33,866 nucleotides of DNA from Bryobacteraceae bacterium (GTDB taxonomy: Bacteria > Acidobacteriota > Terriglobia > Bryobacterales > Bryobacteraceae), in contig JASHOO010000246.1 in NCBI GenBank assembly GCA_030041035.1, positions 1 through 33,866 of the forward strand, read 5' to 3'. Numbering within the stretch: position 1 is the first letter of the stretch; every line of letters starts with the position of its first letter. The notes below the pieces were generated by a model. The model had not been told where the DNA came from. It worked only from the letters and a program-made list of their open reading frames with translations, and did not search any database. The translations under genes were made by a program, and so were the position numbers. Positions 1 through 33,866 of the stretch are shown in pieces.

Positions 1-643
1 AAAGCAAATCGTGCGAGATGTAGAGTATGGCCATGTTGAGATCACGATTCAACCGGGCGAGCAGCTTGAGGATTTCGGCCTGTGTGACGACATCGAGGGC
101 GCTGGTGGGCTCGTCTGCGACCACGAGCGATGGTTTGTGCAGGATGGACATAGCGATCAGGAGACGCTGGGCCTGACCGACGCTCAGCTCGCCGGGATGG
201 CGGCGGAGGAGCGAATCGCCGGCGGGCAGGCTGACGCTATCGAGCAGGCTCAGAAAACGGTCGCGCCGCTGGGACATGGCGCCGTTGGCATGAGCGGCCC
301 AGGCTTCATTGAGCTGGGTGCCGACGCGCAGTGCGGGATTGAGTGAAGTAACGGGGCTCTGCGGCACGAAGCCGATCTCACGGCCGCGCAGGCGCCGCAT
401 TTCGCGCTCGGGCAGGGTCATCAAATCGTGGCCCTGGAAGAGAATTTGGCCGTTCACCGTGCCGCCGCGATAGGTAAGCAACCGGAGAATGGCGAGCGCC
501 ATCGTGCTCTTGCCGGATCCGCTTTCTCCTACCAATCCGAGGATCTCGCCGGGCTGCAATGTGAATGCCGAATCGCGCAACACGGCCGGCTTGGCGGGAT
601 AGCCGGCGGAGAGGCAAATGTGGAGCAGAGGGCCGTCGCTCAT
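1..643 (-). CDS. Peptide/nickel ABC transporter ATP-binding protein (OppD/DppD type), 3' end cut by window
   Basis: This is the nucleotide-binding subunit that would power the importer encoded just upstream; about 214 residues are visible and the C-terminus lies outside the window. The protein, read on the minus strand from ATG 643-641, shows Walker A GESGSGKS (about residues 39-46), a Q-loop in VPQSP, an ABC signature LSVGQAQ, Walker B LVVADEP and the D-loop SALD, then the switch histidine in YISHD near the window edge. The signature is LSVGQ instead of the usual LSGGQ. The start overlaps the stop of the binding-protein gene as ATGA, which points to translational coupling. The family assignment is firm. 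The transported substrate (peptide, nickel or other) cannot be read from the sequence. Confidence 0.93.
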   Translation of the reverse strand, partial: MSDGPLLHICLSAGYPAKPAVLRDSAFTLQPGEILGLVGESGSGKSTMALAILRLLTYRGGTVNGQILFQGHDLMTLPEREMRRLRGREIGFVPQSPVTSLNPALRVGTQLNEAWAAHANGAMSQRRDRFLSLLDSVSLPAGDSLLRRHPGELSVGQAQRLLIAMSILHKPSLVVADEPTSALDVVTQAEILKLLARLNRDLNMAILYISHDLL

Positions 644-2259
644 CGAGCGCTCCTTGCCAGTTGCGCAGGCGCGAGCGCAAGATATTCCGCGTTCCAATAG
701 GTCTCGGGACGAATCATGGCGGGTTGGACATTCCGCAGTTTCGGCGAGACGGCCGACAGTGAATCTTTGGTCACCAGGTAGAGGAACGGAGCCTGGTCAG
801 AGACGATTTCCTGGACCTTATCGAAATCAGATTTTCGTTTCGTAGTGTCGACGGCTGCGGCCTGCGCGTGCATGAGACGGTCTATTTCGGCTTCCCATGG
901 AGTCGCAGGTATCTTTTGGTTCGGATACCACTGGTGATTTTCCGCCGAACTGAGCCAGACATTCATTTGCGAGCTGGGGTCGAGATCGTAATTAGTGAAG
1001 CCGAGCAAGCAGGCTTCGTAGCGGAACGTCTGCGTGATGCGTTCGATGAGCGAGCGGAAATCGAGCGTCACAATGTTGAGCTTGATGCCGATGGCCGCGA
1101 GGTCCTGCTGGATCATGGCGGCCATGTGCTCGCGCGCTTGATTGCCGGAGTTGGTGATGAGCGAAAACTCAACAAGGTGGCCGTCGCGATCGCGGAGCGC
1201 GCCGTTTTCGAAGCGGAAACCGTCGCGCTGAAGGCGTGCCAGCGCGTCTTTGGGATCGAAAGCGTGCGGCTTCAGCGCAGCGTTGAACCAGAACCGGTTG
1301 GCGGGGGAGATGGGGCCGGCGGCGGGCTGCGCGTGGCCGTAGTAAACGATGCGGCAGATGTCGGCGCGATTGATGGCAGAGGAAAGGGCGCGGCGGAAGT
1401 TTTGCGAGCGGAACCAGGCTTTTTCGTAGTCGGGGAGCGGGGCCGAGGGATTCTGATTGAACCACATCATTTCGGATTCGAGCGACGGGCCGGCGTCCTG
1501 GGCCATGGCCGGATCCTGTTTGACGAGGCGGCTGAACAGTTCGGCATCGATGGTGTTGATTAAGTGCACCTCGCCGCGGGTAAAGCGGAGGAGCTCAATT
1601 TCGCGATTTTGCTGGATATCGAGATGAATGCGATCCAGGTAGGGCAGGCGGCGGCCGCCGGCATCGGTCTTCCAATAGCGGGGATTGCGCTCGAGCACCA
1701 AGTCGGTGCCCGGCGTATAGTGTGTGACGACGAACGGCCCGAGAGTAGCTGCTTCTTTCTTTGGCGAGCGCGAAGAGAGGATAGCCACCTGGTCGAACAA
1801 GCGATCGAGTCCGGCTACTGGAGCGGGAAACACGATAGTAATGCGGTCCGGCGCCTGCACGGTGGTCTCGACGTCGCCTGGAGCAGAACGAAAGGAATCA
1901 CCGGTGGGGGAGTGGAGAGCGGGATCCATCAGAGCGTGCATGGTGTAAGCGACGTCTTCGGCGGTGAAAGGCGTGCCGTCGGAGAAGGAGAGGCCGCGGC
2001 GCAACTGGAAAGCTATGGCACGCCCCTGGCGGGAGATTTTCCAGGATGTGGCCAACTCCGGCTCAAGTTTCTGGGTGAGGCGGTTGACGCGAATCAGTAC
2101 GCCGCCGGTCAGGTAGCGTACGGTCTCGGAGGCCTCGTCATCCACCAGGAGCGGATTGAAGGTTTTGGGGTCGGAACGCAGGCAGAAGCGCAGCTCGCCG
2201 CCCCATTGAGCCAGGAGGCTCGCGGCAGTGACGGCGAAAGTTGCCACCAACCGTTTCAT
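640..2259 (-). CDS. Extracellular solute-binding protein, family 5 (peptide/nickel type)
   Basis: This 539-residue periplasmic receptor would deliver ligand to the permeases encoded upstream. It begins MKRLVATFAVTAASLLAQ, a short signal peptide. It then shows the family-5 pattern: a DPKTFNPLL stretch near the mature N-terminus, ELATSWKIS, and the hallmark LRRGLSFSDGTPFTAEDVAYT at about residues 85-105. The open frame continues about 500 bases further upstream, but that stretch lies inside the preceding permease gene in another frame. I chose ATG 2259-2257 because it gives a signal peptide and an ATGA overlap with the permease stop. The signal peptide shows no clear lipobox cysteine (LLAQWGG), so it is probably a soluble periplasmic protein. 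The ligand is unknown. Confidence 0.92.
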   Translation of the reverse strand: MKRLVATFAVTAASLLAQWGGELRFCLRSDPKTFNPLLVDDEASETVRYLTGGVLIRVNRLTQKLEPELATSWKISRQGRAIAFQLRRGLSFSDGTPFTAEDVAYTMHALMDPALHSPTGDSFRSAPGDVETTVQAPDRITIVFPAPVAGLDRLFDQVAILSSRSPKKEAATLGPFVVTHYTPGTDLVLERNPRYWKTDAGGRRLPYLDRIHLDIQQNREIELLRFTRGEVHLINTIDAELFSRLVKQDPAMAQDAGPSLESEMMWFNQNPSAPLPDYEKAWFRSQNFRRALSSAINRADICRIVYYGHAQPAAGPISPANRFWFNAALKPHAFDPKDALARLQRDGFRFENGALRDRDGHLVEFSLITNSGNQAREHMAAMIQQDLAAIGIKLNIVTLDFRSLIERITQTFRYEACLLGFTNYDLDPSSQMNVWLSSAENHQWYPNQKIPATPWEAEIDRLMHAQAAAVDTTKRKSDFDKVQEIVSDQAPFLYLVTKDSLSAVSPKLRNVQPAMIRPETYWNAEYLALAPAQLARSAR

Positions 2260-3062
2260 GAAACGAATTCCCGTTCCGGAAGAAGGAGCTGGAAACAGCT
2301 CACCACAACGACCAGTACGGCCAGCGGCGCCAGGATCCAGGGATTGCCGGTTACGGCTTGGGGATTGGTCAATTCGCGTAACAGATTTCCCCAAGAGGGC
2401 AAAGGATCTGCGACGCCCAGGCCGATCAGACCGAGACTGGCTTCTCCGAGGATGAAGGTCGGAATAGCGATCCAGAATTGGGCGAGGATTACAGGCCGGA
2501 GAGCGGGAGCGATGTGCACCAGGATCAGCCTGAGTCCCCGGCAGCCGCATGCGCGTGCATGCAGCACAAGATCGGAATGCCGCAGCGACTGCGCACCCGC
2601 ACGAATGATGCGCGCGGCAGGGGCCCATCCGACCAGGCCCATGATAGTAAATGTCACGATTACGGAGGTGAGGGGAGAGGCATTTAGCGGCAGAATCGCG
2701 CGCACGATAAGGAAAAGAAACAACCAAGGAATCGAGAGGAAGAGATCGATTACCTGGCGGATGACGCGATCGCACCAGCCGCCCGCATAGCCAGCAACAC
2801 CACCAATGACGACGGCCATGCAGGTTGAGAGCAATGCGGCAGCCGGGGCCAGCAGCAGGGAGATGCGTGTGCCGTAGAGGAGGCGAGACCAGCGGTCGCG
2901 ACCTAACTCATCGGTTCCCAGCCAGAAGCGATGGGATGCGGGCGCGCTGATAAAATCCCGGAACTGCGCGGCGTAAGGCGACGGTGCGATGACGCCGGCC
3001 AACAAAGACACGGTGAAAACCAGAACCAGGATGCCGGCGGCGATGTTCCGGGAGCGCTTCAT
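2256..3062 (-). CDS. ABC transporter permease, DppC/OppC type
   Basis: This 268-residue inner-membrane permease forms half of the translocation pore with the adjacent DppB-type protein. The first hydrophobic helix (about residues 8-25) is followed by the family hallmark GTDELGRDRWSRLLYGTRISL (about 49-69), typical of DppC. The membrane segments of the BPD_transp_1 domain follow. The EAA-type cytoplasmic loop is HARACGCRGLRLILVHIAPAL; it carries two cysteines and lacks the classical EAA letters but keeps the G and the P. Start ATG 3062-3060 overlaps the stop of the upstream permease gene as ATGA, and its own stop overlaps the next start in the same way. Confidence 0.93.
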   Translation of the reverse strand: MKRSRNIAAGILVLVFTVSLLAGVIAPSPYAAQFRDFISAPASHRFWLGTDELGRDRWSRLLYGTRISLLLAPAAALLSTCMAVVIGGVAGYAGGWCDRVIRQVIDLFLSIPWLFLFLIVRAILPLNASPLTSVIVTFTIMGLVGWAPAARIIRAGAQSLRHSDLVLHARACGCRGLRLILVHIAPALRPVILAQFWIAIPTFILGEASLGLIGLGVADPLPSWGNLLRELTNPQAVTGNPWILAPLAVLVVVVSCFQLLLPEREFVS

Positions 3063-3925
3063 GCCCGTTCCCGTGTGCAGACGCTGACGGCCAGATCGGA
3101 TGCGGCGTTGGCGATTTGTGTGAAGACTGCAACTAAAATCGTGAGGCTGACTAACACCGGCAGGTCGCGCGCCAAGGCCGCCGTCCAGGCGAGTTGGCCG
3201 ATACCGGGGAAATCACACAGAACTTCGATAGGGATGGCGGCGCCGAAGGCAATCCCGATGGACACGCCGGCCAGCGTAAGGAGTTGAGGAGCGGCCCAGA
3301 GTGAGACCTGCCGGAAGAAGATGGATGCTGGACTGAGGCCGCGCGCGCGTGCCGCGAGCACATGCGGCTGGGTGTAAGCGTCCGCGAGGACATTGCGCGC
3401 GTATCGAAACACCTTGGGAAAAATAAGCAGGCCGATGGCGAAGCGAACGGGACCGTTCGCGAAGAACAGGGCGAGCGCCACAACAGCCGTGGGCACGCAA
3501 AGAAACACGCCGCTCAGTGCGGTGGAAGCCAAATCGTAAGCAGGTGCGCGGACCAGCACCGCAGGTACGGCCAGCGCCAGGCCAAGCAGCCACCCACTAG
3601 CGATTCCGTAAAGCATCAACCGTAGTGTGACCGGGGCACGTTCGGAGAGTAGTTCAGTTACCGGCCTCTCGAGCGAGCGAGAGACACCGAGGTCGCCTTG
3701 GATCATATGCCCCAGATAGTGAATATAGAAGGCCGGCAGGTGCTGTTCGGCAGCATGGGACTGGCGCAAAGCCTGAACACTGTGAGCGTTCAGGCGCGGG
3801 TCGAGTTCCTGTTCGTCGCTTTCAAAACCGGGGCCGAAGCGCACCAGCGTCGCCCCAAGCAGGCCTGCGATCAGGATCGTGATCACGAAGGCGGCGAGGT
3901 GCCGGAAGATGCGCCGGATCCACAT
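3059..3925 (-). CDS. ABC transporter permease, DppB/OppB type
   Basis: This 288-residue inner-membrane permease is the first transporter gene of the operon. The N-terminal helix (about residues 9-28) is followed by a periplasmic stretch and then YIHYLGHMIQGDLGVSRS, which matches the DppB pattern in which the gene product keeps a GDLG-S motif. The EAA loop reads LAARARGLSPASIFFRQVSL, and the C-terminal IEVLCDFPGIGQLAWTAAL corresponds to the DppB E-x-x-F-x-x-P-G-x-G block. It is a little shorter than typical DppB (300-340 residues). It starts 35 bases after the stop of the c-di-GMP gene on the same strand, so read-through from that gene is possible. The ribosome site in front of ATG 3925 is weak. 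Confidence 0.9.
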   Translation of the reverse strand: MWIRRIFRHLAAFVITILIAGLLGATLVRFGPGFESDEQELDPRLNAHSVQALRQSHAAEQHLPAFYIHYLGHMIQGDLGVSRSLERPVTELLSERAPVTLRLMLYGIASGWLLGLALAVPAVLVRAPAYDLASTALSGVFLCVPTAVVALALFFANGPVRFAIGLLIFPKVFRYARNVLADAYTQPHVLAARARGLSPASIFFRQVSLWAAPQLLTLAGVSIGIAFGAAIPIEVLCDFPGIGQLAWTAALARDLPVLVSLTILVAVFTQIANAASDLAVSVCTRERA

Positions 3926-3960
3926 GAGCCATGTCTCTCATTCGTTCGCGACGGACAGCG

Positions 3961-6495
3961 TCATTGAACGCTCAGCGCCGCGACCGGAGGCTGGCGCAGT
4001 AGCGACGTGCCGGTGTGCCGCATTTTTTGCTGCTGCTTGCTCTTGTACATGCGGCGGTCAGCGGTGGCCAGCAATTCCTCGGCGTTGTCGCCATCCATCG
4101 GGAAAAACGCTTCGCCGACACTCATGGAAAGCAGACGTTTGCCCTGCACGGTCTCGCCGGCTTCGGCGGCGATCCGGACCAAGTCACTAATGCGCTCGTC
4201 AACCGATTCGGGAGTGATGTGCGGCAACAACAGAACAAACTCGTCACCGCCCATGCGGGCCACATAGTCGTATTCGCGGCAATTCTCTTTCAACCCATTC
4301 GCCACGCTACTCAGGACTTTGTTGCCGGCCAAGTGGCCGAAAGAGTCGTTGACCTGCTTGAAACCGTCCAAATCGCAGACCAACACTGCCAGGGGAATGT
4401 TCATGCGGCGGCAGCGTGCCAGTTCACTATCCAGGCGCAGGAACAGAGAGCGGGCATTGGGCAGGTTGGTGAGGTAGTCAATGGTAGCCGAGTTTTCAAC
4501 CAGACGATACTTCAACGCGTTCTCAACCGCCAGCGACACCTTGGAGCTGATAGCGAGCAGGATGCGCAGATTATCGCGGGTGAACGCGTCCTTCTCGGCG
4601 CGGTAAAGCGCGAGCACTCCCACCGCGCCATTCAGACCCTCGAGCGGAACAGCGAGCGCCGAGCGCAGCGTACTAAACTTGCCGGGGTCCCCCATGTAGC
4701 CGGCCTCGACCGAGGGATTGCCGTTCAGGATCGGCTTACGATTTTGCGCCACCCATCCTGAGAGACCTTCGCCGACAGGAATTTCCAACGAAGAAAACAG
4801 ACGAAAATTCTCGCCGTTCACGTACTCGGGCACCAGTTTCTGATCGCGCACCACGTAAACCGCGATCGAGTCATACGGCACCAAGCGCTTCAGCCGGACC
4901 GAGACGACGGAAAGCGTCTCGTTCAAACTGAGCGAATTGCCGAGGTCTTGCGTGAGCTCGAACAGCATCTGGACTTCCTGACGTGCCGCAGCAATGGACG
5001 AGAGTGGGTCGAAGGCGTCGTTGTGCCCGTTGAGCTGCGGATTCGGCTGCTCGAAACCGGCAGCCGGCGCCACGCCTTTCTCGATCTTCAGGTTCGTTGA
5101 AAGGCGCTTCTTTTCCCACGTCTGCGCCTGCGCCATCTGCTCCAGCTCGACATAGCGTCGCGCCAGAACCTCCACTACCTTGGGGTCGAAACTCTTTCCG
5201 GAATCCGCGGCGATGATCTCCATGGCGCGATCCAACGGCATCGCGCGCCGGTACTGGCGATTAGAGGCGAGTGCGTCCAGACAATCGACAACCGCCAAAA
5301 TGCGGGCGCCCATGGGAATTTCCTCGCCTTTCAACCCGAGCGGATAACCGCTGCCATCCCACTTTTCGTGGTGTGCACGCACGATGGGAACCACTGGGTA
5401 AGGGAACTGAACGCGTTCCAAAATCTCAGCACCGACCACGGGATGAATCTTAATCTTTTCGAATTCCTCAGGCGTAAGCTTGCCGGGCTTGGAGATGATC
5501 TGCTCCGGGACGGCCAACTTGCCGATGTCGTGCAAAAGAGCCGCCGCGCGCAGCGCCTGCATATCGCCAGCGGAAAGGCCCAGATCTTTCGCAATCTCCA
5601 TCGCGTAAATGCGGACACGACGGAGGTGGTCATGGGTGGTGTGGTCCTTGGCTTCGATCGCGAGGGCCAATGCTTCGATGGTGCGGAGATGCAAAGCAGC
5701 CATCTCTTCAACATGCACCTTCTCATCTTCCAGGCGGCCTAGATAAGTACGATAGGAACGGTAGATGAAATAAATAACGGGAATCAACACAAGCGAAGCA
5801 TGCCAGTGAGTCTGACGGCTCAAAACGCTGAGGATCCAAGCTATGGATGCACCACCCAGGTAGTAAGGAAAGCACCAAAAATAACAGTCATACCAAATCC
5901 GTGTAAGAGATTTATGTTCGGTCATCCCGATCGCCGCGGCAACCGGGATGGTATTCATCAGGAAGAACATGCAAGCGGTAACGCCAAGGCGCAAAGGGTT
6001 CGCGTCATTTGGCAAGCCCGCTATGTTGGCATGATACACGTAGTAAGAAACCGCCACGGAGACGGCCATCGCGCCGGTATTGAAGATTACTTGGAAGGGC
6101 TTAGGTTTAGTCTTCGATTTCCAAAGGCATTGAATCAGGCTGCCCGTGCATCCGATGATCAGGGTGGACGGGAAATCTAACTCAGCGATGCCGATGAGAA
6201 TGAACAAGAAGTTCACCGACATGGTACCGGTGATTGTAGGGAGGGTTACTTTGAGGGCCGACGCGATGGCGGAAACAAGCAGAAAACAGAGAGCGCGGGT
6301 CAGATTCTGAGGACTCCAATGGCTCAGCGCAAACAACGTAACAAGGGCCCCGACTGTGGACACGGCGCCAACATAGATCTTGGCATTGACCGGAATGGCT
6401 GAATATTTCGGTTCCACCGGAGCTTGCCCAAGTGCAACCGAGATACCAACAGCAGATGAATATGCGCCACCGGTTGTAAGCCTGTCTGCCCACAA
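3961..6495 (-). CDS. Membrane-anchored HD-GYP / GAF / GGDEF c-di-GMP turnover protein
   Basis: This 844-residue protein carries opposing c-di-GMP enzymes. Residues 40-250 hold about seven hydrophobic segments of a membrane sensor. The HD-GYP phosphodiesterase domain (about 265-450) has HDIGK (322-326), HH (375-376) and GSGYP (381-385), so its metal site looks intact. A GAF domain spans about 505-660. The GGDEF diguanylate cyclase domain (about 670-825) has GGDEF at 749-753 and an inhibitory I-site RxxD (740-743) at the standard five-residue distance, so it should be feedback-inhibited. Which activity dominates cannot be told. The start is uncertain: the longest frame begins at a TTG (6495) with no good ribosome site, and GTG at 6417 is a possible alternative; both retain all domains. 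A perfect GTGACA-N3-TGTCAC palindrome lies 75 bases upstream. Confidence 0.93.
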   Translation of the reverse strand: MWADRLTTGGAYSSAVGISVALGQAPVEPKYSAIPVNAKIYVGAVSTVGALVTLFALSHWSPQNLTRALCFLLVSAIASALKVTLPTITGTMSVNFLFILIGIAELDFPSTLIIGCTGSLIQCLWKSKTKPKPFQVIFNTGAMAVSVAVSYYVYHANIAGLPNDANPLRLGVTACMFFLMNTIPVAAAIGMTEHKSLTRIWYDCYFWCFPYYLGGASIAWILSVLSRQTHWHASLVLIPVIYFIYRSYRTYLGRLEDEKVHVEEMAALHLRTIEALALAIEAKDHTTHDHLRRVRIYAMEIAKDLGLSAGDMQALRAAALLHDIGKLAVPEQIISKPGKLTPEEFEKIKIHPVVGAEILERVQFPYPVVPIVRAHHEKWDGSGYPLGLKGEEIPMGARILAVVDCLDALASNRQYRRAMPLDRAMEIIAADSGKSFDPKVVEVLARRYVELEQMAQAQTWEKKRLSTNLKIEKGVAPAAGFEQPNPQLNGHNDAFDPLSSIAAARQEVQMLFELTQDLGNSLSLNETLSVVSVRLKRLVPYDSIAVYVVRDQKLVPEYVNGENFRLFSSLEIPVGEGLSGWVAQNRKPILNGNPSVEAGYMGDPGKFSTLRSALAVPLEGLNGAVGVLALYRAEKDAFTRDNLRILLAISSKVSLAVENALKYRLVENSATIDYLTNLPNARSLFLRLDSELARCRRMNIPLAVLVCDLDGFKQVNDSFGHLAGNKVLSSVANGLKENCREYDYVARMGGDEFVLLLPHITPESVDERISDLVRIAAEAGETVQGKRLLSMSVGEAFFPMDGDNAEELLATADRRMYKSKQQQKMRHTGTSLLRQPPVAALSVQ

Positions 6496-6569
6496 TAGTT
6501 GATGTTCTTGCCGATTAATCCGGTGATCACCTGACAGCTAGAAGTGCGACTTGGTGGCACATATAGGAG

Positions 6570-6584
6570 GTGACAGACTGTCAC
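6570..6584. promoter_or_regulatory. Perfect inverted repeat GTGACA-N3-TGTCAC, candidate activator/operator site
   Basis: The 15-base site GTGACAGACTGTCAC is a perfect palindrome with a three-base centre; one more G/C pair on each side also matches (6569-6585). It lies 75 bases upstream of the start of the HD-GYP/GGDEF gene. Both six-base arms and the spacer length match the site at 9025-9039 exactly, and the GACA-N3-TGTC core recurs at 8983 and 9107. This indicates one DNA-binding protein for all four sites. That the protein is the neighbouring sigma-54 activator is an inference. Confidence 0.6.
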
Positions 6585-6792
6585 CCCTTGAAGGGCACAA
6601 CCCCACCGCAAGATGCGGGCGAACACGAACAAATATGGGATCCTCACTCCACGGGTTAACGGTCCTGGTTATCATTCGAAATGGATAAGCTACGTGTCAG
6701 TCGGAAGTTACTAATTTGCCCGTATAACAGTTGAAGGTTAGCAAAAACAAAGAACAAGTCGTAATAACATTGGATAAGTTAGTCCGAGAAAG

Positions 6793-6810
6793 TGTTCTGA
6801 ATTCAGAACA
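6793..6810. promoter_or_regulatory. 18-base perfect palindrome TGTTC-N8-GAACA, candidate operator 1
   Basis: TGTTCTGAATTCAGAACA is a perfect 18-base palindrome 117 bases upstream of the sigma-54 activator start. A second site with the same outer arms lies at 6881-6898, with centres 88 bases apart. The pair upstream of a regulator gene suggests control by a dimeric DNA-binding protein, possibly autoregulation. The arms point the opposite way to a Gram-positive-type LexA box (GAAC-N4-GTTC), so I do not call it a LexA site. Confidence 0.55.
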
Positions 6811-6880
6811 AACACCTTGCATATTCCGTTGAAAGGTAATAACAATATTTAAGTACGGGCAAGATTGTTACCGGGCGTTG

Positions 6881-6898
6881 TGTTCCAGACTCGGAACA
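6881..6898. promoter_or_regulatory. Inverted repeat TGTTCC-N6-GGAACA, candidate operator 2
   Basis: The arms TGTTCC and GGAACA are separated by six bases, giving the same TGTTC-N8-GAACA geometry as the site at 6793. It ends 28 bases before the activator start codon, so a bound protein could also block transcription or the ribosome site at about 6913-6919. Confidence 0.55.
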
Positions 6899-6926
6899 AG
6901 GACCGGTCTCGCGGAGGAGACCTTAC

Positions 6927-7967
<1,041 letters not shown>

Positions 7968-7971
7968 CCAG

Positions 7972-8877
7972 TCATCGCGTACGCACTAGCGCCAGAGCGT
8001 GACCGCTATCCGAATCTGTGTTTGGTTCACTCTTATCGGGTTGTGGTGCGTGCAGTAACTTACTCAAATTCCCATGTGACGGAAGTTCGGATTCCAGATA
8101 CTCCACGCCCATGGCCGAAATCACGTAGTCAGAGTGATCCCCGGGCCTGATATACAGCTTCTCGCGCAGAAACCAGAGTGCGAATTCCAAGTGCTCTCTA
8201 GGAAAAGACATCACCGTTTCTAGCTCTAGGACCGAGATTCCGGGAACCTCTGGGTTTGCACGCCGGCGGTTATAGAGCAACGACAGGATACCCAGGCGCC
8301 GATTGACTTCCCCATCCAGGCCCTCCACGAATTCTTTTAGGCCGAATACCGGCAGCGGCTGGGCTCGGCGGTCACGATGGCGCTCGTCGTAGAATGCTCT
8401 TTTGGCGGGGTCTGACAGTGCAGCGTAAGCCTTCGTAAGCAGGAGAAAGCGATCGTTGTTGCCTGTTTCCTTGTTGTCCGGGTGATAACGCGCTGCCATG
8501 ATCCGGAACACTCGATGAATGGTATCGGGGTCAGCGTTTGGGCTGATTTGCAGAAGTTCGTAATAGTCAACGAACGTTTGAGTCTCGTCGGTGTCCGTGG
8601 CTTTGCCGTCGGGAATGAACTCAAGGCCCAGAACGCACTTAACTCCACGGCGTCCGCAGTGCCGCACGGAGGTGGACCCGGTCAGGCCATAGCGTTCCGC
8701 TCGCACGTAAACTTGGGTGCCCAATTCAATCGGCTCGCTGGACTCCACACGAATCCCCGAGTTGGAGAGATCGATGGCACGGACCGTCAGGGTATGGCTC
8801 GTTTGACGCGTGTCGTGCCACGCGATTTCGAGGGCACAGTCGAACAGTTGCCGTTGTTTGCGTCGCTTGTCGCTCAT
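7972..8877 (-). CDS. PilZ - J-domain fusion protein with C-terminal winged-helix-like region
   Basis: This 301-residue cytoplasmic protein joins a c-di-GMP receptor to a DnaJ-type co-chaperone domain. The N-terminal PilZ domain (about residues 4-92) keeps both ligand motifs: RRKQR (R5-x3-R9) and DLSNSG (D36-x-S38-x2-G41). The J-domain (about 104-166) has the HPD tripeptide at 132-134 that stimulates Hsp70 ATPase. The rest (about 178-268) looks helical and ends in a pattern resembling a winged helix (FALWFLREKLYIRPGDHSDYVISAMGVEYLE). There is no Gly/Phe or zinc region, so it is not a general DnaJ. The open frame extends 59 codons upstream, but I chose ATG 8877-8875 because the domain begins there and the extension would swallow the promoter. 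A -24/-12 promoter candidate lies just upstream (8903-8917). Confidence 0.9.
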   Translation of the reverse strand: MSDKRRKQRQLFDCALEIAWHDTRQTSHTLTVRAIDLSNSGIRVESSEPIELGTQVYVRAERYGLTGSTSVRHCGRRGVKCVLGLEFIPDGKATDTDETQTFVDYYELLQISPNADPDTIHRVFRIMAARYHPDNKETGNNDRFLLLTKAYAALSDPAKRAFYDERHRDRRAQPLPVFGLKEFVEGLDGEVNRRLGILSLLYNRRRANPEVPGISVLELETVMSFPREHLEFALWFLREKLYIRPGDHSDYVISAMGVEYLESELPSHGNLSKLLHAPQPDKSEPNTDSDSGHALALVRTR

Positions 8878-8902
8878 GATGGATAACTCGAAAGCAAGAA
8901 AA

Positions 8903-8917
8903 GCAAGTGCCTTTCCA
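8903..8917 (-). promoter_or_regulatory. Candidate sigma-54 (-24/-12) promoter for the PilZ/J-domain gene
   Basis: Read on the minus strand the element is TGGAAAGGCACTTGCTT, with GG and GC separated by exactly ten bases and a full TTGC box (consensus TGGCACG-N4-TTGCW). Transcription would start near 8891, about 14 bases before the chosen ATG, which leaves a very short leader. The palindrome at 8983-8993 lies about 70 bases upstream. Confidence 0.55.
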
Positions 8918-8982
8918 GTTATCCATGGCCGCAAACCAATTGACTGCTGAAGTATTCGAGTGTGTGGGTTAACTTTAGATAG

Positions 8983-8993
8983 GACAAACTGTC
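8983..8993. promoter_or_regulatory. GACA-AAC-TGTC palindrome, candidate enhancer site
   Basis: The core GACA-N3-TGTC is exact; the outer bases differ from the perfect sites. It is one of three such cores within 135 bases. The eight fixed bases make a cluster of three unlikely by chance. Confidence 0.5.
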
Positions 8994-9024
8994 GCTTGAG
9001 GTTACTCTTTGCTGGGTTGCGAGC

Positions 9025-9039
9025 GTGACAAAGTGTCAC
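9025..9039. promoter_or_regulatory. Perfect inverted repeat GTGACA-N3-TGTCAC, candidate enhancer site
   Basis: GTGACAAAGTGTCAC has the same arms and spacing as the site at 6570-6584. It lies about 110 bases from the minus-strand -24/-12 candidate and about 140 bases from the plus-strand one, within the usual range for sigma-54 enhancer sites. Confidence 0.6.
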
Positions 9040-9104
9040 TGGAAGTTGCGTCACACTAAGTGGTTACCAAACACGCAGTTTGCACAAACACCGTGACATC
9101 CACT

Positions 9105-9119
9105 GCGACACAGTGTCCA
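9105..9119. promoter_or_regulatory. Degenerate copy GCGACA-N3-TGTCCA, candidate enhancer site
   Basis: The core GACA-CAG-TGTC is exact and nine of twelve arm bases match the perfect sites. Its centre is 80 bases from the 9025 site and about 69 bases from the plus-strand -24 box. Confidence 0.5.
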
Positions 9120-9179
9120 GCATGTCGAGTCATTGATTGCGATCCGTCGGCTTTTCCTGTATTTACCCGATGCTAGCTT

Positions 9180-9196
9180 TGGAACTGCCCGTGCTT
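9180..9196 (+). promoter_or_regulatory. Candidate sigma-54 (-24/-12) promoter for the PilZ - CpaE gene set
   Basis: TGGAACTGCCCGTGCTT has GG and GC separated by exactly ten bases and TGCTT at the -12 side; the -24 side matches TGGCAC at five of six positions. Transcription would start near 9206. Confidence 0.5.
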
Positions 9197-9271
9197 ATCA
9201 CCAGGTGAATATCTGGGCAGCACACTCGATCAAAGAGCGGCGGCCAAAAGAAAGGTGGCATAGGGAGGATC

Positions 9272-9709
9272 ATGTACGCATCAACGAGTAAGATTGCGAG
9301 CCGGTATCGCGAGTTGTTGCAGGGGCTGGAGCAGCGTTCTCATGAGCGTGTGAATCTGGCGCTGGAATGCCGCGTCACAGCGGGCGGCAGGAGGTCAGGA
9401 GGGACGATGAAGCTGGTGGAGAACATCAGTCGCACGGGCATTCTGATCCGTTGGCTGCCCTCAGATGGTCCACAGGACGTTCCACGCCCTGGCGATACAC
9501 TGAACATCGAAATGGCGCTCCCCGCCAATCACAACTTTGATCGAAAGTGCTGGTTCTGCGGAGGCACCGTGGTGCGGGTTTCCAAAGCAGAGGATAATTC
9601 GCCACTCGTAGCGGTCCGCATCAACACGACTAAGTTCCGTAAGTATACTCCTCCCGCGACTCAAAAGGCCGTCACGCATGTTCCCCAACTGGTGACGGTT
9701 ACCCACTGA
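9272..9709 (+). CDS. PilZ-domain protein (c-di-GMP receptor)
   Basis: This 145-residue single-domain protein is predicted to bind c-di-GMP. It has an N-terminal helical tail (about residues 1-20), then RSHER (R22-x3-R26) and ENISRTG (N51-x-S53-x2-G56), the two motifs that clamp the ligand, inside a beta-barrel of about 90 residues. The C-terminal 30 residues are basic and Thr/Pro-rich. ATG 9272 has a strong GGGAGGA ribosome site. It lies 64 bases before the CpaE-like gene on the same strand and is likely co-transcribed with it, so it may tie c-di-GMP to pilus or secretion placement. The partner it acts on is not known. Confidence 0.92.
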   Translation: MYASTSKIASRYRELLQGLEQRSHERVNLALECRVTAGGRRSGGTMKLVENISRTGILIRWLPSDGPQDVPRPGDTLNIEMALPANHNFDRKCWFCGGTVVRVSKAEDNSPLVAVRINTTKFRKYTPPATQKAVTHVPQLVTVTH

Positions 9710-9773
9710 ATTGGGAGAGTAGATCCCCAGTGGCAGCGGCAATTAACCGCGTTCACTCAGGGGACGTGATGTT

Positions 9774-10973
9774 ATGAGACTCCTGACTGTAGGACTGATC
9801 ATCAAGCGCGGCGAATTGCTGACGGAAATCGAACCGTGCTGTCAGGAGCTCGCTAGACATGTCGTGGCGGAGAAACAAAACGGCGAAGACTGGCCCGGCA
9901 TGCTGGACTGGCTCACCCAAACGCGGCCTCACCTACTTCTAGTAGATGTGGAGCACCTTCAGAACGCGATGGAAGAGCGCGTCCGGCAGATCAAAGCGGT
10001 TGTGCCGGAATCGATGATTATCGCCGTACATCACTCGGCCGATTCGAAGATGATCCTCGCGGGATTGCGAGCAGGCTTGGATGAGTACTTCTATCCTCCG
10101 CTCGTGAGCAGCCTACGCCGCGTGCTGGAGCAGAAGATCGATCAGCACACGAAGAACCAGTTTCTGACAGATTCTGATCGTAGGACGATCGCCTTCCTAT
10201 CTGCAAAGGGCGGTTGCGGGGGCACTACGGTGGCGTGCCATGTGGCCGTGGAGTTGGGTAAGAGGATGCATGATTCCGGAACGCACCATGTACTGCTGGC
10301 CGACTTGGACCTGACGGGCGGCAACGTTCGCTTTCTGATGCGCTCGAAGACGGCTGGGTCGATCTTGGACGCCATAGAAACTACACAGGGGCTGGACGTG
10401 GCTGCTTGGAATCGTATAGTCTCGAACGGCCATCCCGGGCTAGAGGTGATCTCTACCCCGGCTGAGGCGTTGCCGCGAATGCTGGAGCAGCGCGAGCTGG
10501 AGCGCGTACTGAACTTCGCCCGCAGCCGGTATCAGTGGACAGTTCTGGACTTGGGTTGCTGTCTGACACCCTACAATCTCAGCATCCTGGAAGGTTTGAA
10601 CGAGCTGTACCTAGTAGCATCGCCCGATGTGCTGGCGCTCTTTCAAGTGAAGCAGATATTTCATGAGTTACAAGAGCACAACGTTCCCTTGGACCGCGTG
10701 CGGCTGATCCTGAACCGCAATGTGGATTACGAGGATAAGTTGGTTGCAAGAGAAGCACAGAAAATGTTGGGCATAACAGCCTACTTTTCGCTGCCCAATG
10801 ACTACTCAGGCTTGACGGAAGCTTACGCCAACGGCAACCTACTACCGAAACACAGTCCGCTAGGTCACCAGATCTCGGCGCTGGCTTCCAAGATCAGTGG
10901 GATTGAGAGCTCTACTCAGGACCAACAACGCCAGGCACCCTGGTACCGGAAGTTTCGGGTGGCACGAGGATGA
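9774..10973 (+). CDS. CpaE/TadZ-like pilus-assembly ATPase (receiver-like domain + MinD/ParA-type ATPase)
   Basis: This 399-residue protein resembles CpaE/TadZ, which place Tad-type pilus machinery at the cell pole. Residues 1-125 form a receiver-like fold without an obvious phosphorylation pocket (LLLVDVEH carries the Asp in the usual strand). The ATPase domain (about 135-375) starts with the deviant Walker A AKGGCGGTT (144-152), has DLDLTGG for the switch region and TVLDLG for Walker B. The variant KGGCGGTT lacks the second lysine that follows the glycines in many MinD proteins. No tad/cpa genes for prepilin, secretin or the secretion ATPase occur here, so the machine it serves is encoded elsewhere or it has been recruited to another role. 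A weak AGGGGA ribosome site precedes ATG 9774. Confidence 0.88.
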   Translation: MRLLTVGLIIKRGELLTEIEPCCQELARHVVAEKQNGEDWPGMLDWLTQTRPHLLLVDVEHLQNAMEERVRQIKAVVPESMIIAVHHSADSKMILAGLRAGLDEYFYPPLVSSLRRVLEQKIDQHTKNQFLTDSDRRTIAFLSAKGGCGGTTVACHVAVELGKRMHDSGTHHVLLADLDLTGGNVRFLMRSKTAGSILDAIETTQGLDVAAWNRIVSNGHPGLEVISTPAEALPRMLEQRELERVLNFARSRYQWTVLDLGCCLTPYNLSILEGLNELYLVASPDVLALFQVKQIFHELQEHNVPLDRVRLILNRNVDYEDKLVAREAQKMLGITAYFSLPNDYSGLTEAYANGNLLPKHSPLGHQISALASKISGIESSTQDQQRQAPWYRKFRVARG

Positions 10974-11020
10974 CTTACGACACAAGTACCACAGCATTAG
11001 GAACGATAAAGGAGAGGCCC

Positions 11021-11173
11021 ATGGTTTCCAGATATTCATTACGCCAGATTTTACGCCAACTTTATCAGCGGAAGGCGGATGTTGAAAGTCTGATCTACTT
11101 CTTCGAGAAGCAGGCCAGGCGGTCAACGCGACGGCGAATGAGATCTGCCAGGCTCGCGAAGGCAACCTCCTGA
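11021..11173 (+). CDS. Small basic coiled-coil-like protein, unknown function
   Basis: This 50-residue protein (MVSRYSLRQILRQLYQRKAD...) has one amphipathic helix pattern, LRQLYQRKADVESLIYFFEKQ, followed by an Arg-rich tail. An upstream ATG at 10970 overlaps the CpaE stop as ATGA and would add 17 residues. I prefer ATG 11021 because it has a clear AAAGGAGAGG ribosome site. Short helical proteins of the type L-x3-K-x2-v-x2-l-I-x2-LE are common next to LuxR-type regulators in Acidobacteria (from memory, not checked). It sits between the CpaE and LuxR genes and is probably in their transcript. Confidence 0.55.
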   Translation: MVSRYSLRQILRQLYQRKADVESLIYFFEKQARRSTRRRMRSARLAKATS

Positions 11174-11213
11174 GTCGGCGCTTTTCAGAACGCAAAGTGA
11201 AAGGTTAAAAAAT

Positions 11214-11912
11214 ATGATTCGAGTCCTTGTTCTTACCGACCAACCCATCCTTGCCCGAGGATTTCAGGAAATCTTATCTGCCGGCGGTATTGAGGTGGCT
11301 TCCGCCAGCGATCCCGCCGGTGACGCGTTCCACCCTGCCAATCAGGAACTGGTATTGCTCGACCTGACGGGTGAATTCACCTTTGAAACCCTTGCCGAGA
11401 CACACCGGCGCATGCCAGGATGCAATCTGATCATTCGCGTGGGTCCCATGTCGCGCGAACTGATTTTCCAGGCTCTCGAATATGGTGTACGGGGGATTCT
11501 GCCGGTTCGGCTTTCTCCCGACATGCTCATCCAATCGCTGCACAGGATCGCCAAAGGTGAGTTAGTCATCGAGGTGACCGACTCGGGCTTCGATCCGGCC
11601 GGCGAGAGACGCATCAGCTTCAGTGAGCGCGAAAAGCAAGTGGTCGAGCTGCTGGCCCAGGGCCTCAAGAACAAGGAAATCGCCGCTGCCATGAACCTGG
11701 CGGAAGGAACCGTCAAGGTGTATCTCTCTCGGCTCTTTAAGAAGACCAAGGTTCGCGACCGGTTTGAATTGATGATCTACCGCGCCCAGGACCGCAAGCT
11801 ACTCAGCAATGCGGATGCCGCGAACCATTCCGCAGCCGACTCGCAGGCACCGCAGTTATCCCAGTTCCTTCCCACTCACGGCGTACGCACAGAAGGCGTT
11901 CTCGTTTCCTAG
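11214..11912 (+). CDS. LuxR/NarL-type regulator with atypical receiver domain
   Basis: This 232-residue protein has an N-terminal response-regulator-like domain (about residues 1-120) and a LuxR helix-turn-helix (about 134-190: FSEREKQVVELLAQGLKNKEIAAAMNLAEGTVKVYLSRL). The receiver keeps an Asp at the phosphorylation position (LLDL, D50) and one acidic residue near the N-terminus (D9). It lacks the switch Thr/Ser (IIRVG where a T/S is expected) and the conserved Lys (GILPVRLSP where GxLLKxxxP is usual). It may therefore not be phosphorylated by a normal kinase, and no histidine kinase gene is nearby. A 40-residue Ser/Gln-rich tail follows the DNA-binding domain. AAAGG 13 bases before ATG 11214 is a passable ribosome site. 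Confidence 0.88.
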   Translation: MIRVLVLTDQPILARGFQEILSAGGIEVASASDPAGDAFHPANQELVLLDLTGEFTFETLAETHRRMPGCNLIIRVGPMSRELIFQALEYGVRGILPVRLSPDMLIQSLHRIAKGELVIEVTDSGFDPAGERRISFSEREKQVVELLAQGLKNKEIAAAMNLAEGTVKVYLSRLFKKTKVRDRFELMIYRAQDRKLLSNADAANHSAADSQAPQLSQFLPTHGVRTEGVLVS

Positions 11913-11958
11913 TCTGGAAAATCCCCTGTAGAGCAGCTTCACAGGCTATTATGAGTCT

Positions 11959-12555
11959 TTGAAGCTGCTCATCTTTTCTGACATCCACAGCAATCACAAG
12001 GCGCTCGAGAAACTTGTCGCTACTGAGGCCGACTACTACTTCGCGGCTGGCGACCTGGTGAGTTGGGCGCGTGGGTTGGAAGAATGCGGCAAGATCCTTC
12101 AGCCTCGCGCCGAACGGGTCTACGTTCTTCCCGGAAATCACGAATCGGCGGCGCAAATCGCCGCCTTTTGCGATCAATTCGGCTTTCATGATTTCCACGG
12201 CAAGACGTTGCAGATCGGCACGCATCACGTAGCTGGTCTCGGCTACTCGAGTCCGACACCGTTCAACACGCCCGGTGAATACAGCGAGGCAGAGCTCGCC
12301 GAACGGCTGGCTCCATTCGCGGCGCTCCAACCGCTCGTGCTGATCTGCCATGCGCCGCCGCACCACACCGCCCTCGATTGTGTGCGCGATGGTTTGCATG
12401 CCGGCAGCCGGTCGGTCCGGGAATTTGTGGATCGCTATCAGCCAGAATATCTGTTCTGCGGCCACATTCATGAGGCCGAGGGTACTTACGCGGAAATCGG
12501 CAGGACCAAAGCCATCAATGTCGGCAAACAGGGCTATCTGCTAGAATTGGATTGA
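11959..12555 (+). CDS. Calcineurin-like metallophosphoesterase
   Basis: This 198-residue protein has the metal-site motifs of the YfcE/MJ0936 type: DIHSN (D8, H10), AGDLV, PGNHES and, late in the chain, CHAPPHH and CGHIHE. Such proteins are small cytoplasmic phosphodiesterases of broad specificity. The chosen start is TTG 11959; an ATG eight bases upstream is in another frame and stops at once. The 46-base gap after the LuxR gene and the three-base gap before prfB suggest it is transcribed with prfB. The natural substrate cannot be inferred. Confidence 0.85.
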   Translation: MKLLIFSDIHSNHKALEKLVATEADYYFAAGDLVSWARGLEECGKILQPRAERVYVLPGNHESAAQIAAFCDQFGFHDFHGKTLQIGTHHVAGLGYSSPTPFNTPGEYSEAELAERLAPFAALQPLVLICHAPPHHTALDCVRDGLHAGSRSVREFVDRYQPEYLFCGHIHEAEGTYAEIGRTKAINVGKQGYLLELD

Positions 12556-12558
12556 ACC

Positions 12559-13693
12559 ATGAATCTCGACGAGCTCGAAAGAGCATATTCCCCGCTCCGC
12601 GAACAGGCTTTGGCCGTGCGGAGCTATCTTTGACGTCCCCAAAAAGAAAGACCAGCTCGGCAAGTTAGAACAGGAAATTTCGCGCCCGGACTTCTGGTCG
12701 CAGCCTGAGAAGAGCCAGAAGGTCATGCAGGAGCGTAAGCGCCTCGAACAAACCATCTCCGACGACCAACGAATCGCCGGCCTAACTTCGGACCTCGACA
12801 CGCTTTTCGAACTAGCCCGTGAAGGCGAGGACGTGAACGGCGATATCTCGCGCGAATTGAAGTCCTTCTCGGATGTGATCGAAAAGGTGGAAACCGCGAT
12901 GTTGCTGTCGGGGGAAAATGACGCCCGCAGCGCGATCGTTACCATCCACCCTGGAGCCGGCGGCACCGAAAGCCAGGACTGGGCGGAGATGCTGCTCCGC
13001 ATGTACCTGCGCTGGGCTGAGCGCCAGGGCTTGAGCACGGTCATTACCGACCGGCTCGAGGGTGAAGGCGCCGGCATAAAGTCGGTCACGTTTGAGGTCA
13101 ACGGAGAGAATGCCTATGGCCTGTTGCAATCCGAGATCGGCGTGCACCGACTGGTTCGCATCTCGCCCTTCGATGCCAACGCGCGGCGCCATACATCATT
13201 CGCCTCCGTCTTCGTTTACCCGCAAGTAGACGACGAAATCAAGATCGAGATCAAACTGGATGATCTTCGCATCGACACTTTCCGTTCCTCGGGTGCCGGC
13301 GGCCAGCACGTCAATATGACCGACTCGGCCGTGCGCATCACGCACTTTCCAACAGGCATCGTGGTTCAGTGCCAGAACGAGCGTTCGCAACATAAGAATC
13401 GCGACAGCGCCATGAAACAACTTCGCGCGCGCCTGTACGAATTCGAGCTGGAAAAAAAGCGCGAGGAAACGCGTAAGACAGAAGCCACTAAGTTGGACAT
13501 CAACTTCGGCAGCCAGATTCGCAGCTACGTCCTCGCTCCTTACCGCATGATCAAGGACCACCGCACCAAGCTGTCCATCGGCGATGTAGACCGCGTCCTG
13601 GATGGCGATCTGGATGCGCTCATGCACGCCTACTTGGTCTTCCGCAAAACGGGTAAGACCGCGGGCGATGCGAAAGATGATCTCCCCGAGTAA
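12559..13693 (+). CDS. prfB: Peptide chain release factor 2, made by programmed +1 frameshift
   Basis: RF2 ends translation at UGA and UAA. The gene starts at ATG 12559, reads 24 codons to an in-frame TGA at 12631-12633 and continues in the +1 frame from GAC 12632 to TAA 13691-13693, giving about 377 residues. The slip site CTT-TGA-C is preceded by a GGAG ribosome-binding-like element, as in the classical autoregulated prfB of E. coli. The second frame has the SPF anticodon motif ([12 protein letters not shown]), and the peptidyl-transferase motif SGAGGQHVN. This is a normal gene, not a broken one; automated annotation starting at 12725 would lose about 55 residues. Confidence 0.97.
12622..12634 (+). 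other. prfB programmed +1 frameshift site
   Basis: The site reads AGCTATCTTTGAC: the CTT codon (12628-12630) is followed by TGA (12631-12633) and C, with GGAG centred about ten bases before the TGA. Ribosomes pausing at UGA when RF2 is scarce slip forward one base and continue at GAC 12632, so RF2 controls its own synthesis. Confidence 0.95.
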
Positions 13694-14606
13694 CGCGGAG
13701 TCTATCCGCCGCGCCGCAGCCCTGATCCGGGAAGGAAAGCTCGTCGCGTTTCCCACCGAAACGGTTTATGGGCTCGGCGCGAACGCGCTCGATGCCCAGG
13801 CCGTGGAGAAGATCTTCCGCGTAAAAGGCCGGCCCTCCACCAGCCCGCTCATTGTCCATGTCGCTTCGCATCAGGCGGCCCGCGGGCTGGCGGCGGTATG
13901 GCCCGAATCAGCCTTGAAGCTCTCCTACAGATTCTGGCCGGGTCCACTGACGTTAGTATTGCCGAAACGCGATTGTATTCCGGCCGTCGTTACCGCAGGG
14001 TTGCCCACGGTGGGGCTGCGCGTGCCGGTGAATCCAGTGGCGCTGGCACTGCTGGCTGAAGCCGGCGTGCCTATAGCCGCACCGAGTGCCAATCGATTCT
14101 CCGAGCTTTCACCCACCACTGCGGAGCACGTTCGTCATTCTCTTGGAGCCGAAATCGATCTCATTCTTGATGGCGGTCCCACCGAGGTGGGGATCGAGTC
14201 GACAGTGGTGTCCCTGGCGGGGCCCGTGCCGTTACTGCTTCGTCCCGGCATGATCTCCGAGGCGCAGATCGCAGACGTTATCGGCGAGATTCGAGTCGCT
14301 CAGGCGCCGGCCCAGGGTCCCCATTCGTCGCCGGGCATGCATGCCAAGCATTACAGTCCTCGCACGCCGTTGTTCCTGACGCTTCCGCCGTCAGGGCGCG
14401 GCGCTTGCCTCTGGCTCAGTCATGAGGCTCCGGCAGCGAAGAGCATCCGCATGCCAGCGGACCCCGCCCACTACGCCGCGCTGCTTTATCAAATTCTACA
14501 CACCTTGGACGGCGAAGGTTTTGACTGGATCGCTGTGGAACTACCGCCGGACTCCGCCGAATGGACCGGCGTTAGAGACCGGTTGCGGCGCGCCGCGGCT
14601 ATCTGA
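13677..14606 (+). CDS. L-threonylcarbamoyladenylate synthase, long Sua5 form
   Basis: This 309-residue enzyme makes threonylcarbamoyl-AMP from threonine, bicarbonate and ATP, the first step in tRNA t6A37 modification. The YrdC domain (about residues 8-195) has FPTETVYGLG, the KGRPSTSPL nucleotide motif and SANRFSELSPT. The hinge SPGMHAKHYSP and a smaller Sua5 C-terminal domain (about 215-309) mark the long form. The start is ATG 13677 (MISPSN) or ATG 13668 (MRKMISP); both overlap the end of prfB, so the two are coupled. Earlier in-frame starts lie deep in prfB and are unlikely. It overlaps the convergent prepilin gene by 8 bases at the 3' end. Confidence 0.93.
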   Translation: MISPSNAESIRRAAALIREGKLVAFPTETVYGLGANALDAQAVEKIFRVKGRPSTSPLIVHVASHQAARGLAAVWPESALKLSYRFWPGPLTLVLPKRDCIPAVVTAGLPTVGLRVPVNPVALALLAEAGVPIAAPSANRFSELSPTTAEHVRHSLGAEIDLILDGGPTEVGIESTVVSLAGPVPLLLRPGMISEAQIADVIGEIRVAQAPAQGPHSSPGMHAKHYSPRTPLFLTLPPSGRGACLWLSHEAPAAKSIRMPADPAHYAALLYQILHTLDGEGFDWIAVELPPDSAEWTGVRDRLRRAAAI

Positions 14607-15063
14607 CAAGAGGGCTGGTAGCGGTCGCAGGTTCCTGTCCGAAGTTGTTCCGCACGGTCATACTCTGATCGGAATAGAAGGTCCGGCTACCCGACGTTCC
14701 AAACGCGATCGGATTTGCGTTGATGATGTAACCGCCCGGTGTCGCAGTCAAAACGTACTTATACCCCTGCTTTTCACCGCTGGCCAGATCTTCTTGAATC
14801 AGATCGGCGGCTGCGGGTCCCGCTGCGCCGCTCGTGGGCGGGCCGAGCGCTACCAGCGTTTCTGCGTACTTGCCGTATGTCGAGTAATATTGTGTCTGAG
14901 CCGTGTGAATGGTCTTGATCGCTTGAATGGCGGCCATCTCCTGCGCGTACATGCGCGACTTCGACAGCTTGGGCATGGCCACTGCCAGAATGATCAGGAT
15001 GATGGCGATAACAATGAGCAGCTCAATAAGCGAAAAGCCAAACTCGCGGCGGGTTTTCTTCAC
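14599..15063 (-). CDS. Type IV prepilin-like protein (orphan)
   Basis: This 154-residue protein has a class III signal: MKKTRREFG then the cleavage point before F10, with the mature start FSLIELLIVIAIILIILAV carrying the Glu at mature position 5. Prepilin peptidase would cleave and methylate it. The exposed part shows a helical AQTQYYSTYGKYAETLVALG stretch typical of acidobacterial pilins/pseudopilins, and no disulfide pair. It lies alone, 40 bases after the end of kdsA on the same strand and overlapping sua5 on the other. A -24/-12 promoter candidate lies within the end of kdsA (15112-15126). It may be a major pilin (PilA-like) or a minor one; no other pil genes are visible. Confidence 0.92.
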   Translation of the reverse strand: MKKTRREFGFSLIELLIVIAIILIILAVAMPKLSKSRMYAQEMAAIQAIKTIHTAQTQYYSTYGKYAETLVALGPPTSGAAGPAAADLIQEDLASGEKQGYKYVLTATPGGYIINANPIAFGTSGSRTFYSDQSMTVRNNFGQEPATATSPLVR

Positions 15064-15103
15064 ACTAATACCCTCTCCATGATTGTATGACGCCGCGGCA
15101 GCC

Positions 15104-15958
15104 TTAGTCGTGCAAGGCTTCTTCCGGCTTAACCAGGGCGTCCAGCGCCTTCAGCCGCCGCCAGAAGCCGGCCAGCAGGTCCAGCCGCAACGCGTTCGCC
15201 CCGTCCGAGAGCGCCTGCTCGGGGCGATCGTGCACCTCGACGAAAATTCCGTCGATGCCCACCGCTACTGCGGCGCGCGCCAATGGCTCGATGAAGTGGG
15301 GCTGACCGCTGGAAACGTCACCCGCGCCGCTTGGAAGCTGCACGCTGTGCGTCGCGTCGAAAATCACGGGCCAGCCGGTCTCGCGCATGACCTTTAAGGC
15401 GCGCATATCCACCACTAGGTTGTTGTAGCCGAATGACGAACCCCGTTCGGTCAGCAGCACTTTGCGATTCCCGGTCGACGCCACCTTTTCCGCGGCATGC
15501 CGTATATCCTGGGGCGCGACGAACTGGCCTTTCTTGACGTTTACGATCCGCCCCGTGCGCCCCGCTTCGACCAATAAGTCGGTCTGGCGGCACAGGAACG
15601 CGGGGATTTGCAGGATGTCGGCGACTTCGGCGGCAACTCCGGCTTGCCCCGGCTCATGAATGTCCGTGAGAATCGCGTGACCGGCCGCTTTGGCGCCGGC
15701 CAGAATGCGCAATCCCTCCTTCAATCCCGGCCCGCGGAACCCGGAAAGGCTCGTGCGATTGGCCTTGTCAAAGGACGCTTTGAACACGAACGGCCCGGCA
15801 ATCTCGCGGATCGCGTTCGCCATAAAGTGCACGTGCTCTTCGCTCTCGATGACGCACGGCCCGGCAATCAAAGCAACAGGAGCGTCGCCCCCGAAACGAA
15901 TCGCCTCTCCGCGAGGTGTGAGCAAATCAACGGGCTTGGGTGCGTTCACAGAGCTCAA
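15104..15958 (-). CDS. kdsA: 3-deoxy-8-phosphooctulonate synthase (Kdo-8-phosphate synthase)
   Basis: This 284-residue enzyme condenses phosphoenolpyruvate with arabinose 5-phosphate to give Kdo 8-phosphate for the lipopolysaccharide core. Motifs include AGPCVIES (32-39), [29 protein letters not shown] and [14 protein letters not shown]. The Cys in AGPC (C35) points to the metal-dependent class found in Aquifex; the E. coli type has Asn there. The start is TTG 15958, which overlaps the pyrG stop as TTGA; GTG three codons later is an alternative. It forms one overlapping set with pyrG and kdsB, so CTP supply, Kdo synthesis and CMP-Kdo activation are made together. Confidence 0.95.
15112..15126 (-). 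promoter_or_regulatory. Possible sigma-54 (-24/-12) promoter for the prepilin gene
   Basis: On the minus strand CGGAAGAAGCCTTGCA has GG and GC ten bases apart and a full TTGCA box. It lies in the last codons of kdsA, with a predicted start near 15100, about 37 bases before the prepilin ATG. Pilin genes in many Gram-negatives use sigma-54. The -24 half matches only in its GG, so this is weak. Confidence 0.35.
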
Positions 15959-17613
15959 TCGCCCCGCGAATACTCACGCACGCCTTCGAACTCATTGACG
16001 CGCCGGCTTACCAGCCGTTTGCGCCGGTGCTCGTAAGCCGCGCCGATGAACGCGCGGAACAACGGATGCGGTTCCATGGGCTTGGATTTGAACTCGGGAT
16101 GGAATTGACAGCCCAGATACCAGGGATGGTCCGCGATCTCGCAGATTTCAACATAGGTCTGGTCCGGCGTCTCGCCCGTGATCTTGAGGCCTCCCGCTTT
16201 CAGCGTTTCCTCGTATTCACGATTGAATTCGTAACGATGCCGGTGCCGCTCGCTGATCTCGCGCGTTCCGTATGCGCGCTGCGCAAAGCTCCCCTCGGCC
16301 AGCACGCAGGGCCACGCTCCCAGCCGCATGGTGCCGCCCAGCTCGTCCACGCCCTTCAGTTCGCGGAGCTTGAAAATGACGCGGTGCGGAGTGGCGGGAT
16401 CGAACTCGGTTGAATCCGCGCGCTCCAGTCCGCACACGTTGCGCGCATATTCGATGACCATGGTTTGCATCCCCAGACAGATGCCGAAATACGGGACTTT
16501 GTTCTCGCGCGCGAAACGGATCGCGTGAATCATCCCCTCGATGCCCCGCTTTCCGAACCCGCCCGGCACTAGGATGCCGTCGTAGCCCTCGAGCGTCCGC
16601 TCGGTGTTTTCCGGCGCCACGCCTTCCGCCTCGATCCAGTGAATGTTCACTTTCAATCGGTGGGCCAGTCCGCCGTGCAGCAGCGCTTCCTTCAGGCTTT
16701 TGTAGGAATCCTCGTACTCCACGTACTTGCCGACGAGGCCGATCGATACTTCGTCTACCGGATTCTGCATTCGGTCGAGCATCTCGCTCCACTTCGTCAG
16801 TTCGCGCGGCCCTGCCTGCAAACCAAACCGCCGCAGAATAAACTCGTCCACGCGTTCACCGGCGAACACCAGCGGAACTTCGTAGACCGACTTCACGTCG
16901 CGCGCCGTAATCACCGCCTCCGCATCCACGTCGCAGAACAACGCAATTTTTTCCTTGACGTCTTTTGGGAGGAAGCGCTCCGAGCGGCACAGCAGCATGT
17001 CCGGCTGGATACCGATGGCGCGCAGCTCTTTGACACTATGCTGCGTCGGCTTGGTCTTCAATTCCTGCGCCGCCGCAATCCACGGTACCAGCGTCACGTG
17101 CAGGAAAATAGCGTTCACACGCCCCAGCTCGTGGCGCATCTGCCGGATGGCTTCGAGAAACGGCAGCGACTCGATGTCGCCCACCGTTCCGCCGATCTCC
17201 ACAATCACCACGTCCACATCCGCCGAAATGCGCTTGATAGCGGCCTTGATCTCGTTGGTCACGTGCGGGATCACCTGCACGGTTTTGCCCAGGTAATCGC
17301 CGCGGCGCTCGCGCTGGATAATCTGCTCGTAGATGCGCCCGGATGTCACATTGTTGGCTTGCGTGAGGCGCGAGTGCGTGAAGCGCTCGTAGTGGCCCAA
17401 GTCGAGATCCGTCTCCGCGCCGTCGTCCGTCACGAAGACCTCGCCGTGCTGGAACGGACTCAGCGTGCCCGGATCCACGTTGAGGTACGGGTCGAACTTC
17501 TGCAAACTGACGCGCAATCCCCGGCTTTCCAGCAGGCATCCGATCGACGAAGCGGCGATCCCCTTTCCTAATGAAGAAACCACTCCCCCCGTGACGAAAA
17601 TGTATTTAGCCAT
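15955..17613 (-). CDS. pyrG: CTP synthase
   Basis: This 552-residue enzyme turns UTP and glutamine into CTP. The N-terminal synthetase domain begins [21 protein letters not shown] and has the [38 protein letters not shown] block. The C-terminal glutaminase domain has the oxyanion/nucleophile motif FGICLGMQ and the catalytic His-Glu in [11 protein letters not shown]. The length is normal. Start ATG 17613 overlaps the kdsB stop by eight bases, and its stop overlaps the kdsA start. Placement with Kdo genes fits, because CTP is a substrate of KdsB. Confidence 0.98.
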
Positions 17614-18379
17614 TCGGCATCACCCCCGCAAGCGAAGCTTCGAAGAGCTTGCTGACCTTCTCCAGATCTTCCGGCGTATCCACACCGATGGATTCGTATT
17701 CCGTCTCCACCACCCGGATCTTGTGCCCGTTCTCCAGTGCGCGAAGCTGCTCCAGCCGCTCTGCCCTTTCCAGCGGCCCCACCGGCAACGCCGGATACTT
17801 CAGCAAAAAATCCCGCCGGTAAACGTACAGTCCTATGTGCTTGTAGTGCAGCGGCTCGTCCGCGTGTTTGTCTCCCGCTTGGTCTCTCATGTACGGAATC
17901 GTCGCCCTCGAGAAGTAAATGGCGTTCTCAAACCGGTCTGTCACCACCTTCACTACGTTTGGATCTTCCACCTCGGCCGGGTCTTCGATCTGCTTCTTCA
18001 GCGTGCCCATGGGAATGGATGGCTCCTCGACCAGCGGCAGAACAGCTGCGTCTATGGCTCCCGGATCGATGAGCGGCTCGTCGCCCTGAACGTTCACCAC
18101 CCACTCGGCGGTGTCGGCCGATGCAACCTCCGCCACGCGGTCGGTACCCGATGGATGATCGGGCCGTGTCATACGCACCGGCGCGCCGAAATTGCGGGCC
18201 ACGTCATAGATCCTCTGGTCGTCGGTGGCGATGATTACATTGGTTAAATACCGGGCCATCGCAACCCGCTCGTAGACGTGCTGCAGCATGTATTTGGAGC
18301 CGATCTTGGCGAGGGCTTTACCGGGAAAACGGGAGGAAGCGTACCGCGCTGGTATAACACCCAGAATTTTACGGGGCAC
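17606..18379 (-). CDS. kdsB: 3-deoxy-manno-octulosonate cytidylyltransferase (CMP-Kdo synthetase)
   Basis: This 257-residue enzyme activates Kdo with CTP to CMP-Kdo for lipopolysaccharide assembly. It has the nucleotide-binding [15 protein letters not shown], the QGDEPLI motif, [13 protein letters not shown] and the C-terminal [14 protein letters not shown]. The start is GTG 18379. It is the first gene of the kdsB-pyrG-kdsA set and is divergent from the VWFA gene with only 54 bases between them, so both promoters must lie in or near that gap. KdsD and KdsC are not in the window. Confidence 0.96.
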
Positions 18380-18433
18380 ACAGGATCATACCACAAAAGT
18401 CCTGTGATAAACTCTGTTTAGAGGTCGGGAAAT

Positions 18434-19450
18434 ATGACCCGCCGGCTCTGCATCTCTAGGTTTGTTGCTGCCGCCTCCCTGCTTCTCGTTTCTCTCTGCC
18501 CGGCGATTCTGCGCGCTGCCGATAAGCCGTCCACGGACACCGATTCCACGGTCGAGATCATCTCCCGGCCCAAACGGCCCGATGCCAAACAGCAGGATGT
18601 GCCGCGCAGTGATATCCGGGTTGATAGCAACTTGGTGCTGATCCCGGTTACCGTGACCGATCCGCTCAACCGCTTCGTTACCGGCCTCGATCGCGAAAAC
18701 TTCCGCGTTTTTGAAGACAAGAGCGAGCAGAAGGTCACTCACTTTGCCAGTGAAGATGCACCCTTGTCGGTCGGCGTGGTGTTCGACATCAGCGGCAGCA
18801 TGGGCAGCAAGCTGGAAAAATCCCGGCAGGCGGTGACCCAGTTTTTCAAAACCGCCAATCCCGAGGACGAATTCTTCTTGGTGGAATTCAACGACCGTCC
18901 GCAGCTCGCCGTGGATTTCACCACGCGTCTCGAGGAGATCCAGAACCGCCTCACCTTCACCCAGTCCCGCGGCCGTACCGCTCTGCTCGACGCGGTTTAC
19001 ATGGCGATGCACAACATGAAGAAGGCCAAGAACCCGCGCAAGGCGTTGCTCATCATCTCCGATGGCGGCGACAACAGCAGCCGGTACACCGAAAGTGAGG
19101 TTAAAGGCCGGGTACGCGAGGCCGACGTTCAAATCTATGCGATCGGTATCTTTGAACCGGTCGCCAACCGTGGCCGGACGCCGGAAGAGATGGCCGGCCC
19201 GAGTTTGCTCAGCGAAATCTCGGAACAGACCGGGGGACGCAGTTTCCAGGTGGACAACTTGAACGAATTGCCCGACGTGGCAGCCAAAATCGGCGTCGAA
19301 CTGCGCAATCAGTATATTTTGGGTTATACCCCGACTAACCTGGAGCCAGACGGCAAGTATCGCAAAGTCCAGGTAAAACTGGTGCAGCCGCGCGGCCTGC
19401 CTCCCCTGAGGGCGTCCTGGAGGCTTGGCTATTATGCTCCGACGCAGTAA
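18434..19450 (+). CDS. Secreted VWFA-domain protein, acidobacterial type (1)
   Basis: This 338-residue protein has a signal peptide (about residues 1-29, ending ILRA-AD). A short Ig-like region (about 60-105, with the FRVFED strand) precedes a von Willebrand A domain (about 110-300). The metal site is complete: DISGS (D118, S120, S122), T181 in GRTALLD and D209 in ISDGGDN. It matches the VWFA-related domain family named for Acidobacteria (TIGR03436, from memory). It ends in a conserved RNQYILGYTPTN...YRKVQVKL...GYYAP block. The role is unknown, probably an adhesion or assembly function in the periplasm or at the cell surface. It overlaps the next, paralogous gene. Confidence 0.92.
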   Translation: MTRRLCISRFVAAASLLLVSLCPAILRAADKPSTDTDSTVEIISRPKRPDAKQQDVPRSDIRVDSNLVLIPVTVTDPLNRFVTGLDRENFRVFEDKSEQKVTHFASEDAPLSVGVVFDISGSMGSKLEKSRQAVTQFFKTANPEDEFFLVEFNDRPQLAVDFTTRLEEIQNRLTFTQSRGRTALLDAVYMAMHNMKKAKNPRKALLIISDGGDNSSRYTESEVKGRVREADVQIYAIGIFEPVANRGRTPEEMAGPSLLSEISEQTGGRSFQVDNLNELPDVAAKIGVELRNQYILGYTPTNLEPDGKYRKVQVKLVQPRGLPPLRASWRLGYYAPTQ

Positions 19451-20387
19451 ATTCAAAGGATTGACCATTTCTCACGCAAAATATCTTTTCCTGCTGCTGA
19501 CCGCTGCTGGCTCGCTCGCAGCCCAGAAATCCGACGACACCCCCACGTTCCGCACCGATACCAGGTTGGTAGTCCTGCATGTCACGGTGGTGGATAAGAA
19601 CGGCCGCCTGATCACCACGCTTCCGGAAAGTGCTTTCCGCGTTTTCGAAAACGGTGTCCCCCAACAGGTCAAGCTCTTCAAGCGCGAGGACGTCCCCGTG
19701 TCGATGGGCCTGATTATCGATAACAGCGGCAGCATGCGCGACAAACGGCAGAAGGTGGCTGCCGCGGCGGTGGCCCTGGTAAAGGATTCGAACCGGGAAG
19801 ATGAAGCCTTCGTCGTCAACTTCAACGACGACGCTTACCTCGACTGCGATTTCACCAACAACGTCGAGAAGATGGATCAGGCGCTCAGCAGAATCGACTC
19901 CCGCGGCGGAACCGCTATGCGCGAGGCCATCAGCATGTCCATCGACCACATGAAGGAAAAAGCCAAGAAGGATAAGAAGGTGATTCTCGTGGTAACTGAT
20001 GGCAACGACAACGCCAGCACCATCTCCCTCGAGAATCTGGTGAAGAAGGCACAGCAGAGCGAGGTCATCATCTACGCCGTCGGTCTGCTCAACGAAGAGG
20101 AGAAGCGCGAAGCTCACCGGGCCAAGCGCGCCCTCGACCTGCTGACCGAAGCGACCGGCGGCCAGGCTTACTATCCGAAAGAGCTGGCGGACGTGGAGCG
20201 TATCGCCCATCAACTGGCTCACGACATCCGGAACCAGTACATCATCGCCTACACACCGGCCACCCTGGATGGGTCATTCCGCCAGATTCGCGTTGTGGCC
20301 AGCGGCCCGGGCCATCCCACGGCGAGAACGCGCACCGGCTATTACGCCACGCCCGATGCCGTCTCCAAGACCAACAGCGGCCAGTAG
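19434..20387 (+). CDS. Secreted VWFA-domain protein, acidobacterial type (2)
   Basis: This 317-residue paralogue of the preceding gene has a signal peptide (about residues 1-30, ending SLAAQ), the FRVFENG strand, a VWA domain with complete metal site (DNSGS, GGTAMREA, TDGND) and the same C-terminal block (IRNQYIIAYTPA...FRQIRVVA...GYYATP). I chose ATG 19434, which overlaps the first VWFA gene by 17 bases and has GGAGG upstream; a TTG nine bases earlier is possible. A region of about 25 Lys/Glu residues (MKEKAKKDKK, NEEEKREAHRAKR) is inserted relative to the first copy. The two likely arose by tandem duplication. Confidence 0.92.
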   Translation: MLRRSKFKGLTISHAKYLFLLLTAAGSLAAQKSDDTPTFRTDTRLVVLHVTVVDKNGRLITTLPESAFRVFENGVPQQVKLFKREDVPVSMGLIIDNSGSMRDKRQKVAAAAVALVKDSNREDEAFVVNFNDDAYLDCDFTNNVEKMDQALSRIDSRGGTAMREAISMSIDHMKEKAKKDKKVILVVTDGNDNASTISLENLVKKAQQSEVIIYAVGLLNEEEKREAHRAKRALDLLTEATGGQAYYPKELADVERIAHQLAHDIRNQYIIAYTPATLDGSFRQIRVVASGPGHPTARTRTGYYATPDAVSKTNSGQ

Positions 20388-20585
20388 ATGCTCGTCGCCG
20401 TGTGGCGGCTGGCGCGCGGCTACCGGCTCCGGCCCTGGCGCAGCCCTTACCTTCGCTGGCGCATCGAGACCTACTCCGGAATTCCCGCTGACCAGATCGG
20501 TTTCCGCGTCTTCTGTCGTTTCGTCTGGCGCCGCCGCGCTGAGCTAGCGCGCTATCTGCGCTGGGCCGGGCGTCAGGGCGGCTAA
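20388..20585 (+). CDS. Small Arg/Trp-rich protein, unknown function
   Basis: This 65-residue reading frame begins directly after the stop of the second VWFA gene. It is rich in Arg and Trp (MLVAVWRLARGYRLRPWRSPYLRWRIETYSGIPADQIGFRVFCRFVWRRRAELARYLRWAG). It has no signal peptide or enzyme motif, but its pattern of spaced aromatic and basic residues, and the clean junction with the upstream gene, look like real coding sequence. There is no strong ribosome site, so it would rely on translational coupling. Confidence 0.55.
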   Translation: MLVAVWRLARGYRLRPWRSPYLRWRIETYSGIPADQIGFRVFCRFVWRRRAELARYLRWAGRQGG

Positions 20586-20599
20586 ACGCCGCTGAGCCG

Positions 20600-21730
20600 C
20601 TACATGCGTCCTCCGCGAAGACCATCGCCCTCGAAAGCCTCCGGACCCAACAGGCGGGCGGGCGCCCATCCCAGGTTTTGAAACCGGTCCGGTGCTGCGC
20701 TCAATACGATCTGAAAGCTCGATTCATCGGCGGGATGCTCGGTCGGTTTTCCCGCTTGCGGGAACACCAGCGCCAGATACTTGAGGATGGCGTAAACGTC
20801 CCCTTCCTCCGGCACGCGGAGGTCGAATTGTTGCGAGCGGAAACGGATGCCCGCGCCCATCTGCCAGAGACTCCACGCCAGGAACGCGCAGCATTCAATC
20901 GCGTGCTCGAACCACGATTCCAGATTCGTCGGCACATCGCGGTCGAGAAAGACCTCCACCACCGGTTCCTGCTCTCGAGCGAACTCACGCACCTGCAGAT
21001 CGCCCGTGTGCGCCGAGGCCTTCCAGTCCAAATGCCGTGCACTTTCGAAGGCTTCATACGGACGAATACGGTAGAAATCGCGCCCGAGTCCCACCATGTG
21101 CGCCTCGATCTCGCCCACAATCGCGGTAAGCATTTCCGGAAATCCGGCGCGCGGCTCGATCGACGGATACACCAGCACCTCGCGCCGCAACGTCACGCGC
21201 ACGGTTTTATCCAGAAACCCGAAAGGAAATCGCGTAGTGAAGACAAAACTGTTCTGGCGATGCGTTCCCCGGCGGTCGAACTGAACATCTACATTCTCCT
21301 CCAGCACCGCGCCGCCGGGAATCACCGGAAAATAGACCGGCGCAGTCAGAATGGCACGCTGCTCGATCGTCCGGCCAAAGCTCGTCTGCGGATACTCCGG
21401 CACGCCCCGCACCTGGATGGAAAATGAGGGCATCCAGCCCTTGAGATTGCGCACGTAGAGCTTGGCCCGTGCCGTGCGCCCGGCTGAAATGTGCTCGGGC
21501 AGCAGCAGATCGAGCTCCAGCCCCGCCAGACAGAGCCGGCTGATGAAGCTCGAAACCAGCATCGTGGAAATCATGGTCGCGAGAATCAGAAACAACAGGT
21601 TGTTACCGGAGAGAATAGCCGCCGCCGCCACCAGTGCCACGGCAACGGCGAACAGCAGCCCGCCGCGCGTAATCTGGTAACGGATCCTGCGCCGCATCGC
21701 GGAGCGCAATTGTTGAAGTCGGCTGGGCAT
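20600..21730 (-). CDS. DUF58-domain membrane protein
   Basis: This 376-residue protein has two adjacent hydrophobic helices near the N-terminus (about residues 22-60) and a long cytoplasmic or periplasmic region with the DUF58 hallmark: RDFYRIRPYEAFESARHLDWKASAHTGDLQVREF (about 212-245). Such proteins commonly accompany MoxR-type ATPases and VWA proteins. Here VWFA genes are next door, facing it, but no MoxR gene is visible on this side. I chose ATG 21730 (MPSRLQQL); an ATG at 21769 would add 13 residues. Neither has a clear ribosome site. Confidence 0.87.
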   Translation of the reverse strand: MPSRLQQLRSAMRRRIRYQITRGGLLFAVAVALVAAAAILSGNNLLFLILATMISTMLVSSFISRLCLAGLELDLLLPEHISAGRTARAKLYVRNLKGWMPSFSIQVRGVPEYPQTSFGRTIEQRAILTAPVYFPVIPGGAVLEENVDVQFDRRGTHRQNSFVFTTRFPFGFLDKTVRVTLRREVLVYPSIEPRAGFPEMLTAIVGEIEAHMVGLGRDFYRIRPYEAFESARHLDWKASAHTGDLQVREFAREQEPVVEVFLDRDVPTNLESWFEHAIECCAFLAWSLWQMGAGIRFRSQQFDLRVPEEGDVYAILKYLALVFPQAGKPTEHPADESSFQIVLSAAPDRFQNLGWAPARLLGPEAFEGDGLRGGRM

Positions 21731-21927
21731 TGAAATGAGGAGCGAGCCCCAGCCTCTGTTTTGGCACATTCGCGGGTTGCTGTCGAGTCCGGCGGCAGTG
21801 CGCTATATCTGTGTCCCTCTGCGAAGCTGAAAGTTTATTGTACGCTCGTTTGCTATTTCGATCCTCTGTTCGCGCCTTACTAGACAGAGGCCAAAAGACA
21901 ACGGCCAAATTGAAGAGGAGAAAAGAC

Positions 21928-22083
21928 ATGAGCGAACAGACAAAGTCAAAAGGCAGTTCGGAAGAACTCACAAAAGAGCAGCTGGAAGGTGTTTCTGGTG
22001 GCTCATTCGATATAATTGCCGGTGTGGCACAACCGATAAAACCGCCCGCGGACCCCTTGGGGGAAACATTAACCTTAAATTAG
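21928..22083 (+). CDS. Putative double-glycine-leader peptide precursor (bacteriocin/RiPP-like)
   Basis: This 51-residue peptide begins MSEQTKSKGS and contains EELTKEQLEGVSGGS, the E-L-x2-E-x-L-x-x-V-x-GG pattern of leaders cut after Gly-Gly (residues 24-25) by C39-peptidase ABC exporters. The predicted core, residues 26-51, starts SFDIIAGVAQP and has no Cys, so no lanthionine or disulfide is possible; it is rich in Pro and small residues. A strong AGAGGAG ribosome site lies 7-13 bases before ATG 21928. No exporter, maturation enzyme or immunity gene is visible within the window. It could instead be a short signalling or structural peptide using the same exporter. Confidence 0.65.
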   Translation: MSEQTKSKGSSEELTKEQLEGVSGGSFDIIAGVAQPIKPPADPLGETLTLN

Positions 22084-22086
22084 ATG

Positions 22087-22101
22087 GGGGTAATTTACCC
22101 C
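22087..22101 (+). terminator. Weak hairpin after the double-glycine peptide gene
   Basis: GGGGTAATTTACCCC can form a 6-7 base-pair stem with almost no loop right after the stop codon. The bases that follow are CTTCCC, not a run of T, so it is not a standard intrinsic terminator, though it could slow polymerase or protect the mRNA end. Confidence 0.25.
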
Positions 22102-22356
22102 TTCCCGAAACCGAAGCAGCCTAGAGGTTGATGGATTCAGGCTGATTGAGGGCTGACCACACCGTTATCCGCGGGTGAATAGTCGGTGGACGGTCCCATT
22201 ACGCTGCTTCGAGCAGTTGGCGCAAACTTCTGGCGGCCCGCACTTGCGAGGCCGCCACCAAGAGGGACTCAGAATTAGGGCACTACCAGGCCCGCGGTAA
22301 TGTTGCCATAGTGAGGACAACAGCACCAGGCCCGCGTGTTGTGGCTGAGACGACCG

Positions 22357-22683
22357 CTAGTGAGCCCTGGCCTCGTCGAGCTTCATCCAACCGTCGGTCT
22401 TCTCGAGATCGTGCCAGGCTTTCTTCAGGGCCTTTATTTTCTTCAGGTCGAGCTTGTGTTGGTTGTACTCGTTCGCAAACTCCTGAAGAGTGTCCAGCAG
22501 GTGGTTGAATTTGCTGATGAACTGCTGTTCCTCGTAAAGCGCTTCGCGTTTCTCGACACGATCCGCTGTGGTTTGACCGCTTTGCCTCACCTGCCAGTCA
22601 AAGACATCGCGCTCTAACCGGTCCTGTGTGCTAACCGCTCCCTGCTGAGCCAGAAGGCAAAACCCAAATACGACTGCGAACAT
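22357..22683 (-). CDS. Small secreted coiled-coil-like protein, unknown function
   Basis: This 108-residue protein has a short hydrophobic N-terminus (MFAVVFGFCLLAQQGAVS) that looks like a signal peptide. A mostly charged helical region follows (RVEKREALYEEQQFISKFNHLLDTLQEFANEYNQHKLDLKKIKALKKAWHDLEKTDGW). No enzyme motif is seen. GAGAGA upstream of ATG 22683 is a fair ribosome site. Codon pattern and hydrophobicity support a real gene. It lies on the minus strand, 165 bases downstream of the SPFH gene. Confidence 0.7.
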   Translation of the reverse strand: MFAVVFGFCLLAQQGAVSTQDRLERDVFDWQVRQSGQTTADRVEKREALYEEQQFISKFNHLLDTLQEFANEYNQHKLDLKKIKALKKAWHDLEKTDGWMKLDEARAH

Positions 22684-22848
22684 CGTGATCTCTCAAGTAG
22701 TCCGTCCTGGGTCGGAACGCTCTCAAAACTTCCCGACCTCGCGGACGCGGCGCTTGCGCCGCACTTACTCAATCGGACGATTGTTCGAAAGCCGTTAGGC
22801 CTCTTTAAATCAGGCAGCCCGCCCCCGAATCGAAGGCGCCCGTCCAAC

Positions 22849-23748
22849 TTATTGCTTGCTCAGCGCCGCCGTTCCCAACAGGCCCCCGAGCCCCATGGTT
22901 TCGACCGCCGTCGATGGCACCACCACCATCGCGCCTTTCTCCTTGATCGCTTCGTACAGCATGTTCATGGCGCGTAGGTGCAGCGCCACGGGGCTTTCCT
23001 GGTAGACTCGCGCCGCCTGCGAGAACTTGTCCGAAATCTCCGTCTCCGCCGTGCCCAGAATGATGCGCGCCTGCCGCTCCCGCTCCGCTTGCGCCTGCCG
23101 TGACATGGCGTCTTCAAGCGCCTGCGGAATGTGCACGTCCCGAATCTCTACCGAATGCACCGTGATGCCCCACGGATTGGTCTTCGTGTCGAGGATGCGC
23201 TGCAACTCCTGGCCCAGCGTTTCCCGTTCGGTGATCATCTGCGCCAGTTCATGCCGGCCAATGGACTCCCGCAGAGCGGTCTGCGCACTCAACGTAATCG
23301 CCTCCACGAAATTCTGCACCTCGAGAATGCACTTCTCCGCATCCCAAACCAGCCAGAACACAATGGCGTCTACATTTACCGGTACCGTGTCGCGTGTGAG
23401 CGCTGATTCCGCTTTCACATCCGTTACGCGCACGCGCTGGTCGATGTACCGGCTCACAGTGTCAACGACCGGCACGATCAGGAACATGCCGGGACCCCGC
23501 ATGCCGCGGTATCGCCCAAATCTCAACACGGCTGCCTTCTCCCACTGCTTCGCCACCTGGATGGCGAAAAGAAAATACGCGCCGATCAGGACGGCCGCAA
23601 AGACGGGCACTGGCCGATTCAACAACGCACTGCTCACGCCGCCCGCCGCCACTACGACAACAAACACGAAAACACCCGGACCACTCACATACACCGGCGA
23701 GCTGCCCTTGTCGCCGGGCGCGGTCTTCAAAAGGGTTGGTAATGCCAT
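22849..23748 (-). CDS. SPFH/stomatin-like membrane protein (slipin)
   Basis: This 299-residue membrane protein has two hydrophobic segments (about residues 23-42 and 47-66), then an SPFH domain (about 68-240) with the slipin pattern AAVLRFGRYRGMRGPGMFLIVPVVDTV, VNVDAIVFWLV and ALRESIGRHELAQMITERETL. A coiled coil (about 215-245) and hydrophobic C-terminus follow. Slipins form membrane scaffolds and in bacteria are often paired with NfeD proteases, but no NfeD gene is adjacent. ATG 23748 comes two bases after the GntR stop and has an AGGAGG ribosome site, so the two genes form an operon. Confidence 0.93.
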   Translation of the reverse strand: MALPTLLKTAPGDKGSSPVYVSGPGVFVFVVVVAAGGVSSALLNRPVPVFAAVLIGAYFLFAIQVAKQWEKAAVLRFGRYRGMRGPGMFLIVPVVDTVSRYIDQRVRVTDVKAESALTRDTVPVNVDAIVFWLVWDAEKCILEVQNFVEAITLSAQTALRESIGRHELAQMITERETLGQELQRILDTKTNPWGITVHSVEIRDVHIPQALEDAMSRQAQAERERQARIILGTAETEISDKFSQAARVYQESPVALHLRAMNMLYEAIKEKGAMVVVPSTAVETMGLGGLLGTAALSKQ

Positions 23749-23750
23749 GT

Positions 23751-24170
23751 TCAGTCCCTCCTCGTTCTCTGTTCCGCCATCAAGTCCTTCAGACGCTCCA
23801 GCACCTGCTGCGCCGTAAATCCTTCCGACCCTGCCCGCGCCACCAGGTCGCTCACAATCCCATCCAGCTTCCGCTGCCGCTCTTCGCCGTCCTGCTCCAC
23901 CCGCTGCGCGCCGACAAACGTTCCCGATCCCTGGTGCGTATCCAGAAACCCGCGAATCTCCAGTTCCCGGTACGCCCGAATCACCGTGTTAGGGTTGATG
24001 GAAAGATCTACCGCCAGTTGGCGCACCGTCGGAAGCTGGTCGCCGCTCGCGAGGCGAGCCGACGCGATCCCCGCCAGCACCTGATCCATGATCTGCCGGT
24101 AAACCGGAACCCCCGACCGCAGGTCGAGTTGAAACCGAAATGGCGCACCCGGCTGAGCTGCTTTAGTCAT
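23751..24170 (-). CDS. GntR-family transcriptional regulator, YtrA type
   Basis: This 139-residue regulator has a winged-helix GntR domain (about residues 12-85: PVYRQIMDQVLAGIASARLASGDQLPTVRQLAVDLSINPNTVIRAYRELEIRGFL) and a short helical tail in place of a full ligand-binding domain, which is the YtrA arrangement. These regulators usually repress their own operon. Its start lies 7 bases from a palindromic sequence (24177-24197) that is the likely operator, and the SPFH gene follows in the same transcript. Confidence 0.94.
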   Translation of the reverse strand: MTKAAQPGAPFRFQLDLRSGVPVYRQIMDQVLAGIASARLASGDQLPTVRQLAVDLSINPNTVIRAYRELEIRGFLDTHQGSGTFVGAQRVEQDGEERQRKLDGIVSDLVARAGSEGFTAQQVLERLKDLMAEQRTRRD

Positions 24171-24176
24171 TTCAAT

Positions 24177-24197
24177 TACTAGTGTACTAATTTAGTA
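24177..24197. promoter_or_regulatory. Palindromic operator candidate for the GntR regulator
   Basis: Overlapping inverted repeats occur here: TAGTGTACTA (24180-24189) and the perfect 13-base TACTAATTTAGTA (24185-24197). They lie between the GntR start codon and the recQ start, in a promoter-like A/T-rich stretch. On the minus strand the adjacent sequence also gives TTGACT and TATACT boxes, though not at ideal spacing. YtrA-type GntR proteins bind TAGT/ACTA-like repeats in other bacteria (from memory). Confidence 0.5.
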
Positions 24198-24228
24198 TAA
24201 CAAGTCAAGCCCTGGCGTAAAATGACTC

Positions 24229-25758
24229 TTGCCTTCCGATCTGGACCTGCTGGCGCCGCTGAAGCGCTACTGGGGTTACGACAGCTTTCGCCCGCTCCAG
24301 GAGCGCATCGTTCGCAGCCTGCTGGACGGTCACGATATCGCCGTCGTCATGCCGACTGGCGGTGGTAAGTCCTTGTGTTATCAACTACCTGCCGTGGTCA
24401 TGGGGCGCACGGCGGTCGTCATCTCGCCGCTCATCTCGCTCATGCAGGACCAGGCTGCGCAACTCGAGCAGGTGGGCATCCCCGCGGCGCTGCTCAACAG
24501 TTCGCTCACGCAGGCCGAGCAGAATCAAGTCGTTAGACGCGCGATCAGCGGCGCCTACCGGCTGCTCTATCTCTCTCCCGAGCGCCTCGCCCGGCAGGAC
24601 ACGGTCGCGTGGCTGTCCGAGACGCCGGTCGCTTTTTTTGCCATCGACGAAGCCCACTGCATTTCCGAATGGGGGCACGAGTTTAGGCCGGAGTACCGCC
24701 AGCTCAGCGCGCTGCGCGAGAAATTCCCGGACCGGCCCATCGCCGCCTTCACCGCCAGCGCCACGCAGCGCGTGCGGCATGACATCCTCGCCCAACTTCG
24801 TCTTCACCAGCCCGACAAATATATTGCCAGCTTTCATCGCCCGAATTTGCGCTATCTCGTTCGCCAGTGCGACGCCGCAGCGCAGTTGCGGCTGCTGGTT
24901 TCGGCGCTTCGCGCGCACGCGGGCGAAAACGCCATCGTGTATGCCCCGACGGTCGCCAGGGTCGGAGAGACGGTGGAGTTTCTGAAGCAGCAAGGGATCC
25001 GCGCCATCGGCTATCACGGAAAAATGGACGCTGCGGAGCGCCAGCGCAACCAGGAATGCTGGATGTCGGACGAAGTGCGCGTACTTGTCGGCACGATTGC
25101 GTTCGGCCTAGGAATTAACAAGCCCTCGGTGCGCGCCGTGGTCCATCTGGCGCTGCCGAAATCGATCGAGCAGTATTACCAGGAGGCGGGTCGCGCGGGC
25201 CGCGACGGGCTCCCCGCCGACTGCCTCCTGCTCTGGCAAAAGCGCGACGTCGGCCTACTGGCGTATTTCATCGACCATCTGCAAGAGCCGGCAGAGAAAG
25301 AGCGTGCCTGGGAGCGTTACCACGCCATGCGGCGCTTCGCCGAGGCCGTCCGCTGCCGCCATCGCCAGATCTGTACGCACTTCGGCGAAAGGCCGAAATG
25401 GGAAACATGCCAGATGTGCGATGTGTGTGCCGCACCGCCCGAGTGGATGAGCGCGCCTGAAGCCGCCGGGACACGGCTGCAAAAACCAAAACGGCCGATC
25501 GTGCCCGCTTCGGCAGCGCTGCGTCCCGAACTGGCTGACCTCATGAGGGAATGGCGGCGCGGTGTGGCTAAGGGCAAAGGCCTACCCGCCTATGTGATCC
25601 TGCACGACAGCACACTCGAGGAAATCTGCCGCAGAGTTCCTTCGACCATCGACGAGTTGCTCGAAATCCCCGGTATCGGCGCGCGCAAAGCGGAAGCATA
25701 CGGCCGCGAGATCTTGTCGGTGGTGGCCGCGTTCCCGGCCTTGCACAGGGCGACGTAG
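24229..25758 (+). CDS. recQ: ATP-dependent DNA helicase RecQ
   Basis: This 509-residue 3'-5' helicase acts in recombination and fork repair. The helicase core has Walker A TGGGKS (about residues 43-48), DEAHC, TASAT, FGLGINKPSVRAVVH and motif VI QYYQEAGRAGRDG. A zinc-binding region follows with four cysteines, CRHRQIC...CQMCDVC (about 376-403). The C-terminus has an HRDC domain (about 440-505). The winged-helix domain between zinc region and HRDC appears very short: the usual RQC stretch of about 100 residues is absent. The start is TTG 24229; a stop lies two codons upstream in frame, and no ATG fits. Confidence 0.94.
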   Translation: MPSDLDLLAPLKRYWGYDSFRPLQERIVRSLLDGHDIAVVMPTGGGKSLCYQLPAVVMGRTAVVISPLISLMQDQAAQLEQVGIPAALLNSSLTQAEQNQVVRRAISGAYRLLYLSPERLARQDTVAWLSETPVAFFAIDEAHCISEWGHEFRPEYRQLSALREKFPDRPIAAFTASATQRVRHDILAQLRLHQPDKYIASFHRPNLRYLVRQCDAAAQLRLLVSALRAHAGENAIVYAPTVARVGETVEFLKQQGIRAIGYHGKMDAAERQRNQECWMSDEVRVLVGTIAFGLGINKPSVRAVVHLALPKSIEQYYQEAGRAGRDGLPADCLLLWQKRDVGLLAYFIDHLQEPAEKERAWERYHAMRRFAEAVRCRHRQICTHFGERPKWETCQMCDVCAAPPEWMSAPEAAGTRLQKPKRPIVPASAALRPELADLMREWRRGVAKGKGLPAYVILHDSTLEEICRRVPSTIDELLEIPGIGARKAEAYGREILSVVAAFPALHRAT

Positions 25759-25767
25759 GATGGTTAT

Positions 25768-26511
25768 ATGCATGCCTTAAGTGTCGTGGTTCTGGGTTTC
25801 ATGGTAACCACGGCGACTGCACAGGTTCTCTCCGACCTCACCACTCCCCTGCCGCTGCCGCGAGGCAGCACGCTGGTGATCGGGTTTCTGGGCGGGTGGG
25901 ACAGCTGGAAGGACCCCGATCGCGGCGTCCGCAAGCTCGCACTCGAGCTGCGCGAGCCTTCGGCGGGCGTCTATGCCGAATGGATTAGCAATCATCATCA
26001 GCAGCTCGCGATGAAGCTGATTCTCGATGCCCTCGACTGGAACCGCAATGGGCGCCTCGATCCGGAAGAGAAAGCAAGCGCTCGAATCATTCTCTATGGC
26101 CAAAGCCTGGGAGGAGGCGCTGTGGTCGCGATGGCGCGGCGGCTCCAGGCACTGGGTATTCCCATTCTCCTGACCGTGCAGGTGGATAGCGTCAGCCGAC
26201 ATGACGGCGTCATTCCCGCCAACGTGGCCGAAGCAGCCAACCTGTTCCAGCACGATGGACCGCCCATCATGGGCCGGCGCGAAATCCGGGCGGCAGACCC
26301 GTTACGCACGCGCATTCTGGGCAATTTCCAATACCATTACCAATCCAAAAAGATCGATATGTCGAGTGCGAGCTGGCGGCGAAGAGCACTCGGCGGTGCG
26401 CACACAAAAATGGAGCTGGACCCCCAAGTGTGGGAGCGTGTCGGGGATTTCATTCGGGGCGCGATCGGGAGCACGGAGACCGCCGGTCGACCACGACCCG
26501 ATGGGGGTTGA
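25768..26511 (+). CDS. Secreted alpha/beta-hydrolase-like protein with EF-hand-like loop
   Basis: This 247-residue protein has a signal peptide (about residues 1-19, ending ATAQ). It shows the nucleophile elbow YGQSLGGG (G111-x-S113-x-G115), an oxyanion-region GFLGGWDSW near the start of the fold, and a possible catalytic His in GGAHTKME. Between them DWNRNGRLDPEE (90-101) fits the twelve-residue EF-hand calcium loop: acidic or amide at 1, 3 and 5, Gly at 6, Leu at 8, Asp at 9 and Glu at 12. Hydrolases of this size are diverse, so the substrate (ester, lipid or other) cannot be named. It starts 9 bases after recQ. Confidence 0.75.
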   Translation: MHALSVVVLGFMVTTATAQVLSDLTTPLPLPRGSTLVIGFLGGWDSWKDPDRGVRKLALELREPSAGVYAEWISNHHQQLAMKLILDALDWNRNGRLDPEEKASARIILYGQSLGGGAVVAMARRLQALGIPILLTVQVDSVSRHDGVIPANVAEAANLFQHDGPPIMGRREIRAADPLRTRILGNFQYHYQSKKIDMSSASWRRRALGGAHTKMELDPQVWERVGDFIRGAIGSTETAGRPRPDGG

Positions 26512-26655
26512 GCCGCGCGCCTCGATCAAAATCGAGTCCTTGTCACGGTTTTGACGATAGGCAAAGGCGTGACAGGGCGAAAGCGGCGTAAGTTGTTGAT
26601 TTTACGGGTTCGCTGCCGTGGCCTGCCGGTTGCTATCTGGACCGCCTGAGGAATC

Positions 26656-27036
26656 ATGGCTCTACAGTCGTTTATCTCTCGCGTGGCCAGTTACAGCTTC
26701 GACGGGCCCGAAATCGCCCGCAATCGCGCCCAAGCCGCCGCCTTCGGTCAGATCGACGGCCGCCGCTACCTGCGCTCTCCGATCAATGCCCGCTTCGAGT
26801 TGGGCTGGCAGGATCAGCGCGGCTGGCAAAAGCAAACGCAATCGCGCGCCGTTAACATGAGCAGCGCGGGTGCCGGGGTAATGTCGCCGGACCCCATTGC
26901 GGTCGGCACCACCGTATATGTCAATTCGAAAGAGCTGCAACTGATGGGAGCGGCGACAGTACGGCACTGCACCGTAAAAAGGGGCAGGTTTCTGCTCGGA
27001 CTCGAATTCCGCGGCTCGCTGGTGCGGACGTTCTAG
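26656..27036 (+). CDS. PilZ-domain protein
   Basis: This 126-residue protein has a PilZ domain (about residues 34-122) with intact c-di-GMP motifs: R36-x3-R40 (RRYLR) and NMSSAG (N67-x-S69-x2-G72). The N-terminal 30 residues (MALQSFISRVASYSF...) are amphipathic. GAGGA before ATG 26656 is a good ribosome site. It stands apart from the 7-10 kb PilZ cluster, in a 144-base gap after the hydrolase gene. Its stop overlaps the stop of the convergent thioredoxin gene: both share CTAG at 27033-27036. Confidence 0.9.
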   Translation: MALQSFISRVASYSFDGPEIARNRAQAAAFGQIDGRRYLRSPINARFELGWQDQRGWQKQTQSRAVNMSSAGAGVMSPDPIAVGTTVYVNSKELQLMGAATVRHCTVKRGRFLLGLEFRGSLVRTF

Positions 27037-28205
27037 GGTTGGTTCCCGGCCGTCCAGTATTTCTGGAATCCAAGATAGCCGGCGCGCAGGTTCGCCAGGA
27101 TGGTCCGCCTCAGCTCCAGGAAGTCGATATCACCCTGGTGTGCGTAGACGATCTTTCCATCCGGAGCAATCAGCACCGTGTACGGCACGGCGGATTTCCA
27201 TTGTGGATCAAAGGCCGCCTGTAAAGCATAAGTATCGTCGGATCCGAACAGCAGATTTCGGCTGGAGGCATGCTGTTTTTCGAGCATCCTGAGCACGCCG
27301 TCTTTCTCGTCGGGCATGTTGGTTGCGACGGTCACCAGATCGAAATCGCGAACGCGATACATGCGATAGGTGGTTTCGATATCCGGAAATTCGTGGACGC
27401 ACGGGCCGCACCAGGTGGCCCAGAAACTCACCAGCAGCAGCTTGCCTGTCGGATTCGAGCGCAGTTTTTTGAGATCCTCGGCCGACGCCATCTCGAGCCG
27501 GACGGGTTCGGCTTCGATTTTCTTCATGTCGGCGATACGGTTTGCCTGCTTTTCCTTCCATTTTGTCGAGCAGCCGAAGACGCCGGTCTCGGCCACGGGC
27601 ACGGGCGTGCCGGCGAGCAGCGCATCAATGGCGTTGCGCGCATCCTCGGTCTTCACCAGCTCCTGCCGGTAGCTGTTGTCGATACGGCCTTCATAGCGGA
27701 GCTTGCGGTCCTTATCGAAGATGAAGACGTGCGGCGTGGCTTGCGGACCGAGCGCTCGCGCCACCGATTGCGTTTCGCCATCGTAAAGGTAGGGATAGCG
27801 CAGCTGTTTGTATTCGACGCGAATCTTCATTTCGTCCAGGCTGTCGCTGGTGTCTGCGGAGTCCAGCTCGTCGACGCGGATGGCTTCCGGATCGTTCGGC
27901 TGGATGGCCACAACCGCCACGCCTTTCGGCCCGTAATCGTCGGCAAGTTTCTGGATGCGGGTTTCGTAAATCGACGCAATGGGGCAGTGATTGCACGTGA
28001 ATATGATGACCAAAATGGGGCTGGCCGAGTAATCACTGAGCTTGTGAATCTTTCCGTCCGCGCCCGGAAGCGAGAAATCCGGCGCCGGCGATCCGATGGG
28101 CAGAATCGGGTGGGCGGTTTGCGCGGAGGCTGAAATCGCAAACGCCAGCATGGCGAGTGCGCGAGGGATATTTCGAACGCTCCGCTCAAGCCAGTTTGCG
28201 CGCAT
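27033..28205 (-). CDS. Exported double thioredoxin-fold protein (peroxiredoxin-like + TlpA-like)
   Basis: This 390-residue protein has a signal peptide (about residues 1-28, ending SASAQ) and two thioredoxin-fold domains. The first (about 35-200) has APDFSLPGADGKIHKLSDY and the motif FTCNHCPIA, where CNHC (71-74) replaces the usual CxxC. The second (about 235-385) has the classical TlpA/ResA motif FWATWCGPC (265-269) and the cis-Pro segment SAVPYTVLIAPDGKIV. A likely role is periplasmic disulfide or peroxide handling. The open frame extends 20 codons upstream, but ATG 28205 gives the signal peptide. It overlaps the preceding gene by 20 bases and is last in a four-gene operon. Confidence 0.9.
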   Translation of the reverse strand: MRANWLERSVRNIPRALAMLAFAISASAQTAHPILPIGSPAPDFSLPGADGKIHKLSDYSASPILVIIFTCNHCPIASIYETRIQKLADDYGPKGVAVVAIQPNDPEAIRVDELDSADTSDSLDEMKIRVEYKQLRYPYLYDGETQSVARALGPQATPHVFIFDKDRKLRYEGRIDNSYRQELVKTEDARNAIDALLAGTPVPVAETGVFGCSTKWKEKQANRIADMKKIEAEPVRLEMASAEDLKKLRSNPTGKLLLVSFWATWCGPCVHEFPDIETTYRMYRVRDFDLVTVATNMPDEKDGVLRMLEKQHASSRNLLFGSDDTYALQAAFDPQWKSAVPYTVLIAPDGKIVYAHQGDIDFLELRRTILANLRAGYLGFQKYWTAGNQP

Positions 28206-28983
28206 ATGCCACCTCGCTCCTGACGTCGGCGTCCACGTCGCCTTCTTTTTCGTACTCGATAGCAACGAGGCCGCGGTAAGAGATTTTGTGCAGCTCCTTC
28301 ATGACATCCGGAATCCGGGCGATGCCCTGGCCGAGGAGGACGTTGACCTCGCCGCCCGCGGCTTGGATGTCCTTCAAATGCACCATCTTTAAGTATGGCG
28401 CGAGCTTGCGCACGGCTTCCACAGGGTCTTGGCCGCAGGAGGTGAACTGGCCGGTATCGAGCGTAGCGCCCATGGTCTTCGATCTTCCGGAGAGCCCCTT
28501 CAAAACATCGTCCGGGCTTTCGTACGGGAATCTCTTGCCCGGAAAAAAATGATTGTGAATCCCGAAGGTCAGGCCCTCGCGCGTGAACCGCTCGTCGATT
28601 TTGCGCAGCATATCGCCGGTGGCGTCGCCGGTGACGTTGTGCGCGCCGAGCAGCTTTGCGAACCGGACAGCGTAATTGAGATCCGCGTCGTTCTTGATGG
28701 TGGCGGTGTAATACGAGACGCAGCGGATACCTGCCCGGTCGAATTTGTTGCGCGCGTCCTGACACATCTCGTCGGTAGGCGGTTTCATGAGCATAAACTC
28801 GCCGTGTGACATTTCGATTTCTTTGATCTCTAGGGCCACCAGGCGGGTGATCATGTCGTCGATCGAAAGGTTGTGATAAGTGTACGTGCCGATGCCGATG
28901 TTGAGGCGGTGGGCGGCGGGAATGCGCGAGGCTACGGCAATTCCGGCGGCCAGCGTGCGCGCGAATTCTCTCCGCGTGATCAT
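28186..28983 (-). CDS. Exported sugar-phosphate isomerase/epimerase-like TIM-barrel protein
   Basis: This 265-residue protein begins MITRREFARTLAAGIAVAS, a Tat-type signal with the twin-arginine RREF. A xylose-isomerase-like TIM barrel (AP_endonuc_2 family) follows, with IGTYTYHNLS, LEIKEIEMSHGEF, FGIHNHF, MGATLDTGQF, MVHLKDI and LVAIEYEKEG carrying the metal-site His, Glu and Asp residues. The substrate is unknown. ATG 28983 overlaps the ThuA stop as ATGA. The longer frame (20 codons upstream) has no biological sense because it lies in the ThuA gene. Confidence 0.9.
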   Translation of the reverse strand: MITRREFARTLAAGIAVASRIPAAHRLNIGIGTYTYHNLSIDDMITRLVALEIKEIEMSHGEFMLMKPPTDEMCQDARNKFDRAGIRCVSYYTATIKNDADLNYAVRFAKLLGAHNVTGDATGDMLRKIDERFTREGLTFGIHNHFFPGKRFPYESPDDVLKGLSGRSKTMGATLDTGQFTSCGQDPVEAVRKLAPYLKMVHLKDIQAAGGEVNVLLGQGIARIPDVMKELHKISYRGLVAIEYEKEGDVDADVRSEVAYARKLA

Positions 28984-29795
28984 GGCTGCGGGGCGGGGGC
29001 CGGCCTGGGCGTCACGTCGGCATCCACCAGGCCCATCGCCCACTTGATGGCGCCGACGTACATTTGCTGCATCCGCGGGTCATCCCAGTTTTCGGTGACA
29101 TGGCCCAGCGTGGAGTAGAACACGCGGCCTTTGCCGTACATCTTGGCCCAGGTCACTGCGAAATCCCGGTCCATGCGATGCACGCGCGGGTTGTTCAGAT
29201 CGAGCTTGCTCGCATCGAGCCGCATGAGCACGCGCACTTTGTCGCGCGAGAAGTTCCGGATCTGGTAGATCTCGTCTTTGAGGACGAAGGCGCGAGGCCA
29301 CTGTGCCATGCCGGGGAACGAGGGATCTTCGACGATGATGGGCGCATCGAATGTCAGCCAGGGGTGCTCGTCGAAATAGCCGCCGATCATTTCGCCGTAT
29401 TCGGGCCAGCCGGTAAACGTGATCGTGGCGCTATGCACGCCGATGAAGCCCTTGCCGTCGTCGTGGATGAACGAGAGGAAATCGGCCTTCTTCTCGTCGT
29501 CCATTTCGAGCGTACCGCCGGTGTAGAACAGCACGGCATCGAAATCGTTCAGGTTTTTGGCGTTGTATTCGAGTTTCTTTTTGGTCAGCGCTTCGGTGTC
29601 GGTGCGGATGGTAGTGTCCCACAAACCGGTCTCGCGGCCCAGGCGCTCGATGGTCGCGAGCGCATGCGATACCGCTTCGTGCCGGTAGCCTTTTTCTTCG
29701 CCAATGGCCAGGAGATGCTTCCGGGCACCGGCCGCCTCCGTGCCCGAAGGCGGAACCGTCGCCAGCAACAGGAGTACCGCGAACATCCGTTTCAT
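28980..29795 (-). CDS. Exported ThuA-domain protein
   Basis: This 271-residue protein has a signal peptide (about residues 1-22, ending GTEAAG), and then a ThuA-like class I glutamine-amidotransferase-like fold: HLLAIGEEKGYRHEAVSHALA, DFDAVLFYTGGTLEMDDEKKADFLSFIHDDGKGFIGVHSAT and DEHPW, with FYSTLGHVTENW near the end. The family (named for trehalose utilisation) is thought to act on carbohydrates; GVHS has Ser-like context instead of the amidotransferase Cys. ATG 29795 has AAGG at -12 and lies 14 bases after the PQQ-propeller gene. Confidence 0.9.
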   Translation of the reverse strand: MKRMFAVLLLLATVPPSGTEAAGARKHLLAIGEEKGYRHEAVSHALATIERLGRETGLWDTTIRTDTEALTKKKLEYNAKNLNDFDAVLFYTGGTLEMDDEKKADFLSFIHDDGKGFIGVHSATITFTGWPEYGEMIGGYFDEHPWLTFDAPIIVEDPSFPGMAQWPRAFVLKDEIYQIRNFSRDKVRVLMRLDASKLDLNNPRVHRMDRDFAVTWAKMYGKGRVFYSTLGHVTENWDDPRMQQMYVGAIKWAMGLVDADVTPRPAPAPQP

Positions 29796-29809
29796 TTTGT
29801 GCTGCCTTA

Positions 29810-31345
29810 CTACTGCTGCTTCAATCCAAACGCGTACACGTTGGAATCGAACGTAGTCACATAAACGCGCCCGCTCGCGATGGATATCCCGCTGAAGTGC
29901 GTCCACGAGGGCATAGCGTCGCCGCTCGAGTAGAGCTGCTTGCCGGTCGCTGCGTCGAACGCATAGAGCACGGTGTTTCCTACATGTTTAGCGGCGCGCT
30001 CGGCGGAGGTGAACAGCGCGCCATCGCCCTTGGATTGCCGCGCGAACTCACCGTTCGAGATCGCGAAAACCAGGCCGCCGGCCACGATCGGCGGCTCCGG
30101 CAGATTCATGTCGCGCGAAATCCATGCCGGCTGCACCGTGGGTTTTCCGGCCTCCCCTTCGATGCGGAATGCCATGATGCTGCCGTCGGGCGTGTCGCCG
30201 TTCGAAACAGGAAATTTCACTCCGCTGGCTGTGGCTCCCAACGCCGGCACAAACAGCCAGCGGTTCCCCTGATCATCTTCAGCGGTCGCAAACGCACCCC
30301 AGAATCCTTTTCCGGCAAAATCTGCACCCTCATTGGCGAATAAGGGGCTGCGGTAAAGCGGTGTTTTATGGTCGCCGCCGCCCGCCACCTTCGCGTCCAC
30401 AAGATACACCACGCCTTCCTTGCCTCCGGCTGCTACAATCTCGCTGCCTTTCCAGGGAAAAACAACCGGCGAAAGACTCCCCATGTCGAGATCCTTCCGG
30501 GTCAGATAAGTGTGGTTGGGCGGAGTAAAGTAATCCACCAGCTTCAGATCTTTCGTCGAGAGTTGCAGAATCGTATCCGGCAGGTTGCCTTTGGCCGGGT
30601 CGTACATGCCGTCGCCCGTGCCCGCGAACACCATTCCGCCCTTGCTGATCGCCACTCCCGCGCGCCCCCAGATTCCCGCGCCGCCCTTGGCCGCCTGGAA
30701 GAAATTGATCTGGTGCGTCTTGAGATCCATGGCGTAGACGCCGGAGCTGGCCCCGTTGCAGCCCTGCGATGTGTTCGTGTAGAGAACGCCATCCGCCAGA
30801 TTCAGGCTCCAGTTCTTGGAAAATGGCGGCACGAATTGGATAGGCAAGCTCCGCTCCTCGCCATCGGTGATACCCAGCACGTGCAGCTTGCCGTCGCTGG
30901 CGATCGAATAAATGCTGGCACGCAAGCCCTCCTTGCGGATGAGCGGCGTGGCATTGAGGGCATTGGGACACAGCCAGAAGGGTTGCTGGCGCGGCTTTCC
31001 TTCGGCCGTAAAAGTTTTCTTCCACAGCAGTTTTCCCGTGGCGGCATCGAGAGCGAACAGGTTGTCCGACGCTCCGCCCACCACCACGATTTCCTTCATG
31101 CCCTGGTCCGTGACCACCCACTCAGCCCCCACGGCCGCAGTGAGCGAGTTCAACTCGCGGGGCTCGTTATCCAGGTGCGTCTTCCAGAGCAACGTCATCG
31201 AGGCCGCGTTGCCGGGATTGATATCGGTTTCCTGCGGGCTCCAGCCGGTCCGCTGGGCATCTCTCCCGAAGGAAAGCCAGTCCGCCGCCGCGAGCGGCGA
31301 AACGTAGATCAGCACTAAAGAGGGCAGAATGGTTTTGCGAAGCAT
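29810..31345 (-). CDS. Exported PQQ-like beta-propeller protein
   Basis: This 511-residue protein has a signal peptide (about residues 1-20, ending PLAAA) and at least seven repeats of the PQQ blade type, e.g. FALDAATGKLLWKKTF, VYLVDAKVAGG and LYAFDAATGKQLYSSG. The cysteine pair C-x5-C of quinoprotein dehydrogenases is not evident and there is no haem motif, so it may be a quinoprotein without haem or simply a propeller. A much longer frame (to 32092) runs through the next gene; I use ATG 31345, which has a TATAAT box 14-19 bases upstream on the minus strand. It heads the four-gene operon. Confidence 0.9.
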   Translation of the reverse strand: MLRKTILPSLVLIYVSPLAAADWLSFGRDAQRTGWSPQETDINPGNAASMTLLWKTHLDNEPRELNSLTAAVGAEWVVTDQGMKEIVVVGGASDNLFALDAATGKLLWKKTFTAEGKPRQQPFWLCPNALNATPLIRKEGLRASIYSIASDGKLHVLGITDGEERSLPIQFVPPFSKNWSLNLADGVLYTNTSQGCNGASSGVYAMDLKTHQINFFQAAKGGAGIWGRAGVAISKGGMVFAGTGDGMYDPAKGNLPDTILQLSTKDLKLVDYFTPPNHTYLTRKDLDMGSLSPVVFPWKGSEIVAAGGKEGVVYLVDAKVAGGGDHKTPLYRSPLFANEGADFAGKGFWGAFATAEDDQGNRWLFVPALGATASGVKFPVSNGDTPDGSIMAFRIEGEAGKPTVQPAWISRDMNLPEPPIVAGGLVFAISNGEFARQSKGDGALFTSAERAAKHVGNTVLYAFDAATGKQLYSSGDAMPSWTHFSGISIASGRVYVTTFDSNVYAFGLKQQ

Positions 31346-31394
31346 ATCGATACGCTGGATTATAGTGCAGATTGGGGTGCGCCGAGAGCTGCCC

Positions 31395-33161
31395 TCAGCG
31401 GCGGATATAAGCGATGTTTGAGTATGCCGATTCGCCGCCGTCATTGGTGAGGTGCACGCGATACGCGAGCACGCCCGCCGGTGCGTTCGCATCCACGTAC
31501 TCCGCGGCACTGGCCGGCTGTGTTGCAACCCGCGACCATGTGCCTGATTCGCCCGTGCGGCGTTCGATGACGGCATCGCGCGCGGCTCCGCCGTGTGACT
31601 CCCAATGGAGCCGTACCGAGCTGCCCGAAGCCCGCGCCTCGAGCGAACTCGGCGCCTCCGGCAGCACCGGCCAGTCGAAGTAGTCGTCATCCACAATGGC
31701 CAGTATGCTGTCGCGCATGGGCATGTTCGGCAGCACGTCAGTCGTGCCGCTCTTCCATTCGATGGCGTGAATCTCGCCGGATACCACATCGACGAGCGCC
31801 GGATGCCGGATGCCGCTATTGCGAACCACCAGGTCCGCATGGATCGGCGCGAACGCGCCGCCGGGCACGCTGTGCGCTCCCAGCCAGTAAGCCACAATCG
31901 GCTTCCCCGCTTTGGAACGGAACCCGTAGGCGAAGAAGGGCAGTTCGGACTTGCGCCGCAGGGCTGGAACATCCGGCGCCTCGATCTCAATCGACGGATC
32001 CGGCCGCGTATCCGCGAACAGCGTGTTCGTGTTTTGGAGCGCAAAGAAAACCGGCCGCGGTGTGAAATCGTCCGGCAGATTCCGCAATCCATGAATCATG
32101 CCGAAATCGTCGTATTCGTTAGCGTCGGTGCCGGATGCCAGCAGCCAGACGAACGTGCGCACGCCCGCCGCCCAGTTGTAAATCAGGCCGCGCGGAATGT
32201 ATTTCGACTGCACCGATTCATCCGAGCCCACCCAGGAGGGAATCGAGTTGAACTCGTCATCCCAGAATGGAATGTCCTTGCGGATGCCGGAATAGTGGCG
32301 CACCGTTTCGCGCAGCTTGGCCGGCGAATCCGTGCCGTAAGCCCCGTAATCCATCGACTCCGGATTGAGATTCTGCCCGTAGCCCGGGTATGTGTGGTAT
32401 GCGAACACATCAATCCCCGCGGCGCACTCGCAGACATCCAGCGAACGCCGCGCAAAATCGCTCGACGGGTCGGCCAGACCGCCGTAGATCACTTTGGCCT
32501 GCGCATCGGTCTCATGCACCGCCGGCACAAACGCCTTCAACAGCCGGCCGTACTCCTCCGGGTTGCCCCAGGGATTCCAATAGCCGATGTCCTGCTCGTT
32601 CCATAGCGCCCAATACTGTATGCGGCCGTGAAAGTGCTTGACCATGAACTTCACGTACCTGACAAAAGCCTCGATCTGCTCCGGCGTTTTCGGCGGCCAA
32701 AATACGGAGTAGAGACTGCGGTCGTCATTGTGAAATGTGCTAGGTGCAGGCGTGATCGCATCGGGCTTGATTCCCGAAGGCGACGTGTACATCGGATTTC
32801 CGTAATGCAACTGCACCTGCACCTTCACCCCGTTGTCCAGCAGCGAATCCACGTAATCGTCGAGACCCGGCGGAATCGCGTAAACGCCCCGCTTCTGCTC
32901 AATCCAGTCCCAGCTCGTGTACTCCGAGCTGTTTTCGTACTGGCCGATGCGGATCCAGCTTACGCCCGCATCGAACATGCGCGTCCACCACCACTTGCTC
33001 CACGGCAGGTATGGATCGCGCGGCAGGTCGGAGTTGATGCCGAAACCATTCTCGATCTGCGACGAACGCTTGGGCGGCACGCGGTCCGGCAAGGGCCGCC
33101 TCTGCGCGGAAGCGGGAAACGACGCGAGCAACAGCGCCGTGCACACGAACGAACGCAACAT
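31395..33161 (-). CDS. Secreted glycoside hydrolase, clan A type, with C-terminal Fn3-like domain
   Basis: This 588-residue protein has a signal peptide (about residues 1-19, ending ASAQ) and a TIM-barrel of the GH39/GH5-like (clan A) type. The proposed acid/base is E189 in WALWNEQDIGYW and the nucleophile E303 in FWDDEFNS; both are at the ends of suitable strands, and YHTYPGYG lies between. A C-terminal segment (about 498-585) has the beta-strand pattern of a fibronectin type III domain (PSSLEARASGSSVRLHWESHGG...YRVHLTNDGGESAYSN). The sugar substrate cannot be named. ATG 33161 has an AAGGAG ribosome site. It follows the TetR gene by 79 bases. Confidence 0.88.
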   Translation of the reverse strand: MLRSFVCTALLLASFPASAQRRPLPDRVPPKRSSQIENGFGINSDLPRDPYLPWSKWWWTRMFDAGVSWIRIGQYENSSEYTSWDWIEQKRGVYAIPPGLDDYVDSLLDNGVKVQVQLHYGNPMYTSPSGIKPDAITPAPSTFHNDDRSLYSVFWPPKTPEQIEAFVRYVKFMVKHFHGRIQYWALWNEQDIGYWNPWGNPEEYGRLLKAFVPAVHETDAQAKVIYGGLADPSSDFARRSLDVCECAAGIDVFAYHTYPGYGQNLNPESMDYGAYGTDSPAKLRETVRHYSGIRKDIPFWDDEFNSIPSWVGSDESVQSKYIPRGLIYNWAAGVRTFVWLLASGTDANEYDDFGMIHGLRNLPDDFTPRPVFFALQNTNTLFADTRPDPSIEIEAPDVPALRRKSELPFFAYGFRSKAGKPIVAYWLGAHSVPGGAFAPIHADLVVRNSGIRHPALVDVVSGEIHAIEWKSGTTDVLPNMPMRDSILAIVDDDYFDWPVLPEAPSSLEARASGSSVRLHWESHGGAARDAVIERRTGESGTWSRVATQPASAAEYVDANAPAGVLAYRVHLTNDGGESAYSNIAYIRR

Positions 33162-33240
33162 CAGCTTTCTCCTTAAGGACCTACATGATCTCACGATCAT
33201 TTTCGTCAGCGAACGGCAACCCGGTCGCGGCCCGAGGCCC

Positions 33241-33866
33241 TCACTGCCGCTGCCGTCTGTGCGACATCGTGGCGCGAATCTTTTTTCTTGGCCGCGCGAT
33301 AGCGGGCTTCCATCCCCCCAGGGCCAATGCCACCTTTGCGGCAGCCGCGCGCAGCCGATCGCTCAGACTGCGGTCGTTCAGCGCCCTCGCCACGACCATG
33401 CCGCCGATGCACAAAGCCGCGATAGCCATGGCGCTCTCTTCCCGCGCGAAAGCTTTGTTGCGGGCCTCCCCGCCGAGAAGAGCCACCATGGCTTTGAAGA
33501 CATTCTCGAAAGCCCCTTTGACTCGTTCGTCACTGCGCGCCACATCACTGGGCAGCGCGACCATGGGACATGAGTTCTCGACATCCTCGAGATGCTGCCG
33601 CGACAGGTAGGCGCGCACGATCTGCGGGCCGGCATCCGCCGCGGCCAGGTCGACCTGCACGCCCTCCCAGCGGCTCTTCCAATCGGGGTCGGTGAAGAAG
33701 CATCCCAGTGCTTCGGCGTAGAGGTCGCTTTTGCTCGCGAAATAACTGTAAAATCCGCCACGCGTCAGCCCGGCGCCGGCCATAATGGCGTCGACTGAGA
33801 CACCCTCGAAGCCGTGTTGATTAAACAAGCGTCGGGCGCTCTCTACAATGCGTGTGCGAGCCTGCT
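33241..33866 (-). CDS. TetR-family transcriptional regulator, 5' end cut by window
   Basis: About 208 residues are visible; the frame runs off the right edge. The first residues read QARTRIVESARRLFNQHGFEGVSVDAIMAGAGLTRGGFYSYFASKSDLY, the TetR DNA-binding helix-turn-helix, so the true start lies only 10-20 codons beyond the window. An internal TTG at 33828 is not the start. The rest is the ligand-binding domain with ALNDRS and a basic C-terminal tail (RPRKKIRATMSHRRQRQ). It sits upstream of the glycoside hydrolase gene on the same strand and might control it. Confidence 0.93.
   Translation of the reverse strand, partial: QARTRIVESARRLFNQHGFEGVSVDAIMAGAGLTRGGFYSYFASKSDLYAEALGCFFTDPDWKSRWEGVQVDLAAADAGPQIVRAYLSRQHLEDVENSCPMVALPSDVARSDERVKGAFENVFKAMVALLGGEARNKAFAREESAMAIAALCIGGMVVARALNDRSLSDRLRAAAAKVALALGGWKPAIARPRKKIRATMSHRRQRQ

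Follow-up and report, generated by a model that had tools for sequence, protein, structure and literature searches.

Two genes transcribed away from each other, a PilZ-DnaJ gene and the first gene of a PilZ-CpaE set, are separated by 394 bp (positions 8878-9271) in this contig of an uncultured soil Bryobacteraceae bacterium, and the question is whether this region switches on both genes together and, if so, through which regulator. The whole stretch of 33,866 nucleotides was analysed and is called the window here. Considering the sequence comparisons described below, we expect with a probability of about 0.8 that the 394-bp region serves two divergent sigma-54 promoters as a common enhancer, and that the protein encoded at 6927 activates these promoters together with that of an HD-GYP/GGDEF gene and some distant genes. 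The genes beside the region are as follows.

7972-8877, minus strand: PilZ-DnaJ protein gene, putative target (Pfam PilZ and DnaJ)
9272-9709, plus strand: PilZ-domain gene, putative target and first of the rightward set (Pfam PilZ; 79-86% identical in sister genomes)
9774-10973, plus strand: gene for a CpaE/TadZ-like ParA/MinD-type ATPase, second of the rightward set (best model CpaE_hom, 2e-14, below its cut-off; synteny)
11214-11912, plus strand: NarL/LuxR-type regulator gene, possibly co-transcribed (Pfam GerE; synteny)

Near this gene set there is also an ORF resembling a type IV pilin or pseudopilin (14599-15063, minus strand, MKKTRREFGFSLIELLIVIAIILIILAVAMPKL).

Both strands of the whole window were scanned with a sigma-54 matrix that is our own approximation of the known consensus and not a published table. 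Four matches stood out, which ranked in the order 8902-8917 (minus strand), 26619-26634 (plus strand), 6433-6448 (minus strand) and 9180-9195 (plus strand). Three of these four lie at the expected positions beside GACA-N3-TGTC sites, and all three are conserved.

8902-8917, minus strand: predicted sigma-54 (-24/-12) promoter of the PilZ-DnaJ gene, TGGAAAGGCACTTGCT; window rank 1, predicted start about 8891
9180-9195, plus strand: predicted sigma-54 (-24/-12) promoter of the PilZ gene at 9272, TGGAACTGCCCGTGCT; window rank 4, predicted start about 9206
6433-6448, minus strand: predicted sigma-54 (-24/-12) promoter of the HD-GYP/GGDEF gene, TGGTATCTCGGTTGCA; window rank 3
3961-6420, minus strand: gene for a membrane HD-GYP, GAF and GGDEF protein (c-di-GMP turnover), putative target divergent from the activator gene (Pfam HD_5, GAF_2, GGDEF and weak MASE9)

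The initial annotation had described one -24/-12 element facing each way, both with GG-N10-GC, and our scan recovered the two of them as the first- and fourth-ranked matches with this signature present in each; the third-ranked element at 6433-6448 had been overlooked. Conservation was judged in a genus sample of three assemblies, all of them fragmented: the own genome of the contig (G000), MAG SRVP_11 (Terriglobia; G002) and MAG gp3 AA109 (Acidobacteria; G001), both assemblies with public records being metagenome-assembled. All three elements have GG-N10-GC within a sequence like TGGCAC-N5-TTGC and keep it in the sister genomes. The leftward promoter is altered in sequence there but retains GG-N10-GC (scores of 10.4 in G002 and 11.1 in G001). 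The rightward promoter, which retains TAGCTTTGGAACTGC followed by TGCTTAT in the sister genomes, is identical in G002, comes closer to the consensus in G001 (score 15.0) and lies inside a conserved block. In the sister genomes, the elements orthologous to 6433-6448 reach scores of 12.8 and 14.9. A gene for sigma-54 itself, rpoN, is present in the genome, as a profile search gave a PF00309 match above cut-off on contig C226. The HD-GYP/GGDEF gene probably starts at GTG 6420 and not at TTG 6495, given the orthologue starts and the location of the TTG upstream of the gene's own predicted sigma-54 promoter. A start at 6420 would leave its transcript nearly leaderless.

The second-ranked match (26619-26634, TGGCCTGCCGGTTGCT) lies directly upstream of a further PilZ-domain gene at 26656-27033, and half-sites TTGTCAC and GTGACAG are found about 50-80 bp upstream. 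We did not retain this gene as a conserved member, since the parts of the sister contigs that were examined contained no orthologue.

The motif GACANNNTGTC occurs exactly at four positions in the window (8983, 9027, 9107 and 6572), all of them intergenic. The corresponding candidate sites, which have no strand, are listed below.

8983-8993: enhancer site 1, GACAAACTGTC; about -97 from the minus-strand promoter; kept in G002 and degenerate in G001
9025-9039: enhancer site 2, GTGACAAAGTGTCAC; common to both promoters; kept in G001 and G002
9107-9117: enhancer site 3, GACACAGTGTC; about -94 from the plus-strand promoter; kept in G001 and G002
6569-6585 (core 6572): enhancer site 4, GGTGACAGACTGTCACC; in the gap separating the activator gene from the HD-GYP/GGDEF gene; retained in both G001 and G002

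The three exact cores reported between the divergent promoters were thus found where the initial annotation had placed them, and the fourth site at 6572 had been missed. The site at 9027, which had been called a perfect 15-base palindrome, has arms that are perfect over six bases (GTGACA AAG TGTCAC), but it is not strictly a palindrome because its central AAG is asymmetric. A block TGCGAC-N6-TGGCACA at 6542-6562 adjoins the 6572 palindrome and is largely kept in all three genus members.

Four matches in the window compare with 0.46 expected, and none of 100 shuffles reached four. At the genome's own rate of 62 matches in 6.85 Mb, finding three sites in 394 bp has a Poisson P of about 8e-9. The proposal had depended on a motif that is not as common as chance genome-wide and that is conserved upstream of orthologues. 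In scans done by pattern, the core occurs 62 times in the genome versus 35 times for the reversed control. Both sister genomes retain the promoters and the sites with nearly the same spacing. When up to two mismatches were allowed, the own genome showed no excess (96 versus 94 for the control), and weak matches therefore carry no meaning.

Distances were calculated by assuming a start 12 bases past the -12 C. The sites are centred at about -94, -174 and -218 from the plus-strand promoter and at about -97, -141 and -221 from the minus-strand promoter, and the corresponding values in G002 are about -94, -176 and -219 and about -96, -139 and -221. Only two sites are exact in G001; relative to the plus-strand promoter they lie at about -97 and -188, and relative to the minus-strand promoter at about -156 and -247. 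Several conserved palindromes, two in the case of G001, are hence located 70-250 bp from both starts, as expected of a divergent shared enhancer, and distances of 94-221 bp to the predicted starts fit upstream enhancers rather than operators. In all three genus members the HD-GYP promoter has a site at -156/-157 from its predicted start (about 6422). Both sister genomes retain the order of the genes (HD-GYP, activator, PilZ-DnaJ, PilZ, CpaE-like and LuxR-like), with proteins 60-87% identical; the intergenic DNA has mostly diverged, and in the alignment the palindromes persist and the -24/-12 blocks are among its best conserved parts. Three copies at the PilZ promoters are found in only two genomes, the own genome and G002. 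Outside the genus, PilZ-DnaJ homologues have no GACA-N3-TGTC nearby, and we rejected them as carriers of the divergent enhancer.

The candidate activator is encoded beside these genes.

6927-7967, plus strand: predicted sensor-less bacterial enhancer-binding protein (bEBP) of 346 aa, with an AAA+ sigma-54 activation domain, a GAFSGA loop and a Fis-type HTH

Its residues 41-205 match PF00158 (Sigma54_activat, 7e-65), its Fis-type HTH matches PF02954 (HTH_8, E 2.7e-12), and the search for a sensor domain gave no Pfam match in the N-terminal part. GAFSGA, a variant of GAFTGA, is present in all aligned orthologues. The change of T to S is accepted as functional in B. subtilis BkdR, according to a passage of PMC3162934, and one D. 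vulgaris EBP with GAFSGA has been described (PMC4641369). About 15 other genera have orthologues, which are some 54-68% identical and mostly divergent from an HD-GYP/GGDEF orthologue. Autoregulation of the activator gene through sigma-54 is not supported, as none of the three genomes has a promoter match scoring above 5.6 there. With no sensor domain of its own, the activator is probably regulated through the amount in which it is expressed or through a protein partner. Upstream of the gene there are two GTTC-N8-GAAC palindromes (6794-6809 and 6882-6897) that are conserved in the genus. The 6794 palindrome with up to two mismatches has four matches genome-wide versus none for the control, at three loci (C138, C196 and C203), and such sites are paired at the other two loci as well. 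This pair is possibly bound by a second regulator and would be a candidate entry point for control of the activator.

The distribution of the motif across genera connects it with this protein. The P values given here are from Fisher tests, which ignore kinship among orthologues and so overstate independence. Among the loci fetched from other genera, GACA-N3-TGTC lies directly upstream of 8 of 15 activator orthologues, compared with 0 of 12 loci that hold a paralogous activator (P 0.003). Of the HD-GYP orthologues, 12 of 17 have it upstream where the genome holds the activator and 0 of 7 where it does not, and 0 of 6 HD-GYP paralogues have it (P 0.002 and 7e-5). It also lies upstream of 11 of 15 activators with the recognition helix SRRTL versus 0 of 8 with other helices (P 0.001). 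The orthologues of four genomes (G030, G007, G035 and G006) have the same helix and no exact site upstream. In most other genera with the activator the counterpart of enhancer site 4 is also found as GACA-N3-TGTC, occupying the intergenic region that adjoins the 6927 orthologue. Since the motif tracks both the presence of the activator and one recognition-helix sequence, the 6927 protein is the best candidate for the activator, and the earlier proposal of a single EBP for both genes, most simply this one, gains support from the cross-genus comparison. By the same comparison, the activator/HD-GYP pair with GACA-N3-TGTC between them is the ancestral module, and the PilZ copies are specific to the genus. 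In the own genus the helix TLIRKL goes with GTGACA half-sites, and in most other genera TLSRKL goes with half-sites near GGGACA; a link between helix and half-site, which rests on one change, is only suggestive.

Whether another EBP could bind the sites, with the 6927 protein as a mere neighbour or target, has to be weighed against this distribution. The genome encodes 35 EBP-like candidates, including a close sensor-less paralogue of the 6927 protein on contig C638 (58% identical), and either this paralogue or an NtrC-type response regulator might be the binding protein. In addition, genome G003, which is without a close 6927 orthologue, has an excess of GGGACA-N3-TGTCCC (21 versus 10), so that related palindromes may be used by other proteins. 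However, the C638 paralogue has the helix SLRTL, and no site is found upstream of its gene or of its own HD-GYP partner. The motif is also missing upstream of HD-GYP orthologues where the 6927 orthologue is lacking, and in most other genera it is located in the intergenic DNA adjoining that orthologue. On these grounds we consider control by another EBP unlikely. As a separate observation, contigs C60, C89, C185 and C245 of G003 carry paired GGGACA-N3-TGTCCC-like sites 63-66 bp apart, which are either a repeat element or sites of another regulator.

Still less credit goes to the view that a regulator unconnected with sigma-54, such as the NarL/LuxR-type protein of 11214 or a repressor, uses GACA-N3-TGTC as its operator, and that the -24/-12 matches are coincidental. 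The LuxR-type gene does belong to the same conserved gene set, and several exact sites (on C73, C97 and C671 of the own genome) have no clear sigma-54 promoter, but this view has to accommodate three conserved promoters among the four best matches of the window, distances that suit enhancers, and a motif that follows an EBP across genera. It is similarly improbable that the activator binds all sites and controls the HD-GYP gene only, so that the PilZ-side copies serve as a sink or in feedback and the PilZ promoters are activated otherwise. The ancestral state of the HD-GYP/activator module and the genus-specific PilZ copies would agree with this, but a site lies at -94 to -97 from the PilZ promoter in all three genomes and at -96/-97 from the PilZ-DnaJ promoter in two of them (the nearest in G001 being at about -156).

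Under the preferred reading, in which the 6927 protein acts on the shared enhancer, further targets may exist outside the cluster. With at most one mismatch, GTGACA-N3-TGTCAC occurs 19 times in G001 and 14 times in G002, versus 4 and 1 for the reversed control, and 9 of 29 near-exact sites outside the cluster face a sigma-54-like promoter, compared with 8% of random positions (P 3e-4). Downstream of such sites there are TadE-like genes (C479 of the own genome; C22 of G002), an EAL-HDOD gene (C5 of G002, and C422 of the own genome behind a pilin-like gene), a gene for a MASE9-type membrane protein (C494 of G001), and small Flp-like pilin genes with a GXXXXEY signature (C422 and C429 of the own genome; C21 and C27 of G002), whose assignment to Flp has little profile support (the best E value, 0.015, falls below the cut-off). 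This Flp-like family of 61 aa has about ten genes per genome, mostly 70-92% identical, and the three that were scanned fell below the Pfam cut-off. It is located in G000 on C631, C225, C422, C429, C414 and C746, similarly in G001 and G002, and has apparently expanded in the genus. Membership of all Flp-like paralogues was rejected, as only a subset carries sites and most are without them; generic Flp pilins (PF04964) were rejected as well, since the best 30 loci have no site and only three have a sigma-54-like match upstream. The regulon scope in the initial annotation is supported for both PilZ-side genes and was incomplete in omitting the HD-GYP/GGDEF gene and the distant pilin-type genes. 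We read the locus as the putative hub of a regulon that would coordinate c-di-GMP turnover, PilZ effectors and pilin genes.

While promoter and site identity, conservation, spacing and activator co-occurrence were obtained by computation, we infer from them binding, ring assembly, looping, the direction of effect and a pilus or attachment role. The 6927 protein would bind GACA-N3-TGTC as a Fis-type dimer, and its AAA+ ring would assemble on the clustered sites. Looping of the DNA would then bring the activator to the RpoN polymerase complex and open it at either divergent promoter. In this way three promoters would be opened, those of PilZ-DnaJ (about 8891), PilZ-CpaE (about 9206) and, through the 6572 site, HD-GYP/GGDEF (about 6422), and at distant loci of the genome the same switch would act on some of the genes for Flp-like pilins, TadE-like proteins and EAL-HDOD proteins. 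Judging the outcome from the gene list, the activator would co-induce c-di-GMP enzymes, c-di-GMP receptors (PilZ) and parts of a surface pilus. A bolder extension, which we hold to be possible and rather doubtful, is that this sensor-less, clade-wide EBP governs surface attachment as a master switch in these Acidobacteria: it would fire c-di-GMP enzymes and PilZ effectors along with type IVb-like pilins, c-di-GMP would feed back on it, and its operator would have changed from GGGACA to GTGACA as the helix changed from TLSRKL to TLIRKL in the genus.

In terms of known systems, the NorR gene is adjacent to norVW, and NorR sites are odd palindromes with N3 centres. The closest precedent for the mechanism is the E. 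coli norR-norVW system, in which a sigma-54 promoter is preceded by three enhancer sites. However, NorR has a GAF sensor and other site sequences, whereas the 6927 activator is sensor-less, and here two divergent promoters share the sites and neither drives the activator gene. In a passage of PMC2941729, the three NorR sites are reported to be essential and to form a scaffold for oligomer assembly. Three sites may not be essential here, because G001 has only two exact ones. NtrC recognises TGCACCA-N3-TGGTGCA and resembles the present case in its Fis-type HTH, an odd palindrome with a CA-N3-TG core, distal enhancers and a GAFTGA-type AAA+ domain, but the 6927 product lacks a receiver domain, its half-site differs, and its putative targets concern c-di-GMP and pilins instead of nitrogen. 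The sensor-less bEBPs that PMC3162934 classes as type 1c, PspF among them, likewise have fewer than 400 aa and consist of AAA+ plus HTH only, whereas the 6927 product has a GAFSGA loop and another operator and targets. FleQ and VpsR are AAA+ activators too, with links to c-di-GMP and to attachment to surfaces, and both match the 6927 product by overall homology; here, in contrast, the c-di-GMP proteins are putative targets.

Sigma-54 has been presented as a controller of the bacterial exterior, a theme in passages of PMC3162934 that the putative targets would fit. Acidobacter, Solibacter and pilus are absent from the text of that article, as far as it was available, and its passages make no mention of the activator, operator or regulon. 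Our literature search found related work and no direct report of this system, and none joining Acidobacteria, sigma 54 and PilZ.

In summary, the locus appears to be a new instance of the established bEBP/sigma-54 regulon type, with a coherent putative regulon. This regulator family occurs in many genera of soil Acidobacteria that are poorly cultured, and the locus supplies it with a putative operator, an activator and a list of targets that can be tested. Additionally, the differences in helix and operator among the orthologues provide a small natural experiment in bEBP-DNA specificity. Our study suggests how soil Acidobacteria may couple c-di-GMP signalling to pilin expression.

What the first reader, a model, noticed from the sequence alone, without database searches (positions are those of the whole stretch)
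21928..22083. Orphan double-glycine-leader peptide precursor
EELTKEQLEGVSGG fits the leader of peptides cut by C39-peptidase exporters. The core of 26 residues has no Cys, and the ribosome site is strong. No exporter or modifying enzyme is in the window. It could be a bacteriocin, a signalling peptide or a member of a dispersed peptide family in this phylum.
Basis: partly seen in the sequence, partly recalled or inferred. Interest (0 to 1): 0.65.

Follow-up and report, generated by a model that had tools for sequence, protein, structure and literature searches.

The report
Scattered precursor gene for exported peptide
This soil-bacterium gene very probably encodes a small peptide that is clipped after two glycines and pumped out of the cell by a single exporter encoded elsewhere in the genome, and it is one of a scattered set of such genes that share the export tag but carry different cargo.

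Summary
ORF 21928-22083 (+) encodes a 51-aa peptide: a 25-aa leader ending in GG and a 26-aa Cys-free core, behind an AGGAG site. It is more than chance: a leader model built without it scores it 28.0 bits, against 12.6 for the best frame in 200 window-sized shuffles. The genome holds at least 15 such intact ORFs, scattered over its contigs. Leaders are conserved, cores are not. The genome has one NHLM-type exporter, split over two contigs, with no such precursor beside it. In two same-family genomes (G022, G033) short-leader relatives lie about 5 kb from this exporter's C39 gene, and in a third (G071) beside its HlyD gene. In 396 genomes of the phylum, 10 of 11 genomes with a leader match have the exporter (Fisher p 9e-13); most of those other matches are long-leader (NHLP-type) precursors. 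Best reading: an orphan, short-leader substrate of an NHLM exporter acting in trans. Mechanism well supported by genomics; the released peptide's function (bacteriocin-like or signal) is not established. A new variant of a known kind.

The parts
21850..21894 (+). upstream block shared with a paralogue's upstream region (probable promoter / 5' UTR, duplicated with the gene)
   Evidence: local alignment with the region upstream of the C583 paralogue: score 43 against a maximum of 22 in 200 shuffles, z 13.3; blastn 75% over 92 bp, E 3e-8
21916..21920 (+). ribosome-binding site AGGAG
   Evidence: sequence; 15 of 16 precursors with an ATG have such a site, against 96 of 953 ATGs in the window
21928..22083 (+). 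precursor peptide gene, 51 codons plus TAG
   Evidence: DNA paralogue on C612, 79.5% over 83 bp, E 1e-12
21928..22002 (+). leader of 25 aa ending in GG
   Evidence: leave-one-out profile score 28.0 bits; leader z > 3 in 65 of 66 pairs
22003..22080 (+). core peptide of 26 aa, predicted to be released after GG
   Evidence: position relative to GG; no significant relative among 13 other cores compared (best nominal p 0.04)
22087..22101 (.). perfect palindrome GGGGTAA-T-TTACCCC just after the stop, possible terminator
   Evidence: listed as terminator-like on the - strand; no T run follows it on the + strand

Best explanation
It is an orphan precursor of an exported peptide. The 25-aa leader is an export tag. 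The C39 peptidase domain of the cell's single NHLM-type ABC exporter, encoded elsewhere, binds the leader, cuts after GG, and the ABC/HlyD (and presumably a TolC-like) channel secretes the 26-residue core. The gene is one of about 15 intact, scattered genes with a common tag and different cores, some duplicated together with their upstream region, so one exporter serves many peptides in trans. Shown: gene, paralogy, exporter genes, co-occurrence and linkage in relatives. Inferred: cleavage, export, and that the core leaves unmodified. Role of the core: antagonism of neighbours (bacteriocin-like) about 0.45, signalling about 0.3, other about 0.25; these are judgements.
For: Leave-one-out score far above shuffles. 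At least 15 intact ORFs with ATG and SD in the same genome out of 22 profile matches. Leader alike in 65 of 66 pairs, core in 3 of 66, the pattern expected if selection acts on the tag. One exporter: HlyD 333.6 bits (cut-off 156.2), cNMP protein 162.7 (161.05), C39-ABC split as 451.8 + 539 (model positions 1-330 and 352-709), second ABC 831.3 (709.4). The Cys, His and Asp stretches of the C39 domain align with PDB 6mpz (the triad is recalled). Same-locus relatives in G022 and G033, 5.1 and 5.5 kb from the C39 gene, and in G071 beside an NHLM HlyD. Phylum: 10 of 11 genomes with a leader match carry the exporter against 24 of 396 overall.
Against: No cleavage or secretion data. The genome's precursors are not linked to its exporter: 0 matches in 118 frames of C414 and 392 frames of the first 16 kb of C175. 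Congeners G001 and G002 have neither peptide nor a C39 match under 1e-30. The core has no clear relative. The P0001 search alone gave paralogues only at E 0.2-1.4. The phylum hits outside the family match mainly through the GG end of long NHLP-type leaders, so they support the tag-exporter link, not the short-leader family. G038 and G041 have NHLP-like matches but no C39 match; of the 24 exporter genomes 14 had no leader match.
Confidence: 0.78

Rival explanations
1. A RiPP: the core is chemically modified by an enzyme acting in trans before export, as in dispersed prochlorosin-type systems.
For: A RiPP C-methyltransferase of the radical-SAM type (TIGR03975, 556 bits) is in the genome on C107, flanked by two other GG precursors. 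A Cys-rich protein of unknown function sits beside short-leader peptides in G022, G033 and G071.
Against: The C107 precursors have a different, longer leader. The Cys-rich protein has no match in this genome (0 for G000). The core lacks Cys, so no lanthionine from its own residues. Whether other RiPP enzymes exist in the genome was not searched.
Confidence: 0.2
2. A decaying or non-expressed duplicate: a relic spread by duplication, no longer exported.
For: Two of the matches in the genome are frameshifted (C612, C376c). The core is unconserved and the locus is variable between congeners.
Against: The window copy has an intact frame, SD and conserved upstream block. One core pair is conserved between the genera of G022 and G071 (z 8.4), so cores in this family can be under selection.
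Confidence: 0.12
3. A chance ORF with a leader-like string.
For: Short, no library hit over cut-off.
Against: (28.0 against 12.6 bits in shuffles), DNA-level paralogues, shared upstream block.
Confidence: 0.02

Closest known systems
NHLP / Nif11-type precursors with the NHLM three-gene exporter (Haft, Basu & Mitchell 2010, PMC2887384; passages and sections 6 and 12 read)
   Same: Same exporter families (TIGR03794, TIGR03796, TIGR03797); GG at the leader end; variable core; precursor genes may lie far from export genes; the paper itself notes that the exporter is more widespread than NHLP and should reveal more precursor families.
   Different: The window leader is 25 aa and has no NHLP or Nif11 match; the paper gives mean GG positions of 83 and 70.
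Class II bacteriocin / TIGR01847-type double-glycine leaders; Pfam PF10439; consensus of Dirix 2004 as quoted in PMC3140520 (passages read)
   Same: Leader length (about 24 in TIGR01847 according to PMC2887384) and GG motif; weak match to Bacteriocin_IIc (13.3 bits).
   Different: Under every curated cut-off; no adjacent exporter; no immunity gene recognised.
CTB family bacteriocin NF038167 (the model name 'cyan_ocin_like' suggests cyanobacteria)
   Same: Nearest whole-leader model: 15.6 bits for the window, 28.4 for one G022 peptide.
   Different: Cut-off is 32 bits; not met.
Prochlorosins (recalled; mentioned in the PMC10783134 abstract in the listing)
   Same: Many precursors served by shared machinery.
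   Different: Nif11-type leaders and a promiscuous lanthionine synthetase; the window leader is not of that type.

Membership tests
Double-glycine-leader exported peptide (broad kind) | short leader with GG at -1/-2 and hydrophobic -4, -7, -12 | tested here: met
   sequence, leader profile
Double-glycine-leader exported peptide (broad kind) | C39-peptidase exporter in the genome | tested here: met
Double-glycine-leader exported peptide (broad kind) | cleavage after GG and secretion | not testable with these tools
   needs protein and mass spectrometry
NHLM exporter (the genome's exporter) | HlyD TIGR03794, C39-ABC TIGR03796, ABC TIGR03797 | tested here: met
   TIGR03794 and TIGR03797 over cut-off; TIGR03796 in two pieces on two contig ends, neither over 853.3 alone
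NHLP precursor (TIGR03793) | nitrile-hydratase-like leader | tested here: not met
   no TIGR03793 match for P0001 at E <= 10
Nif11-type precursor (TIGR03798) | Nif11 leader | tested here: not met
   no match for P0001 at E <= 10
CTB family bacteriocin NF038167 | score over 32 bits | tested here: not met
   15.6 bits
Class II bacteriocin (PF10439 / TIGR03949) | score over cut-off | tested here: not met
   13.3 against 27.1; 15.8 against 21.5
Class II bacteriocin (PF10439 / TIGR03949) | killing activity and an immunity protein | tested here: inconclusive
   neighbours by reading are a DUF58-like ORF and a 108-aa ORF, none recognised as immunity; activity not testable

The most novel reading that the evidence does not exclude
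An acidobacterial family uses one NHLM exporter as a common outlet for a set of scattered short-leader peptide genes, copied with their upstream block and carrying interchangeable cargo, that is, a substrate class for NHLM exporters without the NHLP/Nif11 domain. In relatives the set is clustered with the exporter and with an undescribed Cys-rich protein that may bind or mature the peptides.
Probability: 0.45. Interest if true: 0.62.

Novelty: new variant of a known kind. Interest (0 to 1): 0.48.

Why it matters
NHLM exporters are more widespread than the precursors assigned to them (PMC2887384). This links them to a short-leader class that curated models score under cut-off, and gives a concrete, testable one-exporter, many-cargo system in a group of soil bacteria. 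Such peptides lie outside exporter-centred gene clusters, so cluster-based mining would overlook them.

Tried and rejected
P0001 as a single query was too short to prove paralogy (E 0.2-1.4), so a leader profile was built. A DNA pattern search was mis-built (one N missing) and says nothing. Four further PF03412 matches in the genome were rejected as exporters: no ABC domain was seen by reading, and on three of the four contigs (C252, C326, C602) VgrG-like ORFs lie nearby (not scanned against HMM libraries). The Cys-rich neighbour protein of relatives was considered as a maturation enzyme for the window peptide and set aside because this genome has no match. An AlphaFold model of it was useless (mean pLDDT 32.6). 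Its resemblance to PF03692 is under cut-off (E 0.17 and 0.058 in 2 of 4 proteins); a PqqD-like C-terminus was only seen by eye. The RNA hit RF02552 at 22159-22261 (23.4 bits against 60) is taken as chance. No tblastn match in plasmids or phages. No related solved structure of the peptide (best E 0.99). A shared promoter element across all subfamilies was looked for by eye; only pairs inside subfamilies were clearly above shuffles.

Of the 22 profile matches in the genome 15 were counted as intact. Dropped: a second GG in the same ORF (C583), two frameshifted (C376c, C612), one without Met (C442), one without SD (C582), two inside long frames (C367, C470). Among the 15, C215 runs off its contig and C384 ends in GA rather than GG.

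Papers: PMC2887384 (passages, sections 6 and 12), PMC3140520 (passages); all others only search listings with abstract beginnings. Those seven searches listed no paper that by title or abstract beginning deals with short-leader GG precursors in Bryobacteraceae; subscription papers are not held.

Full report
What is there. Window 21928-22083 (+) is an intact 51-codon frame with AGGAG at 21916-21920. The product splits at GG into a 25-aa leader and a 26-aa core without Cys. Library models recognise only the leader end and all stay under cut-off: Bacteriocin_IIc 13.3 of 27.1 bits; CCRG-2, lactobin/cerein and CTB-family models 16.3 of 24, 15.8 of 21.5, 15.6 of 32.

Is it more than chance? A profile from 12 leaders, none from the window, gives this frame 28.0 bits (E 8e-8 among 749 frames); 200 first-order Markov resamplings of the window (182,902 frames) reach at most 12.6. 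At DNA level the gene has paralogues: C612, 79.5% over 83 bp (E 1e-12), and C583, 75% over 92 bp that includes the upstream block 21850-21894 (alignment z 13.3). The C612 copy is frameshifted in its leader.

The set in this genome. The leader profile A1 (which contains the window leader as one of nine rows) finds 22 matches at E <= 10. Fifteen are intact ORFs with an ATG and an SD-like site (exclusions in Tried and rejected). In 15 of 16 candidate starts an SD-like site is present, against 96 of 953 ATGs of the window. Over 12 precursors (7 own, 5 from G022, G033 and G071; 66 pairs) leaders are alike in 65 pairs (z > 3, mean 5.9) and cores in 3 (mean 0.0). The 12 were picked for their short leaders; the longer-leader class was left out of this comparison. 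The window core has no convincing relative among 13 cores compared (best nominal p 0.04, G033a). One pair of cores from two genera (G022c and the G071 C768 peptide) is conserved, z 8.4, so at least some cores are under selection.

The exporter. PF03412 finds five places. One (C414) is a C39-ABC gene that runs off its contig; C175 begins with the rest. With neighbours they form the NHLM set: cNMP-binding 162.7 bits (cut-off 161.05), HlyD 333.6 (156.2), C39-ABC 451.8 and 539 in two pieces (853.3 for the whole), second ABC 831.3 (709.4). That C414 and C175 adjoin is inferred from the two halves. The C39 domain aligns over its length with PDB 6mpz, with the Cys, His and Asp stretches kept (their catalytic role is recalled). 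No leader match lies in C414 or in the first 16 kb of C175. So exporter and precursors are both orphans and would work in trans.

Relatives. In 61 genomes (own included), A1 matches (E <= 0.05) occur in G000, G022 and G033 of 37 family members, and weakly in G038 and G041 of another family; the latter two are long, NHLP-like leaders by eye in genomes without a C39 match. C39 matches under 1e-30 occur in five of the 37 (G000, G022, G029, G033, G035), which include all three (Fisher p 0.0013). In G022 and G033 peptides and C39 gene are 5.1 and 5.5 kb apart. G022 is PMTR01000021, a Bryobacterales MAG, which places the window's family; G033 bears a different title (VFZE01000006, Acidimicrobiia). 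In the whole family 6 of 237 genomes match A3 at E <= 0.01: four strongly (G000, G022, G033, G071) and two weakly (G035, G676). G071 carries four GG frames between an NHLM HlyD / outer-membrane-protein-like pair and the Cys-rich protein, two of them weak. G676 was not tested for an exporter.

Phylum. In 396 genomes drawn from the phylum, A3 matches 11; the C39-ABC family is over cut-off in 23, and G000 makes 24 when its split gene is counted. Ten of the 11 are among these; the exception, G360, matches inside a long frame and looks false. Fisher p 9e-13 with the window's genome, 1.3e-11 without. Seven of the nine non-own pairs are on one contig, 4.1-14.6 kb apart. Caution: most of these matches are the GG ends of long leaders; of those, one (G170) was scanned and is NHLP over cut-off (68.9 of 50.9 bits). 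The test therefore supports the link between this kind of leader end and this exporter, not a phylum-wide short-leader family. Genomes are not independent of descent, so p values overstate the case.

Locus history. In the congeners G002 and G001 the DUF58-like gene and a relative of the 108-aa ORF that flank the peptide are present, but the space between holds other ORFs (ABC-transporter-like genes in G002; a 469-aa ORF in G001, by reading) and no peptide. The peptide gene has 45% GC at third positions against 73-77% in three neighbours. Gain of a cassette in a variable spot fits both (inference).

How it works. Inferred from the above and from established C39-exporter biology: leader binding, cut after GG, secretion of a 26-mer. 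Nothing here shows what the 26-mer does. No immunity gene and no receptor were recognised nearby; the cores of the own set differ in length (5-42 aa) and charge.

Against. No experiment; lack of linkage in this genome; draft assembly of 780 contigs, in which a missing cluster or the Cys-rich protein could hide; core not conserved; 14 of 24 exporter genomes without a leader match.

Novelty. Exporter, GG tag and distant precursors are known (PMC2887384). The short leader without NHLP or Nif11 domain, dispersed copies with their upstream block and a single NHLM exporter in this family were in none of the paper listings.

Noticed in passing
L061:5974-8182 (C107); also C416 and C746: GG precursors with a different, longer leader (KLTIRLTEDQQKQIKxATGKSITELNIDL) and cores of only 6-10 aa; on C107 two of them flank a radical-SAM RiPP C-methyltransferase (TIGR03975, 556 bits).
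   Followed up: partly
L108:15180-16277 (-), L109:14783-15853 (+), L157:4387-5433 (+), L158:382-1368 (+): Cys-rich protein of about 350 aa without Pfam or NCBIfam match over cut-off, beside short-leader GG peptides in three of the four genomes that have it (of 151 searched).
   Followed up: partly
L054 (C583:2720-2902) and L052 (C376:1591-1802): A precursor with two successive GG leader segments in one frame (C583); a similar arrangement on C376 is broken by a frameshift.
   Followed up: no
L066-L069 (C438, C252, C326, C602): Four C39-like ORFs without a visible ABC part; on C252, C326 and C602 VgrG-like ORFs lie nearby, and a similar ORF of about 195 aa precedes the C39-like one on C326 and C602.
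   Followed up: no
window 18434-20387: Two adjacent, related ORFs that look like von Willebrand A-type proteins, next to a DUF58-like gene (by reading).
   Followed up: no
window 22087-22101: Perfect 7-bp palindrome GGGGTAA-T-TTACCCC right after the stop codon.
   Followed up: no
L190 (G071:C768) and L108:14202-14489: Two short-leader peptides from different genera share a recognisable core (z 8.4).
   Followed up: partly
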